Source: Paenibacillus sp. FSL R7-0204
GTDB taxonomy: Bacteria > Bacillota > Bacilli > Paenibacillales > Paenibacillaceae
Direction: 5' to 3'
NCBI RefSeq assembly: GCF_038002225.1
Contig: NZ_JBBOCA010000001.1
Coordinates: 6,262,001 to 6,326,000, forward strand
DNA: 64,000 nucleotides
Below, one piece after another: positions 1 through 64,000 of the stretch. Made by a program: the position numbers and the translations under genes. The notes under the pieces were generated by a model that did not search any database, was not told where the DNA came from, and was given only the letters and a program-made list of their open reading frames with translations. The number at the start of each line of letters is the position of its first letter. Within the stretch, counting starts at the first letter, position 1.

Positions 1-18
1 CAATTGTAAGTATATGAC

Positions 19-1026
<1,008 letters not shown>

Positions 1027-1045
1027 TTAATTTGGGACCCATCGT

Positions 1046-1127
1046 AAAGAGCGGGTGCTTCAAGAGCACACTCCTGTTAGGCTTACTCTATTATAGCGTG
1101 CTCCTCAAGCCCCCGCTCTTTAGCGGG
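1046..1127 (-). repeat. competing hairpins between ilvH and ilvC
   Basis: The 188-nt gap between ilvH and ilvC holds an inverted repeat whose arms, 1046-1060 and 1107-1121, match at 14 of 15 positions, with a further inner pairing GAGCAC/GTGCTC. The right arm also belongs to a shorter hairpin, CCCGCT-CTTT-AGCGGG, at 1112-1127, so the two folds exclude each other. No T-run follows on the minus strand, so it is not a plain terminator. It could be an RNA-processing or stability element or a small repeated element. Confidence 0.6.
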
Positions 1128-1199
1128 CAAAGTCTGTCCTAATCTTAATTAAATTAATGCACGCAAGCAGCAATTCGTTAAAGCTGTAAAATGTGACGA

Positions 1200-1679
1200 T
1201 TAGGCATTCCCGCGGATCATCGCCGTTACTCCTGTCCGGGACAGCTCCTTAATGCCATAAGGCTTCAGCAGCTCAATCATTGCATCAATCTTGGTGGTAT
1301 CCCCAACTACCTGTACAAGCAGGCTGGTTGAGCCAATATCTACAACAGAAGCACGGAAGGTTTCGACTACGCCCATAATCTCAGGCCGCTCAGAGGGCTC
1401 AGCCTTGACCTTAATGAGCGCCAGCTCACGGGCAACCATAGGCCTTACACCCAGATCAACTACCTTAATTACATCAATCAGCTTGTAGAGCTGCTTCTCA
1501 ATCTGCTCCAGAGTATGCTGATCACCTAACGTTACAATGACCATCCGGGACAATCCGACCTCTTCGGATTGCCCAACAGTAATACTCTCAATATTGAACC
1601 CCCGGCGGCCGAATAATCCGGATACCCGCTGCAGCACGCCAGGCTGGTCATTCACAAGCACAGCAATCGTATGTCTCAT
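1200..1679 (-). CDS. ilvH: acetolactate synthase small (regulatory) subunit
   Basis: Regulatory subunit of acetohydroxyacid synthase; binds valine through its N-terminal ACT domain and activates the IlvB catalytic subunit. The 159-residue protein begins MRHTIAVLVNDQPGVLQRVS, the typical ACT start, followed by GLFGRRGFNIESI. A GTG one codon earlier is also possible; the ATG at 1679 is preferred. It starts five bases after the ilvB stop, its ribosome site (GGGGGAT) lying inside the end of ilvB, which suggests translational coupling. Also called ilvN. Confidence 0.95.
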   Translation of the reverse strand: MRHTIAVLVNDQPGVLQRVSGLFGRRGFNIESITVGQSEEVGLSRMVIVTLGDQHTLEQIEKQLYKLIDVIKVVDLGVRPMVARELALIKVKAEPSERPEIMGVVETFRASVVDIGSTSLLVQVVGDTTKIDAMIELLKPYGIKELSRTGVTAMIRGNA

Positions 1680-1684
1680 CACTG

Positions 1685-3436
1685 TTATTCATCCCCCATC
1701 AGCATTTGATCAATGGTAGACCCTTGGGTTACCATCGGGTAGACATTCTCGTCTTTGGGGACAACGAATTCTACCAGGACAGGTCCAGGTGTTTCCATGG
1801 CTTCTTTCCAGGCGGCGCTGGCTTCTTCCTTGTTCGTTGCCCGCAGGCCCTTCACACCGTAAGCCTCAGCCAGCTTCACAAAGTCCGGGCTGCCGGCCAG
1901 ATCGGTATAGCTGTAACGCTTCTCATAAATCAGGTTCTGCCACTGACGAACCATCCCGAGTACCTGATTGTTGATCACAACGATCTTGACCGGAATCTTA
2001 TTGATCGCACAGATCGCAAGCTCCTGGGAACACATCTGCATGCCGCCGTCACCATTAATGGAGACTACGAGCCGCTGCGGATGGGCCATTTGCGCCCCGA
2101 TCGCTGACGGGAATCCGAAGCCCATTGTTCCAAGGCCCCCCGAAGTAATCCATGAACGCGGATGGTTGAACTTGTAATATTGAGCAGCCCACATCTGATG
2201 CTGGCCTACGTCAGTCGTCACAATAGCTTCACCTTTGGTGGTGTCATTGATCATCTGGATGACCCACTGCGGCTTCAGCTCCGTCTCCGAATCCTTGTAC
2301 CGGTACGGCTGGTCCAGCTTCCACTGGGCAATCTGTGTTCTCCAGGCATCGGCCTTCGAGGCACGCTTCACATCCGGGATCAGCATTTCCAGAACCGTCT
2401 TAACATCGCCCACAATAGGAATATCAGTTGCTACATTCTTGCCGATCTCGGCCGGATCAATATCGATATGCACGATCTTCGCTTTGGGAGCGAAGCCGTC
2501 CAGCTTGCCGGTTACGCGGTCATCGAACCGGGCACCGATGTTAATCAGCAGATCGCATTGCTGAATGGCATTATTGGCTGTGTATGTGCCGTGCATTCCC
2601 GGCATTCCCATCCACAACTCTTCGCCGCTCGGGTAACACCCCAGTCCCAGCAATGTAGTAGTAATTGGAATCTCCGTGCGCTTCACGAATTCATACATGG
2701 ACTCATGCGCTCCAGAGTAGATGACTCCGCCGCCTGCAATAATAATCGGACGCTCCGCCGCCTCAATAGCCTTCACCAGTTTATCGAGCTGCAGCTTATT
2801 GGGAACCGTGCGCGGATTGTAGCCGCGAAGGTTAACTCCCTGGTGTTCTGCCGGAGTGAACAATGTCATCGCCGCCGATACATCCTTCGGAATATCGATC
2901 AGTACCGGACCTTTACGTCCCGTATTCGCAATATGGAAGGCTTCATGAATAATGCGCGGCAGGTCCTCAACATCCCTTACCAGATAGCTGTGCTTCGTAA
3001 TCGGCATCGTTATCCCGGTAATATCCGCTTCCTGGAAAGCATCGGTACCGATCAGGCTGGAGAATACGTTCCCGGTAATCACTACCAGCGGAACAGAGTC
3101 CATGTAGGCCGTAGCAATCCCGGTTACCAGATTGGTTGCTCCCGGACCTGAAGTCGCAATACATACGCCAGGCTTACCGCTTGCTCTTGCATACCCGTCA
3201 GCCGCATGGATCGCTCCCTGCTCGTGGCGTGTCAGAATGTGTTTGAAATCCTCGAAGCCATAAAGCGCATCATAGATATAAAGTACAGCCCCGCCCGGAT
3301 ATCCGAATACCGTATCTACACCTTCAAGTACCAGGCTGCGAAGCAGGATCTCAGACCCCGATACCACCTCAGGATTTTTCCATTTCTCACGTAACTGCTC
3401 TATCGACCGCACTTCTTCCGGTAATTGCGCGCTCAT
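1685..3436 (-). CDS. ilvB: acetolactate synthase large (catalytic) subunit
   Basis: Thiamine-diphosphate enzyme that condenses two pyruvates, or pyruvate and 2-oxobutyrate, in the first common step of branched-chain amino acid synthesis. The 583-residue protein has the three usual domains: an N-terminal TPP-pyrimidine domain with the catalytic Glu in [16 protein letters not shown], a central Rossmann-like domain, and a C-terminal TPP-binding motif [10 protein letters not shown]. The start at 3436 is preceded by AGGGAGG at a normal distance; the longer frame would begin with 13 unconserved residues. First gene of the ilvB-ilvH-ilvC operon, downstream of a T-box. Confidence 0.97.
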
Positions 3437-3540
3437 CAGTATTCCTCCCTTCGATCGTTCACATGCATTATTCAAATGACAGGACGTCAGTATCCAATCT
3501 TTAATATTAGCGAACAGGCCTCAATCCTTCCTGTTTCAAC

Positions 3541-3903
3541 AAAAAAACCTTTCGCCTCCCACGCGCAGAAGAAGCGCGTGAGGGACGAAAGGTTTAGCTT
3601 CCGTGGTACCACCCATGTTTGCATAACATCTCACGATGATATGCCTTATCAGGATACAAAAATCCATCGATGTAGGCAGGGCCCAAATCTTCGTAACCTG
3701 AAGTCCCTAACGCGGACCAAACGATTCCCCCTAATAATTCCACCGCTCCTGCTGGTGGACCTTTCAGGGAAACAGCTCCGAGGTGAGCTCGTATATAAGG
3801 GATTCTGGTGGAGGTTGCAGCAATTCCTCTCACTCTCTGAACAAAAGAGCCCTTAAAACTTCGTCCTCATCATTGCCGATACATGTATGCTCGTTAAATG
3901 TTT
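3541..3903 (-). promoter_or_regulatory. T-box leader of the ilv operon (probable Leu specifier)
   Basis: On the minus strand the leader ends in the T-box TGGGTGGTACCACGG (3601-3615) and a strong terminator, stem ACCTTTCG/CGAAAGGT with a T-run at 3541-3547. The 5' part shows Stem I: GATGAGGACGAAG (K-turn/loop E region), an apical part with CAGAGAG and TTGCTGCAA, and a closing stem AAGGG/CCCTT. The 3' side of the specifier loop reads CGAG-CTC-A, so I read the specifier as CUC (Leu) at 3785-3787. Uncharged tRNA-Leu would then stabilise the antiterminator and allow ilvB transcription. The T-box itself is certain; the specifier is an inference from alignment by eye. Confidence 0.93.
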
Positions 3904-3909
3904 AGACAC

Positions 3910-3938
3910 ATTATATGATTCCTCACACGGTTAGTCAA
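3910..3938 (-). promoter_or_regulatory. sigma-A promoter of the ilv operon
   Basis: Minus-strand TTGACT (3933-3938), 17-nt spacer, TATAAT (3910-3915). This near-consensus promoter places the transcript start near 3903, just upstream of T-box Stem I. Confidence 0.85.
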
Positions 3939-4056
3939 TACCCATCTGCGGGTTATACATTAAATTCTTCATAAAATCTTGTTCTATTCTTGCCGGAACG
4001 CCCACACCGCCCGGGGCATATGATGTACGACAATACGTGGAAAGGGGGCAATATTT

Positions 4057-4503
4057 ATGATTCGTTACCGCAGACCCAGGCAGGATGACACGATTATTTA
4101 TGACTTGATTGAAAAGCAGCTTGTCCCGTTATCCCATCTTCCGCAGACAATCATTAATCAGGTCAGGAAAGATCTGCCCCGCCGTCTGGGACAGGGAGTC
4201 ACACTTGTTGCTTGTCCCGACTACGACAGCGATCCGCTGGGATTCGTGCATTTTCTGCTGCATGGCGACTTGTTATATATTGATATGCTCGCTATTGCCC
4301 CGGGAGCAAGGCGTAAGCGCTACGGTAATATGCTCATGGACAGGGCAGAGCGGTTTGCACTATCCCGTGCATGCCATAGAGCGAAGGTTTCCGTAGATAC
4401 CGGAAATACCGCTGGTCTGGCTTTTTATGAAAAACTGGGCTACAGCGTAGCCCGTTATCAACCGCAAAATTACTGTTATGAGCTTGAGAAACAGTTTCGC
4501 TGA
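4057..4503 (+). CDS. GNAT family N-acetyltransferase
   Basis: A 148-residue single-domain GNAT protein; substrate unknown. Acetyl-CoA binding is suggested by LAIAPGARRKRYGNMLMDRAE around residues 87-107 (motif A, R-x-x-R/K-Y-G form), followed by the C-terminal AGLAFYEKLGY that ends most GNATs. The start follows AAAGGGGG at normal spacing. It stands alone, oriented away from the ilv operon, and ends next to a small hairpin (ATAGAG/CTCTAT) shared with the convergent neighbour. Confidence 0.8.
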   Translation: MIRYRRPRQDDTIIYDLIEKQLVPLSHLPQTIINQVRKDLPRRLGQGVTLVACPDYDSDPLGFVHFLLHGDLLYIDMLAIAPGARRKRYGNMLMDRAERFALSRACHRAKVSVDTGNTAGLAFYEKLGYSVARYQPQNYCYELEKQFR

Positions 4504-4521
4504 TAGAGCAGGCTCTATGGT

Positions 4522-4881
4522 TTAAAAGAATCCAATCGGCGGAATGCCATAACCAGGACCGGGACCATAGCCGCCATAAGGGCCGGGAACAGGACCATGG
4601 CCATAACCATAACCGCCCCCGTAAGGAGCCCCGCCGCCATAGCCGTAGCCATAGCCTCCGCCGTAACCGTAAGGAGCCGTACCGATGGCCAGCAAATCAA
4701 ACAACACGAGCGGAATCAGTGCCTTGGTTTGTACTTTTTTCCCACTGATGCGCTGCAGGATCAGCCGGTTGCCTGAGATGCGGACCAGTTTGCCCGTCAC
4801 TTTAGACCCGTCTTTTTTTACCGCCACGATATGTTTGCCTATCAGTTTGATCACTTGCTGCTTCGTAACCGGGTGTGCCAT
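4522..4881 (-). CDS. small protein with Gly/Tyr-rich C-terminal tail
   Basis: Not recognised as a named gene. The 119-residue protein has an ordered N-terminal part (residues 1-60), with VIKLIGKHIVAVKKDGSKVTG suggesting an Sm-like or small beta-barrel fold, and then a tail of about 45 residues made of Gly, Tyr and Pro (YGYGGGYGYGYGGG and similar). Such tails occur in spore-coat and other self-associating surface proteins, so a coat role is possible but unproven. The start at 4881 has AGGAGGG at correct distance; a reading frame extending 61 codons further upstream lacks a ribosome site and conserved content. Confidence 0.65.
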   Translation of the reverse strand: MAHPVTKQQVIKLIGKHIVAVKKDGSKVTGKLVRISGNRLILQRISGKKVQTKALIPLVLFDLLAIGTAPYGYGGGYGYGYGGGAPYGGGYGYGHGPVPGPYGGYGPGPGYGIPPIGFF

Positions 4882-5081
4882 AATATCCCTCCTGTATTTG
4901 TTTCTTAACAATCTATTCGCCTCACCCGGTATTTGCCTGTACTTCCGCCCGCCTCCGGGCTGAAAGTATCCGCAGCAGCTGCCTGCAATGATTACAAAAT
5001 CCCCCACAAAGTGGGGCTTTAGCCTCGAGGATGACTCAGGTACTTTGCGTGGACCCCAAAACATATAAATTCTTATCTATC

Positions 5082-5115
5082 AAAAAAGCGCATTCCCGGA
5101 AATCCGGAAATGCGC
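5082..5115 (-). terminator. rho-independent terminator of the nup operon
   Basis: Minus-strand stem GCGCATTTCCGG/CCGGGAATGCGC followed by TTTTTT, 40 nt after the nupQ stop. Confidence 0.85.
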
Positions 5116-5154
5116 TCTGTTCTGTTAAGCAATGGGAATGGTATACCGATAGCC

Positions 5155-6111
5155 TTAGCGTTTGCTCGGATCGTAAGGTTCACCAAGCGCCTTAGGTGCC
5201 GAGGAACGGCCCACTGCACTCACCAGAACAATAATGGTTAACACATAAGGAATCATGAAGATGAATTCCTGCGGAATGCTCTTGGACCATTCAAACAGCT
5301 GGACATAGTTGCGGATCGCCTGGGAGAAGCCGAAGAATACCGCAGCACCGAAGGCACCAAGCGGATTCCACTTCCCGAAAATCATCGCAGCAATGGCAAT
5401 GAAGCCTTGTCCCGAGATCGTATTGTGCGCAAACGTACCTGTAGTAGTCAATGTAATAGTGGCTCCGCCGATCCCCGCCAGCAGCCCGCTCAGCATTACT
5501 CCGATATATCTCATCTTGTTGACGTTGACACCCAGGGTATCAGCCGCACTCGGATGTTCCCCGACTGCACGCAGACGCAGTCCGAACGGAGTTTTGAACA
5601 GGACGAAATAAATGACAATGACTAAGATAATCGCCAGATAAGTGGTTGGATAGGAGTTAAATATCCCCTCGCCGATGACCGGAATCTTGGAGAGCCCGGG
5701 AATCGCCACTTTGCTGAATCCGTCGATTAGCGGAGTTTCGCCTGATCCTTCGAAAAACAGCTTAACCATGTACAATGTGCTGCCTGCGGCCAGGAAGTTA
5801 ATAACCGTACCACTTATCGTCTGATCAGCCTTGAAGGTAATCGCAGCCACTGCATGAATCAGTGAACCGATTACTCCTACAGCCATGGCACAAAGCACGC
5901 CGACCCAAGGTGCCCATTCGCCCATACCTGCATCTTGAGCATAGTAGCCACCTACGGCAGCTGCAAAGGCACCAAACATCATTAAACCTTCAAGTCCGAT
6001 GTTCACAACACCGGATCGTTCAGAGAAGATGCCGCCGAGGGAGGCAAATATTAGCGCTGTGGAAAAAACAAGCGTCGTATTGAGCAGTTGGCCTAAGACT
6101 ACGAAGTCCAT
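5155..6111 (-). CDS. nupQ: nucleoside ABC transporter permease (NupQ/YufQ-like)
   Basis: Second permease of a BmpA-type ABC importer, family of the B. subtilis guanosine transporter NupNOPQ. The 318-residue protein is almost wholly hydrophobic with 8-9 membrane segments. The conserved core GLRLRAVGEHPSAADTLGVNV (about residues 176-196) is the permease-ATPase coupling loop of this family, followed by SGLLAGIGGA. It begins immediately after the nupP stop (no gap) and is the last gene before a terminator. Substrate specificity (purine or pyrimidine nucleosides) cannot be read from the sequence. Confidence 0.88.
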   Translation of the reverse strand: MDFVVLGQLLNTTLVFSTALIFASLGGIFSERSGVVNIGLEGLMMFGAFAAAVGGYYAQDAGMGEWAPWVGVLCAMAVGVIGSLIHAVAAITFKADQTISGTVINFLAAGSTLYMVKLFFEGSGETPLIDGFSKVAIPGLSKIPVIGEGIFNSYPTTYLAIILVIVIYFVLFKTPFGLRLRAVGEHPSAADTLGVNVNKMRYIGVMLSGLLAGIGGATITLTTTGTFAHNTISGQGFIAIAAMIFGKWNPLGAFGAAVFFGFSQAIRNYVQLFEWSKSIPQEFIFMIPYVLTIIVLVSAVGRSSAPKALGEPYDPSKR

Positions 6112-7188
6112 CTATAACACCTTCTCTTTCTTGCGCTTGAAGTAAAACGGTTTGAGCACCCAGCGTACAATGCCTTGCGCAGCAATGAAGAATATGATCG
6201 AACCAATCACAATACGGATCAGCTCCGGCGGCACATCGGCGCCAAAGCTCATACCAGCCGAGCCATACGTTAACGTGCCGTAAAGAATGGCAGCCAGAAT
6301 GACACCCAGCGGATGAGTCAATCCGAGCAAGGCAACAGCGATACCGTCGAATCCATAACCAGGTGAAGCTGCAAATACCGATTGATAATGGAAGACGCCA
6401 AGCACTTCACCAGCGCCTGCCAATCCTGCGAACACGCCGCTGATGAACATAGCCTTCACCACGTTACGTCCAACATTCATGCCTGCATACTCAGCAGCAT
6501 GCGGATTCAGACCTACTGCGCGCATCTCGTAACCCTGCTTGGTCTTCCACAGATAGACATAGAAGAAGGTAGCTGCTGCCAGGGCAATTACAGTTCCCCA
6601 GTGCAGACGGGCGTTATCGAAGGTGGAGAAGAGGAAGGTCATGGAGAGAGAAGCCGGATTATCCTCCGACCGGTTCTGTCCCTGCAGAAGCAGGAACGTC
6701 CGGACAATATAGTTCGACAGGAAGAGCGCAATCCAGTTCAACATGATTGTTGTAATAACTTCATTAATTCCGCGCTTAGCCTTCAGATATCCGGCAATAC
6801 CGGCCCATAGTCCGCCGCACACAGCGGCTGCAATGACTGCAAGCGGGACTAACAGGAAACCGGGCAATACGCCGCCAAGCTTAATGCCGACAACAGATGC
6901 AGCCGTCATTCCGATCATGACCTGCCCGTCCGCACCAATGTTGAACATCCCTGAGCGGAAGGCAAAGGCTACAGCCAGACCCGTCAGCATCAGCGGAGTC
7001 ATCTCACGGATCGCCTCACCGAAATCATACGGGCTGCCAAACACACGCTTGAACAGCGCAGAGTAGGCTGCAATAGGATCGTAACCGCCAAACAGCATGA
7101 CAATAGCACCTACCAGGAAACCCAGCAGAATCGCTACAAGCGGAACGATATAGCTGTCTGTTGCGAATATTTTCCGGAGTCTAGACAT
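6112..7188 (-). CDS. nupP: nucleoside ABC transporter permease (NupP/YufP-like)
   Basis: First permease of the BmpA-type importer. About 358 residues with a leading membrane segment (VPLVAILLGFLVGAIVMLFG) and 9-10 helices overall. GYEMRAVGLNPHAAEYAGMNV is the ATPase-coupling loop equivalent to the one in NupQ. The ATG at 7188 is 8 nt after GGGGAGG; an ATG at 7194 sits only 2 nt from that site. Either start overlaps the end of nupO by 8-14 nt, which indicates translational coupling. Confidence 0.88.
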   Translation of the reverse strand: MSRLRKIFATDSYIVPLVAILLGFLVGAIVMLFGGYDPIAAYSALFKRVFGSPYDFGEAIREMTPLMLTGLAVAFAFRSGMFNIGADGQVMIGMTAASVVGIKLGGVLPGFLLVPLAVIAAAVCGGLWAGIAGYLKAKRGINEVITTIMLNWIALFLSNYIVRTFLLLQGQNRSEDNPASLSMTFLFSTFDNARLHWGTVIALAAATFFYVYLWKTKQGYEMRAVGLNPHAAEYAGMNVGRNVVKAMFISGVFAGLAGAGEVLGVFHYQSVFAASPGYGFDGIAVALLGLTHPLGVILAAILYGTLTYGSAGMSFGADVPPELIRIVIGSIIFFIAAQGIVRWVLKPFYFKRKKEKVL

Positions 7189-8719
7189 CCGCATGACCTC
7201 CCCGCTTCAAACTGCCCGCCATCATCAGACCCAGTTCCTGGTCGTTCGTGTCCTGCGGGAATACTTCTCCGACAATCTGTCCTTCATAAATAACGGCAAT
7301 CCGGTCAGATACATTCATTATTTCATCCAATTCAAAAGAAATCAGCAATACTGCCTTGCCTTGATCCCGCTGGGCAATGAGCTGCTTCTGCACAAATTCA
7401 ATCGCCCCGACATCCAGTCCGCGTGTTGGCTGTGCGGCAATCAGCAGAGTCGGATTCTTGTCTATTTCCCGCGCAATAATCGCTTTTTGTTGATTACCGC
7501 CGGATAAGGAGCGGGCTTTGTTCTCTATGGAAGGTGTACGCACATCGAACTGTCTTACCAAATCTTCGGCATGCTTGTTAATCACTTCTGTGTTCAAGAA
7601 TCCGTTCTGGTTGTACGGACTCTTATAATACGTCTCCAGAACCATGTTCTCACTTACAGTGAAGTCCAGCACCAGACCATGCTTGTGACGGTCCTCCGGA
7701 ATATGGGAGACATTCATTTCAGATACCTTACGCGGAGACAGATTAGCAATCTCCTTACCGGAGACCTGGATCGAGCCCGAATCAATCTTGCGTAGCCCAG
7801 TAATGGCCTGAATCAGCTCACTTTGGCCGTTACCGTCCACTCCGGCGATTCCGAGAATCTCCCCTGCCTTCACTTCAAAGCTCAGGTTATTCAGCACAGG
7901 CACGCCATCCTTGCTCTTGCTGCTGACATTAGACAGCTTCAGGATGCTCTCGCCAATATGCGGTGTCTGCTTGTCCACTTTGAACGTAACCCCGCGTCCG
8001 ACCATCTTCTCAGCCAGCTCATTCGGATTGGTCTCCGCGGTCTTCACCGTATCAATTACCTTACCGCGCCGGATAATCGTGACACGGTCAGAGATGTGCA
8101 TAATTTCCTTCAGCTTATGCGTGATCAGGATAATAGATTTACCTTCAGCAACGAGCCGCTTCATAATCGCCATCAGTTCCGTAATTTCCTGCGGCGTAAG
8201 TACAGCGGTAGGCTCGTCGAATATAAGTATATCCGCTCCGCGGTACAGGGTTTTCATAATTTCTACCCGTTGCTGCATGCCTACCGAAATGTCATGAATT
8301 TTGGCATTTGGATTGACTTGGAGCCCGTACTGCTCAGATAGCTTACGAACCTGCTCCGCAGCGGATTTATAGTCAATTTTAAGACCTTTCTTCGGTTCCA
8401 TGCCCAGAACAATATTCTCGGTGACCGTAAAAGGATCAACAAGCTTGAAATGCTGGTGAACCATACCAATGCCAAGTTCAATAGCTTTATTGGGGTTATC
8501 GATAATAACCGGTTTCCCGTCGATTTCGATGCTGCCTTCATCGGGCTGATACAGTCCGAATACGATATTCATCAAGGTTGATTTGCCTGCCCCGTTCTCA
8601 CCAAGCAGCGCATGGATCTCCCCTTTTTCCAGCGTCAGACTAATAGAGTCGTTCGCAACGATACCGGGAAAGCGTTTTGTGATTTGCTTCAACTCTACGA
8701 CAGGAGCCGCAGCACTCAT
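7181..8719 (-). CDS. nupO: nucleoside ABC transporter ATPase (tandem ABC, NupO/YufO-like)
   Basis: Fused double ATPase that powers the NupPQ permease. It has 512 residues. The N-terminal half carries Walker A GENGAGKST (about residue 40), signature ISVGMQQRVEI and Walker B DILIFDEPTAVL. The C-terminal half has a degenerate Walker A (GVDGNGQSEL) but an intact signature LSGGNQQKAI, the usual asymmetry in sugar/nucleoside (CUT2-like) ATPases. It is separated from nupN by 178 nt containing two hairpins, fitting higher expression of the binding protein than of the transporter. Confidence 0.9.
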   Translation of the reverse strand: MSAAAPVVELKQITKRFPGIVANDSISLTLEKGEIHALLGENGAGKSTLMNIVFGLYQPDEGSIEIDGKPVIIDNPNKAIELGIGMVHQHFKLVDPFTVTENIVLGMEPKKGLKIDYKSAAEQVRKLSEQYGLQVNPNAKIHDISVGMQQRVEIMKTLYRGADILIFDEPTAVLTPQEITELMAIMKRLVAEGKSIILITHKLKEIMHISDRVTIIRRGKVIDTVKTAETNPNELAEKMVGRGVTFKVDKQTPHIGESILKLSNVSSKSKDGVPVLNNLSFEVKAGEILGIAGVDGNGQSELIQAITGLRKIDSGSIQVSGKEIANLSPRKVSEMNVSHIPEDRHKHGLVLDFTVSENMVLETYYKSPYNQNGFLNTEVINKHAEDLVRQFDVRTPSIENKARSLSGGNQQKAIIAREIDKNPTLLIAAQPTRGLDVGAIEFVQKQLIAQRDQGKAVLLISFELDEIMNVSDRIAVIYEGQIVGEVFPQDTNDQELGLMMAGSLKRGGHADV

Positions 8720-8768
8720 GGAATCACCCTCATCACAGAATATATATAATATTGCCTTTTAGACACGG

Positions 8769-8856
8769 CTGTACCGCCCCACACAAGGACGGTACAGTTG
8801 TGATTGTCTATAACAGATGCTGACAGAGAACAAGGCCAGTACTTGAACCGGCCTTG
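8769..8856 (-). promoter_or_regulatory. two hairpins between nupN and nupO
   Basis: Stem CAAGGCC/GGCCTTG (8831-8856) followed on the minus strand by a perfect 8-bp stem CTGTACCG/CGGTACAG (8769-8797). Neither has a clean T-run. They probably protect nupN mRNA or act as partial terminators, which would favour the lipoprotein over the ATPase and permeases (inference). Confidence 0.55.
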
Positions 8857-8897
8857 CTTCGTCGTTATGTTAAATCGGGTAAAGCTGAAGCAATGAA

Positions 8898-9980
8898 TTA
8901 CTCGGCAGGAACAACAACTGTTCCATCAATGATTTTTTTGCTGTATTCGTCAACCTTAGCCAGAATATCTGCACTAACGTTAGCTTTGGAAGTTTCAGGG
9001 AGACCTACACCGTTGTCTTTCAGACTAAGAACAGTTGTAGTTCCGCCTTTGAATGTTCCGTCAACAACCTGCTGGGAAACCTTCTTAACCGCTTCGTCAA
9101 CACGTTTGATCATGGAAGTCAGCGTTACATCATCGCCAAATTCCAGGGACTGGTCTTTGTCGACGCCGATAACCCATACTTTAGAACCGCCGGCTTTGTT
9201 GCGGGATTTTGCTTCGTTGAATACGCCGTTGCCTGTTGCGCCTGCAGCAGGGAAAATAATGTCGTTGCCGGCATCATACAGCGTTGCAGCCAAAGATTTA
9301 CCTGTATCAGGCTTGTCATAAGCACCTGCATAAGTGATAGTTACTTTTGCATTAGGGTTAACCGCTTCTACGCCGGCTTTGAAGCCCACTTCGAAACGTT
9401 TGATAACCGGGCTTTCCATACCACCGATGAAACCTACTTTGTTGGTTTTGGTTGTCATACCAGCAACAACCCCCACCAGGAAGGAGCCTTCGTTCTCGGC
9501 AAAGGTTACAGATTCAACGTTAGGAGCGTCCACTACACTGTCGATGATGGCCAGATTGGCATTCGGGTTTTCTTTGGCAACCTTCAGTACAGCATCGCCA
9601 AGGTCGAAGCCGATTCCCCAAGTCAGATCATAGCCGCCTTTAACGAACTGGTTAAGGTTAGGCTCATAGTCTGCATTGGATTTACTCTGCAGGTATTTAA
9701 TTTCAGCGCCGAAATCCTTCTCCATAGCCTCCAGTGCTTCCCAAGAAGACTGGTTAAAGGACTTGTCATTAACTCCGCCTACGTCAGTTACGAGACCCAG
9801 CTTGACAGCCTTAGGAGCCTTAGTTGCTTCAGGTGCTTCTGTTGCAGCTGCGTCTGTTGGTGCAGTAGTTGCTGTTCCAGCATTGGAGCCGGAATTAGCG
9901 CTGTTATTGTTACCGCAACCTGCCAGAATGACAGTGAAGGCCATAACCATAACCAAAGATAGTTGGTAAAACTTCTTCAT
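8898..9980 (-). CDS. nupN: BmpA-family nucleoside-binding lipoprotein (NupN/YufN-like)
   Basis: Substrate-binding lipoprotein of the importer, anchored outside the membrane. The 360-residue precursor has a lipoprotein signal peptide ending in the lipobox LAGC at residues 19-22, a Ser/Asn/Ala/Thr-rich linker to about residue 55, then the Bmp/Med domain with GLVTDVGGVNDKSFNQSSWE, the hallmark of the family, and GFIGGMESPVIKRFEVGFKAG. The start has AAGGGGGAT upstream. First gene of nupNOPQ, behind a TATAAT-containing promoter and a 23-bp palindrome. Confidence 0.93.
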   Translation of the reverse strand: MKKFYQLSLVMVMAFTVILAGCGNNNSANSGSNAGTATTAPTDAAATEAPEATKAPKAVKLGLVTDVGGVNDKSFNQSSWEALEAMEKDFGAEIKYLQSKSNADYEPNLNQFVKGGYDLTWGIGFDLGDAVLKVAKENPNANLAIIDSVVDAPNVESVTFAENEGSFLVGVVAGMTTKTNKVGFIGGMESPVIKRFEVGFKAGVEAVNPNAKVTITYAGAYDKPDTGKSLAATLYDAGNDIIFPAAGATGNGVFNEAKSRNKAGGSKVWVIGVDKDQSLEFGDDVTLTSMIKRVDEAVKKVSQQVVDGTFKGGTTTVLSLKDNGVGLPETSKANVSADILAKVDEYSKKIIDGTVVVPAE

Positions 9981-10047
9981 CGAAAGTGATCCCCCTTAGT
10001 AAATTGGATGTCTTCTGTGTTCTGCTTTGGACATACCATTAGTACAA

Positions 10048-10076
10048 ATTATACCTGCAAAAAAAGCTAAAATCCA
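10048..10076 (-). promoter_or_regulatory. probable promoter of nupN
   Basis: Minus-strand TATAAT at 10048-10053 with a weak -35 (TGGATT, 10071-10076) at 17 nt. The weak -35 and the adjacent palindrome suggest a regulated promoter. Confidence 0.55.
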
Positions 10077-10080
10077 GTCT

Positions 10081-10103
10081 ATTAATGACCTCAGGTCAAT
10101 AAT
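10081..10103 (-). promoter_or_regulatory. 23-bp palindrome, candidate operator upstream of nupN
   Basis: The core TGACCTcAGGTCA is a perfect inverted repeat around one base and is extended imperfectly by ATTAA/AATAAT on both sides. It lies directly upstream of the nupN -35 box, a position usual for an activator or repressor site. The cognate regulator is not in this window. Confidence 0.5.
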
Positions 10104-10287
10104 AATTTGCATTTTTCAACAAGAAATCGCTTACCTTGACATAAGCTGTTACCTATGTGTCCGATATATGTTAGAAAACCTCAAAATGTATCTATGGCTC
10201 CAAGTGCATTAACATTATTATTGCACAGGGAAGGCTTTTCTATTATCATGTATGATTACATCTTGTACGCAAAGGGAGTTACTGAAA

Positions 10288-10830
10288 ATGGAACAAGAAC
10301 ACACACCACAAGCTGCACCCGACTTCAAATACTGTCATGAATCCCGCGTATTCAAAACCGGCCGTGTCTTCCCGAATGATGTGAACAATCACAAGACACT
10401 GTTCGGCGGCAAGCTGATGAGCACCATTGATGAAGTGGCCTCCATCTCGGCCATGCGCCACTGCCGGGTCAACGTCGTAACGGCATCCGCTGACTCTGTA
10501 GACTTCCTCCTGCCGATCCGGCCGACGGATTCCGTCTGCTTCGAATCCTTTGTCTCCTGGACGGGCCGTACCAGCATCGAGGTATTCGTCAAGATTATCT
10601 CCGAGAATCTCTATACAGGCGAACGCGCCGTTGCCGCTACTTCATTCCTGACCTTCGTAGCCATGAATGAAGACGGCACTACAGCCCCTGTTCCGGCCAT
10701 CGTGGCCCAGACCGACGAAGAGAAGCTGATCTGCCAGTCTGCGGACGAGCGGTCCGCCCTGCGCAAGCTGAGACGCTCCAGCAGCAAGAAACTCGCTTCG
10801 CTGCTCAGCACTACAAAATACTGGGAATAG
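10288..10830 (+). CDS. acyl-CoA thioesterase, hotdog fold (YkhA-like)
   Basis: Cytosolic acyl-CoA hydrolase. The 180-residue protein contains one hotdog domain with the BACH/YciA-type motif DVNNHKTLFGGKLMSTIDE (about residues 31-49; Asn and Asp are the usual catalytic residues), then TASADSVDFLLPI and VSWTGRTSIEVFVKI. The ATG at 10288 follows GGGAG by 9 nt; an upstream in-frame ATG at 10252 adds 12 residues without a ribosome site. Resembles B. subtilis YkhA. Confidence 0.88.
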   Translation: MEQEHTPQAAPDFKYCHESRVFKTGRVFPNDVNNHKTLFGGKLMSTIDEVASISAMRHCRVNVVTASADSVDFLLPIRPTDSVCFESFVSWTGRTSIEVFVKIISENLYTGERAVAATSFLTFVAMNEDGTTAPVPAIVAQTDEEKLICQSADERSALRKLRRSSSKKLASLLSTTKYWE

Positions 10831-10856
10831 CCGTCATCCGGCGGTTCCCGCCGCAC

Positions 10857-10899
10857 AAAAAAGCACCGTCACACGGGAGAACCCGCAGGCGGTGCTTTT
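10857..10899. terminator. bidirectional terminator
   Basis: AAAAAGCACCG ... CGGTGCTTTT hairpin between the convergent thioesterase gene and rplT, usable on both strands. Confidence 0.85.
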
Positions 10900-10913
10900 C
10901 GGTTTATAGCTTC

Positions 10914-11273
10914 TTACGCGTTGATCTTCTCTTTGGCAACAACAGCCAGGGAGTTGAAGGCGTTCAGATCGTTCACTGCCAGATCAGCCAGCATCTTACG
11001 GTTCACTTCTACACCAGCCAATTTCAGGCCGTATACAAGCTTGCTGTAAGACAGACCGTTCAAACGGGCTGCAGCATTGATACGAACGATCCACAGTCTG
11101 CGGAAGTTACGTTTAGTCTGACGACGGTCACGGTATGCGTAAACCATCGATTTCATTACTTGCTCTTTAGCTGTTTTGAAAATGCGGTGCTTGGAACCGA
11201 AGTAACCCTTTGCCAGCTTCAATACTTTTTTATGTCTACGACGAACTACAAATCCGCCTTTAACTCTTGCCAT
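10914..11273 (-). CDS. rplT: 50S ribosomal protein L20
   Basis: 119-residue early-assembly protein of the large subunit. Begins [20 protein letters not shown] and contains [25 protein letters not shown], both diagnostic of L20. Last gene of infC-rpmI-rplT; in B. subtilis L20 represses this operon by binding the leader, and a matching leader is present at 12122-12277. Ribosome site GGGAGG upstream. Confidence 0.98.
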
Positions 11274-11304
11274 ATTAATAAACCTCCCAAAAATGTGTGA
11301 TTAA

Positions 11305-11505
11305 CTATTTCAAGTTAGCGAGTCCTTGTTTCAAACGTCTTACATCCCCAGGGGCCATTACCGGATTGCCGTTCAATACGCGTTTTGCACGCTTCGATTT
11401 GTGGGACAGCAAGTGGTTCTTGTGAGCTTTGTAACGCAATACTTTACCAGTTCCAGTGATCTTGAAGCGGCCTTTCAGGCTGCTATGTGTTTTCATTTTA
11501 GGCAT
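11305..11505 (-). CDS. rpmI: 50S ribosomal protein L35
   Basis: 66 residues, MPKMKTHSSLKGRFKITGTG..., basic throughout and the normal length for L35. The start at 11505 follows AAGGAGG; a longer frame with 15 extra residues has no support. Middle gene of the infC operon. Confidence 0.98.
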   Translation of the reverse strand: MPKMKTHSSLKGRFKITGTGKVLRYKAHKNHLLSHKSKRAKRVLNGNPVMAPGDVRRLKQGLANLK

Positions 11506-11562
11506 GGTGTTTCCTCCTTGAATATTATGCGGCGCCAGATTGCTATGCAAGTGACTCCAAGA

Positions 11563-12078
11563 TTATTGGGGCTTCGGAGCCAGAATCATGATCATGCTGC
11601 GGCCTTCCAGCTTAGGCTGGCGCTCTACAACAGCAATTTCTTCTACTTCGCTCTTCACGCGCTCCAGGATCTTCTGGCCGATACTAGCGTGGGTAATCTC
11701 ACGGCCGCGGAAACGGACGGAGCACTTCACTTTATCGCCTTCGCCCAGGAACTTGATTACATTGCGGAACTTGGTCTGATAATCATGTTCCTCAATGTTT
11801 GCACGGAACCAGACTTCCTTGAGATCCACGATCTTCTGGTTCTTACGGGCTTCCTTCTCTTTCTTCTGCGTTTCATAACGGAACTTGCCGTAATCCATGA
11901 TGCGGCATACCGGCGGCTTCGCCTGCGGTGCTACGTTGACTAAATCCAGATTAAGATCGATCGCCATTTGTAACGCCTCGCGGATCGGCTTGATCCCGAT
12001 TTGTTCACCCTCTGCTCCGACCAGCCGAACCTCTTTGGCACGAATTTCATCATTGATCATATGTTCCTTACTGATAAT
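11563..12078 (-). CDS. infC: translation initiation factor IF-3 (ATT start)
   Basis: Binds the 30S subunit, prevents premature joining and checks initiator codons. The 171-residue protein has the N-domain INDEIRAKEVRLVGAEGEQI, the linker FRYETQKKEKEARKNQK and the C-domain with KCSVRFRGREI. The start is read as ATT at 12078, downstream of GGAGGTGGAGG, giving MISKEHMINDEIRAKEV; rare AUU-type starts are the known hallmark of infC and allow autoregulation by IF-3. An ATG six codons later is the alternative. First gene of infC-rpmI-rplT. Confidence 0.95.
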   Translation of the reverse strand: MISKEHMINDEIRAKEVRLVGAEGEQIGIKPIREALQMAIDLNLDLVNVAPQAKPPVCRIMDYGKFRYETQKKEKEARKNQKIVDLKEVWFRANIEEHDYQTKFRNVIKFLGEGDKVKCSVRFRGREITHASIGQKILERVKSEVEEIAVVERQPKLEGRSMIMILAPKPQ

Positions 12079-12121
12079 CCTCCACCTCCGAATAATTTTC
12101 AGATAATATATTACGGTTCTC

Positions 12122-12277
12122 CATAAAAAAGGGATGCCGGTAATTCCCCGACACCCCGTTTGATCAACGTTCATGAATTGTAACCATTCATAAAGCATTG
12201 AGATCAAAACCAGCAGGCTGTTAGCCAGTCAGGTGAGAAGCCGGTGCTTCTGCTTGCAATCCCTATGTTTTGCACAC
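12122..12277 (-). promoter_or_regulatory. L20-type leader of the infC operon
   Basis: The minus-strand 5' UTR contains AGCACCGGCTTCTCACCTGA, resembling the conserved segment of Bacillus L20 leaders, a CAGCAGGCTG/CAGCCTGCTG region, and a terminator (stem GGGGTGTCGG/CCGGCATCCC, T-run 12125-12130) about 45 nt before infC. In B. subtilis, L20 binds such a leader and promotes premature termination. The terminator is seen directly; L20 control is inferred from family knowledge. Confidence 0.82.
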
Positions 12278-12283
12278 TTGAAT

Positions 12284-12312
12284 ACTATACATCATCAGAC
12301 CTAAGATGTCAA
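12284..12312 (-). promoter_or_regulatory. sigma-A promoter of the infC operon
   Basis: TTGACA (12307-12312), 17-nt spacer, TATAGT (12284-12289) on the minus strand. Confidence 0.85.
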
Positions 12313-12344
12313 CATCTTCTGAAATTATTAATTTGCAGCGCGGA

Positions 12345-13586
12345 TTATGAAACCTGCTTGCTCTGCACTTCTTCCAGCCGGACTACGCGCGTATGCTTGG
12401 TATGACTCCACTGCTTGTTGTTCTGCGTGAAGAACGCATAGAACGTGATGGGATACCATGAAAGCAGATAGACCGGGAACACCAGCAGGTACAGGTAGAC
12501 CTTCTTGAACTTCACCCGCTCCAGCGCCATGGCCAGCAGGAAGGTCAGAATGTTCGCTCCTACGGCAAAGTACCCGAGCCAAAGTGGCAGATGTCCGTAA
12601 ATATTCGCAATATGCGGACCGTCGAACACAGCATTATCCACAAACATTACGGCAGTCATCAGGAATGTAAGCAACACAATATATACGTTCGCTCCGTAGA
12701 GTGCCAGGTCGAACTTCGTCAGGCTGCGTTCCTTAATCCCCTGCCACAGCAGCGGGAAGAAGTAACGGCGGGCTACGGTGAAATGACCCTGCATCCAGCG
12801 CAGACGCTGTCTGGAGGATGCCTTGAAGGTAAGCGGCTTCTCATCGAATACTTTGGCATCATAATTAAATTTTGGATATACACCCTTGGAGGCGCTGCGC
12901 ATGGTGAATTCCAAATCCTCGACCAGACTGGTTGCGCCCCAGCCCATTTCCTTCAGCAGGTTCGTCTCGAAGCACATACCTGTTCCGCCGAGGAAGTTGG
13001 CCATCTTAAGATTATGGCGCGACAGCTGCCACAGCCGGTTAATGTACCAATAGGATACGCCATATGCAGCCGTAATCCAGGAATCCTCCGGGTTCTTCGT
13101 ATCGATGTAGCCTTGAATAACCCGTCCGCCTGAACAGAGATCGTTGTTCATCTCTGTCAGGAACTCTGTATGCGCAAGGTTGTCGGCATCGAACATGACA
13201 ACAGCGTCATACTGGCGGGGCAGCGCCCACAGCTCCTTCAGCATCCACTCGATGGCATAGCCTTTACCGCGCAGGTTACTGTTGGTACGTACACAGGCAT
13301 TCATGCCGTGCTCCCGTACAATCGCAGCTGTATTATCCGTGCAATTGTCACAGATGACAAATACATCGTACAGTTCCTGGGGATAATTAAGCTGCTTCAG
13401 GTTTTCCATCAGGGCGCCGACCACTTCTTCTTCGTTATGCGCAGCAACCAGCACGGCAAATGATTTCTGCGGCGCATACTTAACCTTATTCTTCTTCTTG
13501 CGCAGTCCAAACAGTGAGAATGCAAACTGATAAACTGCAATTGCCGCCAAGATCACTTGGAGCGTAACAAACAGTGCGTCTGTCAT
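12345..13586 (-). CDS. membrane glycosyltransferase family 2
   Basis: Probable polysaccharide- or glycolipid-forming GT-A enzyme in the cell membrane. It has 413 residues: one N-terminal membrane helix (about 5-27), a cytosolic GT2 domain with VLVAAHNEEEVVGALMENL, the nucleotide-sugar site MFDADN (DxD), an ED acceptor motif (VEDLEFTM) and QRLRWMQGHF (Q-x-x-R-W), then three to four C-terminal helices. This Q-x-x-R-W arrangement is that of processive enzymes (chitin, cellulose, PNAG synthases), but the product is not known. The ribosome site AGGGGG lies some 12 nt upstream. Confidence 0.82.
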   Translation of the reverse strand: MTDALFVTLQVILAAIAVYQFAFSLFGLRKKKNKVKYAPQKSFAVLVAAHNEEEVVGALMENLKQLNYPQELYDVFVICDNCTDNTAAIVREHGMNACVRTNSNLRGKGYAIEWMLKELWALPRQYDAVVMFDADNLAHTEFLTEMNNDLCSGGRVIQGYIDTKNPEDSWITAAYGVSYWYINRLWQLSRHNLKMANFLGGTGMCFETNLLKEMGWGATSLVEDLEFTMRSASKGVYPKFNYDAKVFDEKPLTFKASSRQRLRWMQGHFTVARRYFFPLLWQGIKERSLTKFDLALYGANVYIVLLTFLMTAVMFVDNAVFDGPHIANIYGHLPLWLGYFAVGANILTFLLAMALERVKFKKVYLYLLVFPVYLLSWYPITFYAFFTQNNKQWSHTKHTRVVRLEEVQSKQVS

Positions 13587-13890
13587 GATCTTTAGATGCC
13601 CCCTTTTTCAAATCTTGATGTTTTTTCTCTTTCTCTCTCTAACTTGCTAACGTTCTATCTGACCCTTTTGTTGCATCCCTTACTGTAGACAAGAATTTCC
13701 CCTTAGTTTCGGGCAGGATTCCGAGTTTGTATGGTCACGTTCAGAAGATATGAATATGGATTCCAGTGTACTGGCTGGCTCCTTATTTCTCTGTTACCTT
13801 ATAAACGCGTTCTTCCTGCTTGAATCATTGTAGACGCTTTGGGGCTCCCAAGTCAAAAGAGACATTTTTCGAGCGGACCTGAGCTTTTTC
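13587..13890. other. intergenic region, no gene seen
   Basis: About 300 bases between the divergent GT2 and PAP2 genes. It must hold the GT2 promoter, but I could not assign one with confidence; a purine-rich stretch (minus-strand AGAGAGAGAAAGAG) lies just before the GT2 start. Confidence 0.5.
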
Positions 13891-13919
13891 TTGAACGGTC
13901 TACCTTAAAAAAGTATGAT
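13891..13919 (+). promoter_or_regulatory. sigma-A promoter of the PAP2/UgtP-like pair
   Basis: TTGAAC (13891-13896), 17-nt spacer, TATGAT (13914-13919), 80 nt upstream of the PAP2 start. Confidence 0.75.
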
Positions 13920-13998
13920 AAAGACAGCTTCAGGCCGTGAAATCTGCTGCTTAAGCTGCGCCAGAACTCTTTTAGCCGGACTATCGGAGGGACATGAT

Positions 13999-14526
13999 AT
14001 GAGACCTTTATTCAAGAAACTGCATCTCCTGGAGCAGCGGGTGTTTCAATGGATTAACGGACGGATGCACAATCCGTTTCTGAACTTCTGGCTCTTCTAC
14101 CTCACTCATCTCGGAGGTGCAACAAGTGCGATCGGCATCAATCTCCTGGTCTGGGCAGTGTGCCCGCAGCCATGGAGAACTACAGGGCTGCAAGCGCTGG
14201 CCGCGCTGGCGATAAGCCATGTGCCCGTCGCTATCGCCAAAAAGCTCTACCCGCGCCTGCGGCCTTATCTGGCCCTGCCGGACACCAATACGTTCCGTAA
14301 TCCGCTTAAGGATCATTCTTTTCCTTCAGGCCATACGACCGCTATCTTCGCCTCAACGGTTCCTTATATGATAGCATATCCTGTCCTGACTGCAGTTCTG
14401 CTTCCTCTGGCCTGCACAGTCGGATTCTCCCGGATCTACCTCGGGCTGCATTATCCGTCTGATGTCCTGGCTGGAGCAGTCATTGGGTCTGGAGTCGCAG
14501 CCGGTACGCTTGCCCTCTGGATATGA
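13999..14526 (+). CDS. PAP2-family membrane phosphatase
   Basis: Probable phosphatidate or undecaprenyl-pyrophosphate phosphatase acting at the outer face of the membrane. The 175-residue protein carries all three PAP2 motifs: KLYPRLRP (K-x6-RP), PSGH, and SRIYLGLHYPSD (SR-x5-H-x3-D), and about five membrane helices. The start at 13999 has GGAGGG 7 nt upstream. It is followed after 21 nt by a UgtP-like glycosyltransferase, so the pair may act on diacylglycerol: dephosphorylation of phosphatidate and then glucosylation (inference). Confidence 0.88.
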   Translation: MRPLFKKLHLLEQRVFQWINGRMHNPFLNFWLFYLTHLGGATSAIGINLLVWAVCPQPWRTTGLQALAALAISHVPVAIAKKLYPRLRPYLALPDTNTFRNPLKDHSFPSGHTTAIFASTVPYMIAYPVLTAVLLPLACTVGFSRIYLGLHYPSDVLAGAVIGSGVAAGTLALWI

Positions 14527-14547
14527 TGCCTGAGGGACGTCCGGCCA

Positions 14548-15729
14548 GTGAATACCTCTAGGGAACAGGTGAACTATACATTGCGCAAAAAAAGAATATT
14601 ATTGCTGTCGGAGGGCTTCGGTGCCGGGCATACCCAGGCTGCATATGCGCTGTCGAGCAGCCTGCGGAAGCTGTCTCCGGAGGTGCAGACCAAGGTGCTT
14701 GAGCTGGGAAGCTTCCTGAATCCCAAGGTGGCCCCGCTGATTGTCTCGGCCTACCGCAAGACGGTCACCTCCCAGCCCCGGCTGATGGGCTACGTGTACC
14801 GTCACCAGAAATCATTCAATCGTCTTACCACACTTGCCCTGCACCATTTGTTTTATACGCATGCCCAAAATATTGTGAAGCAGCTGAAGCCGGACATCAT
14901 CGTCTGTACCCACTTCATTCCCGGTGCTGTTATCTCACGCCTGAAGCGGCTTCATCCGTCGCTGAAGGCCCCGCTGATTACGGTCATTACGGATTATGAC
15001 GCCCATGCCAGCTGGATCAGCCCGCAGGTGGACCGCTATCTGGTATCCACTCCCGAGGTCAAGGCGAAGCTTCGCCGCCGGGGTGTTGCCGCCTTCAAAA
15101 TCCGGGTAACCGGGATCCCTGTACACCCGAGCTTCTGGGAGCAGCACGGCCGGGAAGACATTCAAGAGCAGTTCAAGCTGCTGAGTATTCCAACGGTCAT
15201 GGTTATGGGCGGCGGATGGGGCATGATGAAGGATGAAGTAGTGAACGCGGCCTTGACCGGATGGCGGGACAAGGTGCAGATTGTGTTCTGCCTCGGCCAG
15301 AATGACAAGCTGCTGCAGGAGATGAAGCAAGACGAGCGGTTCAGGCATCCCAACATCAGGCTGCTGGGCTTCACCCGGGAGATTGACAAGCTGATGGAGG
15401 TATCCGACCTGCTGGTCACGAAGCCGGGCGGCATGACCTGCAGCGAAGGCTTGGCCAAGGGCCTTCCCATGCTCTTCCACTCTCCGCTGCCGGGCCAGGA
15501 AGAAGAGAACTGCCGTTACTTTACTGCCGCCGGCCTGGGGGAGCCTATCAGCTCCCTCGATGTAGTTGACAGGTGGATGGAGAGGCTGCTGAATGATTAC
15601 GGGAATGTCCGCACGGCGCGCAAGGCCCATCTGGAGGCCATCTCCAGGTACAACCCGCTGCAAAGCGCCCAAAGCATTATTGATATGCTGGATAAACCGC
15701 GAGCAGAGCAGGGAAAGTTAAGAACTTAA
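14548..15729 (+). CDS. UgtP/MGDG-synthase-like glycosyltransferase
   Basis: Family 28 glycosyltransferase resembling processive diacylglycerol glucosyltransferase and plant MGDG synthase. The 393-residue protein has the N-terminal acceptor loop LLLSEGFGAGHTQAAYAL (about residues 18-35), DIIVCTHFIPGAVISRLK, the linker ITDYDAHASWISPQVDRYLV and the sugar-nucleotide site TKPGGMTCSEGLAKGLPMLF. The start is a GTG with GAGGG 11 nt upstream; a second GTG seven codons later is also possible. It likely makes glycolipid used as a membrane lipid or lipoteichoic acid anchor. Forms an operon with the PAP2 gene. Confidence 0.82.
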   Translation: MNTSREQVNYTLRKKRILLLSEGFGAGHTQAAYALSSSLRKLSPEVQTKVLELGSFLNPKVAPLIVSAYRKTVTSQPRLMGYVYRHQKSFNRLTTLALHHLFYTHAQNIVKQLKPDIIVCTHFIPGAVISRLKRLHPSLKAPLITVITDYDAHASWISPQVDRYLVSTPEVKAKLRRRGVAAFKIRVTGIPVHPSFWEQHGREDIQEQFKLLSIPTVMVMGGGWGMMKDEVVNAALTGWRDKVQIVFCLGQNDKLLQEMKQDERFRHPNIRLLGFTREIDKLMEVSDLLVTKPGGMTCSEGLAKGLPMLFHSPLPGQEEENCRYFTAAGLGEPISSLDVVDRWMERLLNDYGNVRTARKAHLEAISRYNPLQSAQSIIDMLDKPRAEQGKLRT

Positions 15730-15738
15730 GTTAGAACG

Positions 15739-15778
15739 CAAAAGGCAGTCCGGTATGAACGAACCGGACTGCCTTTTG
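15739..15778. terminator. bidirectional terminator
   Basis: CAAAAGGCAGTCCGGT ... ACCGGACTGCCTTTTG, 8-nt loop, between the UgtP-like gene and convergent trmB. Confidence 0.9.
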
Positions 15779-15800
15779 CTGTAATAAACCGGCAATGCAT

Positions 15801-16517
15801 CTAGAGACGGTACTTGTCCAGACGGGTGGCCTGATATTGCTTCAGTGCCTCATCTCCGACAATCGCCTCGCAGCGGTGAATGTTCACGCCGCGGCCATAG
15901 AACTTGGTCTCGTATTCGGTCATTACATGCTCTTCGTTGATTACGCCGCCCTCATGCAGATCAAGGGAAATATTCTTCATCTGCAGACCGTAGTCCGCAA
16001 AGGCATTAAGCGAGAATTCAAACAAGCTGCGGGAATCCGTCTTCAAATGGATCTCGCCGAGCGGACTGAGTAGTCCGCGGTATTTATCCAGAAAACGCGG
16101 ATGGGTCAGACGGCGGCGGGCATGCTTGCTTTTCGGCCAGGGATCACTGAAGTTGAGATAGATCCGTTCCAGCTCCCCCGGAGCGAACACTTCCTCCGCG
16201 TAATCGATATTGGCCAGGGCCACTCTCACGTTCGGCGGTGTCTCTTCACCTGCCGGCTCCCATACATTCCGGGCCTTCTCGGCTGCACGCCGTACCAACT
16301 CGTCATACATATCTACGCCGATGAAATTAATCTCCGGGTATTTGAAGCTCATCTGACTGATAAACTGCCCCTTGCCCATTCCGAATTCCACATGAATCGG
16401 ATGATCATTGCCGAACAATTCGGACCAGCGCCCCTTCAGGCTGCGTGGTTCCAGGATGACCAGATCGGTCTGCTCCTCAAGACTTTCACGTATTCCTTTT
16501 CTTCCGCGTAAACGCAT
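15801..16517 (-). CDS. trmB: tRNA (guanine-N7-)-methyltransferase
   Basis: SAM-dependent enzyme that forms m7G46 in the tRNA variable loop. The 238-residue protein starts MRLRGRKGIRESL and shows the SAM motif HVEFGMGKGQFIS (about residues 42-54), NFIGVDMYDELVRRA, and the TrmB-specific LNFSDPWPKSKHARRRLTHPRF. Length and motifs match Firmicute TrmB. Ribosome site GGAGGAG directly upstream. Confidence 0.96.
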   Translation of the reverse strand: MRLRGRKGIRESLEEQTDLVILEPRSLKGRWSELFGNDHPIHVEFGMGKGQFISQMSFKYPEINFIGVDMYDELVRRAAEKARNVWEPAGEETPPNVRVALANIDYAEEVFAPGELERIYLNFSDPWPKSKHARRRLTHPRFLDKYRGLLSPLGEIHLKTDSRSLFEFSLNAFADYGLQMKNISLDLHEGGVINEEHVMTEYETKFYGRGVNIHRCEAIVGDEALKQYQATRLDKYRL

Positions 16518-16620
16518 AGGTACTCCTCCGCTTATCTCTTATTGCCTTATCTGTGAATAGGATAAATGCCACTTGCAATATTGTGCCGAACTTACCGGCA
16601 AAAGTAAAGGGATTTCAGCA

Positions 16621-16669
16621 AAAGAAAAGGAACTTCCGTCCCGCCCTTGTTGGACTGGTCGAAAGTTCC
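16621..16669 (-). terminator. terminator of the 57-residue gene
   Basis: Minus-strand stem GGAACTT/AAGTTCC with inner pairs and a T-rich tail (TTTTCTTTT), 50 nt after the small gene at 16719. Confidence 0.75.
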
Positions 16670-16718
16670 GTGCGTCTTGTATTCTGTAATACCGGCCCGC
16701 CGTTCAGCGGACTGCTAT

Positions 16719-16892
16719 TTATTTATCGAACTCGAAGGTCTTCTCGAACGCATTGCGGATCTTCCGCTGCGCTTCTGTCTTGATCTTGTGGTTGCCGTTG
16801 AATTCTACGCCTGTCAGGGCGAGAGCTTCATCGGGAGTCAGCTGCACATCAATCGAACCTTTGTTATCAGCAAATACCGCTTGCAAATTCAT
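16719..16892 (-). CDS. small conserved-looking protein of unknown function
   Basis: Not recognised. 57 residues, MNLQAVFADNKGSIDVQLTP..., acidic-then-basic, no membrane segment and no cysteine. It is treated as real because it has a good ribosome site (AGAGGTG, about 8 nt), its own near-consensus promoter (16991-17019) and its own terminator (16621-16669). A GTG three codons upstream overlaps the ribosome site and is less likely. Confidence 0.7.
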   Translation of the reverse strand: MNLQAVFADNKGSIDVQLTPDEALALTGVEFNGNHKIKTEAQRKIRNAFEKTFEFDK

Positions 16893-16990
16893 CGTTATCA
16901 CCTCTAAGGTTTAGTATGGACCGGACGACACGAAATTATGAATTCAAAGCATATGATTGTGGTTGCTGCAGCGGCTTTTTTAACACTTTA

Positions 16991-17019
16991 AATATAACAT
17001 AATGTGTAAGCATTTTCAA
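16991..17019 (-). promoter_or_regulatory. sigma-A promoter of the 57-residue gene
   Basis: TTGAAA (17014-17019), 17-nt spacer, TATATT (16991-16996) on the minus strand. Confidence 0.7.
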
Positions 17020-17138
17020 GCCGAATGGCGGTAATTCACAGCCTATTTTTAGTTTTTTTTCGGCGGATTTCCGGGAGGGATTGTTACGTTCATCACGGAT
17101 TTTTGATACAATGGGAAGGTTAATGAAAGGAGCTGCAC

Positions 17139-18095
17139 ATGTCTAATCTTCAACAAGCCTCCTCTCCGCTTCTGTGGGGGGATAAACGCTTCCATACCTG
17201 GAACTACGAAATGCGCGGGCAGATGGATACCAAGGTGTTCAAGGTCATGCTCGATGCGGGCTTCACCTGTCCGAACCGTGATGGTTCCATTGCAAAAGGA
17301 GGCTGTACGTTCTGCAGTGCCAGAGGGTCAGGCGATTTCGCCGGAAGCCGCCGGGATGATCTGGTCACCCAGTTCAACCATATCCGCGACCGCCAGCATC
17401 AGAAATGGCCGAATGCCAAATATATCGGCTATTTCCAGGCCTATACCAATACGTATGCTCCTGTCGAGGAGCTAAGGGAATATTATGAAGTCATTTTGCA
17501 GCAGCCCGGGGTTGTCGGCCTCGCCATTGCCACCCGCCCCGACTGCCTGCCGGATGATGTAGTGGAGTATCTCGCGGAGCTGAACCAGCGCACCTATCTA
17601 TGGGTGGAAATGGGGCTTCAGACCATTCATCAGTCCACTTCGGATCTGATTAACCGCGCGCATGATACCGCCTGCTATACTGAAGCTGTTGCGAAGCTCC
17701 GCCGTCACGGCATCCGGGTGTGTACCCATATTATTCACGGGCTTCCGCAGGAAACGCATGAGATGATGCTGGAGACTGTAGCTGCTGTAGCGAATATGGG
17801 GGTTCAGGGAATCAAAATCCACCTGCTTCACCTCATGCGCAAAACGCCGATGGTGAAGCAGTACGAAGCCGGGCTCTTGCGGTTCCTGGAGCAGGATGAA
17901 TATGTGAAGCTCATCGCCGATTCGCTGGAAATTCTGCCGCCGGACATGATTGTCCACCGCTTAACCGGCGATGCCCCGCGCGATGCTCTGATCGGCCCGA
18001 TGTGGAGCCTCAAGAAGTGGGAAGTGCTGAATGCCATTGACCAGGAACTGGTTGCCAGGGACACCTGGCAGGGTAAGTACTGGAGGAAGGGCTGA
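17139..18095 (+). CDS. ytqA: radical SAM protein, YtqA/TIGR01212 family
   Basis: Radical-SAM protein of unconfirmed reaction. The 318-residue protein has the iron-sulfur motif region FTCPNRDGSIAKGGCTFCSA (about residues 43-62), in which the spacing of the first cysteine is the atypical form of this family, followed by FQAYTNTYAP and LAIATRPDCLPDDV. It overlaps ytqB by one base (TGATG), so the two are translated together. An extended -10 (TGATACAAT) lies about 30 nt upstream of the start, and the ribosome site is AAAGGAG. The link to tRNA wobble modification is suggested by its partner only. Confidence 0.88.
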   Translation: MSNLQQASSPLLWGDKRFHTWNYEMRGQMDTKVFKVMLDAGFTCPNRDGSIAKGGCTFCSARGSGDFAGSRRDDLVTQFNHIRDRQHQKWPNAKYIGYFQAYTNTYAPVEELREYYEVILQQPGVVGLAIATRPDCLPDDVVEYLAELNQRTYLWVEMGLQTIHQSTSDLINRAHDTACYTEAVAKLRRHGIRVCTHIIHGLPQETHEMMLETVAAVANMGVQGIKIHLLHLMRKTPMVKQYEAGLLRFLEQDEYVKLIADSLEILPPDMIVHRLTGDAPRDALIGPMWSLKKWEVLNAIDQELVARDTWQGKYWRKG

Positions 18096-18691
18096 TGGGC
18101 TTCCTGTCTGTCCTTAGCTTCGCCCATAAGCTGACCGCTGAGCGGCTCTCGCCGGGGGGACTGGCTATCGACGCCACCGTGGGGACCGGCGCCGACACTC
18201 TGTTCCTCGCCAAGGCGGCCGGGCCGCGCGGCGGGGTGTACGGGTTCGACATCCAGCCGCAGGCGCTGGCTCTTGCCGGCGAGCGCCTGCGGCTGGCCCG
18301 GGAGGAAGCGCCTGCTGCGCTGGCTCCCGTGACGCTGCTGCTGCAGAGCCATGCAGCCATGGCTGCAGCCGTTCCGCCCGCCTGGCGCGGAACGGTCTCG
18401 GCGGTGATGTTCAACCTCGGCTATCTGCCTGCGGGCGATGCCGATAAGACCATCATCACCGAACCGGCAAGCACGCTGGCCGCGCTGGAGGCGGCGCTAG
18501 CGCTGCTTCGCCCGGGCGGGATCATCACGGCCGTGCTGTATCCCGGCCACGAAGGCGGCGGCAGCGAAGCCGCCGCTGTCGAAGCCTGGGCCGCCGGACT
18601 GGCCCAGCAGGACGCGCAGACTATCGTGTACCGGCAGCTTCAGCGAGAGTCTGCCCCGTATGTTGTAGCTGTAGAGAAGAAAAGAAGCTGA
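18095..18691 (+). CDS. mnmM: SAM-dependent methyltransferase YtqB/MnmM
   Basis: Class I methyltransferase of the YtqB family. In B. subtilis YtqB (MnmM) completes 5-methylaminomethyl-2-thiouridine in tRNA wobble positions, replacing the methyltransferase half of MnmC. The 198-residue protein has the SAM motif AIDATVGTGADTLFLA (about residues 24-39), GFDIQPQAL, and the family motif MFNLGYLPAGDADKTIITEP. The DNA is notably GC-rich (GGCCGGGCCGCGCGGCGGGG near 18220). Starts on the last base of the ytqA stop codon. Confidence 0.88.
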   Translation: MGFLSVLSFAHKLTAERLSPGGLAIDATVGTGADTLFLAKAAGPRGGVYGFDIQPQALALAGERLRLAREEAPAALAPVTLLLQSHAAMAAAVPPAWRGTVSAVMFNLGYLPAGDADKTIITEPASTLAALEAALALLRPGGIITAVLYPGHEGGGSEAAAVEAWAAGLAQQDAQTIVYRQLQRESAPYVVAVEKKRS

Positions 18692-18701
18692 TCAGAGATT
18701 G

Positions 18702-18733
18702 CAATCGCCCAGTTTTCGCAGCGATTGTATTTT
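18702..18733 (+). terminator. terminator of ytqA-ytqB
   Basis: CAATCGC/GCGATTG stem followed by TATTTT, 10 nt after the ytqB stop. Confidence 0.7.
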
Positions 18734-18811
18734 CCCGGGACACTATCATCGGGTTGACAGCCCGGGACAAGACAAATCACCAATTCTATTATCAGGAAGG
18801 AAGATGTTGTA

Positions 18812-19780
18812 ATGACGAAACCATATCCTCTGAAATTTCAGCCGGAATTCAAAGAACGTGTCTGGGGAGGCCGGGCGCTGGAGAAATTCGGCCTGGATCT
18901 GCCCGAAGGCCATATCGGCGAAGGCTGGATGATTGCCGATCATCCGAACGGCACCTCCTCTGTAGTCAACGGCGAGCTGGCCGGACAAGGCCTGGATGCC
19001 ATCCGTGAGCAGTTCGGGCACGAGTGGTTCGGCAGCAAGGGCATCACGGAGGAAGGCGGAAGATTCCCGCTGCTGATCAAGCTGCTGGATTGCAACGATA
19101 ACCTCTCCGTACAGGTTCACCCTACGGATGATTATGCCGGTCTTCCCAAGGGAGAGCTGGGCAAAACCGAAATGTGGTACGTGCTGGACGCCAAGCCGGG
19201 CGCCAAAATCATCTACGGCCTGAAGGAAGGCGTCACCCGCGAGATGCTGAAGGACGCGCTGGAGAACGGAACGGTTATGGACAGCCTGCAGGAAGTGACT
19301 GTAGCTGCCGGTGACTCCTTCTATATCCCTGCCGGGACTGTACATGCATTGTGTGCAGGAGTCGTTGTAGCAGAGATCCAGCAGAACTCTGACACTACAT
19401 ACCGGATTTACGATTATGACCGTCCGGGTCTGGACGGGAAGCCGCGCGAGCTGCATATCGAGGATTCCCTGAATGTGACTGCCTATGAGGGAGCAGGCGC
19501 GACTTCGATGAAGACAGATGGTGCTGTGGCCGGGGAATGGCTTAGAATTGCCTCCTCGCCTTATTTTATTGTGGAAAAAGGAATCGTCTCTGGTGAATGG
19601 CAGCTCGCCACCACCGATGACAGCTTCACCATTCTGGTGATCTGTGAGGGCAGCGGCCATCTGATCTGGGAGGGCGGCTCCCAGCCATATGCAGCGGGCG
19701 AATGCTATCTGCTTCCGTCCAGCCTCGGCGCTTACAGTATTGAAGGACAATCTACAGTGCTGCGCTCTTATCTGCCTTAA
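18812..19780 (+). CDS. manA: mannose-6-phosphate isomerase, class I
   Basis: Zinc enzyme interconverting mannose 6-phosphate and fructose 6-phosphate. The 322-residue cupin protein has LDCNDNLSVQVHPTDDYA (zinc-binding Gln and His, about residues 92-109), GKTEMWYVLDAKPGAKIIYG (zinc Glu) and FYIPAGTVHALCAG (zinc His). This short Bacillus-type ManA lacks the helical insertion of the E. coli enzyme. Ribosome site AAGGAAG. No neighbouring mannose transporter, so a house-keeping role in mannose use or GDP-mannose supply is likely. Confidence 0.95.
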   Translation: MTKPYPLKFQPEFKERVWGGRALEKFGLDLPEGHIGEGWMIADHPNGTSSVVNGELAGQGLDAIREQFGHEWFGSKGITEEGGRFPLLIKLLDCNDNLSVQVHPTDDYAGLPKGELGKTEMWYVLDAKPGAKIIYGLKEGVTREMLKDALENGTVMDSLQEVTVAAGDSFYIPAGTVHALCAGVVVAEIQQNSDTTYRIYDYDRPGLDGKPRELHIEDSLNVTAYEGAGATSMKTDGAVAGEWLRIASSPYFIVEKGIVSGEWQLATTDDSFTILVICEGSGHLIWEGGSQPYAAGECYLLPSSLGAYSIEGQSTVLRSYLP

Positions 19781-19867
19781 GCAGCCGGACTGCGTTTCAC
19801 TTGGATCAGAAGCAACAGGTACTCTTTACGCTAGGAATGCTGAATTTCACTTTCAGGAGGACAGGCG

Positions 19868-20818
19868 ATGACTGAGAACACTTTTACCATGACTGATCCC
19901 TTAGATGTCAAAATCCATGTCTATGAATGGCTGCCGGACGCGGGAACGGAGATCCGGGGGATTGTGCAGATTGCACACGGTATGTGTGAGACGGCTGGGC
20001 GGTATGCCCGGTTCGCCTCGGCGCTCACCGCAGCCGGTTATGCTGTGTATGCCAATGACCACCGGGGACATGGCCTTACCGCCGGCAGAGTCAACCTGCT
20101 CGGCGACAGCGGGGAGAACGGCTTCTACTGGATGCGGCGCAATCTCCTTCAGCTTGCAGAGCTCGCCTGCTCCCGGCATGAGCACGTGCCTATCTTCCTG
20201 TTCGCGCACAGCATGGGCTCATTTCTGGCTCAGAAGCTGATGTGCGAGGAAGGCCACGAGATCTACAGCGGCTTCATCCTCAGCGGCACCAACGGTCCCC
20301 GGGGCATGCTGCGGCTGGCGGAGTCCTTGTCGAAGGTGCAGTTAAGGCTCCAGGGAGACCACCACCGCAGCGTGTTGCTGAACGGAATTGTGTTTGGCGC
20401 ATACAACCGCTCCTTTTCTCCGGTCCGGACGGCTTTTGACTGGCTGAGCAGCGACCCGGAGGAGGTGGACCACTTCATTGCCGACCCGTACTGCGGGGCG
20501 ATCTGCACCACCCGCTTCTTCCGGGATTTCTTCCATATGCTGCGGGAGCTTCATACCAAATCCACTCTTCAGCACTTATGCAGCAACAAGCCGGTCTACC
20601 TGTTCGCAGGCGAGAAGGACCCTGTGGGGAGTAATGGCCAAGGGGTGATACGTCTGGCTGAGTTATACCGGAAGCAAGGGCTTCAGGATGTAGAATGCAG
20701 GCTGTATCCGGGAGGCCGGCATGAGATGCTGAACGAGGTCAACCGGGACGAGGTTACGGCCGATGTGCTGGACTGGCTCGCCCGCCACCTGCCTGCCGGG
20801 TCCATGATTAGTTATTAA
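19868..20818 (+). CDS. alpha/beta hydrolase, lysophospholipase/monoglyceride lipase type
   Basis: Serine hydrolase probably acting on lysophospholipid or monoacylglycerol. The 316-residue protein has the Hydrolase_4 pattern: IVQIAHGMCETAGRYARFA, YANDHRGHG, nucleophile elbow FAHSMGSFLA (Ser about residue 120), Asp in FAGEKDPVG and catalytic His in GGRHEMLNE near the C-terminus. No signal peptide, so cytosolic. The start has AGGAGG at good spacing. It lies 87 nt after manA, with which it may be cotranscribed. Confidence 0.88.
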   Translation: MTENTFTMTDPLDVKIHVYEWLPDAGTEIRGIVQIAHGMCETAGRYARFASALTAAGYAVYANDHRGHGLTAGRVNLLGDSGENGFYWMRRNLLQLAELACSRHEHVPIFLFAHSMGSFLAQKLMCEEGHEIYSGFILSGTNGPRGMLRLAESLSKVQLRLQGDHHRSVLLNGIVFGAYNRSFSPVRTAFDWLSSDPEEVDHFIADPYCGAICTTRFFRDFFHMLRELHTKSTLQHLCSNKPVYLFAGEKDPVGSNGQGVIRLAELYRKQGLQDVECRLYPGGRHEMLNEVNRDEVTADVLDWLARHLPAGSMISY

Positions 20819-20828
20819 CAAAAACAAC

Positions 20829-20868
20829 AAGGCAGCGATTCCCCTCTTATTGGGAGGATCGCTGCCTT
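20829..20868. terminator. bidirectional terminator
   Basis: AAGGCAGCGAT ... ATCGCTGCCTT hairpin between the hydrolase and the convergent aldehyde dehydrogenase. Confidence 0.85.
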
Positions 20869-20896
20869 GTGTTTATTGGAATTGCGGAACCGGTCT

Positions 20897-22330
20897 CTAC
20901 ACATTAAAAGATATCAGCTTCAGCTGTGTCATCTCCTGTACGGCGTAAGCAACGCCTTCGGTTCCCTTACCGCTGTCTTTCACACCGCCATACGGCATAT
21001 GATCCACTCTGAACGTCGGAATATCATTAACGACTACACCGCCGGCCTCAAGTTCACGGGCAGCCTGAAAAGCGCGCTTGATGTCAGAGGTATACACCCC
21101 CGCCATCAAACCGTAGCGTGAAGAATTCACCTCGCGGATTGCCTCCTCCCAGTGGTCAAAGGGCAGAAGCACCGCAACGGGTCCGAATATCTCCTCTGTC
21201 CATACCTTGGCGCTGCGGGGCACCTGAGTCAACAGGGTAGGGGCAATAATATTTCTGGCTGAGCGCAGGCCGCCTGTTTCGATCACAGCGCCGCCTGCCA
21301 CGGCTTCCCCGATCCAATTCATAATACGGTCTGCCGCCTTCTCCGAAATCAGTGAGGTCACATCCGTAGCTTCTTCCAGCGGGGACCCGGTTATAAGCTT
21401 TGCTGCTGCTGTGACAAAATGTTGTTTGAATTCTTCATAGAGCGATTGATGGACTAGAATCCGCTGCAAGGAAATACAGACTTGCCCGTTATAGGCAAAA
21501 GCACCACTGACACACCGGGCGGCAACCGCCGCAATGTCTGTGTTCTCATCAATAATCAAAGCAGCGTTGGACCCAAGCTCCAGAGTGGTGCGGCGCAAAC
21601 CCGCCTGCCGCTGAATCAGCTGGCCCACGGCATAGCTCCCGGTAAAGCTGATCTTGCGGACCAGCGGATGGGTCGTCAGTACTTCCCCCAGCTCCGCTCC
21701 CTCACCGGTCACAATATTCAGCACTCCGGCCGGCAGCCCCGCCTCTTGAAACAGCCCGGCAAGCAGCAACCCGCTTAGCGGTGTCTGCTCCGCCGGTTTC
21801 AACACAATGGTGTTGCCGGCCGCAAGGGCCGGTCCCACCTTATGGGCTACCAGATTAAACGGAAAATTAAACGGAGTAATAGCTGTTACAACCCCGATGG
21901 GGACCCGGATTGTAAAGCCGAAATGCTGGTGTCCGCCTTCAGCCGCATCCATCGCAACCTGCTCACCGGTCACCTGTTTTGCAGCTTCGGCTGCAAAACG
22001 GTAGGTCTCCACGGTCCGGGCAATTTCGCCTCTGGCTGCCTTGAGGGGCTTGGCCGCTTCCATTGCTATCACCCGGGCCAGTTCTTCCCTGCGCTCGTCA
22101 ATCAGCCCGGCCACCCGGTATAGAATCTCGCTGCGCTGATAGGCCGTCATCCGCCCGAAGACAGCAAAGGCTTCGTGAGCCGCCTCGATTGCCCGCACTC
22201 CCTCAGAGGCATCTGCCTGGGCAATCCGTGCCAATACTTCCCCGCTGTATGGATTATATAAGTCCTTGTATTTCCCGGCCTTGTGCCACTGGCCGGACAT
22301 CCATAAGCCGTAACATTCCTGCAGCTTCAA
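20897..22330 (-). CDS. NAD(P)-dependent aldehyde dehydrogenase
   Basis: Oxidises an aldehyde to its acid; exact substrate unknown (lactaldehyde, phosphonoacetaldehyde or succinic-semialdehyde types are the nearest by motif). The 477-residue protein has the full fold: ITPFNFPFNLVAHKVGPALA, the NAD site SFTGSYAVGQLI, general base region TLELGSNAALI (Glu) and the catalytic Cys in AYNGQVCISLQR. The start is TTG at 22330, 9 nt after GGGAG; no ATG fits. It follows directly on a gene remnant whose end overlaps the ribosome site. Confidence 0.9.
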   Translation of the reverse strand: MKLQECYGLWMSGQWHKAGKYKDLYNPYSGEVLARIAQADASEGVRAIEAAHEAFAVFGRMTAYQRSEILYRVAGLIDERREELARVIAMEAAKPLKAARGEIARTVETYRFAAEAAKQVTGEQVAMDAAEGGHQHFGFTIRVPIGVVTAITPFNFPFNLVAHKVGPALAAGNTIVLKPAEQTPLSGLLLAGLFQEAGLPAGVLNIVTGEGAELGEVLTTHPLVRKISFTGSYAVGQLIQRQAGLRRTTLELGSNAALIIDENTDIAAVAARCVSGAFAYNGQVCISLQRILVHQSLYEEFKQHFVTAAAKLITGSPLEEATDVTSLISEKAADRIMNWIGEAVAGGAVIETGGLRSARNIIAPTLLTQVPRSAKVWTEEIFGPVAVLLPFDHWEEAIREVNSSRYGLMAGVYTSDIKRAFQAARELEAGGVVVNDIPTFRVDHMPYGGVKDSGKGTEGVAYAVQEMTQLKLISFNV

Positions 22331-22336
22331 ATTTTC

Positions 22337-22662
22337 TCACTCCCTATTTGCAAGTTGCAGCCATGCTGTATGAATATCGGCTGCCCGAATCTCGCCCTGA
22401 TGACCGGCGAGATGACGGTGGACCTCCTGCTTCCGGTGCCAGCGCAAGGCTGGCGGCAGTTCCAGCAGCAGCACCGCTAGCGCATCGCTGGCTTCAGGAG
22501 TAAACCGCTGTTCATAGCTTTCACGGGCAGCTCCAAACTGCCATAGCGGCTGTACTATACCCGAGATTTGCCAGCGGCCCGGCATATCCGAAGAGCTTCA
22601 TTCCGTCCAGAGCCTGAACCAGGATTTCAGCATCTTGTTGGCCTAACTGCGGCCGGTTGCCG
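22337..22662 (-). pseudogene. frameshifted remnant between the kinase and aldehyde dehydrogenase genes
   Basis: Function not recognised. Two overlapping minus-strand frames look like one broken gene. Frame one continues in phase from just after the kinase stop (22665) and reads QQDAEILVQALDGMKLFGYA before stopping at 22521. Frame two is open from about 22596 to the TGA at 22337 and ends SYEQRFTPEASDALAVLLLE and then HRHLAGHQGEIRAADIHTAW. Both show ordered amphipathic composition. The overlap at 22521-22596 is where a shift would join them. Alternatively only the 82-codon second frame (ATG 22585) is translated; it lacks a convincing ribosome site. Confidence 0.45.
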
Positions 22663-22664
22663 CG

Positions 22665-23507
22665 TTAAAAATATTCTGCTAAAACCTCCGCTAAAGCCTG
22701 TTTGTAGGCATTTAAATCATACGAAGAGTTATTTGCTTTTTTCTTGGCGATAGTTAGGCCGTTATATATCTTCTCTTCCAGTTCCCGTCTTGCCTCAAGA
22801 ACCTGAAGCGTTCCTTCTAAGCCCTGGTGGCCCTGTCCTAAGCCATACCCCTGGGTGGTGAAATATTTGATGAACCCTTCCGACCACTCTTGGGCTCTTT
22901 CCTGGACCGCTTTGCGGAAAGCATATTCCAGATCGTCCTGTTCGATAACAATCAGCAGCGGATTCAAAGACTTAATGATGGCCTCCAGCTCCAGAATGTA
23001 GCTTATCATGTACTCGTCCGCTGCTTCATTCTTGATCATTCCCATGGTTACAGGGTTCTGAATGAAAGAGCAATCAAACACATACGTGTCCGTTCCCTGC
23101 AAGGCCATCTCCGTAAACTGTCCCCATCTTGCTGTAATCAGCTTCCTGTGCTGAGCCAGCGGCAGTTCATATACATCCTTCCGGGCTAATGTGTCCATCC
23201 ATTCCTTTGGAAGGAGAGGCTCGTGTTCATTTACTATTTTCCGGTATTCGACAAGGTAATAGCCGTCATGAAAAGTTGTCCGCGGACTTAATATATGCCT
23301 TGAATCGGCCCACATCCCCAGCAGCTCATCGTACTCTGCCTTTGTAAGACAAGCGGCGCCGTCATAATCCGCCGGATGATCCAAATTCCCCTCAAGGAAT
23401 AGCTGAGCATTATTGCCCGCCTCCGTAAGAATTTCGTAAACCAGCTGTGCCGCTGTGGACTTCCCGAAGCCGGGTAGACCCTCGATTAAGATTAATTTCG
23501 GTTGCAT
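22665..23507 (-). CDS. P-loop NTPase, kinase-like
   Basis: Probable nucleotide/small-molecule kinase of the AAA/thymidylate-kinase-like P-loop group; substrate unknown. The 280-residue protein has Walker A GLPGFGKST at residues 10-18, a lid-like central region rich in acidic residues, and IVIEQDDLEYAFRKAVQER, which could provide the base-contacting segment. The start at 23507 is 7 nt after GGGGGA; an ATG five codons earlier has no such site. The whole patch 22.3-25.2 kb looks accessory, with remnants and repeats around it. Confidence 0.7.
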   Translation of the reverse strand: MQPKLILIEGLPGFGKSTAAQLVYEILTEAGNNAQLFLEGNLDHPADYDGAACLTKAEYDELLGMWADSRHILSPRTTFHDGYYLVEYRKIVNEHEPLLPKEWMDTLARKDVYELPLAQHRKLITARWGQFTEMALQGTDTYVFDCSFIQNPVTMGMIKNEAADEYMISYILELEAIIKSLNPLLIVIEQDDLEYAFRKAVQERAQEWSEGFIKYFTTQGYGLGQGHQGLEGTLQVLEARRELEEKIYNGLTIAKKKANNSSYDLNAYKQALAEVLAEYF

Positions 23508-23562
23508 GCATCGTTCCCCCATTCACGATTTAGAAGGATAGGCAGGGAAAGAGCCAATACAA

Positions 23563-23800
23563 TTAGGTGTTCACTTTAGTGTACTCGCTGATTGAGGCAT
23601 GTGGAATTTCAGCTAATTCTCCTAACAAGGTACGAAAAGCCATACCGTGTCCGGTAATAATCACCTTTTGGAAGCCCAAATATTGGTTAATCACCTTCTC
23701 CACACGGTTCCTCATCAGTTCCTTGGATTCCCACAGCTTAGTTGCCCCGGGAGGATAAGCTCCGCCGTCTATTCGCCCAAAAACGGTCAGAGTCTCACTG
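23563..23800 (-). pseudogene. 5'-truncated histidine phosphatase (phosphoglycerate-mutase-like)
   Basis: Reading the minus strand from about 23800 to the TAA at 23563-23565 gives a continuous frame containing KLWESKELMRNRVEKVINQY and then KVIITGHGMAFRTLLGELAE. The segment VIITGHGMAFRTL is the second catalytic-His block of the histidine phosphatase superfamily. The first block (RHG) is absent. Upstream the frame runs into the nucleotidyltransferase gene, with no start codon except an internal ATG in ELMRNRV. This is best explained as the 3' end of a gene whose 5' part was lost. Confidence 0.65.
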
Positions 23801-24382
23801 CCCCCAAGGAACCACCTTAAGCTCCGGCCATTTACTCTTCCATTTCTGCGTTTTGGTATGGTAAATCTCTTGGGTAATCAGCGCTTTGTTGGGCCGCAGA
23901 ACCAGTTGAAACAAATCCTCCAGACCAAATGGAGCATAAATCTTCCATTCACCGTTCAGCTCAAGCCTTGCTCCCAGCGAGGTCACTGTAGTCGGCCAGC
24001 TGTCGATTGCTGCTTCCAGGGAGAGGTAGGGGGTGATCTCCACACCGAACTTCTGCGGATACCACAGATGAACCCGAGCCTGATTTTTGAGATCGACCGG
24101 GATAGCAATATCCTTAAAAAGCTCCCTGCCCTTAGCAACCATCGCATCCTCAGCAGCATAACTCAAATCGGCCGCATCATAGTAAATAATATCGATGTCA
24201 CTAATTCCGTACCCCGGCGCTCGCCCGGTAAGCTCATTCCACACCGTTTGCACCAAGCATCCTGCACCTATGTAGTAAGGGAACGGGGCCAAACCTTGGG
24301 CACGCTTGAAAATATCCATTAGCAATGTATCGCGGGTGAATAGCTCCGTAAGACGATTATACATTTCATAGCAACTATCCAT
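23795..24382 (-). CDS. nucleotidyltransferase family protein (DUF925/COG3575 type)
   Basis: Predicted nucleotidyltransferase-fold protein of unknown role. The 195-residue protein has YYIGAGCLVQTVWNELTGRA (the glycine-rich start of the fold), GISDIDIIYYDAADL (D-x-D metal site, about residues 67-70) and VDLKNQARVHLWYPQKFG, as in COG3575. The start at 24382, after GGGGGAT, overlaps the upstream GNAT gene by 8 nt, so the two are coupled. The 3' end overlaps the remnant histidine phosphatase frame by a few bases, showing that the deletion junction lies here. Confidence 0.75.
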   Translation of the reverse strand: MDSCYEMYNRLTELFTRDTLLMDIFKRAQGLAPFPYYIGAGCLVQTVWNELTGRAPGYGISDIDIIYYDAADLSYAAEDAMVAKGRELFKDIAIPVDLKNQARVHLWYPQKFGVEITPYLSLEAAIDSWPTTVTSLGARLELNGEWKIYAPFGLEDLFQLVLRPNKALITQEIYHTKTQKWKSKWPELKVVPWGQ

Positions 24383-24923
24383 CGCCCAGATCCCCCACAC
24401 TCCCGCTAGACAGCCCGTACTGCAAAATCAGCTGCGTTCCCTTGCTCCCGCTGCGCCGCAGGCCGTGATCCTGAAATCCGGCGCGGAGATATAGCTGACT
24501 GGCGGCGGTATTGCGTTCATTCACAGCCAGCACCATCTGTCGGGCTTCAGGGTAGTGACGGCGGATAAAATCCGGCAGCAGTGCCATCGCTGCTTTGGCG
24601 AACCCGCGGCCCTGGCTGGCGCAGTCCATCAGGAAGACCCGGAGAAGAACTGCTCCTTGGTAGTCCTGGTAGAAATTCGAGATACCTTCACCAGTATGTA
24701 GGATGAAGAAGCCTACCGCCCGTTCTCCATGAGCAATAACCACCCCGGCCTTACCGGCATCCTCCCTGAGGTCCTGAAGCGTCTCCTCCGGCAGCCCGGT
24801 GAACTGCAACTGCTCCGCCGGAAGCTTAAAGCCAAGTAACTGGTCCTTGAATTGCTCCCCGTGCTCGTCACCGTACCTAAACAATGATATGTGCTGCTCC
24901 TGACTCAACTGTATGCCCCCCAT
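24375..24923 (-). CDS. GNAT family N-acetyltransferase
   Basis: Acetyltransferase of unknown substrate, about 182 residues. Motif A is degenerate-looking but present: LLRVFLMDCASQGRGFAKAA (Q-x-x-G-x-G/A), followed by VLAVNERNTAASQLYLRAGF, the normal GNAT end. Several starts are possible; the ATG at 24923 has CGGGAG 10 nt upstream, while those at 24944 and 24962 have poor spacing. The upstream flank is the 51-bp repeat array, so the 5' end of the transcription unit lies in repetitive DNA. Confidence 0.75.
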   Translation of the reverse strand: MGGIQLSQEQHISLFRYGDEHGEQFKDQLLGFKLPAEQLQFTGLPEETLQDLREDAGKAGVVIAHGERAVGFFILHTGEGISNFYQDYQGAVLLRVFLMDCASQGRGFAKAAMALLPDFIRRHYPEARQMVLAVNERNTAASQLYLRAGFQDHGLRRSGSKGTQLILQYGLSSGSVGDLGDG

Positions 24924-24960
24924 AGGTAACCGACTCCCGCTCATGCTCCCTTGCGGCCGC

Positions 24961-25155
24961 AACGCCGAATGTGGTCGATTTTTCGATTACATTTGGTCCA
25001 CGTGCCCACGCAACGCCGAATGTAGTCGGTTTTTCGATTACATTTGGCCGACGTGCCCACACAGCGCTAATTGTGGTCGGTTTTTCGATTACACTTGGTT
25101 CAAGCGCCCACGGAACGCCGGATGTGTTCAGTTTTTCGCATACATCCGCATCGGC
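24961..25155. repeat. 51-bp tandem repeat, about four copies
   Basis: Units begin at 24961, 25012, 25063 and 25114 (the last diverged and partial), an exact 51-bp period. The core reads GAATGTGGTCGATTTTTCGA, then TTACATTTGGTCC and a GC-rich tail. The period is a multiple of three, so both strands read as 17-residue repeats, but no start or ribosome site supports a gene. Single diverged copies of the core occur at 61598 and 61766. Confidence 0.85.
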
Positions 25156-25188
25156 AGGCAGGTGTCCAGTGTAGTCATGGGCATTCCC

Positions 25189-27117
25189 CTATAGAGGCAG
25201 CGTAAAATACTGCGCCCGCTGGCTCTCGTCCTGCTGATACAGGACGACCAGCAGCGTGCGGCCATCGCTTGCCCCAGGGTGCGGATTGTTATGGACCGCC
25301 CCAGCCCCAGCCTCGGCCACTGCTACCGCAAGCTCCGCCGACTCTCCTTCGGCCACCGCTCCAAGCAGCTCCCGGGCGTCCCCGTTCCCGGCATCAGCAC
25401 CAGCTTCAGCCTGTGCCCCCGCCTCAGCGCCTAGCTCCCCGTCATAGCGAAGCCCGCTGATCGAGTCCAGCACCGGCGCAAGGCGGAACGGCAGCTCATC
25501 TAGCACGATGAACTTCTGCAGCTCCCGCTCGCTAAGTCCGGCCTCCGCCAGCTTGGCCGAGATCCGCTCCGGCTGACTGGCGATCTGCTTCAGGTGCTTC
25601 GCCCACTCTGCTTTATCAAGCACATCGTCCCACCAGATTTTGCGTGGCTTGTACTTGTGGGCGAGGAAGTAGTCCAGCTTCATCAGGCCAGTGACAATGT
25701 CCATGGAGGCCGTGCTCCGGTCCGTCAGGAAGTCATGCAGCCGGGTGAACAGATCCTCCAGCTGATGCCCGATCTTCTGCCAGCCCCGCTCTTCCCAGTA
25801 GTCCCCGAACTCCTGGAAGAAGTCGAACGGGGACGGGAAGACATGGCGGATCAGGTACTTGACCGAATGAGCCAGCCGCTGGCTGTTCCAGTACTTCTCC
25901 AGCACATCCTCCAGCCGCTTGAGCCGGATGATATCGGCGAACGGCATGACATGGCTGCTGAGAATCTCGTACGGCGCATGCTCCATGTACGTGTAGTCAT
26001 ATTTGGCTGCCTGGGCGCGCAGCCCGGTGCCGCGCAGCATTTTGAGGAACCCTAATTGCAGCTCCTCCGGCTCCATGGCGAAGACGTCATTGAAGGTCTT
26101 GCGGAAGGTCGCGTAATCCTCCATCGGCAGTCCGGCGATCAGATCGAGATGCTGGTCGATGTTGCCGCTGGCCTTAATCTTCATCACAGTGCGCGACAGC
26201 TTGGTGAAGTTCTGGCGGCGCTTGACCAGCTCATTGGTCTCATCATTCGTCGACTGGACGCCGATCTCGAAGCGGAAGACGCCCGGAGGGGCGTTCTGCG
26301 CCAGGAAATCCAGCACCTCGGGACGCATAATATCGGCGGTAATCTCGAACTGGAACACGCAGCCCTGATGATTGTCGATCAGGAACTGGAACATCTCCAT
26401 CGCATAATTGCGGTTGATATTGAACGTGCGGTCCAGGAACTTGATCACCTTGGCACCGCCCTCAATCAGGTAGAGCAGATCGGCCTTCACCCGTTCGATA
26501 TCATAATAACGCACGCCCACCTCAATGCTGGACAGGCAGAATTGGCAGTTGAAGGGACAGCCCCGGCTCGTCTCAAAATAAACGATACGCTTGCTCAGCT
26601 CCGGCAGATCCTCCGCGAAGCGGTGCGGGGTCGGAAGGGTATTGAGATCACTTTTGGGACGGGGAGGATTGACGATCAGCTCTTCGCCCTTGCGGTATGC
26701 CGCACCGTATACGAAATGGTACTTATGTTCGTCCCGGATCTCCTGCAGCAGATGGTGGAAGGTCTCTTCCCCGTCACCGTTCACGACAAAGTCTACTCCG
26801 GCCTCCCGCTTCATCCAGTAGAGCGGCTCATAGGATACCTCCGGCCCGCCCAGCACAATCTTGACCTCCGGCATGACCTGCTTGAGAATTCCAACTAGCT
26901 TGATGGTCTCCTCGATGTTCCAGATGTAACAGGAGAAGCCAATCACATCCGGCCGCTTCTGAAAGAGGTCAGACACGATATTCATCGCGGGATCTTTGAT
27001 GGTATATTCCGCCAAAAGGATATCCTTGAACTCATGCTCGCTATACGCCTTCAGCAGCCGGATCGCAAGCGACGTATGAATATATTTGGCATTTAATGTG
27101 GCCAGGATGATTCTCAT
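25189..27117 (-). CDS. B12-binding-domain radical SAM protein (DUF4080 C-terminus)
   Basis: Radical-SAM enzyme with an N-terminal cobalamin-binding-like domain; reaction unknown. It has 642 residues: residues 1-130 form the Rossmann-like domain (VIGFSCYIWNIEETIKLVGI, VLGGPEVSYEP), then SRGCPFNCQFCLSS (CxxxCxxC cluster, about 184-197), IKFLDRTFNINRNYAMEMFQ, and a helical DUF4080-like C-terminal region. Residues of about 560-620 are an Ala/Glu/Gly-rich stretch (GAEAGAQAEAGADAG and similar) that looks like an unstructured, repeat-expanded insertion before the conserved end LLVVLYQQDESQRAQYFTLP. Followed 15 nt upstream by recQ. Confidence 0.85.
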   Translation of the reverse strand: MRIILATLNAKYIHTSLAIRLLKAYSEHEFKDILLAEYTIKDPAMNIVSDLFQKRPDVIGFSCYIWNIEETIKLVGILKQVMPEVKIVLGGPEVSYEPLYWMKREAGVDFVVNGDGEETFHHLLQEIRDEHKYHFVYGAAYRKGEELIVNPPRPKSDLNTLPTPHRFAEDLPELSKRIVYFETSRGCPFNCQFCLSSIEVGVRYYDIERVKADLLYLIEGGAKVIKFLDRTFNINRNYAMEMFQFLIDNHQGCVFQFEITADIMRPEVLDFLAQNAPPGVFRFEIGVQSTNDETNELVKRRQNFTKLSRTVMKIKASGNIDQHLDLIAGLPMEDYATFRKTFNDVFAMEPEELQLGFLKMLRGTGLRAQAAKYDYTYMEHAPYEILSSHVMPFADIIRLKRLEDVLEKYWNSQRLAHSVKYLIRHVFPSPFDFFQEFGDYWEERGWQKIGHQLEDLFTRLHDFLTDRSTASMDIVTGLMKLDYFLAHKYKPRKIWWDDVLDKAEWAKHLKQIASQPERISAKLAEAGLSERELQKFIVLDELPFRLAPVLDSISGLRYDGELGAEAGAQAEAGADAGNGDARELLGAVAEGESAELAVAVAEAGAGAVHNNPHPGASDGRTLLVVLYQQDESQRAQYFTLPL

Positions 27118-27132
27118 GCCTTATAACCTTCT

Positions 27133-28959
27133 TTACATTTCATTTTGAAAAAACTCCAGGAAGGCCTTGCCGTACTTCCGGTACTTCACTTCACCGACAC
27201 CCTTCACCCTAAGCATCTCCGATTCCGTCTGCGGACAGACCACGCTCATCTCGCGCAGCGTCGCATCATTGAAAATGATGTACGACGGCACATGCTCGCG
27301 CCCCGCCAGCTCGCGGCGGATCAGGCGCAGCTGCTCGAACACCGTCTCGTTGACCGCTGACGGCGAAGTATCGCGCGAGCGGCTGCGGTCCCGCGTGCCG
27401 GAGGTGACCAGCTTGCGGGCGACACGCTGATGCACCTGACGCTGGCCGCGCAGCACCTCGGCTGCCAGCGGCTGCAGCCGGACCACCGGATACTGGCCTT
27501 CGGACAAGGCCAGATATCCTTCCGAGATCAGCATATTGATGATCTCGGTAATCTCCTTCTCGCTGCGGCTGGACATAGCGCCGTGGGTCGGCAGCTTCTC
27601 GAAGCCGTATTGCAGCACCTTCTGGTTCCGCGAGCCCTTCAGCACGGAGGAGACCAGCGCCACGCCGTAACGCTCCCGCATCCGGTGGATACAGGAGAAG
27701 ATCTTCTGCGCTTCAACCGTGATATCCACCAGCTCACGCTCGTCGGTACAGGAGCTGCAGATCCCGCAGTGATCGTCGTCATGGCTCTCGCCGAAATAGT
27801 CGAGCTGCGCACTGCGCAGGCAGCGGGTGGTGTAGCAGTATTCGATCATCTGCTGGAGCTTGCGGTATTCGTTGGCTTTGCGTTCCGGGTCCTGCGGGTT
27901 CTGCTCAATCAGGAACTTCTGGGTCATGATATCCTGCGCACTGAACAGCAGGATACAATCGCTTGGCTCCCCGTCACGCCCCGCACGACCCGCCTCCTGA
28001 ACATAGGCCTCCATGTTCTTCGGCATATTGTAATGGATGACATAACGCACGTTAGACTTATCGATCCCCATCCCGAAGGCATTCGTAGCGACCATGACGC
28101 GGATATCGTCATACAGGAAGCCTTCCTGGCTGTCCGCCCGCTCCTGGTCGTTCATTCCGGCATGATAACGCCCGGCGGTGATGCCTGCGGCCTGAAGGCG
28201 CTGGTAGAGATCATCCACCTCCTTGCGGGTGGCCGCATACACGATGCCCGGCTGGTGGGCATGCTGAGCCGCGTAATCCAGCACGAACTCACGCTTGTTC
28301 TCTCCGCGCAGCACGGACATCGCCAGATTGTCGCGGCCAAGTCCGGTCATGAAGACGCCCGGCTCGCGCAGGCGCAGCAGCCGGACCATATCCTCCATGA
28401 CCTCCGGGGTAGCCGTAGCGGTGAAGGCCGCAAGAATCGGACGTTGCGGCAGCTGCTCCACGAACGGGGACACTGCCAGATAACTGGTGCGGAAGTCATG
28501 GCCCCACTGCGAGACGCAGTGCGCCTCATCCACTGCTACGCAGGAGATATTCAATCCTGCCATCTCCAGGCGGAACCAATCCAGCTCCAGACGCTCGGGA
28601 GCTACATAGAGCAGCTTCAAATCGCCGCGGCGGGCCGCGCGGATGCGCTCATTCACTTCTTTGCCGCTCAGGGTGCTGTTGATATAAGCAGCCGGAATCC
28701 CTGCGGTCGTCAGAGCATCCACCTGATCCTTCATCAGGGAGATCAGCGGCGAGACAACCAGGGTAAGCCCCGGCTGCAGCAGCGCCGGAACCTGATAACA
28801 GATGGATTTGCCGCCTCCGGTTGGCAGAATGCCAAGCGTATCGCGGCCTTCCAGCAGATTGTTCACAATTTTTTTCTGGCCGTCCCGGAAATCGGGATAA
28901 CCGTAATATTTTTGCAGCTCGGCCTGGGCCTGCTCCATTAATGATCCTTGCATCTCCAT
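27133..28959 (-). CDS. recQ: ATP-dependent DNA helicase RecQ
   Basis: Superfamily 2 3'-5' helicase acting in recombination and fork repair. It has 608 residues: motif I LPTGGGKSICYQVPALL (about residue 42), DEAH-type VDEAHCVSQWGHDFR, motif VI QEAGRAGRDGEPS, a zinc-binding region with four cysteines (CYTTRC..CGICSSC), a winged helix, and a C-terminal HRDC domain (AGREHVPSYIIFNDATLREM). Long conserved-looking opposite-strand frames across this gene are GC-driven artefacts. Probably cotranscribed with the radical-SAM gene. Confidence 0.96.
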   Translation of the reverse strand: MEMQGSLMEQAQAELQKYYGYPDFRDGQKKIVNNLLEGRDTLGILPTGGGKSICYQVPALLQPGLTLVVSPLISLMKDQVDALTTAGIPAAYINSTLSGKEVNERIRAARRGDLKLLYVAPERLELDWFRLEMAGLNISCVAVDEAHCVSQWGHDFRTSYLAVSPFVEQLPQRPILAAFTATATPEVMEDMVRLLRLREPGVFMTGLGRDNLAMSVLRGENKREFVLDYAAQHAHQPGIVYAATRKEVDDLYQRLQAAGITAGRYHAGMNDQERADSQEGFLYDDIRVMVATNAFGMGIDKSNVRYVIHYNMPKNMEAYVQEAGRAGRDGEPSDCILLFSAQDIMTQKFLIEQNPQDPERKANEYRKLQQMIEYCYTTRCLRSAQLDYFGESHDDDHCGICSSCTDERELVDITVEAQKIFSCIHRMRERYGVALVSSVLKGSRNQKVLQYGFEKLPTHGAMSSRSEKEITEIINMLISEGYLALSEGQYPVVRLQPLAAEVLRGQRQVHQRVARKLVTSGTRDRSRSRDTSPSAVNETVFEQLRLIRRELAGREHVPSYIIFNDATLREMSVVCPQTESEMLRVKGVGEVKYRKYGKAFLEFFQNEM

Positions 28960-29146
28960 AGCTCTTCAAACTCCTTAAGGCTTTCTACCTTTTAGTTTAC
29001 CGGGCAACCCGCTGCCAAGCAACCGCCTGAAGCAGATATCATAGCACTCCTTCCTGGACTTACACATAGAAATTACATAAAAACTGCACGATCAAGCAAC
29101 ACTTTAGATAGATTCATCCATCTGCCCTATGAAGGAGGCCGCCCGT

Positions 29147-30757
29147 TTGCAAGACTGGAAAGATAAATATGCTTCCTACATAGATAAGCAACAGTCTTCT
29201 CCTCCAGAGCCGAAGCCGGCCAGCGGCAGCAGGCTTACAGGAAAGCTGAAGACTGATCTGCCGGAGCTTCAAGCCAGGCTCGGGGAGAACGGTGACCTGG
29301 TCGTACGCGCCTTTCTGCTCTTCGGGGCTTATCCTGCTGCTATGCTCTTCTTCACGTCACTCGTGAATATGGAGCAGGTACGCGAGCATGTGCTCAAGCC
29401 GCTGATGGCTCCGCCCCCAGGCCAGCCTGAGGTTCCTAAGGATAAAGGCGGAATGATTCAATATATCTGGAGTACTGCCGTCCAGGTCACTCAAGGCACC
29501 ACGACTGCCGATCTGTCCGCACTCCCCCAAGCAGCCGTGAAGGGCGAACTGATTCTGCTGATTGACGGGGTTCCCGAGGCGCTCCGCATGGAGATGCGCC
29601 AGATTGAGATGCGCGGGGTCGAGCAGCCGCAGACGGAGCAGGTCATCCGCGGGCCCCGTGAAGGCTATGTGGAGAAGCTGGAGAACAACCTTTCCCTGCT
29701 GCGCTACCGGCTGCAGAGCACAGACTTCCGGATTGAGATCAGTCCGCTCGGGGAGCGTACCCAGTCAAGGGTGGCTCTATGCTATATAGACAGCGTCACA
29801 GACAGCGCTCTGGTGGCTGAAGTTATGCGCCGAATCTCGCTGATTCATACCGACGGCATCCTCGATGCCGGATACATCGAACAGTTCATCGAGGACCAGC
29901 CGCTCTCCCCCTTCCCTCAGGTTCAGAGCACTGAGCGGCCGGACAAAACTGTGGCCGCCCTTCTGGAAGGAAGAGTCGCCATTCTTGTAGATGGCTCCCC
30001 GTTTGCCCTGATTGTTCCCGCCCTCTTCAACCAGTTCTTCCAGACGGTGGATGACTATACGGAACGCTTCATTATGGGCAGCCTGATCCGGATCATCCGG
30101 CTGATTGCTTTGGCCAGCTCACTGTTTTTCCCGGCATTATATGTGTCTGTGATCTCGTATAACCCCGAACTGCTGCCTACAGATTTCGCTGTGGCTATCT
30201 CGGGCGGCCGTGCGGGCGTGCCGTTTCCGGCTGTGCTGGAGGTACTGATTATGGAGGTATCCATGGAGGTGCTGCGGGAAGCGACGATCCGGCTGCCGCA
30301 GATGATCGGCGGGGCATTATCTATTGTAGGCGTCCTCGTCATCGGACAGGCTGCAGTGGGCGCAGGACTCGCCAGCCCGATCACGGTTGTCATTGTCGCT
30401 CTGACGACCATCGGCTCGTTCGCCACCCCCGCCTACAATGCAGCGATCGCCCTGCGGATGCTGCGGTTTCCGCTGATCCTTCTGGCTGGTATGTTCGGCC
30501 TCTACGGGGTTATGATTGGCACGATTCTGATTCTGAACCATCTCTTGTTCCTGGAGTCCTTCGGCGTTCCTTATATGTCCCCTTACATTCCCGGCAAATG
30601 GCGTGATCTGAAGGATACGCTGGTGCGGGTGCCGCTCTGGTGGATGCGCCGCCGCCCCAGCTTCCTGCATGCCCGGGATACGGACAGACTGCCCCGCAGC
30701 GTGCCGGCCGCAGAGATTGACCAGATTCTCAGGCAGGGAGATGAGACCGATGAATAA
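29147..30757 (+). CDS. spore germination protein, GerA (A-subunit) family
   Basis: A-subunit of a nutrient germinant receptor in the inner spore membrane. About 536 residues: a soluble N-terminal region to about residue 290 with LILLIDGVPEALRMEMRQIE and AILVDGSPFALIVPALFNQF, then five to six membrane helices and the conserved motif GRAGVPFPAVLEVLIMEVSM. The likely start is TTG at 29147, 8 nt after AAGGAGG; the ATG at 29129 overlaps that ribosome site and has none of its own. Overlaps the B-subunit gene by 8 nt. Confidence 0.93.
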   Translation: MQDWKDKYASYIDKQQSSPPEPKPASGSRLTGKLKTDLPELQARLGENGDLVVRAFLLFGAYPAAMLFFTSLVNMEQVREHVLKPLMAPPPGQPEVPKDKGGMIQYIWSTAVQVTQGTTTADLSALPQAAVKGELILLIDGVPEALRMEMRQIEMRGVEQPQTEQVIRGPREGYVEKLENNLSLLRYRLQSTDFRIEISPLGERTQSRVALCYIDSVTDSALVAEVMRRISLIHTDGILDAGYIEQFIEDQPLSPFPQVQSTERPDKTVAALLEGRVAILVDGSPFALIVPALFNQFFQTVDDYTERFIMGSLIRIIRLIALASSLFFPALYVSVISYNPELLPTDFAVAISGGRAGVPFPAVLEVLIMEVSMEVLREATIRLPQMIGGALSIVGVLVIGQAAVGAGLASPITVVIVALTTIGSFATPAYNAAIALRMLRFPLILLAGMFGLYGVMIGTILILNHLLFLESFGVPYMSPYIPGKWRDLKDTLVRVPLWWMRRRPSFLHARDTDRLPRSVPAAEIDQILRQGDETDE

Positions 30758-31847
30758 TCCGCGCCAGATTACGACTCTGCGCGCAGCAGCCGTGATCAGC
30801 AGCACCATTATCGGAGTAGGCATCCTCAGCTTCCCGCGCTACATGACCGAAGCAGGTAACAGCAGCGCTCCCCTTGTTGCATTCTGCGGCGTACTTTTCT
30901 CCTTCATCAGCTACTGGCTGCTGGCCTCCCTCTGCCAAAGGTTTCCGCAGGAGACCCTGTTTGTGTTCAGCCGCCGCCTGATCGGACGCCCGCTTGCTGC
31001 TATTTTCACTGTGGTGATTATGCTGCTGTTCATTATACTCACCGGCCTCACTGTACGCCAGTTCGGGGATGTCGCCACAACCGTGCTTTACAAAAAAACA
31101 CCGATCGAAGCAACCATCTTCCTGATGCTGCTTATCAGTCTGCTGTCCTCCAGGCGCAACGTTGTGAAGTTCTCCTATATCCACTTTTTCTATCTGCCGC
31201 TGATTGTAGGCTCTATTCTGGTCACCATTCTGCTCTCGCTCAAAAATGTGGAGATGCTCAATCTGCAGCCTGTCCTGATGGCTCCCAGCCTCCAGTTCTG
31301 GAAAGGAGCGCAGGAGGCCACCTATCTGTTCCAGAGCTCCTTCGTCATCGTGCTGCTGATTCCATTCATGGAGAAGCCCGGGCATGCGGTTCGTGCAGGG
31401 GCCTGGGCCATCTTCCTGTCGGGTGCAATCTACGTGCTGATCGTCATTGCCTCTGTAGGGATATTCGGTGCCGAGGAGACCAAGCTGCTGATCTACCCTA
31501 CCTTGGAGATGGCCCGTTCGGCGGCCTTTGGCGAAGGATTCCTGGAGCGGCTGGATGCTATCTTCATTATTATCTGGGTCATCTCTGTCTACACGACGAT
31601 CTACACTACTTATTACATATCTGCCTATCTGCTGCACAAGCTGCTGCGATTCCGTGATCAGCGGATGGCCTCCACGGTCCTGCTGCCGGTGATGTTCATC
31701 CTGGCCATGCTGCCCTCCAATGTGTTCGAATCTTACCGGTGGGCCCTTCACCTCGGCAATGCCGGCATGATGCTGATGTTCGGCTATCCTCTGCTGTTAT
31801 GGACGGTCTATCTGCTCAGACGCCACAGGAAGAAGGTGACCTCATGA
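30750..31847 (+). CDS. spore germination protein, GerB (B-subunit) family
   Basis: B-subunit of the germinant receptor, an APC-superfamily permease-like protein with ten predicted helices that in GerAB-type homologues holds the nutrient pocket. 365 residues, starting MNNPRQITTLRAAAVISSTI with IGVGILSFPRYM, typical of the family. The ATG at 30750 lies 9 nt after GGGAG and inside the end of the A-subunit gene (ATGAATAA). It overlaps the C-subunit start by 4 nt. Confidence 0.93.
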   Translation: MNNPRQITTLRAAAVISSTIIGVGILSFPRYMTEAGNSSAPLVAFCGVLFSFISYWLLASLCQRFPQETLFVFSRRLIGRPLAAIFTVVIMLLFIILTGLTVRQFGDVATTVLYKKTPIEATIFLMLLISLLSSRRNVVKFSYIHFFYLPLIVGSILVTILLSLKNVEMLNLQPVLMAPSLQFWKGAQEATYLFQSSFVIVLLIPFMEKPGHAVRAGAWAIFLSGAIYVLIVIASVGIFGAEETKLLIYPTLEMARSAAFGEGFLERLDAIFIIIWVISVYTTIYTTYYISAYLLHKLLRFRDQRMASTVLLPVMFILAMLPSNVFESYRWALHLGNAGMMLMFGYPLLLWTVYLLRRHRKKVTS

Positions 31848-33067
31848 ATATACAGCTTCCGCGCACGCTCGTCCTGCTCCTGCTGCTCACTATAGCCGCC
31901 CCGCTGCTCAGCGGATGCTGGGATCAGGTGGAGATTGAGGACCGCGCGCTGGTTCTCGGCCTATCCATTGACAAGATCCCTGCAGACGATACGCAAAAAG
32001 AAGACTTGGTGACTCACATCCATGATAACTCTCTGCCTACGGAGATGATCAGTGTCACCGCCCAGATTGCCGTCCCGGGCAGAGTCCCGCTGGGCCCCGG
32101 CACCGGCGGCAGCGCAGGGGAAGGCAAGACCAGTCCTGTCTGGGTAGTCAGCGTGCGCGGCATCTCGCTCGATGACGCCATGAATAATCTGCAGCAGCAG
32201 ATTGCCGACCCGCGTTATCTGGTTCACCTGCGGATCATCATCATCAGCGAGGAGATTGCCCGGGGCAGCCTTGCCGAGCTGAATGATTATCTGCGGCGCA
32301 ACCCGGAAATCCGGCGCAGAACCTGGCTGCTCGTCTCCGAGGGCCGCGCGTCCGCCTTCATGGATGTGAACCCGCCGCTGCAGCGTGTGCCTACTCTTTA
32401 TATTTTGTCCATGATGGAGAAGTCCGTCTCCTCCGGCAAGTTCCCCCGGGATTATATCGGCACATTCTGGTCAGCAGATTCCAAATGGGGACAAAGCGCC
32501 TATCTGCCTTATGTCGCACTGCGCAACAGGGACAATATTCTGATCAAAGGGCTGGCTTATTTCAGCGGCGGCCGGATGGCGGGCAAAACTGCCCCGATCG
32601 AGATCGGCGGATTCATGGCGATGCAGGGGATGGACCCCGGCGGCTATTCCACTCTGCTCCGCACGCAGGAGCTCGGGATTGTCATGACCAAGATCAATGA
32701 ACGCTTCACCCGCACCCGGAGCTACATCAAGGACGGCAAACCCTATTTGGCCTATGACATCTTCCTGGAGGGGGATTTGGATGAGCATTACAGCAGTGAT
32801 GTCCCCGTCAATTCCCCGCAGAAGCTGCATGAGATCGAACAGGATTTCCAGCAGCAGATTCAGAAGGTGCTGCACGGGCTGGTGAAGCAGACCCAGCAGG
32901 ACCACTCTGATATTTTTGGCATGGGTGAACAGATCAGAAGCCATCATCCCGCCTACTGGAGGGAACACATCCACGGCAAAAACGACTGGGAGAGCCTGTA
33001 CAGCAGTGTTGATGTAGAGATCAGACTGACCCTGCATATCCGCAGAGTGAGCCTCAAGCATGATTAA
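31844..33067 (+). CDS. spore germination lipoprotein, GerC (C-subunit) family
   Basis: C-subunit lipoprotein of the germinant receptor. The 407-residue precursor has a signal peptide with lipobox LLSGC (Cys about residue 24), the N-terminal WDQVEIEDRALVLGLSID motif, and the C-terminal Ger(x)C domain. The ATG overlaps the B-subunit stop (ATGA), so the three subunits are translationally coupled. The mid-part has a Gly/Ser-rich loop (GPGTGGSAGEGKTS). Confidence 0.92.
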   Translation: MNIQLPRTLVLLLLLTIAAPLLSGCWDQVEIEDRALVLGLSIDKIPADDTQKEDLVTHIHDNSLPTEMISVTAQIAVPGRVPLGPGTGGSAGEGKTSPVWVVSVRGISLDDAMNNLQQQIADPRYLVHLRIIIISEEIARGSLAELNDYLRRNPEIRRRTWLLVSEGRASAFMDVNPPLQRVPTLYILSMMEKSVSSGKFPRDYIGTFWSADSKWGQSAYLPYVALRNRDNILIKGLAYFSGGRMAGKTAPIEIGGFMAMQGMDPGGYSTLLRTQELGIVMTKINERFTRTRSYIKDGKPYLAYDIFLEGDLDEHYSSDVPVNSPQKLHEIEQDFQQQIQKVLHGLVKQTQQDHSDIFGMGEQIRSHHPAYWREHIHGKNDWESLYSSVDVEIRLTLHIRRVSLKHD

Positions 33068-33109
33068 GCGCCCGTCCGTGCAGGTAACCGCCTATGGAGG
33101 AGGAAGCGT

Positions 33110-33295
33110 ATGATCCGATTGCTGGGAAGCCTAGCCGGGATGCTGTTGTTCTCGGCCTTGCTCCTACTGGTTGTAGATATCCGAATTTACAGTAACCGGC
33201 GCTGGCACCGGGAGAAAAAGTACGCAAAGGTCATAGCCTGGAGCTATATCCTGCTCTCTCTGATGATCTGTATCGGCCTGCTCCTCTATATCTAG
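33110..33295 (+). CDS. two-helix small membrane protein, probable germinant-receptor D-subunit
   Basis: 61 residues with two membrane helices (about 7-24 and 42-60) separated by a short basic loop (YSNRRWHREKKYAK). A very strong ribosome site, GGAGGAGGAAG, precedes the ATG. It lies 42 nt after the C-subunit gene in the same direction. Small two-helix D-subunit genes of about this size are known next to some Bacillus ger operons and modulate receptor function; assignment here rests on size, topology and position, not on sequence identity. Confidence 0.7.
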   Translation: MIRLLGSLAGMLLFSALLLLVVDIRIYSNRRWHREKKYAKVIAWSYILLSLMICIGLLLYI

Positions 33296-33377
33296 CTGCC
33301 CCCGTACCTTCCGTAGTATTTCTTCACGGCCCATGGTATATTGAGGAGTAACCTATTAAAGGACGGAGAATGCGGTC

Positions 33378-34349
33378 ATGAATACAAGAAGAACCAGAAA
33401 TCAGGGGAACAGAACCTCTAACCATAAACAGGGAGCAAGATCCGGAGCTCCGGCCAAGCCGGCAGCTGCACCCAAATCCTATACGGTAGCGGAGCCTGCG
33501 GAGCTGCTTGCTTTTCTTCTGAAGACGATTACGAATAAGGGACGCAACTCGATCAAATCCATGCTCTCCCGCGGGCAGGTTGCTGTGAACGGCAAGCCGG
33601 TGACGAAGCATAACCATCAGCTCCATCCCGGACAGACCGTAACGATTGATCAGGAGAAGCCTGCCGAAGCCAAGGAGATGCTGGGACTGACTATTGTCCA
33701 TGAAGATGACGATATTATCGTGATTCAGAAGGATGCGGGGCTCCTGTCCATCGCTACCGGAGAAGACAATGAACTGACGGCTTACCGCCAGCTGATGGAA
33801 CATGTCCGCCTGAGCAATCCGAAGAACCGCGTCTATGTGGTACACCGTCTGGACCGTGATACCTCGGGCGTCATGATGTTTGCCCGCAGCGAGGCGATTC
33901 AGCAGTCCCTCCAGAACAGCTGGAAGGAGACCGTCAAGGAACGTTCCTACGTGGCTCTGGTGGAAGGCGCCGTTAAGAGATCCGAAGGCACGATCAGCTC
34001 CTGGCTGAAGGAGACCTCCACGCTGAAGATGTACTCCAGTCCGCATGAGGGAGACGGGCTGCATGCCGTAACCCGCTATAAGCTGATCCAGGCGAACCGC
34101 CACTTCTCCCTGCTGGAAGTGCATTTGGAGACCGGACGGAAGAATCAGATCCGTGTTCACATGTCCGACATCGGACATCCGATTGCCGGGGACAAGAAGT
34201 ACGGCGCTGAGACCAAGGCAGTCGGCCGTCTCGGGCTGCATGCCCGCGTGCTCTCGTTTGTTCATCCAACCACCGGTGAAATCCTGACGTTTGAGAGTGC
34301 GATTCCGAAGACTTTTCTGAAATACACGGCACCGGCACCTACGAACTAA
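33378..34349 (+). CDS. RluA-family RNA pseudouridine synthase
   Basis: Converts specific uridines in RNA to pseudouridine; target (23S rRNA or tRNA) unknown. The 323-residue protein has a basic disordered N-terminus (about 30 residues), an S4-like RNA-binding segment (RNSIKSMLSRGQVAVNGKPV), and the catalytic motif VVHRLDRDTSGVMMFA (Asp about residue 158), plus LEVHLETGRKNQIRVHMSDI and HPIAGDKKYG. Ribosome site GGAG. Separate from the ger operon by 82 nt. Confidence 0.92.
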   Translation: MNTRRTRNQGNRTSNHKQGARSGAPAKPAAAPKSYTVAEPAELLAFLLKTITNKGRNSIKSMLSRGQVAVNGKPVTKHNHQLHPGQTVTIDQEKPAEAKEMLGLTIVHEDDDIIVIQKDAGLLSIATGEDNELTAYRQLMEHVRLSNPKNRVYVVHRLDRDTSGVMMFARSEAIQQSLQNSWKETVKERSYVALVEGAVKRSEGTISSWLKETSTLKMYSSPHEGDGLHAVTRYKLIQANRHFSLLEVHLETGRKNQIRVHMSDIGHPIAGDKKYGAETKAVGRLGLHARVLSFVHPTTGEILTFESAIPKTFLKYTAPAPTN

Positions 34350-34416
34350 TCCCTAAGCTGTGAGTGCCGACAGCAGATCATAATATAATATAGAGAAAAG
34401 ATAGAAGGTGCCGCTC

Positions 34417-34932
34417 TTGTTCCACCCTACTGTTTTTGACAATATCAAAATCGCCCTGGAGAACCAGATCTACGACTACGATAATCTGGATGGGGTTCTA
34501 GTCGTAACAGACCGGTCTGATCTGCTCAATCTTGCGCTGATGTCGCGTGAATTCAGCCTCGTGTTCAAGCTGACCGGAGGCCTGAATGTGACGTCCGAGA
34601 TTCTGCTCCAGTCCACAGTGAAGGACCTTGGCGATGAGATTCTGGAGACACCTGGCAGCGATCCGGGATGCAGTCTTTTCTTACGCTTTTATCTGGAGAT
34701 CCAAGATGTGAACGAGCAGTGCCTGGCGATTGAAGAGATTCTGACCGGAATCTGGGGACCTGAATTCCAGCCTGTGCAATCGCTCAGCTTCCGCTATGGA
34801 CAGCCGGACGATACGTACAATAACTGTGTTGAACTGCAATTCAAACGGCAAATTACCGAAGAGCAAATGGAAGACCTTCCGAACCTCTTGAAGTTCCTGC
34901 TGCAGAGCGCCGAAGAACTGGAAGAGGTATAA
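34417..34932 (+). CDS. hypothetical cytosolic protein
   Basis: Not recognised. About 171 residues, acidic, without signal or membrane segments. Visible segments include LENQIYDYDNLDGVLVVTDR, SREFSLVFKLTGGLNVTSEI and EEQMEDLPNLLKFLLQSAEE. The likely start is TTG at 34417, 6 nt after AAGGTG; a GTG at 34408 lies inside that site. The next gene follows in 24 nt, suggesting an operon with the four-helix membrane protein. Confidence 0.65.
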   Translation: MFHPTVFDNIKIALENQIYDYDNLDGVLVVTDRSDLLNLALMSREFSLVFKLTGGLNVTSEILLQSTVKDLGDEILETPGSDPGCSLFLRFYLEIQDVNEQCLAIEEILTGIWGPEFQPVQSLSFRYGQPDDTYNNCVELQFKRQITEEQMEDLPNLLKFLLQSAEELEEV

Positions 34933-34956
34933 CGCTATACATGGGGTGAGCTGATA

Positions 34957-35352
34957 ATGAATTTCCTGCCTCCTGCCCGGACGGGCCGCTGGCTGGCATG
35001 GTCTGCCGGTTACGCACTGCTGCTATGGCTATTGCTGATTCTGCACCGGTACATGTGGTTAGGTGAACCTTTTAACCTTATTCTAGCTGTGCGCTGGGCC
35101 ATCCTTGCCATTGTAATCTCCGTTATAGTCAACGGATTCGGCTGGTTGGGTGCGCAGCTTGTGTGGATTTTCTCAACCGCTGGAACTGTGGCGGGGCTCT
35201 TGCTGATGTACCTGTATACCTACCGTGAGATGTCGGGCTTCGAGGATCTTGCGGGCTTTCTGTCCTTCGGCCTGTTTACAGCAGGCGGCTTCGCTCTGGG
35301 TCTGATCGCTGAGGGCGGCCGCCTGCTGATACACTATTGGCGCACACGCTGA
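34957..35352 (+). CDS. hypothetical four-helix membrane protein
   Basis: Not recognised. 131 residues with four hydrophobic segments (about 14-31, 40-60, 64-86, 99-121) and a basic C-terminus (LLIHYWRTR). Ribosome site GGGGTGAG. Lies between the acidic hypothetical gene and a TetR-type regulator, all in one direction with gaps of 16-24 nt. Confidence 0.65.
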   Translation: MNFLPPARTGRWLAWSAGYALLLWLLLILHRYMWLGEPFNLILAVRWAILAIVISVIVNGFGWLGAQLVWIFSTAGTVAGLLLMYLYTYREMSGFEDLAGFLSFGLFTAGGFALGLIAEGGRLLIHYWRTR

Positions 35353-35377
35353 TTCCTGTTAGGAGCTGATGACCCCT

Positions 35378-35947
35378 ATGTCCAATTCCCTGCTGACCAA
35401 AAATGCGCTCGCCCGCTCGCTCAAGGACCTGATGACCCATCTTCCGCTGAACAAAATCTCCGTCCGGCATCTGGTCGAGGATTGCGGCGTGAACCGGCAG
35501 ACCTTTTATTATCATTTTCAGGATATCTATGATTTGCTGGGCTGGATCTACAAGACTGAGGCTGTCGAGAGCATTGCCGAGTACCGCAGCTACAGCACGT
35601 GGACCGACGGATTCTACCGGATATTCTGCTATATCGAGAACAATAAGGCGTTCTGCTGCAACACCTTGGACTCCCTCGGGCGGAGGCATCTGGATGCGTA
35701 TCTGTACGAGGTGACGAGTGATCTCGTCATGGGCGTCATCAACGAGCTGGCCGCCGGGCTGGATGTCGGGACGCCGGATAAGCAGTTCATCGCCAACTTT
35801 TACACACTGGCCTTCACCGGACTGGTCATTCAGTGGATGCAGGACGGGATGAAGGAGCCTCCGGGGCCGATGATTGAGAAGCTGAGCGTCCTGATTGAAG
35901 GGAACTTCCTAAAGGCGCTGCATAAATATGAGAACATTTTGTCGTAA
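35378..35947 (+). CDS. TetR/AcrR-family regulator (DhaS-like)
   Basis: DNA-binding regulator, about 189 residues. The N-terminal helix-turn-helix is SVRHLVEDCGVNRQTFYYHF (about residues 29-48), the F-Y-Y-H-F ending being typical of TetR proteins; the C-terminal half resembles the DhaS/TetR_C_8 type (NFYTLAFTGLVIQWMQDGMK). ATGs at 35369 and 35378 are both possible; the ribosome site AGGAG is 3 and 12 nt away respectively. It is followed by oleate hydratase, which it may regulate, perhaps in response to fatty acids (inference). Confidence 0.82.
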   Translation: MSNSLLTKNALARSLKDLMTHLPLNKISVRHLVEDCGVNRQTFYYHFQDIYDLLGWIYKTEAVESIAEYRSYSTWTDGFYRIFCYIENNKAFCCNTLDSLGRRHLDAYLYEVTSDLVMGVINELAAGLDVGTPDKQFIANFYTLAFTGLVIQWMQDGMKEPPGPMIEKLSVLIEGNFLKALHKYENILS

Positions 35948-35988
35948 CCTCAGGGATGCGGCTTTTTTTCTGCCCAAAAACGTTACAC

Positions 35989-36032
35989 TTTGTTCCATAT
36001 GTCCAAATTTTATACAGATCAAGCGCTTTGAT
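35989..36032 (+). promoter_or_regulatory. possible promoter and operator of oleate hydratase
   Basis: A TATACA (36011-36016) lies 16 nt after a weak TTTGTT, followed at once by the inverted repeat ATCAAGCGCTTTGAT (36018-36032), which would overlap the transcript start. This fits a repressor site for the adjacent TetR protein. Both elements are weak by eye. Confidence 0.35.
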
Positions 36033-36108
36033 GATACCCTCCAGGGCGGGACTGGATTACACTCGGTTCAGGTCCATTATTCAAGCAAATCTATGGAGGC
36101 GGTAATCA

Positions 36109-37689
36109 GTGAAAAAAGAGTACGGTAACGAGCAGGTATATTTCGTAGGCGGCGGCATTGCATCCCTTGCGGGTGCGGCCTATCTGGTTAGAGACTGCAA
36201 TTTTCCCGGACAGAAAATTCACATTATTGAAGAGATGAAGATCCTTGGCGGCAGCAATGACGGTGCCGGCGATGCAGAGCATGGCTATGTCATTCGCGGC
36301 GGCCGGATGCTGAACGATGAGACCTATGAGAACCTGTGGGAGCTATTAAGTACCATTCCGTCCATTGACCAGCCGGGTATGACGCTGCGGGAAGAAATCG
36401 TTCAATTCGACGAGTCCAATCCGACCCGCGGCCAGGCACGGCTGATCAACAGCAAGGGGGAGGTTCAGGATGTCACCTCCATGGGCTTCGATATGGCAGA
36501 CCGCCTGGCCCTGGGCAAGCTGGTCATTACGCCGGAGCCGGCCCTGGGCACCTTGCGGATTAACGACTGGTTCGGACCGCATTTCTTCACGACGAACTTC
36601 TGGTACATGTGGGCAACCACCTTTGCTTTCCAGCCTTGGCATAGTGCGGTTGAGTTCAAGCGTTATATGCTCCGCTTCATGCACGAGTTCCCTAGAATTC
36701 AAACACTTGAAGGCGTAACCCGTACCCCATATAACCAATATGATTCCATCATTCTGCCGCTGCATCAGTATTTGGAGCCGCTGGGCGTAGATTTCACCTT
36801 GAAATGTACAGTAACCGATCTCGAATTCAAAGATGGCGATGGCATTACTGTAACAGCGATGAAGGTCATCCGCGATGGCGTGGAGGACACGATCCAGGTT
36901 CATGAAGGCGACCGCGTGATTGTGACGAACGGCTCGATGACTGAAGGCTCCAGCCTCGGCTCGATGACCTCTGCTCCCGGGATCAACGGTAAGGGCAGCT
37001 CATGGAAGCTGTGGGAGACGATCGCCGTGAAAAAGCCGGGGCTCGGCAATCCTTCTTCCTTCGACGATCATGTGGACGAATCCAAATGGGAATCCTTCAC
37101 GGTGACCTTCCAGGACTCGAAGTTCTTCGACCTTATGGAGAAGTTCACCCGCAACCGGGCCGGAACCGGCGCGCTCGTTACCTTCAAGGATTCCAGCTGG
37201 TTCATGTCTGTCGTGCTGGCCTTCCAGCCGCATTTCCGCAACCAGCCGGAGCATGTCAGGGTCTTCTGGGGATATGGCCTGTACCCGGACAAGGTCGGCG
37301 ATTATGTACACAAAAAAATGAGCGACTGTACCGGCGAGGAGATTATGGAGGAGCTGATCGGACATCTGCACTTCGAGGCGCATAAGGAAGAGATCATGGC
37401 TACAGCCAACTGTATTCCCTGCATGATGCCGTACATCACCTCCCAGTTCATGCCGCGCCTGAACAGTGACCGGCCGCGGGTGGTGCCTGAAGGCTCAACT
37501 AACCTGGCCTTTATCGGCCAATACTGCGAGATCCCGGACGATATCGTGTTCACGGAAGAGTATTCAGTCCGTGCCGCCCGCATCGCCGTCTACACCCTGT
37601 TCGGCCTGAACCGTCCGGTAGAGCCGATCAATGCGTACCAGAACGATGTCCGCACACTGTTCTCCAGTCTGGTGACCTCGTTCCGGTAA
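36109..37689 (+). CDS. ohyA: oleate hydratase
   Basis: FAD-containing enzyme that adds water to oleic acid to give 10-hydroxystearic acid, a detoxification of host or plant unsaturated fatty acids. The 526-residue protein has the FAD motif VYFVGGGIASLAGAAYLVRD (about residues 10-29), HIIEEMKILGGSNDGAG and RMLNDETYENLWELLSTIPS, and further the family's NFWYMWATTFAFQPWHSAVE. It starts with GTG at 36109, 9 nt after GGAGG. Transcribed after a TetR gene and followed by a strong terminator, so probably a regulated single gene. Confidence 0.95.
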   Translation: MKKEYGNEQVYFVGGGIASLAGAAYLVRDCNFPGQKIHIIEEMKILGGSNDGAGDAEHGYVIRGGRMLNDETYENLWELLSTIPSIDQPGMTLREEIVQFDESNPTRGQARLINSKGEVQDVTSMGFDMADRLALGKLVITPEPALGTLRINDWFGPHFFTTNFWYMWATTFAFQPWHSAVEFKRYMLRFMHEFPRIQTLEGVTRTPYNQYDSIILPLHQYLEPLGVDFTLKCTVTDLEFKDGDGITVTAMKVIRDGVEDTIQVHEGDRVIVTNGSMTEGSSLGSMTSAPGINGKGSSWKLWETIAVKKPGLGNPSSFDDHVDESKWESFTVTFQDSKFFDLMEKFTRNRAGTGALVTFKDSSWFMSVVLAFQPHFRNQPEHVRVFWGYGLYPDKVGDYVHKKMSDCTGEEIMEELIGHLHFEAHKEEIMATANCIPCMMPYITSQFMPRLNSDRPRVVPEGSTNLAFIGQYCEIPDDIVFTEEYSVRAARIAVYTLFGLNRPVEPINAYQNDVRTLFSSLVTSFR

Positions 37690-37776
37690 CGGACTGATCC
37701 AGCTGCGGCGGCGTTGCCCGCCCGGACGTTCAGCCCGCCATCTGAGGACGGCGGGCCAGTGTTCCCTGTAAGCAAT

Positions 37777-37815
37777 AAAAACCCCCGCTGCATGAATGTC
37801 ATGCGGCGGGGGTTT
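37777..37815. terminator. terminator after oleate hydratase
   Basis: AAAAACCCCCGC ... GCGGGGGTTT hairpin, usable in both directions between ohyA and the convergent DsbA-like gene. Confidence 0.85.
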
Positions 37816-37984
37816 CGTGTGTCCATTTGTTGCAAACTTGCCCCGAAAAACCAGTGGCGGCAGGAATGCAAGCCGCCCAAAGTAGCCTTTTGGCGCAATT
37901 AGCGGAACTGTAGTTCGTAACCAGAACCGTTCGTCCAGGCCCAGCAAGCTGCAACGTTTACCTCAAGCCTGCCACTAATCACAA

Positions 37985-38710
37985 TTAGATGCTGCAAGAA
38001 CCGTCATCGCAGCCGTCAGCAGACGGTGCAGCCCCGGACTTTGGCTGACCGACCACCTGAAGCTCTGGGCCCTTCTGTTCCTCCGCCCATACCGTATCCA
38101 GCACTTCAGTAAAGACCGGACCCGGCTGTGCGCCGGATACTGCGTACTTATTATTGAAGACGAAGAATGGAACGCCGGTGATGTTCAGCTGCCGGGCAGC
38201 TTCAATGTCAGCCTGGACCCGGTCGCCGTAAGCCTCACTGTCGAGCACCGCAGCCACTTCAGCCTGATCCAGTCCGGCCTCCGCAGCCAGCTCAGCCAGC
38301 ACTTTACGGTCACCCAGATTCAGCGAATCGGTGAAGTACGCGCGCAGCAGCCGTTCGGTCATCTGTGGCGCCTTGCCCTGAGTAGCGGCATAATGGCTTA
38401 AACGGTGAGCGTCAAAGGTATTCGTGGACTGAATCGTATCGAAATTGAACTCCAGACCCACACCCTGCGCCTGTTCGGCCAGCTGTGCGTTCATCTCCTT
38501 GGCCTTGTCACGGGTCATGCCGTATTTACCGGCCAGCAGCTCATGGATGTCTCTCGTCTCATCGGTGCGTGCATTCGGGTCCAGCTGGAAGCTGCGGAAC
38601 ACGACCTCCACCTGGTCACGGCCGGGGAACTGGCTCAGCGCGTGCTCCAGCCGTCTTTTGCCGATATAGCAGAACGGGCAGGCATAATCAGACCATATAT
38701 CTATTCTCAT
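37985..38710 (-). CDS. DsbA-family thiol oxidoreductase (FrnE-like)
   Basis: Cytosolic thioredoxin-fold protein of the 2-hydroxychromene-2-carboxylate isomerase/FrnE group, linked in other bacteria to oxidative-stress tolerance. The 241-residue protein has the active site SDYACPFCYIGKRRLE (CxxC at about residues 11-14), the cis-Pro loop NITGVPFFVFNNKYAVSGAQ and a second, C-terminal cysteine pair (DGCDDGSC) in the last ten residues, which may relay electrons. The start at 38710 has AGGAGG; a longer frame adds 13 residues of a YQYHYH-type repeat without support. Confidence 0.88.
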   Translation of the reverse strand: MRIDIWSDYACPFCYIGKRRLEHALSQFPGRDQVEVVFRSFQLDPNARTDETRDIHELLAGKYGMTRDKAKEMNAQLAEQAQGVGLEFNFDTIQSTNTFDAHRLSHYAATQGKAPQMTERLLRAYFTDSLNLGDRKVLAELAAEAGLDQAEVAAVLDSEAYGDRVQADIEAARQLNITGVPFFVFNNKYAVSGAQPGPVFTEVLDTVWAEEQKGPELQVVGQPKSGAAPSADGCDDGSCSI

Positions 38711-38759
38711 GGGAATTCCTCCTGAATGGTAATGGTATTGGTATTGCAATTCACTTACT

Positions 38760-38788
38760 ATTATATAGTTAAAAACTGAAAATTACAA
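38760..38788 (-). promoter_or_regulatory. sigma-A promoter of the DsbA-like gene
   Basis: TTGTAA (38783-38788), 17-nt spacer, TATAAT (38760-38765) on the minus strand, 50 nt before the start codon. Confidence 0.7.
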
Positions 38789-38966
38789 ACAAACTTTCTG
38801 AACAATCTATGCTCGCTAAATGCCCGCACACTCTCTTCTCTGCTGGCTTCCGGGAGAAAAGTAAACGAAAGAGGTATATACGTCCGCCCGGCCGGGCAGG
38901 TAAAATTAGAGCAACATCTTTAATTCAAAGCGGACGGTCTATGGCGTCCCGAAAGGAGTCAGCGGC

Positions 38967-39899
38967 ATGCATGACCTGTCTATAGTCATTCCCACGCGTA
39001 ACCGGATCAGCGATCTGACCGTCTGTATTGAATCCATCGGCGCGCAGACCGGGCTGGAGAATGTCTCCATCGAACTGCTGATCGTGGACGACGGTGAGAT
39101 CGAAGAACGGGTGCTGGAGTATTTCCGTGAGGTGCTCGGGCGCCTTCCGGATGCCAGCCTGCGTTATTACCGCAAAACCAAGCCCGGCGTCTGGCTCTCC
39201 CGCTACGAGGCCCTCGGGCTCATCGACGGGGAGATTCTGCTCAGCTTCGATGACGATGCGGAGCTGGACGATCCGCTCTATATCCGCCGGATGCTCGACA
39301 CCTACGCCTCAGATCCGTCCATTGTTGGGGTCGGCGGAATCGCCAAGGGTCTCTCCAGCAGCAAGTCGGGCAAGCTGCTCGGCAGGCTGACCTGTCAAAT
39401 GTCGGGTTCGCCAGGCAGACTGTCGGCAAGTACACTGGCCGGGTCTCTTCTCTTATGGGGGGAGACGGAGAATATTTTTGAGACGGACTTCTTCCATGGC
39501 TGCAATATGTCCTTCCGCAGTTCGGCGCTGCAGGATATGAAGCCGTACCCCTGGATGACCAGCTATGCAGTGGCGGACGATATCTATATGTGCCATCTGG
39601 CGAGCAGATACGGCAAGCTGGTGATTAACCCGGAGCTGAAAATCATGCATCATGAATCGCCCAGCTCGCGCGACAAGGCAGGCCGGGTCGCCCGGGCGAC
39701 CGCAGTCAATCATTATTATCTGCTGAATCTGCGCAAAGCACCCGTGAAGAATTATGCAGCCCTGCTCTGGACACTCACCTATCTGACGGCAAAAGCCACC
39801 CTGAAACGGAATTTTAATGCCGTCTCAGGCTACACCAGCGGCATTCTGTTCGTGCTTAATCCCCGCAAGAATAAATACAGGGAATTCATGCTGGACTAG
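38967..39899 (+). CDS. glycosyltransferase family 2
   Basis: GT-A type transferase of 310 residues; acceptor unknown. It has LSIVIPTRNRISDLTVCIES at the N-terminus, the nucleotide-sugar motif LLSFDDDAELDDP (about residues 91-103) and VADDIYMCHLASRYGKLVIN towards the C-terminus. No clear membrane helix except a weak one near residue 275. Monocistronic: preceded by a divergent promoter region and followed by a terminator. Confidence 0.85.
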   Translation: MHDLSIVIPTRNRISDLTVCIESIGAQTGLENVSIELLIVDDGEIEERVLEYFREVLGRLPDASLRYYRKTKPGVWLSRYEALGLIDGEILLSFDDDAELDDPLYIRRMLDTYASDPSIVGVGGIAKGLSSSKSGKLLGRLTCQMSGSPGRLSASTLAGSLLLWGETENIFETDFFHGCNMSFRSSALQDMKPYPWMTSYAVADDIYMCHLASRYGKLVINPELKIMHHESPSSRDKAGRVARATAVNHYYLLNLRKAPVKNYAALLWTLTYLTAKATLKRNFNAVSGYTSGILFVLNPRKNKYREFMLD

Positions 39900-39966
39900 G
39901 CGGCTTCCGGGCTGTCGCAGAAGTCCTGTACCACAATTCGAGACGCCGTCCTGCTCAGGACGGACA

Positions 39967-40015
39967 AAAAGGGTGCCCCCGAAGCAGCTTCGTGCTGCCC
40001 CGGTGACACCCTTTT
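39967..40015. terminator. bidirectional terminator
   Basis: AAAAGGGTG ... CACCCTTTT hairpin with an inner CAGC/GCTG stem, between the GT2 gene and the convergent SGNH hydrolase. Confidence 0.8.
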
Positions 40016-40035
40016 ACCTTCTACCTACTTGGTTC

Positions 40036-41790
40036 TTAAACCGTATAGCCAAAGCCCAGGATGGTGAAGCACTTCTCCTGATCCTCCGGCGCCATCCGGA
40101 TCTCCACCACATGCTCCTCGCTCTGCTCATTCTTATACAGAATCACAGCATTGCAGTGCGTCCAGCTATTCACATGCGGATCTGCCGTCAGAACCAGCTT
40201 GCCGTCCACATAGATCTCCGCCTTGCCCACATCCGGGCTGCCCGAATCCTTGAAGACCAGGATCAGATTCTTGCTGGTGATTGTCAGCCTGAAGCGATCC
40301 TCACCGGACGCAGCCGTGTGCATCCAGTTATGCGGAAATTGCGGAGTGCCGAACGGGTTGGCATCCATCTCCACCTGCTGCAGCTCCTCATCCGTACGTT
40401 CGAAGCCTCCTGCTTCAATAGCAATCGCAGTACCTGCGCTGCCCAGATCACTTATGCGGTCCAACAGCCGGACCCGGGCAAAATCTTTGCCGAGCACAGG
40501 CGCTCCCGTCAGCGTATCCTCCCCCTCTTCATCCATCCCCGCCCGGGCGGTTTCGGAGAACAGGTAGCCCAGGGAGTCCGCCATTACGCGGTGCCCATCA
40601 TTCGTAGGGTGATAGATATCGTAGAAGAATTGCCGCTTGGAGATGATATTTCCTTCGGCCTTGCTCAGCCGGAACTGCTCTGTTACTGCATCTTTGACAC
40701 TGACCATCGGGAGGTTATAGCGTCTGCCTACCGGGGAGAGGCGGTCCTGCAGGTTCCAGTCGTTCACGAACACACTGAACAGCAGGATGACGGCAGGCTG
40801 GCTTTCGGCAGACAGGATTTTGAGACAGAGACTCTCGAAGCAGTTACCCTTCGTCTCGTCTCCTTCATCATTCACAGCAAATTCCACCACTACGATGTCA
40901 GGAGCGGCTGCGCCATTCCTCAGCACATCCCGCTCATAGCGGATCATCCCCAGCTCGGAGGGCGTCCCGCCAACCCCGGCCTTGATGAAATGAATGTTCT
41001 CTCCTCCGTCCTTGCTGAATAGCTCCTTAAACCTCAAGTACGACTGATAAGCATAGCATTCTGTATGGATCGGCTTGGCTCCTGCACCCTGTGTGATGGA
41101 CCCGCCAATATAAGCAATCGTTACATCCTCGCCGCTTGCTGCCTTGTCCATAGCTCGCTTCAGCCGCCGGTTATTGCCCGCATGCAGCTGGGACTTCGCA
41201 ATCATCGCACGGTAAGCAGGCGACTCGAAGTCTACGGGAGGTTCCGCTGTCAGCTCAGGCACCGTGTACCCGTCATTCAGGTAGAGAACGATACTCGCTG
41301 TCGCCAGTTCCCCCTCCTTACTGAATTCAAAGGCGTATTTGCCGGGAGCCACATCCTCCTCAGACCACTCGTGCTCCTCCAGTTTCACTATGATTTCTGT
41401 ACCATCCCCAGGACAAGGGACCCGCAGCTGCGTACCGGTCTCATACTTGCTGGTTCTGCCCCAGTTCTGCATGAGAAAAGTGACCGCAGCCCCTTCCTCC
41501 GCCGTCTTCACAGACACTCCAATGCTGTGCACCAGCTTGCGGAAGCCGGTCCAGTCTCTAAGCATCGCCAGCATCTGCTCATCCGTAACCCCGCCTATGT
41601 ATTTGGCCTTATCGATCAGATAATTGCCTTCCAGATGGACCTCCTGCGAGGGCATGCCCTCCGCCAGGGCGGTTGCCTCAACCGCCGTCTCGAACATAAC
41701 GAAGAAGCCGTCACGGCGCTCCACTGGATCTTGGGGTGCCGCCGGACCCTCCTGCCCGCCAAGCCCGGTACCGCTGCTATACTTTTCCAT
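40036..41790 (-). CDS. SGNH/GDSL-type esterase, multidomain
   Basis: Probable carbohydrate or xylan esterase-like hydrolase without a signal peptide. About 584 residues: an N-terminal region of 200 residues of unknown fold, then the SGNH core with block I AYIGGSITQGAG (Ser), block II GVGGTPSELG, block III EFAVNDEGDE (Asn) and block V IYHPTNDGHRVMA (Asp/His), and a C-terminal beta-rich domain (TITSKNLILVFKDSGSPDVG). The ATG at 41790 is 9 nt after GAGG; one at 41796 is 3 nt away. Single gene between a terminator and a TetR gene. Confidence 0.82.
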   Translation of the reverse strand: MEKYSSGTGLGGQEGPAAPQDPVERRDGFFVMFETAVEATALAEGMPSQEVHLEGNYLIDKAKYIGGVTDEQMLAMLRDWTGFRKLVHSIGVSVKTAEEGAAVTFLMQNWGRTSKYETGTQLRVPCPGDGTEIIVKLEEHEWSEEDVAPGKYAFEFSKEGELATASIVLYLNDGYTVPELTAEPPVDFESPAYRAMIAKSQLHAGNNRRLKRAMDKAASGEDVTIAYIGGSITQGAGAKPIHTECYAYQSYLRFKELFSKDGGENIHFIKAGVGGTPSELGMIRYERDVLRNGAAAPDIVVVEFAVNDEGDETKGNCFESLCLKILSAESQPAVILLFSVFVNDWNLQDRLSPVGRRYNLPMVSVKDAVTEQFRLSKAEGNIISKRQFFYDIYHPTNDGHRVMADSLGYLFSETARAGMDEEGEDTLTGAPVLGKDFARVRLLDRISDLGSAGTAIAIEAGGFERTDEELQQVEMDANPFGTPQFPHNWMHTAASGEDRFRLTITSKNLILVFKDSGSPDVGKAEIYVDGKLVLTADPHVNSWTHCNAVILYKNEQSEEHVVEIRMAPEDQEKCFTILGFGYTV

Positions 41791-41991
41791 ATCCATCAGC
41801 CTCACTTTGTCTGAAGGCGCTCTCACCCATCAGGAGCAGGACAGCTCTCATCCACCGCCATAGCCGCTCTTGACTTCAGCTGCGCCATAATAGTCTGCAT
41901 CAACGATTTCATTATAGCCCGGGGCGCTGGAGCAGCTCAACGTACAACCTGAAGCTCTGTTTAGTTATTACAACAATTCGCTAGTTTGTCT

Positions 41992-42564
41992 CTATTGCAG
42001 CATTCCGGTGGAGATGAACAGAATCATATGCTCTTTGATCTTGTCCTGATCCAGCGGCTCATGGGATTTGTTCCATTCCGTAGTCAGCGCCAGATACATC
42101 CGCAGAATCATAAACGCCGCCACACTGGCATCGCAGGCCTTCACTTCTCCGTTCCCGATGGCCTCCTCGATCTGCTGCCGCAGGAAGTCCAGCGCATAGC
42201 CCTCCATCCGCTTCACGCCTTCGAGCGCCTGGGCCGTACCGATATCCCGTACCTCCTGGGCCAGCTTCACGAACAGCTCATGGTCCAGGCGGAATTCCAG
42301 AATGGAGTCCAGCAGATGAAGCAGTTTATGGACGAAAGAAGTTTGCTGCGCAGCCACACGGCTCATCACCGATGTTAATTCAGATGTGGCCTTGTCCAGA
42401 ATTTCCTCGAACAGATCTTCCTTGGTTTTGAAAAAGGTATAGATCGTGCCCTTGCCTACATTGGCGATTCTGGATACCTGATCCATCGTTGTAGCTTTAT
42501 AGCCGAATTGTACAAAGGACAGGGTTGCTGCCTGCAGGATTAACGCTTTACGGTCAATAGACAT
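41992..42564 (-). CDS. TetR/AcrR-family transcriptional regulator
   Basis: 190-residue repressor-type protein. The helix-turn-helix region is TTMDQVSRIANVGKGTIYTF (about residues 25-44) with Y-T-F-F-K, then an all-helical ligand-binding domain. Ribosome site AAAGGAG. Such regulators usually control themselves and a neighbour; a 15-bp perfect palindrome lies upstream between it and divergent apbE. The downstream 165 bases hold no gene, so any partner is likely on the other side. Confidence 0.85.
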   Translation of the reverse strand: MSIDRKALILQAATLSFVQFGYKATTMDQVSRIANVGKGTIYTFFKTKEDLFEEILDKATSELTSVMSRVAAQQTSFVHKLLHLLDSILEFRLDHELFVKLAQEVRDIGTAQALEGVKRMEGYALDFLRQQIEEAIGNGEVKACDASVAAFMILRMYLALTTEWNKSHEPLDQDKIKEHMILFISTGMLQ

Positions 42565-42635
42565 GGGTCATGCTCCTTTACTGTAAACAAGTGGAAATGG
42601 CTTCAGCGGGAAATAGAAGGATAATGTATAGCCTT

Positions 42636-42650
42636 ATATTTTGAAAATAT
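42636..42650. promoter_or_regulatory. 15-bp palindrome, candidate TetR operator
   Basis: ATATTTTgAAAATAT is perfectly symmetric around the central base. On the minus strand it falls between TTGTGA and TATACA, a possible (19-nt) promoter of the TetR gene, so binding there would be autorepressive. Confidence 0.5.
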
Positions 42651-42778
42651 CACAAGCCTCCCCCTTCGGCAAGCCGCGCTTTCGCACAAAATGTCACCAA
42701 ATGAGTATCCATTGCCGTTCTTTCTGGGGTATGATAGTAAAGATGCAATCACGAAACTAATTGTATGGATGGTGGAAT

Positions 42779-43891
42779 ATGTCTGAAATCAAAAAAACAT
42801 CTAAGAACAAAAAAACCGTTGTAATTCTGGCCGCGCTCGTCGTTGTTATCGCTGCGGCTGTGGTAATCTGGCTTACAGTAGGCAATAACAAGACTGAAGA
42901 CAGCCCTGCTGCTACTGGAACCGGCGATACGAAATCCCTGGAGCAGACGTTTTATATTTATGATACCGTCGTGAATATCAAGGTGTTCGGTAACACGGTG
43001 GAGCAGAAGAATATGGACGACATTCAAGCCATGCTGGAACGGATGGACATCGAGTTCAGCCGCACCAAGACGAACGGGGAATTGTACGCAGTGAATCAGG
43101 CCGCCGGTAAGGAAGCTGTTGCTGTGTCTGATGAAACGCTGGATATCGTGAAGCTCTCCCTCAAATATGCCGCGGAAATGGACGGCCTGTATGATCCGAC
43201 GGTTGGCCCGCTTGTGGATCTCTGGGCGATTGGCGAAGGCGGAGATCATGTGCCTGACCAGGCGGCGATTGACAAGGCCCGCAGCTTAACCAACTATAAG
43301 GATGTTATTGTAGATGAAGCCGCGAAGACGGTGAAGTTAGCCAAAGAAGGCATGGTGCTGGACATGGGCGGAATCGGCAAAGGCTATGCGGCTGACCGGA
43401 TCGCTGACTATCTCAAGGCTCAGGGCTTGAACAGCGCGATGATCAATCTCGGCGGCAGCAGCATTATCGCCCTTGGCAATAAGCCTAATGGTTCACAGTG
43501 GAACATCGGCCTGCAGGACCCCGATCAGAGCCGGGGCACCCAGCTCGGCACGATTAAAATTACGGATGAGGTCATTGATGCTTCCGGGGTGTATGAGCGC
43601 TTCTTCATGCAGGACGGGGTGCGTTACCACCATATTCTCGACCCGCGTACAGGCTTCCCATCCCAGAATGGGCTGAAGAGTATCACTATCATGAGCCCCA
43701 ATGCGACAGATGCGGACGCTCTTTCCACCGGTGTGTTCCTTATGGGCCTGGAAGAAGGCATGAAATATCTCGAAGCGCTGCCTGAGAAGGTTGAGGCCTT
43801 CTTCATTACGGACGACAACAAGATCTATGCCACCTCTGAGCTGAAAAAACGGTTGAACCTGACCGATCCGACTTATAGCTTCGCTAATTAA
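42779..43891 (+). CDS. apbE: FAD:protein FMN transferase (ApbE family), membrane-anchored
   Basis: Attaches FMN covalently to Thr/Ser of target redox proteins outside the membrane. The 370-residue protein has an N-terminal signal-anchor helix (about residues 15-37) after a Lys-rich start, then the ApbE domain: YIYDTVVNIKVFG, YDPTVGPLVDLWAIGEGGDH, DMGGIGKGYAADRIADYL, NLGGSSIIALGN and ILDPRTGFPSQNGLKSITIM with ATDADALSTGVFLMG. The helix ends without a clear lipobox, so anchoring by the helix is more likely than by lipid. No flavinylated partner is visible nearby. Confidence 0.92.
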   Translation: MSEIKKTSKNKKTVVILAALVVVIAAAVVIWLTVGNNKTEDSPAATGTGDTKSLEQTFYIYDTVVNIKVFGNTVEQKNMDDIQAMLERMDIEFSRTKTNGELYAVNQAAGKEAVAVSDETLDIVKLSLKYAAEMDGLYDPTVGPLVDLWAIGEGGDHVPDQAAIDKARSLTNYKDVIVDEAAKTVKLAKEGMVLDMGGIGKGYAADRIADYLKAQGLNSAMINLGGSSIIALGNKPNGSQWNIGLQDPDQSRGTQLGTIKITDEVIDASGVYERFFMQDGVRYHHILDPRTGFPSQNGLKSITIMSPNATDADALSTGVFLMGLEEGMKYLEALPEKVEAFFITDDNKIYATSELKKRLNLTDPTYSFAN

Positions 43892-43938
43892 CGGAGTTTG
43901 GTGCTGATGTGACTAAGTAGCCTCCAGGTAAAATACAC

Positions 43939-43973
43939 AAAAAGGTGCCTTCCACTCACGGAGGGCACCTTTT
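43939..43973. terminator. bidirectional terminator
   Basis: AAAAAGGTGCC ... GGCACCTTTT hairpin between apbE and the convergent HAD gene. Confidence 0.85.
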
Positions 43974-43985
43974 CTGTATGAATGT

Positions 43986-44696
43986 TTAGAGCGGGAGCTC
44001 ACCGAACTCCTTATAATTCGTGAAAATATAGCTCGGCTTATGGTCCGTCCCTGGCTTACGCCCGCGCGGATTGTACCAGCAGACCCGCCAGCCTGCCGTA
44101 AGCGCCCCGACCACATCGTTGGTCCAGGTATCGCCTACATAGAGGCTGTTCTCCGGCGTCGTTCCCGTCACCCGGTTAACATGAGCGAAAATGGCCGGGT
44201 CCGGCTTCGCCAGACCGACCGCATCCGAGATGAAGATCATTTCCGGCGGAATGATCCGGTCGATCCCCAGCCCGCGCAGCTTGCCCATCTGGTGCTCCTG
44301 CGGCCCGTTCGTGATAATGCCAACCGGGTGGCCTTGGCTAATGAACCGCTGCAATTGCTCCGCTACGCCTTCGATCATCTCAATCGTATACTGGCGGGCA
44401 ATATAGGAGGCCTGTATCTGCACAGCCTGCTCCCCGGAGAGCGGCAAGCCAAATTCGGCAAAAGCCAGCTCCAGCCGCATTACCCGCGTCTCCTCCAGCC
44501 CCATCTCCCCGCGCAGATACTTCGGCCACAGCAAATCACTATGATGTCTTACCGTGTAGAACAGCTCTGCGTAATCCAGCTTGTCCTCCTCAGGGGACAG
44601 CACCTCACGTACGGCTTCCCGGAAGGGAACCAGGTGGTCATACAGCGTATCATCCAGATCAAAAAACACAGCCAGCTTACCGTTTGTCTCCGTCAC
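43986..44696 (-). CDS. HAD-superfamily hydrolase (YjjG-like)
   Basis: Probable phosphatase of nucleotides or sugar phosphates. The 236-residue protein has HAD motif I FFDLDDTLYDHL (about residues 11-22), a helical cap, motif II GIITNGPQEHQ and motif III/IV GLAKPDPAIF and YVGDTWTNDVVGALTAGW. It starts with GTG at 44696, 7 nt after AGGAG. First-to-last in a minus-strand run phosphodiesterase-GNAT-HAD with gaps of 12-21 nt, a likely operon. Confidence 0.87.
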   Translation of the reverse strand: MTETNGKLAVFFDLDDTLYDHLVPFREAVREVLSPEEDKLDYAELFYTVRHHSDLLWPKYLRGEMGLEETRVMRLELAFAEFGLPLSGEQAVQIQASYIARQYTIEMIEGVAEQLQRFISQGHPVGIITNGPQEHQMGKLRGLGIDRIIPPEMIFISDAVGLAKPDPAIFAHVNRVTGTTPENSLYVGDTWTNDVVGALTAGWRVCWYNPRGRKPGTDHKPSYIFTNYKEFGELPL

Positions 44697-44717
44697 ACTA
44701 ACTCTCCTAACCCTGCC

Positions 44718-45179
44718 TTAGAAATATAAATAATAATTATAAAAGCTCTCGTCCCGCACGTATCCATGGGCTTCATATAAACGCTGGGCGCCTGTGTTGT
44801 CCATCATGGTGGACAGCGTCAGCCCTTTGGCTCCTGTCCCCTGGGCGAAGCCCTTCACGCCTTCAAGCAGTAATGAGCCCAGTCCCTGTCCCCGCTGCTC
44901 CTGCGTCACGAACAGATCATTCAGAATCCATACCGGCTGGAGCGTGACAGAAGAGAACGAAGGATATAACTGCGCCAATCCATGAACCTGCCTGTCTTCA
45001 CCCTCACCGGCGACCGCCATGAAGACAACCGATTCCTCATGGTGCAGTCTTGCCGTCAGAAATTCCCTGGCAGCTTCCAGGTCAGCGGCTTGGCCGTAAA
45101 AACTGCGGTATTCATCAAATACCGGTGCAAGCTCCTCCACATCCTCAAGGCCCGCCCGTTCAAAGCGAAAATTCAGCAA
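44718..45179 (-). CDS. GNAT family N-acetyltransferase
   Basis: 153-residue acetyltransferase of unknown substrate. Motif A is WILNDLFVTQEQRGQGLGSLLL (about residues 84-105; Q-R-G-Q-G-L-G), followed by LTLSTMMDNTGAQRLYEAHG. The start is TTG at 45179, 7 nt after GGGGG; no ATG is available at the conserved N-terminus (LNFRFERAGLEDVEELAPVF). Middle gene of the phosphodiesterase-GNAT-HAD run. Confidence 0.85.
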   Translation of the reverse strand: MLNFRFERAGLEDVEELAPVFDEYRSFYGQAADLEAAREFLTARLHHEESVVFMAVAGEGEDRQVHGLAQLYPSFSSVTLQPVWILNDLFVTQEQRGQGLGSLLLEGVKGFAQGTGAKGLTLSTMMDNTGAQRLYEAHGYVRDESFYNYYLYF

Positions 45180-45191
45180 AGGTACGCCCCC

Positions 45192-45698
45192 TTATTCCCT
45201 GGAATCGTAAAAGACATGACGGGCGGTAATTGTACCGTCCTCAATATCCATCAGACCGAACGAATACTGCTTCTCCCGGCGTTTGTCCGTAGGCGAGCCC
45301 GGATTGAACAGCAGAATCCCGTTCTCGCGGCGCATCAGCGGCTGGTGAGAATGGCCGAAGAGGATGCAGTCCACCTTCTGGCCTTCAAAGGCCAGCAGCG
45401 CATTCCCATCCGTTCCCTTGCGGGAATACGGTGCGTGTCCGTGAATCATTCCGATGCGCATGCCCTCTAGCGTAAGAATCTTACTCTCCCCGAAGCGCTC
45501 AATAATCTCATAGCCATCGTTGTTCCCGGCAATCCCCTCTACCGGGGCAAGCTCGGCCAGCAGTTCATAAATCTCCGGCGACACCCAATCGCCCAGATGC
45601 AGAATGATATCTACCTGGCTGAATTCCTTGATAAGCACGGATGGAAGCCCCTTGGCCCTGCTTGAGAGATGGGTATCCGAGACCACTCCAATCTTCAT
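45192..45698 (-). CDS. metallophosphoesterase, YfcE/YsnB type
   Basis: Calcineurin-like phosphodiesterase of 168 residues. Metal motifs in order: VVSDTHL (D-x-H), LHLGDW (G-D), IAGNNDG (G-N-N-D), MIHGHAP and LFGHSHQP (G-H-x-H), then NPGSPTDKR. Matches the YfcE family. Natural substrate unknown. The ATG at 45698 is 9 nt after AGGAGG; one two codons earlier is only 3 nt away. It heads the short operon. Confidence 0.9.
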   Translation of the reverse strand: MKIGVVSDTHLSSRAKGLPSVLIKEFSQVDIILHLGDWVSPEIYELLAELAPVEGIAGNNDGYEIIERFGESKILTLEGMRIGMIHGHAPYSRKGTDGNALLAFEGQKVDCILFGHSHQPLMRRENGILLFNPGSPTDKRREKQYSFGLMDIEDGTITARHVFYDSRE

Positions 45699-45875
45699 CT
45701 GCATTCTCCTCCTTATTCAAAATGGCTAAGAAGCGCGATAACTGCGGTTCCCAGCCATTTTTATGTTCAAATCCAAGTTTACGTTCTATCATTGTACGAT
45801 GCTCTGAAGCGGGAATGCAAATTGAAGCTGCAGATCACCGTCCTCTGATCCTTCAGCCATTTTCCATCACAATCC

Positions 45876-47084
45876 TCACTCCGTCCAGTTCCACAGCCGT
45901 ACTTCCCCCACCTGGAGGTGACTCACCCATGAAGCCTCACGCAGCTTCAGCAGCTCCTTGACCGGCCCGGTGACAACGGCTCCATAGAGCTTCACTCCGT
46001 TCTGCTCCAGATAGGCTACGGAGGCATCTAACTGATTGATATACACCGCTCTGCCAGCGAGTGTCTGATGCTGCTGCAGCAGCTTAAGGGTCTTGATGAA
46101 ATTGGCATCCCGCACGGCTCCGCTACCATATGCCTCAATTGAAGGCGACACGCTGCTGTAAGAGGAGGTGGAGCTGAACCAGCCTGTTTTTTCCTTGGTG
46201 ACCGCGGATTTCTTCATATCATCAGCGTGCCACATAGGCTGATAGGGGAATCCAAGCGGATATATGACCACATCATCACGAATCCCGGTTCCGGTATCGG
46301 CACCGAACCAGACAGGCTGAAGGTTCAGCGGCTCCAGTTGTTTCAGCAGCTCATCTGTGGTATATAAATGGCCGAGTGACAGATATGCCTCGGCAACCGT
46401 ACCTTCAGGAAGCTTCGCAAGCCTCTTCCACTGATTATTATCATCCCCTCCCCCGGCAGTCCCCTCCGCAGACGGATAATAGAACACTTTTCCAGACCCG
46501 TTCCGCTCATCCATCCAATTAAACTTACCAATATTGGCCAGTCCGAGATGGAGATCCTGGGTATAGCTGCCCACCTGTATGCTCTCGCCGCCCACCTGCT
46601 TCAGCAAATTCCCTGATAACTCCAGCCGGAAAAAATAATGCGCAGCCGATGACAGCCGTACCGTAGTGTTGGGACGGGTAACAGCAACCGCTGATTCTAC
46701 CACATCACGGTAAGTGTCACCACGCTCTCCGGTGCTGTAAAAGACTGCTGTAATAATGCTGCTGATGACCGTAAATAGCAGAAACATCGAAAATACAGTT
46801 AACGTGTTGCTGATCCGTGCCTTCCATTTGCCCCGGCGAATAATGGACTTCTCTCTTCGCTTCTTCTTCGCCTTCTTCAACCCTGGAGCTGCGCTTCCTT
46901 GCCCATCCGTCTTGGTCCAACTCCCGGTGGCCGGCCCGTCCTGCTCCTCCCGTTCCATCTGCTCCTCCAGATACAGCTGATACGCCTCAAGCTTCGCAAG
47001 CTCACTCTCCAGCTCCTCATGCTCTTCCTCCGGGAGCGTGCCCTCACTGTACCGGCGCAGCTTCTCTTTGAATTCCTCACTCAT
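45876..47084 (-). CDS. membrane anti-sigma factor (Sigma_reg type)
   Basis: Probable anti-sigma factor for the ECF sigma encoded just upstream. The 402-residue protein has an acidic helical cytosolic part (MSEEFKEKLRRYSEGTLPEE..., about residues 1-60), a basic stretch (KKAKKKRREKS), one membrane helix (about 95-117) and a large external domain of some 280 residues. This matches sigma-factor-regulator proteins such as YhdL. The ATG at 47084 is 7 nt after GGAGG and overlaps the sigma gene by 8 nt, so the pair is made together. What signal the external domain senses is unknown. Confidence 0.82.
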   Translation of the reverse strand: MSEEFKEKLRRYSEGTLPEEEHEELESELAKLEAYQLYLEEQMEREEQDGPATGSWTKTDGQGSAAPGLKKAKKKRREKSIIRRGKWKARISNTLTVFSMFLLFTVISSIITAVFYSTGERGDTYRDVVESAVAVTRPNTTVRLSSAAHYFFRLELSGNLLKQVGGESIQVGSYTQDLHLGLANIGKFNWMDERNGSGKVFYYPSAEGTAGGGDDNNQWKRLAKLPEGTVAEAYLSLGHLYTTDELLKQLEPLNLQPVWFGADTGTGIRDDVVIYPLGFPYQPMWHADDMKKSAVTKEKTGWFSSTSSYSSVSPSIEAYGSGAVRDANFIKTLKLLQQHQTLAGRAVYINQLDASVAYLEQNGVKLYGAVVTGPVKELLKLREASWVSHLQVGEVRLWNWTE

Positions 47085-47580
47085 GCTCATTCCTCCTCCG
47101 ATCCGCCTCACGCAGCTTCTGCCTGGCGCGGAATACGAGTATCTTGTATTGGGACAAGCCCACCCCCATAATGTCAGCGGCTTCCTTATAGCTCAGTCCG
47201 TGTACATCGTGCAGCAGCAGGGCATGACGCTGCCCCTCCGGCAACTGGCTGAGCGCCCGCGCGGCTTCCTCCCAGCGTTCCTGCTTCAGCAGAGTGCCTT
47301 CCGTCGTCTCCGGGTGGGGCAGACTGCTGAAATAAGTGCCTTCCTTTGCCTCACTCCGCTTCTCTTTGCGCGTATAATCCACGAATGCATTATATGCGAC
47401 CCGGAACAGCCACGGCTTAATCCGCTCCTCCCGGCAATCCTCCAGATACAGATACGCCCGGTAAAAGGTATCCTGCATCAAATCTTCAGCCGCATGATGG
47501 TCCTGGCAGAGGGAGCGCAGATAACGGTAGATGTCAGCAACATATTGTTCATATAGTTCATCCAGCGAATTCGGCTCCAT
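47077..47580 (-). CDS. ECF RNA polymerase sigma factor
   Basis: Extracytoplasmic-function sigma factor, 167 residues. Region 2 includes DIYRYLRSLCQDHHAAEDLM with QDTFYRAYLYLED (-10 recognition); region 4 includes LSQLPEGQRHALLLHDVHGL and SYKEAADIMGVGLSQYKILV (-35 recognition HTH). The start at 47580 is favoured over the longer frame because an ECF-type promoter (47600-47627) overlaps that extension. Coupled to its anti-sigma gene by an 8-nt overlap. The target regulon cannot be seen here beyond its own promoter. Confidence 0.9.
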   Translation of the reverse strand: MEPNSLDELYEQYVADIYRYLRSLCQDHHAAEDLMQDTFYRAYLYLEDCREERIKPWLFRVAYNAFVDYTRKEKRSEAKEGTYFSSLPHPETTEGTLLKQERWEEAARALSQLPEGQRHALLLHDVHGLSYKEAADIMGVGLSQYKILVFRARQKLREADRRRNEHE

Positions 47581-47599
47581 CTCCTCCCCCCTTACTCCA

Positions 47600-47627
47600 T
47601 CCACGTATGAGAATGCGAAAAGTTACA
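47600..47627 (-). promoter_or_regulatory. ECF-type autoregulatory promoter
   Basis: TGTAAC (47622-47627), 16-nt spacer, CGTGGA (47600-47605) on the minus strand, the AAC-N16-CGT pattern of ECF sigma promoters. The transcript would start about 12 nt before the sigma-factor ATG. Confidence 0.65.
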
Positions 47628-47965
47628 TTCCAGCACAAAATTTCCTGAAATCATCCATTTTGCCCGCAAGCAAAGTCCTTCTTCCCCGGAGGGGGCAGTG
47701 GTGCAGAATCCGCTAGGTTGCAATGGGCCGAGGGGCGATGTGCGGGGGCGAGCGACCCCTTCCACTCCCGTTGCGGACTGGAGATCTCTTATTTGGCCGG
47801 AACACAGCATTTCGCATGTCTGGCGGACTCAGATGCCATTAAGTCCCTTCTCCGGCCTCCTTTTACGCTCCACAATACAATATAGGGACTCCTGTGGGAT
47901 TAGAATTGAAAGTAGACGACAGTTAACGGACGGAGGGATAATAAGGGCAACGGAGGTGCATCCCT

Positions 47966-48283
47966 ATGGGAGAAAAACGACAACGGTACAACGAAGAATA
48001 TAAGAAGCAAACGGTAAAGTTCATTCAAGAGCAGACGAAGAGCATAGGGGACATCGCGCAAGAGCTGGACATTCCGAAAAGTACGCTGCACCAGTGGATG
48101 GGGAAATACCGGGAGCTAAAGAATGAACCGGTAGCCAGTATGGATCGGGTACGGGAACTCGAAGCCGAGCTCCAAGAGATGCGCCGTCAGCTCCAAGAGA
48201 AAGACAGTCGACTTGCCGATACAGAGGAAGAATTGGCAATCGTAAAAAAAGCAGTGCACATCTTCAGCAAACCAAGGAATTAA
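47966..48283 (+). CDS. IS3-family transposase OrfA
   Basis: 105-residue DNA-binding protein of the element. The N-terminal helix-turn-helix is IGDIAQELDIPKSTLHQWMG (about residues 27-46), followed by a leucine-rich coiled coil (residues 58-92) that mediates multimerisation. Near its end the run A-AAA-AAA (48244-48250) allows a -1 shift into the orfB frame, giving the OrfAB transposase. Strong ribosome site (GGAGG, further upstream than usual). Confidence 0.9.
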   Translation: MGEKRQRYNEEYKKQTVKFIQEQTKSIGDIAQELDIPKSTLHQWMGKYRELKNEPVASMDRVRELEAELQEMRRQLQEKDSRLADTEEELAIVKKAVHIFSKPRN

Positions 48284-48294
48284 GATTCCAGTTT

Positions 48295-49158
48295 ATGAAG
48301 GACCATCGCTCCGCATTTCGCTTGGAGAAGATGTGCAGTACCCTACAGGTATCCAGGAGCGGATATTACAAGTGGCTGAACGCCAAAGCCAGTGTGCAAG
48401 CCCTCCGCAAGGCTGCTGTTATGGAGCGAATCCGGTACCATTTTGACGACCATCAAAAACGGTATGGAAGTCCGAAGATCACCCGCCTGCTGCATCAGGA
48501 AGGCTATACGGTCACGGAACGCACAGTGAGTGTGTACATGCGAGAAATGAAGCTCCGCTCTATTGTATCTAAGCCATACCGAGTGCAGACGACCGATTCC
48601 AAGCATAATAATCCCATTGCACCAAACACACTGAACCAAGAGTTTAAGGTGCTTAAGCCCAATACCGTATGGGTCACCGACATCACGTATATCCCTTGTC
48701 GTGGAGGTCGCTTATACCTAGCTAGCGTCATGGATCTATGCACGCGAGAAATTGTAGGGTGGCGGCTGTATAACCATATGGAGACGAGCCTGGTCTTAGA
48801 CGCGCTGCAGGCGGCGTACACGGCGAAGCGACCCGGCGAGGGCCTACTGCACCACTCTGACCGAGGGTCTCAATATACCTCAAAAGAATATGTCGACCAA
48901 CTAAAGACATACCACATGAAATCCAGCATGAGCCGTAAAGGAAACTGTTACGATAACGCCTGCATTGAGTCTTGGCACAGTATTTTAAAGAAAGAGCTCA
49001 TCTACTGTAATCCGCGCTTCAAAAACCCGGAACAGGCATATGATGCTATTTTCCAATACATTGAGTTCTATTACAATCGCAAGCGAATGCACAGCTCACT
49101 GGGGTATCTTTCCCCCGCCCGCTTTGCTAAGCAATTCACTAAAAAATCCGTTGCGTAA
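48295..49158 (+). CDS. IS3-family transposase OrfB (DDE integrase)
   Basis: Catalytic part of the transposase; 287 residues as an independent ORF, or the C-terminal part of OrfAB after a -1 shift. It has the HTH_21 segment FDDHQKRYGSPKITRLLHQE and the rve integrase core: WVTDITYIP (first D), HHSDRGSQYTS (second D) and the final E in CYDNACIESWHSILKKEL, then K/R seven residues on. The frame is open upstream of the ATG back to the slippery site. Confidence 0.93.
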   Translation: MKDHRSAFRLEKMCSTLQVSRSGYYKWLNAKASVQALRKAAVMERIRYHFDDHQKRYGSPKITRLLHQEGYTVTERTVSVYMREMKLRSIVSKPYRVQTTDSKHNNPIAPNTLNQEFKVLKPNTVWVTDITYIPCRGGRLYLASVMDLCTREIVGWRLYNHMETSLVLDALQAAYTAKRPGEGLLHHSDRGSQYTSKEYVDQLKTYHMKSSMSRKGNCYDNACIESWHSILKKELIYCNPRFKNPEQAYDAIFQYIEFYYNRKRMHSSLGYLSPARFAKQFTKKSVA

Positions 49159-49187
49159 CAGTCTACTTTCTTGACAGAAGTCCACTG

Positions 49188-49422
49188 AGTCCGTTACGAG
49201 CAGAAAAGGCATCTTTTTCGCCAAATAACGTCCTCTGTGTCCGCATAACTCCCCAGATAACCCCGAAACCTCTAAATTATAAACACCGAAGCCCAGCAGC
49301 CAGTAACGGCGGCAGAGCTCAAATCCAGCACAAAGGGAGCCTCCCGGCCCCCTGTATGCTAACTCTGGCGATTCATTCCCCAGCCTCATTCGCGCTGGCA
49401 GCCTGCTCTCCACGTATCTTGT
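49188..49422. other. non-coding flank between the IS and the AAA ATPase gene
   Basis: No gene or clear signal apart from the right half of the split palindromic element (to 49244). Confidence 0.5.
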
Positions 49423-50709
49423 TCAATAAAAGCCGATGCTGGACGAAGCGTCCTTCATCCATTCCCGTTTGCGGCCCTTGTCCAGCTCGCCGCGCATGCC
49501 GCGCACAAGAAGCTCCACATCTGCCGTGCCGTTCTCATGCCATTCCAGTGCAGCACTGACATACAGCTCGCCGAGCTGGGTCAGGGAGAAATCCCCGGTC
49601 AGACGCGCAGCAGTGGCTGTGCCTTCCTCACCTGCAAAGGCAGAGAAGCCGCGCAGCTGCAGATATTCAAGGCGCAGCGCCTCGCTTGGCATCTTGATCT
49701 CATAGGCCCGGTCGAAGCGCCCGGCGCGGTTCATGAGACCCGGGTCGATTTTATCCGGATAATTGGTCGTGCCGATCAGGAAGATTCCCTCCTTGGAGGT
49801 GGCCCCGTCCAGCGTGTTCAGGAAGAAGGAGCGCACCTCCTGCGGCATGGAGTCGATATCCTCAATCACGAGCACCATCGGCGCCAGCCGGGCCGCAGCC
49901 TCGAATACCTCATTCACTGATTCGCTGCTCGTATACTCTGTAATCTGCCAATAGAGCACCGGTCCCGGCACGCTTCCGGCAATGGATTTGACCAGCGTGG
50001 TCTTACCGTTGCCCGGATGCCCGTAGAGCAGAATCCCCCGCTTGTACGGGATATCATAGGTTACATAGAAGCTGCGGTCGCTGTCGAAGAACTGGTCGAG
50101 CGAGCGGTAGATCTCTTTTTTGATACCGGCATCCAAAATCACCTCTTCACGCCTAACCGCACGCGTAATCGGCTCATCCTCCCGGGAAATCCCGTTGCGC
50201 CGGTCGGTGAACACTGTCACCTTGTTGATATTTTGCTCCCGCTGACGCTTGCGCACATTGCCAAGGAAGAACTGCAATTGCGCGTCCGATGCGGCAAACA
50301 CATAATCCTGAAAGTTAATCCCGTTCTCCTGAAACACCGGAACCCGTGCCAGGGCAATGCCCATCGCCGGATAAGCGAGCACATTATTTCGGACCGACAG
50401 ATGGATATGATACTCCGGCTGCTCCTTCTCATCATCGAACACGAAGGTCCGGTCCTCCAGACGGTCAAAAATCCGCGCCACATGCTCCACACCGGCATTC
50501 CCGCTCTGCACATCGTTCTCCAGCAGCTTCCAGTATTCGCTGTTGGGATCATCGCTGGCATACAGCTCATAACGGACACCGTACCGGGTGTAGAGGGCTT
50601 CAAGGATGCCGTCCACCAGACGGGCGTACACATCGTAGCCTTTGATAATTCCAGCTCTTTCTTCATCATATTCATAGATTACAGCCGGTTTCTTGTTCTC
50701 CTGCTCCAT
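49423..50709 (-). CDS. AAA-family ATPase paired with rtcB
   Basis: 428-residue protein with an unrecognised N-terminal domain (about residues 1-200) and a C-terminal AAA core: Walker [21 protein letters not shown] (about 227-246), Walker [12 protein letters not shown], sensor-1 [20 protein letters not shown] and an arginine-finger-like [13 protein letters not shown]. The core resembles BCS1/FtsH-type remodelling ATPases. It starts 2 nt after the rtcB stop, so the two form one operon. A role in remodelling an RNA-protein complex alongside RtcB, such as damaged ribosomes or tRNA, is an inference from linkage. Confidence 0.85.
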
Positions 50710-50711
50710 CC

Positions 50712-52172
50712 TTATTTTGTCCCCTTTATCGCTGCGAGCGGCTTGCACTTGGCCACCACGGCAGCCAGGCCGGCGCCCGTAACGCTTTCTATGATCTCAT
50801 CTACATTCTTATAGGCTTGGGGAGATTCGTCAATAATAGATTCCAGGGAATGCTGGTTCACAACAATCTCATCTTCCGTTCCCACCTTCATCGACCGGGA
50901 GAATTCCTGGACACTCACCAGCCGCTTGGTAGCCGAGCGGGAGCGGATACGTCCTGCACCATGGCAGATGGAATAATAATTCTCTTCCCCGCCGGGCTGG
51001 CCGACCATGATATAGGATGCCGTACCCATGGAGCCGGGAATCAGCGCCGGATGTCCGGTCTCCGCATAAGGGCGCGGATTATCCGCATGTTCCGCAGGCA
51101 GAGCGCGGGTGGCTCCTTTGCGGTGGACGAACTTGCTGCCTGAGGAAGTCTTCTCTTCCCAGGCGTAATTGTGCATCAGATCGTAAAGGGTACGCAGCTC
51201 GCACTTCGTGCCGAAGACGTCCCGGAAGCCCTCACGGACTCCATAAGCGATCAGATGACGGTTCACCACCGCATAGTTCAATGCCGAGTACATCAGATTA
51301 ACATAGCGCTGTGCCTGCGGATGCGCCAAAGGCGCATAGATCAGGCGCGGATCAGCGCTGCCCAGCCCCAGCTGGCCCATGACCTTGGCGAACGCCGGGG
51401 TGCAGAACTGATTGACCATGCCGCCCCAGGCCCGTGAGCCGGAGTGGATCATCACGGCAATCTGCCCGTCCTTCAGCCCCCAGGCTTCGGCTACTTCCCG
51501 CTGCTCCTCTGCGATCTCAATCGCCTGAATCTCCACGAAATGGTTGCCGCCGCCAAGAGTTCCGAGCTGGCGGTGGCCCCGGTGCCAGGCCAGGTCAGGC
51601 AGCTCATTCAGAATCTCTTCATCGAAGCCGAGCTTGCTGATCTCCACGTGGGATAGAGCACTTGATTTCTTCGGCGTGTAGCTGTCCGGGATATATTTGT
51701 TCGGCAGGCCGTGCAGTCCCTTGCGTACGATATTCTCCAGACGGATATCACTGTAATGGCCGCGCTGCTGGGCTTCCATCGGCAGATACTTCTCAATGGC
51801 GCGGACCAGCTTGCGGCGCAGCTTCACTTCACGCAGATCATCCATATGCAGGTTGGTTAGATGCACGCGCATCCCGCAGCCGATATCGCTGCCCACAATG
51901 GATGGCGACACATAGCCTGATTCGGCATCCCAGACGGCGGTTGTACCAATGCAGGTTCCGACGCCGACATGCACATCCGGGGTATAGCTCATATACTCGA
52001 TGCCGGGAATCTGCAGATTATTATTAGCCATCTCCAGGACCTTGTAATCCAGCGTGCCGAATAATTGCTCACTGGCGTAGATTTTGAGGTCGCCGCCCGG
52101 AAGGGCCACCTCATGTTTATAGCGGGATATCTCCTCCGCTTGGTACTTCATGCTATTCATATCTATTTTCAT
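50712..52172 (-). CDS. rtcB: RNA-splicing/repair ligase RtcB
   Basis: Mn- and GTP-dependent ligase joining RNA 2',3'-cyclic phosphate or 3'-phosphate ends to 5'-OH ends. 486 residues with the RtcB motifs: [11 protein letters not shown] (metal-binding Cys), [12 protein letters not shown] (metal His), [11 protein letters not shown], and [13 protein letters not shown] with the His that is guanylylated, plus [14 protein letters not shown]. It is longer than E. coli RtcB (408), like many Firmicute homologues. Start at 52172 after GAGAGG. Preceded by a 300-nt leader with two small ORFs and a terminator. Confidence 0.93.
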
Positions 52173-52240
52173 TTCCTCTCAGGTTGGGTTTCTGGTTTGG
52201 TTCCATAGGAGTCCAGCAAATTTCGAGTTTCCAGGTACAC

Positions 52241-52277
52241 AAAAAAGAGCCGCAGACCAGTTCTGATCATGCGGCTC
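52241..52277 (-). terminator. attenuator-like terminator upstream of rtcB
   Basis: Minus-strand stem GAGCCGCA/TGCGGCTC with T-run 52241-52246, located between a promoter (52501-52528) and the rtcB start (52172). A further hairpin with GTGC/GCAC and AGCTT/AAGCT stems (52290-52315) precedes it by 12 nt. Since no gene of normal size lies upstream within the transcript, it probably attenuates rtcB transcription. Confidence 0.75.
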
Positions 52278-52319
52278 CCGGCGCGCTAAGTGCAGCTTCC
52301 CGTTGAAGCTTGCACCTGT

Positions 52320-52370
52320 TCAAAGCACACCTGTATTCAGTTCAGACATCAGCAGCAATACCCTGCGCAT
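52320..52370 (-). CDS. putative leader peptide 2 of the rtcB operon (16 codons)
   Basis: MRRVLLLMSELNTGVL. Its ATG shares one base with the stop of leader ORF 1 (TAATG), so translation would be by re-initiation. Its stop is 5 nt before the GTGC hairpin (52290-52315). A ribosome on this ORF would therefore mask that hairpin. Too short for coding statistics; supported by position only. Confidence 0.4.
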   Translation of the reverse strand: MRRVLLLMSELNTGVL

Positions 52371-52462
52371 TATGTCTTCCGGACGAAGGCGATGAGATCA
52401 GATCGTACATATGCGGTTGTCAGGTGATCCTGCTGTCTGTTCCGTTTATTTGTTCCAATCAT
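52370..52462 (-). CDS. putative leader peptide 1 of the rtcB operon (30 codons)
   Basis: Reads MIGTNKRNRQQDHLTTAYVR followed by SDLIAFVRKT; strongly basic start. Preceded by AAGGGAGG at 10 nt and located about 30 nt into the transcript from the promoter at 52501-52528. The stop codon overlaps the start of leader ORF 2. The combination of ribosome site, coupling and downstream terminator suggests ribosome-mediated attenuation rather than a functional product. Confidence 0.55.
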   Translation of the reverse strand: MIGTNKRNRQQDHLTTAYVRSDLIAFVRKT

Positions 52463-52500
52463 GACCCGTCAGCCTCCCTTCTCTAAATGATAAACCCAAT

Positions 52501-52528
52501 AATATATGGCCTTGCAGCAGATTGTCAA
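52501..52528 (-). promoter_or_regulatory. sigma-A promoter of the rtcB leader
   Basis: TTGACA (52523-52528), 16-nt spacer, TATATT (52501-52506) on the minus strand; the transcript would start near 52494, some 320 nt before rtcB. Confidence 0.75.
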
Positions 52529-52552
52529 CCCTGATTCTGGGAAAGAATTATT

Positions 52553-52813
52553 TTACTTAAATTTGGACCAGTCCTGATTGCTGTTCTCCAGCAGGTGGCC
52601 GAAATCGTTTTCCAGCCGCTTCTGCTCCGCCTTCCGCTTATCCTCAGCTGCCTTTAGAACAGCCTCTTTCTTGTCACGTTCTTCTGCCTTGAGCGCATCG
52701 GACTGCGCCTTTAGCTTCTCCAGAACCTCACCGCTCAGCATATCCTTCAGGGTTGCCGGGGCATCCGCCTGCGCAGGGCGCGGGGCCGGTGTATTCTTCT
52801 TCTTTTTTGCCAT
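52553..52813 (-). CDS. DUF3886-like small charged protein (YqkE type)
   Basis: 86 residues, MAKKKKNTPAPRPAQADAPA..., then LKDMLSGEVLEKLKAQSDAL and a long charged helix ending LENDFGHLLENSNQDWSKFK. The LKDML..W-x-x-(F/Y)K layout resembles B. subtilis YqkE (function unknown). The start at 52813 follows AAAGGA. Its stop lies 25 nt before the rtcB leader promoter. Confidence 0.7.
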   Translation of the reverse strand: MAKKKKNTPAPRPAQADAPATLKDMLSGEVLEKLKAQSDALKAEERDKKEAVLKAAEDKRKAEQKRLENDFGHLLENSNQDWSKFK

Positions 52814-52903
52814 GGGAATCATCCTTTCATGCGGCTATAATCCTTCAAATTTGTTTTAGGTACAGGGAAATTCGTTTATAATGTACAGTAAGAGGTGAGC
52901 CTA

Positions 52904-53257
52904 ATGAAATCCACAGAGTTATGTCCAAGATTACAAAAAAGCATGGATATTATCGGCAGACGCTGGACGGGCTTAATCATCTATCAGCTGCTCTTGGGCC
53001 CCCAGCGCTTCGGGGAAATTGAGTCCTCGCTGCCTGTCAGCGGCAGGCTGCTGTCCGAACGGCTGAAGGAGCTGGAGCAGGAAGGCATCGTACTGCGCGA
53101 GGTGTTCCCTGAGACCCCCGTCCGCATCCAGTACTCGCTTACAGGCAAAGGCCGGGCGCTGGAATCCGTCATCCGCGATCTTCAGGTCTGGTCGGAATCC
53201 TGGATTACGGAAGAGGAATGCCGTTCCGCCTTCAGCCCTCCTCCGCAACCTCAATAA
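52904..53257 (+). CDS. HxlR-family transcriptional regulator
   Basis: 117-residue winged-helix regulator. It has the HxlR signature CPRLQKSMDIIGRRWTGLII near the N-terminus (Cys at residue 6, the redox- or aldehyde-sensing position in relatives such as YodB and HxlR) and RFGEIESSLPVSGRLLSERL as the recognition helix region. The ATG at 52904 follows AGAGGTG. A TATAAT (52877-52882) flanked by two GTACA sequences lies upstream, consistent with autoregulation. Confidence 0.87.
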   Translation: MKSTELCPRLQKSMDIIGRRWTGLIIYQLLLGPQRFGEIESSLPVSGRLLSERLKELEQEGIVLREVFPETPVRIQYSLTGKGRALESVIRDLQVWSESWITEEECRSAFSPPPQPQ

Positions 53258-53277
53258 AGGACTGTCTTTTTATATAT

Positions 53278-53781
53278 TTACAGCTTGCGGCCAATGATGA
53301 CCAGATCGCGGGGGATGCCGTCAAGCACCGCGACTCCCGGCAGAAGTCCCCACTCCTTGAATTCGAACTTCCGCAGCAGGGCGAGGCTGGGCTCATTATG
53401 GCCGAATACGAACCCGACCAGATTCTGCAGCCCAAGGCGCGGACATTCCTCCACTGCCTTGGCGAGCAGAATACTTCCCGCACCGCTGCCGCGGAATTTC
53501 TCATTTACATAGACACTAATCTCTGCTGTTCCATTATAAGCCGGACGTCCGTAGAATGACTGGAAGCTGAACCAGGCCGCGATTTCGCCGCCCTGTCTCA
53601 GTACCCACAGCGGCCTGTGATGGCTGCTATGCTCATGGAACCATCCCACCCGTTCCTCCACGCTAACCGGTTCAAGATCCGCAGTTACCACTCTTCCGGC
53701 AACCGTCGAATTATAGATCTCCACAATTGCTTCCAAATCCTCTATTACTGCATCCTCTATACTGTAAGCCTGCCAATCCAT
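53278..53781 (-). CDS. phosphinothricin acetyltransferase-like GNAT
   Basis: 167-residue N-acetyltransferase of the Pat/YncA group, which acetylate phosphinothricin, methionine sulfone or similar compounds. It has [20 protein letters not shown] and [20 protein letters not shown] near the N-terminus and the acetyl-CoA motif [20 protein letters not shown] (about residues 92-111). The start at 53781 lies 9 nt after AGGAGG; the longer frame adds 18 residues without support. True substrate unknown. Confidence 0.85.
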
Positions 53782-53900
53782 GCTGTATGTCCTCCTAATT
53801 GTGGTATGAGCATCCGTAGAGTAATTATACTCCAAGCCGGTCTTATTACGCAGCAGCTCTATAGTTGCAGCACTGCTGAAACAACGCTACAGAAGCAGCA

Positions 53901-54743
53901 TTACTCAAGCCCTGTCTGCTCCAGACTCCACTTCCATAATTGTACGGCCGCTTCTGTATCCTCCGCCCGTGGCGTCAGTTCCTTGATCTTGCGGCGGTAA
54001 TAATATTGCCCGCTTACCCCGTCCAGCTCCGGCGCAGTCGCCAGCAGGATGGCCGTATCTGCCCCCTGCTCAGGCGTCAGGAAGAAGCGGGACAGCAGCT
54101 TCAGCACTCCGCGCCCGAAGCCGGTCTCCCGGTTCACCCCGATACTCGTCCCCACCGCCCCCGGATGCAGACAATTCACAGTAACCCGGGTATCCTTCAG
54201 ACGTGCAGCCAGCTCACGGGTGAACAGAATATTCGCCAGCTTGGAGCGGGCGTACGCCTTCGCCGGATTGAAGCCGCGGGATAACGTATGGTCCTCCAGA
54301 TACAGCTTCCCAAGCTTATAGGCTCCCGAAGCCACAACCACAATCCGGCCCTGAGCAGCAGCCTTGAGGTTATCCAGCAGCAGGCGGGTCAGCAGAAAAT
54401 GCCCCAGATGATTCACGCCCAGATCCAACTCGTAGCCATCTGCTGTCAGCTCACGCTTCAGCGCGACCACCCCTGCGTTATTGATCAGAACATCCAGTAC
54501 CGGATATTCGGCAGTGAACTCCCCGGCAAAAGCCCGAATGCTATCGAAGGAAGCGAGATCGCACAGCATCAGCCGGATCTGGCTGGAGCCGCTCTGCCGC
54601 ACCGCTTCGGCAAGTGCCTCTTCTCCCCGCTTAAGGCTGCGGCAGGCCATAATGACAGTTGCTCCCCTGCGGGCCATTTCTACGGTTGTAGCCAGCCCCA
54701 TCCCGGAGTTCGCACCGGTGATCAGCACGGTTTTGCCTTGCAT
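53901..54743 (-). CDS. short-chain dehydrogenase/reductase (retinol-dehydrogenase-like)
   Basis: NAD(P)H-dependent oxidoreductase, 280 residues, classical SDR: cofactor motif TGANSGMGLATTVEMARRGA (about residues 8-27), D-L-A in MLCDLASFDSI, INNAGV, catalytic Ser in VVVASGAYKLGKLY and Y-x-x-x-K in KAYARSKLANILF. It resembles the RDH/WWOX-like group often annotated in Paenibacillus. Start at 54743, 6 nt after GGGGAGG. Substrate unknown. Confidence 0.88.
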   Translation of the reverse strand: MQGKTVLITGANSGMGLATTVEMARRGATVIMACRSLKRGEEALAEAVRQSGSSQIRLMLCDLASFDSIRAFAGEFTAEYPVLDVLINNAGVVALKRELTADGYELDLGVNHLGHFLLTRLLLDNLKAAAQGRIVVVASGAYKLGKLYLEDHTLSRGFNPAKAYARSKLANILFTRELAARLKDTRVTVNCLHPGAVGTSIGVNRETGFGRGVLKLLSRFFLTPEQGADTAILLATAPELDGVSGQYYYRRKIKELTPRAEDTEAAVQLWKWSLEQTGLE

Positions 54744-54946
54744 AGACATCCTCCCCTTCCTCGCCGGCCGGCATAGCTCAAGCACCGGCCTAACCTTACT
54801 CCATATCCGAGTATATGCGCTAAGCTCATGTTACATCATTTCAGAGAGTTAACATAGTCTTCGTCCGGGATGTGCAGGCTTCAGGATTATGAATTATAAT
54901 AGGAACATTGCTGTTCAAGCGTGTAGATGAAAGGGGAACTATTGAA

Positions 54947-56041
54947 ATGAATGCAGCTCTGCAACAACTGGAGCAGGACATGACAGCCGCAAGCCTGGAT
55001 GCCCTGCTCGTAACCGATCCCAAGCATGTGTACTATCTGACGGGCTTTGCCAGCAACCCGCATGAACGTTTTCTGGGCCTGCTGCTAATCCGGGGTGAAG
55101 AACCGGTGCTGATCGTTCCGGCGCTGGACGCCGAAGCCGCGCATGCCGCCTCCTCGGTGAAGACGATTCTGACACACAGCGACACGGACAACCCGTACGC
55201 TCTGCTGAAGTCACGCTTCGGCAGTGTTAGTCCGGGCAGCATCGGCATCGAGAAGGAACACTTCTCCGTCAGCCGGTATGAACTCCTCGCAGAAGCGGTC
55301 GCCGCCGGTTCCTACCAGGATATCGGCCATCTGCTCCGGGCGATGCGCGCGGTCAAGACTCCGGAGGAAGTGCGTATCATGAAGCATGCCGCCGAGCTGG
55401 TGGAGGAGGTTCTCCGTCTGGGTCTGGCGCATGTCAAAGCCGGAGTCAGCGAGATTGAACTGGTAGCGGAGCTGGAGTATCTGATGAAAAAAGTCGGCGC
55501 CTCCGGCCCCTCCTTCGACACGATGGTGCTGTCCGGTCCGAACACGGCCCTTCCGCACGGCGTACCGGGCGAACGCCTTATTCAGCCGGGCGACCTGCTA
55601 ATGTTCGACCTGGGTGTGTATGCAGGAGGCTACGCATCCGATATCACCCGCACCTTCGCGGTGGGAGAAACGGACAGCAGACTGCGTGATATATATAGTA
55701 CTGTGCTTGCCGCCAATGAAGCGGGCATTGCCGCATCCGTGGCCGGAGCAACCTTCGGTTCTGTCGACAAGGCGGCACGTGATGTGATTGACGCCGCAGG
55801 TTACGGGGAGTACTTCATGCACCGTGTCGGACACGGGCTGGGCATGGACACCCATGAATATCCTTCGCTGCACGGGCTGAATACGGATATTATCCAGAAC
55901 GGCAACGTCTTCACCATAGAGCCGGGAATTTATGTGCCGGGTCTCGGCGGTGTGCGCATTGAGGATGATGTGCTTGTCACCGCCGAAGGTCCGCAGACGC
56001 TGACCAGCTTCCCCAAAGAATGGACTGTGCTTAATCTGTAA
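54947..56041 (+). CDS. M24-family Xaa-Pro peptidase
   Basis: Metallopeptidase cleaving X-Pro bonds, cytosolic. The 364-residue protein has an N-terminal creatinase-like domain (LLVTDPKHVYYLTGFASNPH) and the pita-bread domain with all five metal ligands: MFDLGVYAGGYASDITRTF (two Asp), HRVGHGLGMDTHEYP (His), FTIEPGIYVPG (Glu) and GVRIEDDVLV (Glu). Start at 54947 with AAAGGGGA upstream. A TATAAT lies at 54895-54900. Name varies between YqhT/PepQ-type proteins. Confidence 0.92.
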   Translation: MNAALQQLEQDMTAASLDALLVTDPKHVYYLTGFASNPHERFLGLLLIRGEEPVLIVPALDAEAAHAASSVKTILTHSDTDNPYALLKSRFGSVSPGSIGIEKEHFSVSRYELLAEAVAAGSYQDIGHLLRAMRAVKTPEEVRIMKHAAELVEEVLRLGLAHVKAGVSEIELVAELEYLMKKVGASGPSFDTMVLSGPNTALPHGVPGERLIQPGDLLMFDLGVYAGGYASDITRTFAVGETDSRLRDIYSTVLAANEAGIAASVAGATFGSVDKAARDVIDAAGYGEYFMHRVGHGLGMDTHEYPSLHGLNTDIIQNGNVFTIEPGIYVPGLGGVRIEDDVLVTAEGPQTLTSFPKEWTVLNL

Positions 56042-56103
56042 TTTTTGCTGAGCGTTCAGGAAGCTTCAAGTTAGCGCGCGAGTCCGCTATACATCACCGC
56101 ACA

Positions 56104-56142
56104 CAAAAGCCCCAGTCTCCCGGATCTTCGGGGGCTGGGGCT
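56104..56142. terminator. bidirectional terminator
   Basis: AAAAGCCCCAG ... CTGGGGCTTT hairpin after the M24 peptidase gene. Confidence 0.85.
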
Positions 56143-56255
56143 TTATAAAAATATAAGAATTTATAGGTTTCCTCTACAAATTTTCCTTCTATTTCTCGCC
56201 GAAACGGTACCGTCCTTAAAAAGGACAGCAATGCCGTTTCCACTTGTCGGGAAGC

Positions 56256-56963
56256 TTAGTCCCGGATAACAGGCTTCTGCTCTTCTTCGGCAAATTTGAA
56301 GGAACGGCCCAGATACAGCACCGGTGTGCCGGCGGCCGTGAGGATGAACTTGGACAGGTAGGTGGTCAGCAGAATCTCGGTCCACACCTTCATGTCGTAG
56401 GTTCCGGCAAAAGCAATCGTACAGAAGATCAGCGTATCGACAAAGGAGCTGATCATCGTGCTGCCGTTCGAGCGGATCCATAGCTGCTTAGAGCTGCCGT
56501 AATACTTTCGTATCCAGGCGTAGAGCCGTACATCCAGGAACTGGCTGATAAAATAAGCGGTCAGACTGCCCAGCGCAAGTCTCGGCATCAGGCCGAATAT
56601 CGTCTGCAGCGCGGATTGGGCAATGTCCGTCTCCTGCGGCTTGAACACCAGCACCATCTGCATAATAACAGTAGTCATGAGCAGCGTGAAGAAGCCGAAC
56701 CACACAGCACTCCGGGCTTCAGCCCGGCCGTACCGCTCATTGAGCAGGTCACTGGTCATATAGAGTGTGACATACATCGTATTGCCCAGCGTCATTACGA
56801 TATCGAACGGCATCGCAATGGTCTTGGCGACCTGGATATTAGCGACTACGGTCGCCATACCGACCCAGGCGTAGAGTCCTTTTTTACCGAATAAGCGGTA
56901 GCACAGCAGAAAAAACACAAAATTAACGACAACAAAACAAACGCCCCACAACAAGTTAAACAT
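56256..56963 (-). CDS. queuosine precursor transporter (VUT/YhhQ family)
   Basis: Membrane importer of queuine-pathway precursors (preQ0 or preQ1), 235 residues with about six helices. Family features include MTLGNTMYVTLYMTSDLLNE with RYGR, and YFISQFLDVRLYAWIRKYYG followed by LWIRSNGSTMISSFVDTLIF. The start codon is 14 nt after the AGGAGG that forms the end of a preQ1-I riboswitch, which gives independent support for the substrate. No queuosine synthesis gene lies next to it, so uptake feeds a pathway encoded elsewhere. Confidence 0.93.
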   Translation of the reverse strand: MFNLLWGVCFVVVNFVFFLLCYRLFGKKGLYAWVGMATVVANIQVAKTIAMPFDIVMTLGNTMYVTLYMTSDLLNERYGRAEARSAVWFGFFTLLMTTVIMQMVLVFKPQETDIAQSALQTIFGLMPRLALGSLTAYFISQFLDVRLYAWIRKYYGSSKQLWIRSNGSTMISSFVDTLIFCTIAFAGTYDMKVWTEILLTTYLSKFILTAAGTPVLYLGRSFKFAEEEQKPVIRD

Positions 56964-56976
56964 AATGCCTGGTATT

Positions 56977-57016
56977 CCTCCTAGTTTTGGTTACGCGGGA
57001 TGGTTACGAACCGCGG
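56977..57016 (-). promoter_or_regulatory. preQ1-I riboswitch
   Basis: Minus-strand CCGCGGTTCGTAACCATCCC then GCGTAACCAAAACTAGGAGG. The stem GCGG/CCGC with the conserved GGTTC and A-T-CCC, then the A-rich tail AAAACTA, matches the preQ1 class I aptamer. The tail runs straight into AGGAGG, so ligand-induced pseudoknot formation should hide the ribosome site (translational OFF switch). A perfect 8-bp hairpin, AGTAGTTA/TAACTACT, lies just upstream (57022-57049). Confidence 0.88.
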
Positions 57017-57264
57017 ATCACAGTAGTTAAGAAACAAAACATAACTACTCTATCACATACAAAGCTAACATGCTATGAAATTTTAAATTTTCAGGAAAGC
57101 AGCATTTCGTTGCTTCTTTTTGGCGAATTGGTGATAGAGTCGTTAAATATTCAGCTTTTTCTGAAAATAATGCAGCATATAGCAAATTTTCACTATTCAA
57201 CCGGAGGTTAATTCTATAGAATATGGAGATTAAGATGCATTTCACGTAAAAAGGAGCGAATGCC

Positions 57265-58953
57265 ATGTTTGGCTTCAAAAAATCAATTAGCCGCAAGTTT
57301 ACGCTGTTGCTGTTCGTCGTTCTGCTACTCACTTCTCTTACGTTGAGTATCAGCTTCTACATTATATCTATCGGCACCATTAACAGCTATGTCATTCCGC
57401 AGATCGACAAGTCTCTGAGTGCCGCCGCCCAGGATGCCTATAAGAACCTGAATGCAACCAGTGCGCAGCAGACCCTGAACAAGAATGAGCAGGCCAGGAC
57501 CAATGTCGAATTCTATCTGGAGGATAAGCGTAAAAAGCTGGATGTGGATACTATCTTCCTCATCAATCTGAAGGATGGCCAGGCCACCGTCCTGACCGCA
57601 GATCATGGTGCCAAGCTCAAACCGGATGAAGCGATAGAAGTATCGCCTGCCATGGAGCAAGCCTCCAAAGGAAAAACTGGACTTAGTGAAATTTATAGTG
57701 ATAGCCACGGTATACATAAAAGTGCCTATGTAGGCGTTCCCGGAACGACAATGATTGTGGCCGCAAGCGCCGATATGGATTTCGTCCAAGACAAGATGAG
57801 CAGCATCCTGTGGACAAGCGCAGGAATTACTCTGCTGGCGCTGGTGGTAGGCGTCACTGCCGCAGGCTTCATGAGCCGCAAAATTACCCGCCCGATCACA
57901 AAGCTTGCTGCCTACAGCAACAAGCTGGCAAGCGGCGACTTCACCGAAGCGCTCACCCTTAAGGGTACCGATGAAGTCGGACAGCTCTCTGAGAGCTTCC
58001 GCATCATGAGTGAGCGCCTGAAGGAGATGATCGGACATGTGCTGGATACCTCAGGGACAGTTGTGGCCGATTCCAATGATCTGAAGACGCGTGTCCAGAT
58101 CCTTAATGAGATGGCTGAACATTCAGCGGCCTCTGTGGAGGAGATCGGCAAGGGCAGTACCATGATTGCCAGCAGCGCGATGGATAACTCCCGTGCGATG
58201 GATGAGATCAATATGGGCATCCAGCATATTGCCTCCGCCGCCGGTGAGGTCACCGAGCAGATCAGCGAGGCTTCCACCGAGGCCCAGAGCGGCAATGATA
58301 TTGCCCAGAGTGCAGTGGAGCAGATGCGCCAGGTAGAGCAGGCCTCCGAACAATCGCTGGAGCAGTTCCGCCTGATGAACGAACGCTCGCTGATGATCGG
58401 TGAGGTCGTGCAGGGAATTACCGAGATTACCAAGCAGATTCAGATGCTGTCGCTTAATGCCTCCATTGAGGCCGCACGTGCCGGGGAGCATGGCCGCGGA
58501 TTCGCTGTGGTGGCCGGGGAAGTGCGCAAGCTCTCCGAGCAGTCTAAGGAATCCAATGAGCAGATCCGTGAATTCCTGATGAGTCTGCAGGCGGATATGA
58601 ACCAGTCCGTATCCGAAATGAACCATGTCAATGCGGAAGTGGCTTCCGGGATGAACAAGGTGGTCGAAGCCGGCAATGCTTTCAACCACCTGCTGATCCT
58701 CATTCAGAGCATCAATCACAGCATCCAGTCCGTCTCTGCCGCCACTCAGCAGATCTCGGCGGGCACCGAGGAAGTCAGTGCCTCTGTAGAAGAAACGGCG
58801 CAGATTACCGCCAAGTCGCAGCAGAACGCAGACGCACTTGCCGGCAACTCGGCACGCCAGCACGAGGAGCTGGAAGGCCACGCCCTGACCGTCGAGCACC
58901 TCTACCAGCAGGCCGTGAAGCTGCAAAAGGCCGCTCAGCAGTTTAAGATTTAA
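57265..58953 (+). CDS. methyl-accepting chemotaxis protein
   Basis: Transmembrane chemoreceptor signalling to CheA. 562 residues: helix 1 about 12-34, an external cache-like sensor to about 175, helix 2 about 182-204, HAMP (SRKITRPITKLAAYSNKLAS...), then a long coiled coil with the conserved hairpin tip ITKQIQMLSLNASIEAARAG and EHGRGFAVVAGEVRKLSEQS. The ligand is not deducible. Ribosome site AAAGGAG. Upstream, TAAA-N15-GAAAATAA (near 57140-57165) is only a weak match to a sigma-D promoter. Confidence 0.93.
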   Translation: MFGFKKSISRKFTLLLFVVLLLTSLTLSISFYIISIGTINSYVIPQIDKSLSAAAQDAYKNLNATSAQQTLNKNEQARTNVEFYLEDKRKKLDVDTIFLINLKDGQATVLTADHGAKLKPDEAIEVSPAMEQASKGKTGLSEIYSDSHGIHKSAYVGVPGTTMIVAASADMDFVQDKMSSILWTSAGITLLALVVGVTAAGFMSRKITRPITKLAAYSNKLASGDFTEALTLKGTDEVGQLSESFRIMSERLKEMIGHVLDTSGTVVADSNDLKTRVQILNEMAEHSAASVEEIGKGSTMIASSAMDNSRAMDEINMGIQHIASAAGEVTEQISEASTEAQSGNDIAQSAVEQMRQVEQASEQSLEQFRLMNERSLMIGEVVQGITEITKQIQMLSLNASIEAARAGEHGRGFAVVAGEVRKLSEQSKESNEQIREFLMSLQADMNQSVSEMNHVNAEVASGMNKVVEAGNAFNHLLILIQSINHSIQSVSAATQQISAGTEEVSASVEETAQITAKSQQNADALAGNSARQHEELEGHALTVEHLYQQAVKLQKAAQQFKI

Positions 58954-59032
58954 GGCTGCCGGGAGCAGGAGCCACGTGGAGATATAGCGAGCGCGGGAAT
59001 GCTGAAGGCTGCCGAGGGAATGCGGGAGTACT

Positions 59033-59163
59033 GGGAGCCTGCGACCGCTGGAAAGGCTGGAACTGCTGGGAACCTGCGACCGCTGGAAAGGCTGGAACTG
59101 CTGGGAACCTGCGACCGCTGGGAAAGCTGGAACTGCTGGGAACCTGCGACCGCTGGAAAGGCT
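59033..59163. repeat. 35-bp tandem repeat, four copies
   Basis: GCGACCGCTGGAAAGGCTGG recurs at 59041, 59076, 59111 and 59146, an exact 35-bp period with one or two changes per copy; the last is partial. The period is not a multiple of three, so the array is not coding. Lies 80 nt after the chemoreceptor stop. Confidence 0.9.
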
Positions 59164-59204
59164 ACATCAGGAGCGCAGGTCGCTAATTGTGGAAGTGTGA
59201 CACA

Positions 59205-59397
59205 GGATTTAGTTGGATAAATGTATCCTAATTCGGCCAGTTTAGGCCGTTTAAGGATTTTAATTGGATAAATGTTACTTGTTTTCGGGTGAATTCTCTC
59301 TTTTCGGTAATTCCAGCTTTTTAAGTGCCTATTTTCCAACTACTGCTTGGTTAGCTGTCTCTGCTGCACGAACAAGTGACGAAAATCCAACTAATCC
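59205..59397. repeat. MITE-like element, 193 bp
   Basis: Bounded by GGATTTAGTTGGAT (59205-59218) and ATCCAACTAATCC (59385-59397), inverted and matching at 13 positions with one gap. Inside, TTGGATAAATGT occurs twice (59213 and 59264). No ORF of interest. Likely a small non-autonomous or palindromic dispersed element. Confidence 0.55.
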
Positions 59398-59468
59398 GGA
59401 TGCCGGAATGCTGAACCTGACGCCACCCATCCAAACCAATTAACTATATACAAGCTACTAGCTAATAG

Positions 59469-59518
59469 AAAAAGCAGTTCCGGAAGCCACGAGTATTCGG
59501 CCTTATGGAACTGCTTTT
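59469..59518. terminator. terminator of the cobQ-ynfA unit
   Basis: AAAAAGCAGTTCC ... GGAACTGCTTTT hairpin 20 nt after the ynfA stop. Confidence 0.8.
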
Positions 59519-59536
59519 GTTATGGAAAGGGCTTGA

Positions 59537-59863
59537 TCAGTGTCTTGGCGCCCATAAAATGACGGATACCCCGATGACGCAGATGCCGGCTCCGATCCAG
59601 TCGTAGAGATCCGGCGTCTTGCGGTCCACCAGCCAGCCCCACAGTACAGCCAGGATGATGAATACTCCGCCATAAGCGGCGTACACCCGGCCAAACGAAG
59701 GAAATTTCTGCAGGGTCGGGATTATACCATAGGCGATCAGGATAACTGAGCCTGCCAATCCATACCATAACGGGCGTGATTCCCGCAGCCAGAGCCAGAC
59801 GAGATATCCGCCGCCGATCTCAGCGAGACCAGCTACAACAAACAGCAGCACGGCAAACAGCAT
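59537..59863 (-). CDS. ynfA: YnfA/UPF0060 family membrane protein
   Basis: 108-residue, four-helix membrane protein of the small-multidrug-resistance-like UPF0060 family. Diagnostic segments are [38 protein letters not shown] and [20 protein letters not shown] with a final [12 protein letters not shown]. Some homologues give weak drug efflux; function here unknown. It starts 2 nt after the cobQ stop, so it is coupled to cobalamin genes without an obvious functional link. Confidence 0.92.
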
Positions 59864-59865
59864 TG

Positions 59866-61497
59866 CTATTCTACCCCTCCCGGCAGACCCATAATTGCAT
59901 ATACTGCAGCCATATTCAAATGGGACTCTACGGCATCTGCCAGCCGGTCGAATTCCTGCTCACGGAGTGCAGCAGCCGAGAAAGTGGCGGTCAGTGGTGC
60001 CAGTCCCTTGGAAATGCGCAGTCCGTTCAGCCAGCTCCGGCGCAGAGCATCGTTATGAAACAGCCCGTGCAGATAGCTGCCCCAGACTCTGCCGTCCTGG
60101 GTCCCCCAACCCTCCGGTACTGCCTGCCCTTCCGGTCCGGCCAGTGTAAACAGACTAAGAACCGAAGTCGGATCGTGGTTCGTAGTTGTTCCCATATGTA
60201 TCTCATACCCGGCAACAGGCAATGCTTCCGGTGTTACGCCGGTGGCTGCGTCGCTTAAGCACAGGGGGTGATCCGCAGCCAGCCCGCCGCTCACCCGCAC
60301 CGTAGTCTTGTGCTGGAGAAAAGCTGTCGAGAGCGGCAGATAGCCCAGCCCCTCGCTCTCTCCCGGCTCCGCACTCTCTACGGCATGGGGATCAAGCAGC
60401 TTCAAGCCCAGCATCTGATACCCGCCGCAGATCCCGGCAAGCTGCTGCGTTCCCCGCTCCAGTGCACGCCCGATTGCAGCCGGAAAACCCTGCTCGCGCA
60501 GATATTGCAGGTCAGCAGCGGTGTTTTTCGTGCCCGGCAGGATAATGACATCCGGTGTTCCAAGCTCATCTGCCGACTGCACATAACGTACGGTAGCATC
60601 CGGCTCCTCCTCCAGCGGATCGAAGTCGGTGAAGTTGGAGATCCGCGGATAACGGATGACTGCGATATCAAGCTCCTTCGCGGACTCCTCCCGCTGGCGG
60701 CCGGACGTTCCTCCCAGTACTACGGAATCCTCCGCCTCAATCCGCAGCTGCGGCAGGAACGGCAGCACCCCGAGTACCGGGATGCCTGTGCGCTCCTCCA
60801 GCCAGTCCAGTCCGGGCTGTAACAGGGAGACATCCCCGCGGAATTTATTGATGATGAAGCCCTTGACCCGGGCGCGTTCATGCGGCTCCAACAGCTCCAA
60901 GGTGCCGACGAGGAAGGCGAAGACCCCGCCCCGGTCAATGTCGGCGACCAGCAGCACAGGCGCATCTGCCCAACCGGCCAGATTCATATTGACGATATCC
61001 CGGCTCTTAAGATTGATCTCCGCCGGACTGCCCGCACCTTCCATCAGCACAATATCATAGGCCTCCCGCAGCCGTCCGAGCGCATCCATTACGGTGTCCT
61101 TAGCTTCGGGAAGGAACTTCTCGCGGTATTCCCTCGCGCTGAGTGCGGCATGCGGCACCCCGTGCACGACAATCTGCGCACTCATCTCCCCGGAGGGCTT
61201 CAGCAGAATCGGATTCATATCACTGGTAGCCGTAATGCCGAAGGCTTCCGCCTGCATCCCTTGGGCACGGCCGATTTCTTTACCGTCCGCTGTGACATAG
61301 GAATTCAGCGCCATATTCTGCGACTTGAACGGGGCAGTCCGGTAGCCGTCCCGGGTCATAATCCGCCCGATGGCGGCGGTGACCAGGCTTTTGCCGACAT
61401 CGGAGGCCGTCCCCTGGATCATCAGCACAGCACCGGACCGCCGCAGACCGGCTTCCGCTGCCCGGTCTGCGCCTGTGTATACGGCTGTATCTTCCAT
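59866..61497 (-). CDS. cobQ: cobyric acid synthase
   Basis: ATP- and glutamine-dependent amidation of adenosylcobyrinic acid a,c-diamide at four carboxylates (CobQ/CbiP). The 543-residue protein has a P-loop-like N-terminus [40 protein letters not shown], and a C-terminal class I glutamine amidotransferase domain with the nucleophile in [12 protein letters not shown] and the His in WGSYLHGLF. The ATG at 61497 is 9 nt after AGGAGG. It lies downstream of cobS but is separated by about 570 nt of non-coding DNA, so it may have its own promoter. Confidence 0.95.
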
Positions 61498-61597
61498 GTT
61501 CATCTTCCTCCTCTATTCAGACTACATTTTTGCGGGGGAGGACTCCAACTTCTTTAGGGGGATATGGAGCATCCAGTCCACATCCCCCTGCGCCTGC

Positions 61598-61630
61598 CCA
61601 TTGTGTCCGGTTTTCCGCACACACTCTGAA
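61598..61630 (+). repeat. dispersed copy of the 51-bp repeat core (1)
   Basis: CCATTGTGTCCGGTTTTCCG followed by CACACACTCTG aligns with GAATGTGGTCGATTTTTCGA and TTACATTTGG of the array at 24961-25155. Confidence 0.5.
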
Positions 61631-61765
61631 GTCTTCTCCCTTTCCAATCCGTGCTCTACCTAACTCCGGCTAATTCTGAAGGTTTTCTCTTTCACCGGCG
61701 GCTTGTATGGAGAGCATTGTTGCACTTCTTGCAGGATTTCTCTAAAAATGTTACTGGCTGTGGGA

Positions 61766-61800
61766 GCATTGTGTTCGGTTTTCGCATACATTTGTCCCAA
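61766..61800 (+). repeat. dispersed copy of the 51-bp repeat core (2)
   Basis: GCATTGTGTTCGGTTTTCGC followed by ATACATTTGTCCCAA; closest to the fourth array unit (GATGTGTTCAGTTTTTCGCA, TACATCC). Confidence 0.6.
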
Positions 61801-61845
61801 GGATTTCACATTAAGTCGTTTAGGGTTCATCATGCCCACCCGCTG

Positions 61846-61886
61846 GTGTAAATCTGATTATGCATTAGTAATCATCAGATTTACAC
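61846..61886. repeat. 41-nt inverted repeat
   Basis: GTGTAAATCTGAT ... ATCAGATTTACAC: 13-bp perfect arms, 15-nt spacer that itself contains TA...TAATC. No T-run. Could be an operator, a hairpin of a mobile element or a protein-binding site upstream of cobQ. Confidence 0.7.
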
Positions 61887-62066
61887 TTGTGAGCATCGAT
61901 TAAATTATCGCTTGCTGAAAGTCCGCCGTGCCCCTGTTAGGGGTGCAAGAATACATCTATCACTGATTGTTCGCTACGGGCGCGGCGCGAAACGGCGCAT
62001 AAATGCTGCGTAGGTACTGCGCACAATTCAGACGAACCCGGATGCGGGCAGTTGCCGAGCGGCCCG

Positions 62067-62879
62067 CTAAGGCAGATTGTGCTGGGCCAGTACCAGCACA
62101 AGCAGGACCACCGTCTCCAGCAGCTCGCCCAGCGCGCCGTAGACGTCGCCGGTGAGCCCTCCGAGCCGGCTGTTGATGCGCCGCGCAGCGAGTCTGCCGC
62201 AGGCCGCCGCAGCCAGAGGTGCCAGGATGGCCGCAGCTGCCAGCAGCGGCCAGGCCCCGCTGCCCGCGCCCAGCGCCAGAGGCGCAGCGGCTGCGGCCAG
62301 TGTCAGCAGCGCGGCGCTAAGACCCGCGCGCCGCTCCTGCCGGGCAGGCAGCCCGCCGAAGGTGGCGGCCAGCCCTTCATTGCCGCGGGCCAGGGGATAG
62401 CGGGCCATCGCCCGCACCATGTACCAGCGGCCCCAGACCGGCGGCAGCAGGAGCAGCGGCAGCAGACTGAAGCTGCCGCCTTCGAGCCATGCCGCCAGCA
62501 GCGAGGCCTTCAGCAGCAGGAGCAGCACGCAGGCCAGCACGCCCATAGCGCCGACACGGCTGTCCTTCATGATCTCCAGCATCCGCTCCCTGGAGCGGTA
62601 GCTGAGCAGCGCATCGGCGCTGTCCATCCAGCCGTCCAGGTGCAGCCCGCCGGTCAGTCCCACCCACAGGATGAGGGTGACGACAGCGGCAGGCCAGGCC
62701 GGCAGCAGCCAGCCTGCTGCGGCGGCGCCCAGTGCGGTGCTAAGGCCGATGGTCGCACCGACGAGCGGGTAATAGACCACGCTCGCACGCAGCAGCTCCG
62801 GCGAGAAGTCTTCCTTGGTGCGGACCGGAAACCGCGTCAGGAACTGAAACGCAGCCGCAGCATTTCCCCGCTCACTCAC
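62067..62879 (-). CDS. cobS: adenosylcobinamide-GDP ribazoletransferase (cobalamin synthase)
   Basis: Membrane enzyme joining adenosylcobinamide-GDP and alpha-ribazole (phosphate) in the last step of cobalamin assembly. The 270-residue protein has the N-terminal AFQFLTRFPV, the signature GLHLDGWMDSADALLSYRSR with ERMLEIMKDSRVGAMG, and six to seven helices, Ala-rich near the C-terminus. It starts with GTG at 62879 in the overlap GTGA with the cobU stop. The gene is very GC-rich. Confidence 0.95.
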   Translation of the reverse strand: MSERGNAAAAFQFLTRFPVRTKEDFSPELLRASVVYYPLVGATIGLSTALGAAAAGWLLPAWPAAVVTLILWVGLTGGLHLDGWMDSADALLSYRSRERMLEIMKDSRVGAMGVLACVLLLLLKASLLAAWLEGGSFSLLPLLLLPPVWGRWYMVRAMARYPLARGNEGLAATFGGLPARQERRAGLSAALLTLAAAAAPLALGAGSGAWPLLAAAAILAPLAAAACGRLAARRINSRLGGLTGDVYGALGELLETVVLLVLVLAQHNLP

Positions 62880-63433
62880 AGGAGATACTCCCGGCTTCTC
62901 AGCTCAACCGGGATTCCGGCAGTCACGAGAAAGACCTGCCCGCACCGGGAAGCCAGCCTGGCGTTCATTCTTCCGGCCAGATCACGGTACAGCCGCCCCA
63001 GCGCATATTCCGGCACAATGCCGCCACCCACTTCATTTGTAACCAGAATCAGCGTGCCCTCGAAGCCGGAGACGGCCTGCTCCAGTTCGGCAATTGCAGC
63101 CTCTACTAATTCCTGCCTGTCGCTCATCTCCTCCACAGCCAGTAGCTGATTCGACAGCCAGAGCGTCAGGCAGTCCACCAGCACAGTCTGGCCGCTGCCG
63201 GAGAGCTGCTCCAGCAGCGCTGCGAGCTTAAGCGGCTCCTCCAACGTCTCCCACTTGAATCCGTCCGCCTGCCGCTGTTGCCGGTGCAAGGCAATCCGCG
63301 CCTCCATCTCCGCATCAAAAGCCTGTCCGGTTGCCACATAGACCGCCTGCTGCGAGTCAGCCAGCTTGCGGGTCAGACGCTCGGCGAAGCCGCTTTTACC
63401 GCTGCGTGCCCCGCCCGTGACCAGAATGCTCAT
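62876..63433 (-). CDS. cobU: adenosylcobinamide kinase / adenosylcobinamide-phosphate guanylyltransferase
   Basis: Bifunctional enzyme that phosphorylates adenosylcobinamide and then transfers GMP. 185 residues with Walker A TGGARSGKSGFAERL (about residues 6-20), VLVDCLTLWLSNQL and LVTNEVGGGIVPEYALGRLY, followed by RDLAGRMNARLA. Overlaps cobT (ATGA) upstream and cobS (GTGA) downstream by 4 nt each, so the three are translationally coupled. Also called cobP. Confidence 0.96.
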   Translation of the reverse strand: MSILVTGGARSGKSGFAERLTRKLADSQQAVYVATGQAFDAEMEARIALHRQQRQADGFKWETLEEPLKLAALLEQLSGSGQTVLVDCLTLWLSNQLLAVEEMSDRQELVEAAIAELEQAVSGFEGTLILVTNEVGGGIVPEYALGRLYRDLAGRMNARLASRCGQVFLVTAGIPVELRSREYLL

Positions 63434-64000
63434 ACGCTCTCCGAGCCGGAGACGCCTGCACTCTCGAAGGTCGCCATCTCACGCATAATCCGGCAGACCG
63501 CTTCGATGAAATGCAGACACAGCGCCCCCCCGGTGCCTTCGCCCAGCCGCAGGCCCATATCAATCAGCGCTTCCAGACCGAGGCGGTCCAGCATCAGCTT
63601 ATGCCCCTGCTCACCAGAGACATGGGAAGCGATCATGTACGCTGTGGATTCCGGCGCCAGTGCCCGGGCGATCAGGGCTGCCGCCCCGGAGATGAAGCCG
63701 TCCAGAATGACCGGAATCCGCAGGGCCGCCGCTCCGAGAATCAGCCCGGCCAGCCCCGCAATCTCAAGCCCCCCTACCTTAGCGAGCACATCAACCGGAT
63801 CAGCGGGGTCGGGGTTATTTACCTGTAGGGCACGTTCGATTACCGAGATTTTGTGCTGGAGCCGCTCATCGTTAATGCCTGTCCCCCGTCCTGCCGCCGT
63901 CTCTGCCGGAATGCCTTCAAGTGCGCACAAGACCGCCGCACTGGCTGTCGTATTCCCGATGCCCATCTCCCCGGTAATAAAAATCTCCGTGCCGTTCTTC
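63430..64000 (-). CDS. cobT: nicotinate-nucleotide--dimethylbenzimidazole phosphoribosyltransferase (partial)
   Basis: Makes alpha-ribazole phosphate for the lower ligand of cobalamin. Only the C-terminal 189 residues are in the window; the gene runs off the right edge (first codons read KNGTEIFITGEMGIGNTTAS). Visible CobT features are GEMGIGNTTASAA, AGRGTGINDERLQHKISVIE, LAKVGGLEIAGLAGLILGAA, VILDGFISGAAALIA and LGEGTGGALCLHFIEA with the general-base Glu. Overlaps cobU by 4 nt. Confidence 0.95.
   Translation of the reverse strand, partial: KNGTEIFITGEMGIGNTTASAAVLCALEGIPAETAAGRGTGINDERLQHKISVIERALQVNNPDPADPVDVLAKVGGLEIAGLAGLILGAAALRIPVILDGFISGAAALIARALAPESTAYMIASHVSGEQGHKLMLDRLGLEALIDMGLRLGEGTGGALCLHFIEAVCRIMREMATFESAGVSGSESV

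Follow-up and report, generated by a model that had tools for sequence, protein, structure and literature searches.

In attenuators of the E. coli trp/his type, leader segments pair in a 1:2, 2:3 and 3:4 geometry. The leader that we analyse here, upstream of the RNA ligase gene rtcB in Paenibacillus sp. FSL R7-0204, shares this geometry, but it has no tandem control codons and its region 1 is the Shine-Dalgarno sequence (SD) and start of its own upstream open reading frame (uORF). By its architecture the leader is likened to that of B. subtilis vmlR, in which the uORF lies within an anti-antiterminator and stalling frees the antiterminator ahead of an intrinsic terminator (Takada et al. 2022, PMC9226507). 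Induction of vmlR also by ribosome assembly defects is reported there, as is a NusG TTNTTT pause in the leader. A difference lies in the target, an ABCF resistance factor there and an RNA ligase operon here. The account of B. subtilis bmrBCD likewise describes a translated leader ORF with a predicted terminator, antiterminator and anti-antiterminator, elements that the rtcB leader shares at the level of prediction, and finds rare codons not to be decisive for the lincomycin response; there, however, the terminator lies inside bmrB and the target is a drug exporter (Reilman et al. 2014, PMC4191407).

Regulation of rtcB itself has been described in Salmonella, where the Rtc operon responds to RNA damage through RtcR and sigma-54, RtcR being the activator and binding tRNA halves as a protein (Hughes et al. 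2020, PMC7790460); the control proposed here would reside in a leader RNA instead. Searches of open-licence papers found nothing on RtcB control outside RtcR/sigma-54 systems and, among the matches listed from open-licence PMC text, neither attenuation of rtcB nor such a leader in Paenibacillus. Ribosome-mediated transcription attenuation is thus known as a kind, and RtcB would appear to be a new target for it.

Anatomy of the rtcB leader

The window, by which we mean the whole stretch of 64,000 nucleotides that was analysed, comes from a genome of 7.7 Mb whose nearest named rtcB loci are from Paenibacillus. The leader lies on its minus strand, as does every feature given below unless stated otherwise. 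All of the letters described in the first-pass annotation are present: a sigma-A-type promoter, TTGACA-N16-TATATT (52501..52528), with 11 of 12 consensus matches (an alternative spacing, TTGACA-N18-TATTAT, is also present); the SD AAGGGAGG (52473..52480); the 30-codon uORF1 (52370..52462; MIGTNKRNRQQDHLTTAYVRSDLIAFVRKT), which is presumably translated; the 16-codon uORF2 (52320..52370), whose start overlaps the uORF1 stop as TAATG; a hairpin (52290..52315); and an intrinsic terminator (52241-52277) ending in T6 (52241..52246), followed by the listed rtcB start at 52172. The terminator stem has a predicted stability of -22.1 kcal/mol; a built-in terminator scan did not list it, probably because of a bulge in the stem. 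The leader carries, at the level of sequence, an ORF with an SD 5' of an intrinsic terminator that precedes the first structural gene, rtcB.

These parts can be described as four regions. Region 1 (GGAGGCCGATG; 52457..52478) comprises the SD, start codon and first codons of uORF1 and is complementary to region 2 (CATCGGCCTCTACGG; 52379..52405) at the end of uORF1, with which it would form an anti-antiterminator. Region 3, the 5' arm of the terminator (52263..52281), is the alternative partner of region 2, forming the antiterminator in the nascent fold of this leader, and otherwise forms the terminator stem with region 4, the 3' arm (52247..52260). That the SD of uORF1 is itself one partner in the switch was missed in the first-pass annotation. 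A further conserved element, CAACCGCATA (52410..52419; consensus CAAYYGMATA), lies about 30 nt 5' of the region-2 anchor. The hairpin at 52290..52315 falls within the loop of the antiterminator in the fold and is probably not essential to the switch; across leaders the stretch from uORF stop to terminator ranges from 38 to more than 200 nt. Of 56 representative leaders, 51 have a promoter-like site no more than 75 nt from the SD, as against none of 56 control segments taken 300-375 nt further upstream.

The gene upstream of the leader encodes a DUF3886 protein (ORF end at 52553). The true start of rtcB (PF01139; listed as 50712..52172) is probably the ATG at 52160 rather than that at 52172; the SD is better placed for the former, and three orthologous loci (L008, L010 and L015) have in-frame stop codons between the two positions. 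The end of rtcB is overlapped by a listed ORF (49423..50748) for a AAA ATPase whose nearest solved structure is B. subtilis YjoB (E 6e-168). Adjoining the ATPase gene, two plus-strand ORFs (47966-49158) resemble a transposase pair, which we take by its look to be of the IS3 type. Further along the minus strand (45876-47604) a SigM-family ECF sigma factor gene is followed by one for a 411-aa protein that has no NCBIfam match and is possibly the anti-sigma factor.

Conservation and alternative pairing of the leader

A protein match to rtcB of some strength occurs in 56 of 100 genus genomes and 208 of 295 family genomes; 80 of the rtcB loci were taken from GTDB genomes. Leaders were picked by a script that requires an SD and a start, an ORF 18-70 codons long with an end complementary to the SD, and a terminator. 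Its raw output of 210 picks at 223 loci became 204 of 220 Paenibacillaceae rtcB loci after removal of six picks that were found by eye to be wrong (L105, L114, L124, L129, L262 and L278) and of three loci of other families without a pick (L186-L188). True leaders of L105, L114, L124 and L129 were located separately from the wrong picks, and those of L034 and L063, both missed by the script, were read by eye. The same script gave a convincing leader at 0 of 20 rtcB loci in other Bacilli families, such picks as it made there, among them a weak one at L192 (20 codons, terminator-like hairpin of -14.8 kcal/mol), being counted as spurious. Of the 204 leaders, 25 are more than 700 nt away from rtcB on its upstream side, and the one intervening gene tested (L102) encodes RlaP, of an RNA-repair nucleotidyltransferase family. 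Since the genome collections overlap, the loci are not all independent, and the safer number is that of 57 representatives with less than 62% peptide identity to one another, one of which is the wrong pick L124.

Comparison of the sequences shows, by covariation, that regions 1 and 2 are conserved as a helix. Mean binding energies were -21.3 kcal/mol for a leader's own partners, -18.5 for partners swapped between leaders and -13.2 for shuffled ends (swap test z -8.9, 0 of 20000 permutations, n=53, omitting L015, L081, L089 and L124). In an alignment of 45 representatives (the other 12 of the 57 were excluded because their regions were long, unusual or mis-anchored), both sides had changed in 9 of 14 pairs, as many as were reached in 0 of 500 shuffles, although this test leans towards a helix because the aligned segment ends were set by the pairing itself; sliding the partner in the alignment reduces every covariation measure. 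Compensating changes can be read directly in L106, where CCGAT/ATCGG has become CCAAT/ATTGG, and in L085 (TTGGAAAT/ATTTTCCAA). Within the SD, G8, G9, G11 and G12 are invariant across the 45 aligned leaders.

The competing pairing of regions 2 and 3 appears in folds of the nascent RNA up to the terminator loop. With region 2 free, region 3 pairs with it at a mean of 0.52, as against 0.19 when region 1 is present, and the pairing is higher by more than 0.1 without region 1 in 42 of 54 leaders (L081, L089 and L124 omitted) and the reverse in none, a contrast that is partly built in, as adding region 1 can only compete. At equilibrium, with the 3' arm present, the terminator is at means of 0.91 with region 2 free, 0.96 when a ribosome occupies the stop and 0.94 when there is no translation. 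An antiterminator, for which the first-pass annotation had proposed computing alternative folds, is supported by nascent folds, whereas equilibrium folds do not switch; the full terminator dominates in all three states, which tells against the model, so that the switch must be kinetic, by co-transcriptional trapping. The swap test for 2:3 is weak among rtcB leaders (z -1.8; z -1.9 on repeating it with n=49, four more leaders without a strong terminator being excluded).

We consider it very probable, and well supported by the comparison of leaders, that the rtcB leader is a ribosome-mediated transcription attenuator that reads the progress of uORF1 translation; its core would consist of uORF1 only, with 1:2, 2:3 and 3:4 pairings. 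In the proposed mechanism the 1:2 helix acts as the anti-antiterminator and would also hide the SD of uORF1. When uORF1 is untranslated, 1:2 would form, leaving region 3 free for region 4, and transcription would terminate. When translation is free, the ribosome would reach the stop and cover region 2, so that 3:4 would again form and transcription would terminate. Should the ribosome instead stall or slow after initiation and before region 2, it would keep region 1 open and allow 2:3 to form; the terminator would then be absent, and rtcB, together with the AAA ATPase gene, would be transcribed.

In the first-pass annotation the same kind of control had been proposed, with two successive uORFs as the reading device, which implies reinitiation at the second. 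The attenuator itself is well supported, in that uORF1, its SD, the alternative helices and the terminator are conserved in Paenibacillaceae; uORF2 and its junction are not. A start at a TAATG or TGATG junction is found in 28 of 36 close orthologues, which would favour the two-uORF version, but in the other 8 the start is missing (ATA or ATC), the length where a start exists varies from 7 to 16 codons, and a start at the uORF1-stop junction occurs in just 16 of 174 other picks, which include further copies of the same clade and six wrong picks. With start, length and junction not conserved, we dismissed uORF2 as a functional component and regard a reinitiation attenuator as highly improbable.

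What is read from uORF1

The reading frame of uORF1 is open in 54 of 54 representatives (L015, L089 and L124 omitted), as against 6 and 16 of 54 for the other frames, and stops occur at 0 of 1322 codons in frame but at 88 of 1311 and 65 of 1286 in the others; as the script selected for an ORF, this is support rather than proof. The region-2 anchor falls in reading frames 0, 1 and 2 in 18, 11 and 25 of the 54, indicating that nucleotides are kept and not the residues they encode. Among 27 close 30-codon sequences, of which 22 are distinct, the nonsynonymous/synonymous ratio is 3.55 against a neutral value of 2.54, so that the synonymous bias anticipated in the first-pass annotation is absent; of what it had expected from aligned rtcB upstream regions, uORF1 and the terminator (204 of 220) were recovered, and uORF2, the junction and the bias were not. 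No purifying selection on the peptide is seen in these close sequences.

These results bear on the reading that the nascent uORF1 peptide stalls the ribosome on a ligand. Within the genus of the window a peptide pattern, TTAY..SDLIAFVRxT, looks conserved, as an arrest peptide would require, but other lineages read these nucleotides in three different frames and the substitution ratio exceeds the neutral one; a conserved peptide sequence, by which arrest peptides are recognised, is not what uORF1 displays. Region 2 in three frames and the lack of purifying selection make an arrest peptide unlikely, to the extent that we give it very little credence. From the pattern of substitutions it seems that the act of translation, and not the peptide, is read.

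The codons of uORF1 might instead report shortage of a particular tRNA, as in trp-type attenuation, for example after cuts by an anticodon nuclease, and so form a closed loop with RtcB as the enzyme of tRNA repair. In some uORFs N, Q, H, Y, D and R codons are abundant, and the leaders of a paralogous rtcB contain RDER-like runs with synonymous variation; there, in ten upstream-type leaders, the share of R, D, E, N, Q, H and Y is 0.436 in frame, compared with 0.28 and 0.32 in the other frames, and the contrast is smaller in thirteen leaders of the downstream type (0.383 against 0.31). Damaged tRNAs, moreover, are reported to induce the Salmonella rtc operon via RtcR (PMC7790460). Among the 57 representatives of rtcB orthologues (one wrong pick included), on the other hand, N, D, E, Q, H, Y and K share 0.325 of codons in frame and 0.241 and 0.324 in the other frames, codons 6-14 of uORF1 drift freely, the conserved element is found in different frames, and the uORFs of the rtcB leaders lack a run of control codons for one amino acid. 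We consider codon-specific control unlikely. From the anatomy, the precedents and the target genes we infer that uORF1 is translated, that its slow translation would raise rtcB, and that drugs or tRNA damage would provide the signal; the inducers would most likely be general translation trouble, such as ribosome-targeting drugs or a shortage of intact tRNA, and not one amino acid.

One feature that counts against the attenuator model as drawn is the CAAYYGMATA element, for which it does not account. With at most two mismatches the element occurs in 49 of 54 representatives, in frames 1, 0 and 2 in 25, 20 and 4 of them, at a median of 30 nt from the region-2 anchor (interquartile range 29-31, range 24-71), while its distance from the uORF start varies from 15 to 82 nt. 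A longer form, CAAYYGCATAT, is found with at most two mismatches in 40 of 56 leaders against about 4 in codon shuffles, the motif having been derived from the same leaders on which it was counted. No consistent pairing partner for the element was found within 50 leaders. Its conservation at the RNA level, its nearly fixed distance from region 2 and its recurrence in leaders of other Bacilli (L498 and L500) would fit an RNA element, either CAAYYGMATA or the 1:2 hairpin, that is bound by a protein or RNA such as a tRNA half, RtcB or another factor, with the ORF merely permissive. Variants of the element also match seven D-loop bases of several tRNAs. The segment in the window, though, binds the 37 tRNA species of its own genome no better than shuffled segments do (-20.0 against -19.6 kcal/mol), none of these tRNAs holds a complement of eight bases to it, an open uORF and strong SD accompany the element in the representatives (which were selected for this), and just 11 of 26 leaders of RsgA-like genes, described below, carry it with at most two mismatches. 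A bound RNA element thus strikes us as quite unlikely. If the ribosome-read leader serves the wider set of genes considered next, CAAYYGMATA would mark a pausing or stalling signal.

The leader before other genes

The first-pass annotation did not notice that the same type of leader precedes other genes. A covariance model built from rtcB leaders only (R1) matched 56 of 118 family genomes at E <=0.01, with one match in 52 and two in four. Ten places not plainly at rtcB were opened: three precede genes for an RsgA-like GTPase (assigned by the RsgA families in NCBIfam, with their positions confirmed by a further search), two a AAA ATPase and two an ORF of no assigned function, and the remainder comprise a GrpB-family gene without a clear terminator, one rtcB and one false match. 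Of the 30 RsgA-like loci most similar to the query, 26 have an R1 match upstream in the orientation of the gene (E <0.2), 25 of them with a terminator. Among 20 more distant RsgA-type loci R1 matched only 3 (L448-L450), with a partial match at L447 (E 0.5), and the 17 without a leader are counted against the attenuator model; R1 found no leader at the two RsgA-type loci of the window's own genome, where besides rtcB there was only one match, at E 3.24.

A second model, R2, matched 135 of 197 family genomes; having been built with RsgA-like leaders included, it finds these partly by construction. Twenty unassigned R2 places, when opened, gave seven RsgA-like genes, one AAA ATPase, two ABC exporters, one TatD-like nuclease, one GNAT acetyltransferase and eight false matches. 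The exporters (L480 and L488, the second named by eye) provide a link to bmrBCD; for the exporter, nuclease and acetyltransferase leaders the terminator was judged by eye, and one or two genomes have the leader before each of these genes. Coordinates place a separate leader before three more AAA ATPase genes (G103, G121 and G143), and in all a YjoB-like ATPase has its own leader in six other genomes. The R1 and R2 matches at L367, L472-L475, L482, L483, L485, L487 and L502-L507 were judged false by eye, lying within coding sequence or having no terminator. When genomes were sampled across the class, 54 of 299 matched at E 0.01, 22 of the 54 being Paenibacillaceae; ten matches from outside the family were opened, and four (L498-L501) have an SD, a complementary region and a terminator, with no clear target gene. 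Rfam 15, with the T-box among its curated leader families, gave 0 matches at gathering score over the whole window, and the best for the leader alone was at E 0.37, its 15.3 bits falling short of the gathering score of 40.

The three-way design is plainest in the RsgA-like leaders. Their region 2, CGGTCTC..CGG, is complementary to the terminator arm CCG..GAGACCG, and in L385, L390 and L393 TCTCGG stands opposite CCGAGA; energies for 2:3 were -17.3 kcal/mol for own partners, -16.4 swapped and -11.0 shuffled (z -2.4, n=25).

Placement of the leader before several other genes, including one for a ribosome-assembly-type GTPase, suggests that it probably reports troubled protein synthesis. One recurring device, an SD-sequestering uORF attenuator with a frame-independent core, could then wire a translation-stress regulon of Paenibacillaceae comprising RtcB with RlaP, the RsgA-like GTPase, the YjoB-like AAA ATPase and, in some genomes, also an exporter, a nuclease or an acetyltransferase, a proposal that we judge equally likely to be right or wrong. 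If it is right, RNA repair would be induced by the ribosome's own slowing, without a sensor protein. Coupling of rtcB to translation through the leader would make the physiological trigger of RNA repair directly testable, would predict under what condition the RsgA-like GTPase and YjoB-like ATPase genes, both poorly understood, are expressed, and defines both a candidate regulon and a candidate RNA family.

Two further observations concern rtcB loci of other kinds. Some genomes hold a paralogous second rtcB, about 58% identical, with its own, differently sequenced leader or leaders (L038-L046, L048, L142-L149, L162 and L166); nine distinct loci have tandem uORFs, the first SD being GGGAGG or AGGAGG and the next AAGGAG, with strong terminator-like hairpins, and in the uORFs R, D, E, N, Q, H and Y are abundant and RDER runs occur. 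At eight rtcB loci without the attenuator (L047, L153, L155, L157, L163, L202, L204 and L208) a common upstream motif, GTAATACTTT(T/C)(A/G)CCATGTTC, was recognised by eye, and part of it lies upstream of rtcB in L158 and L164; it is possibly the operator of a protein regulator.
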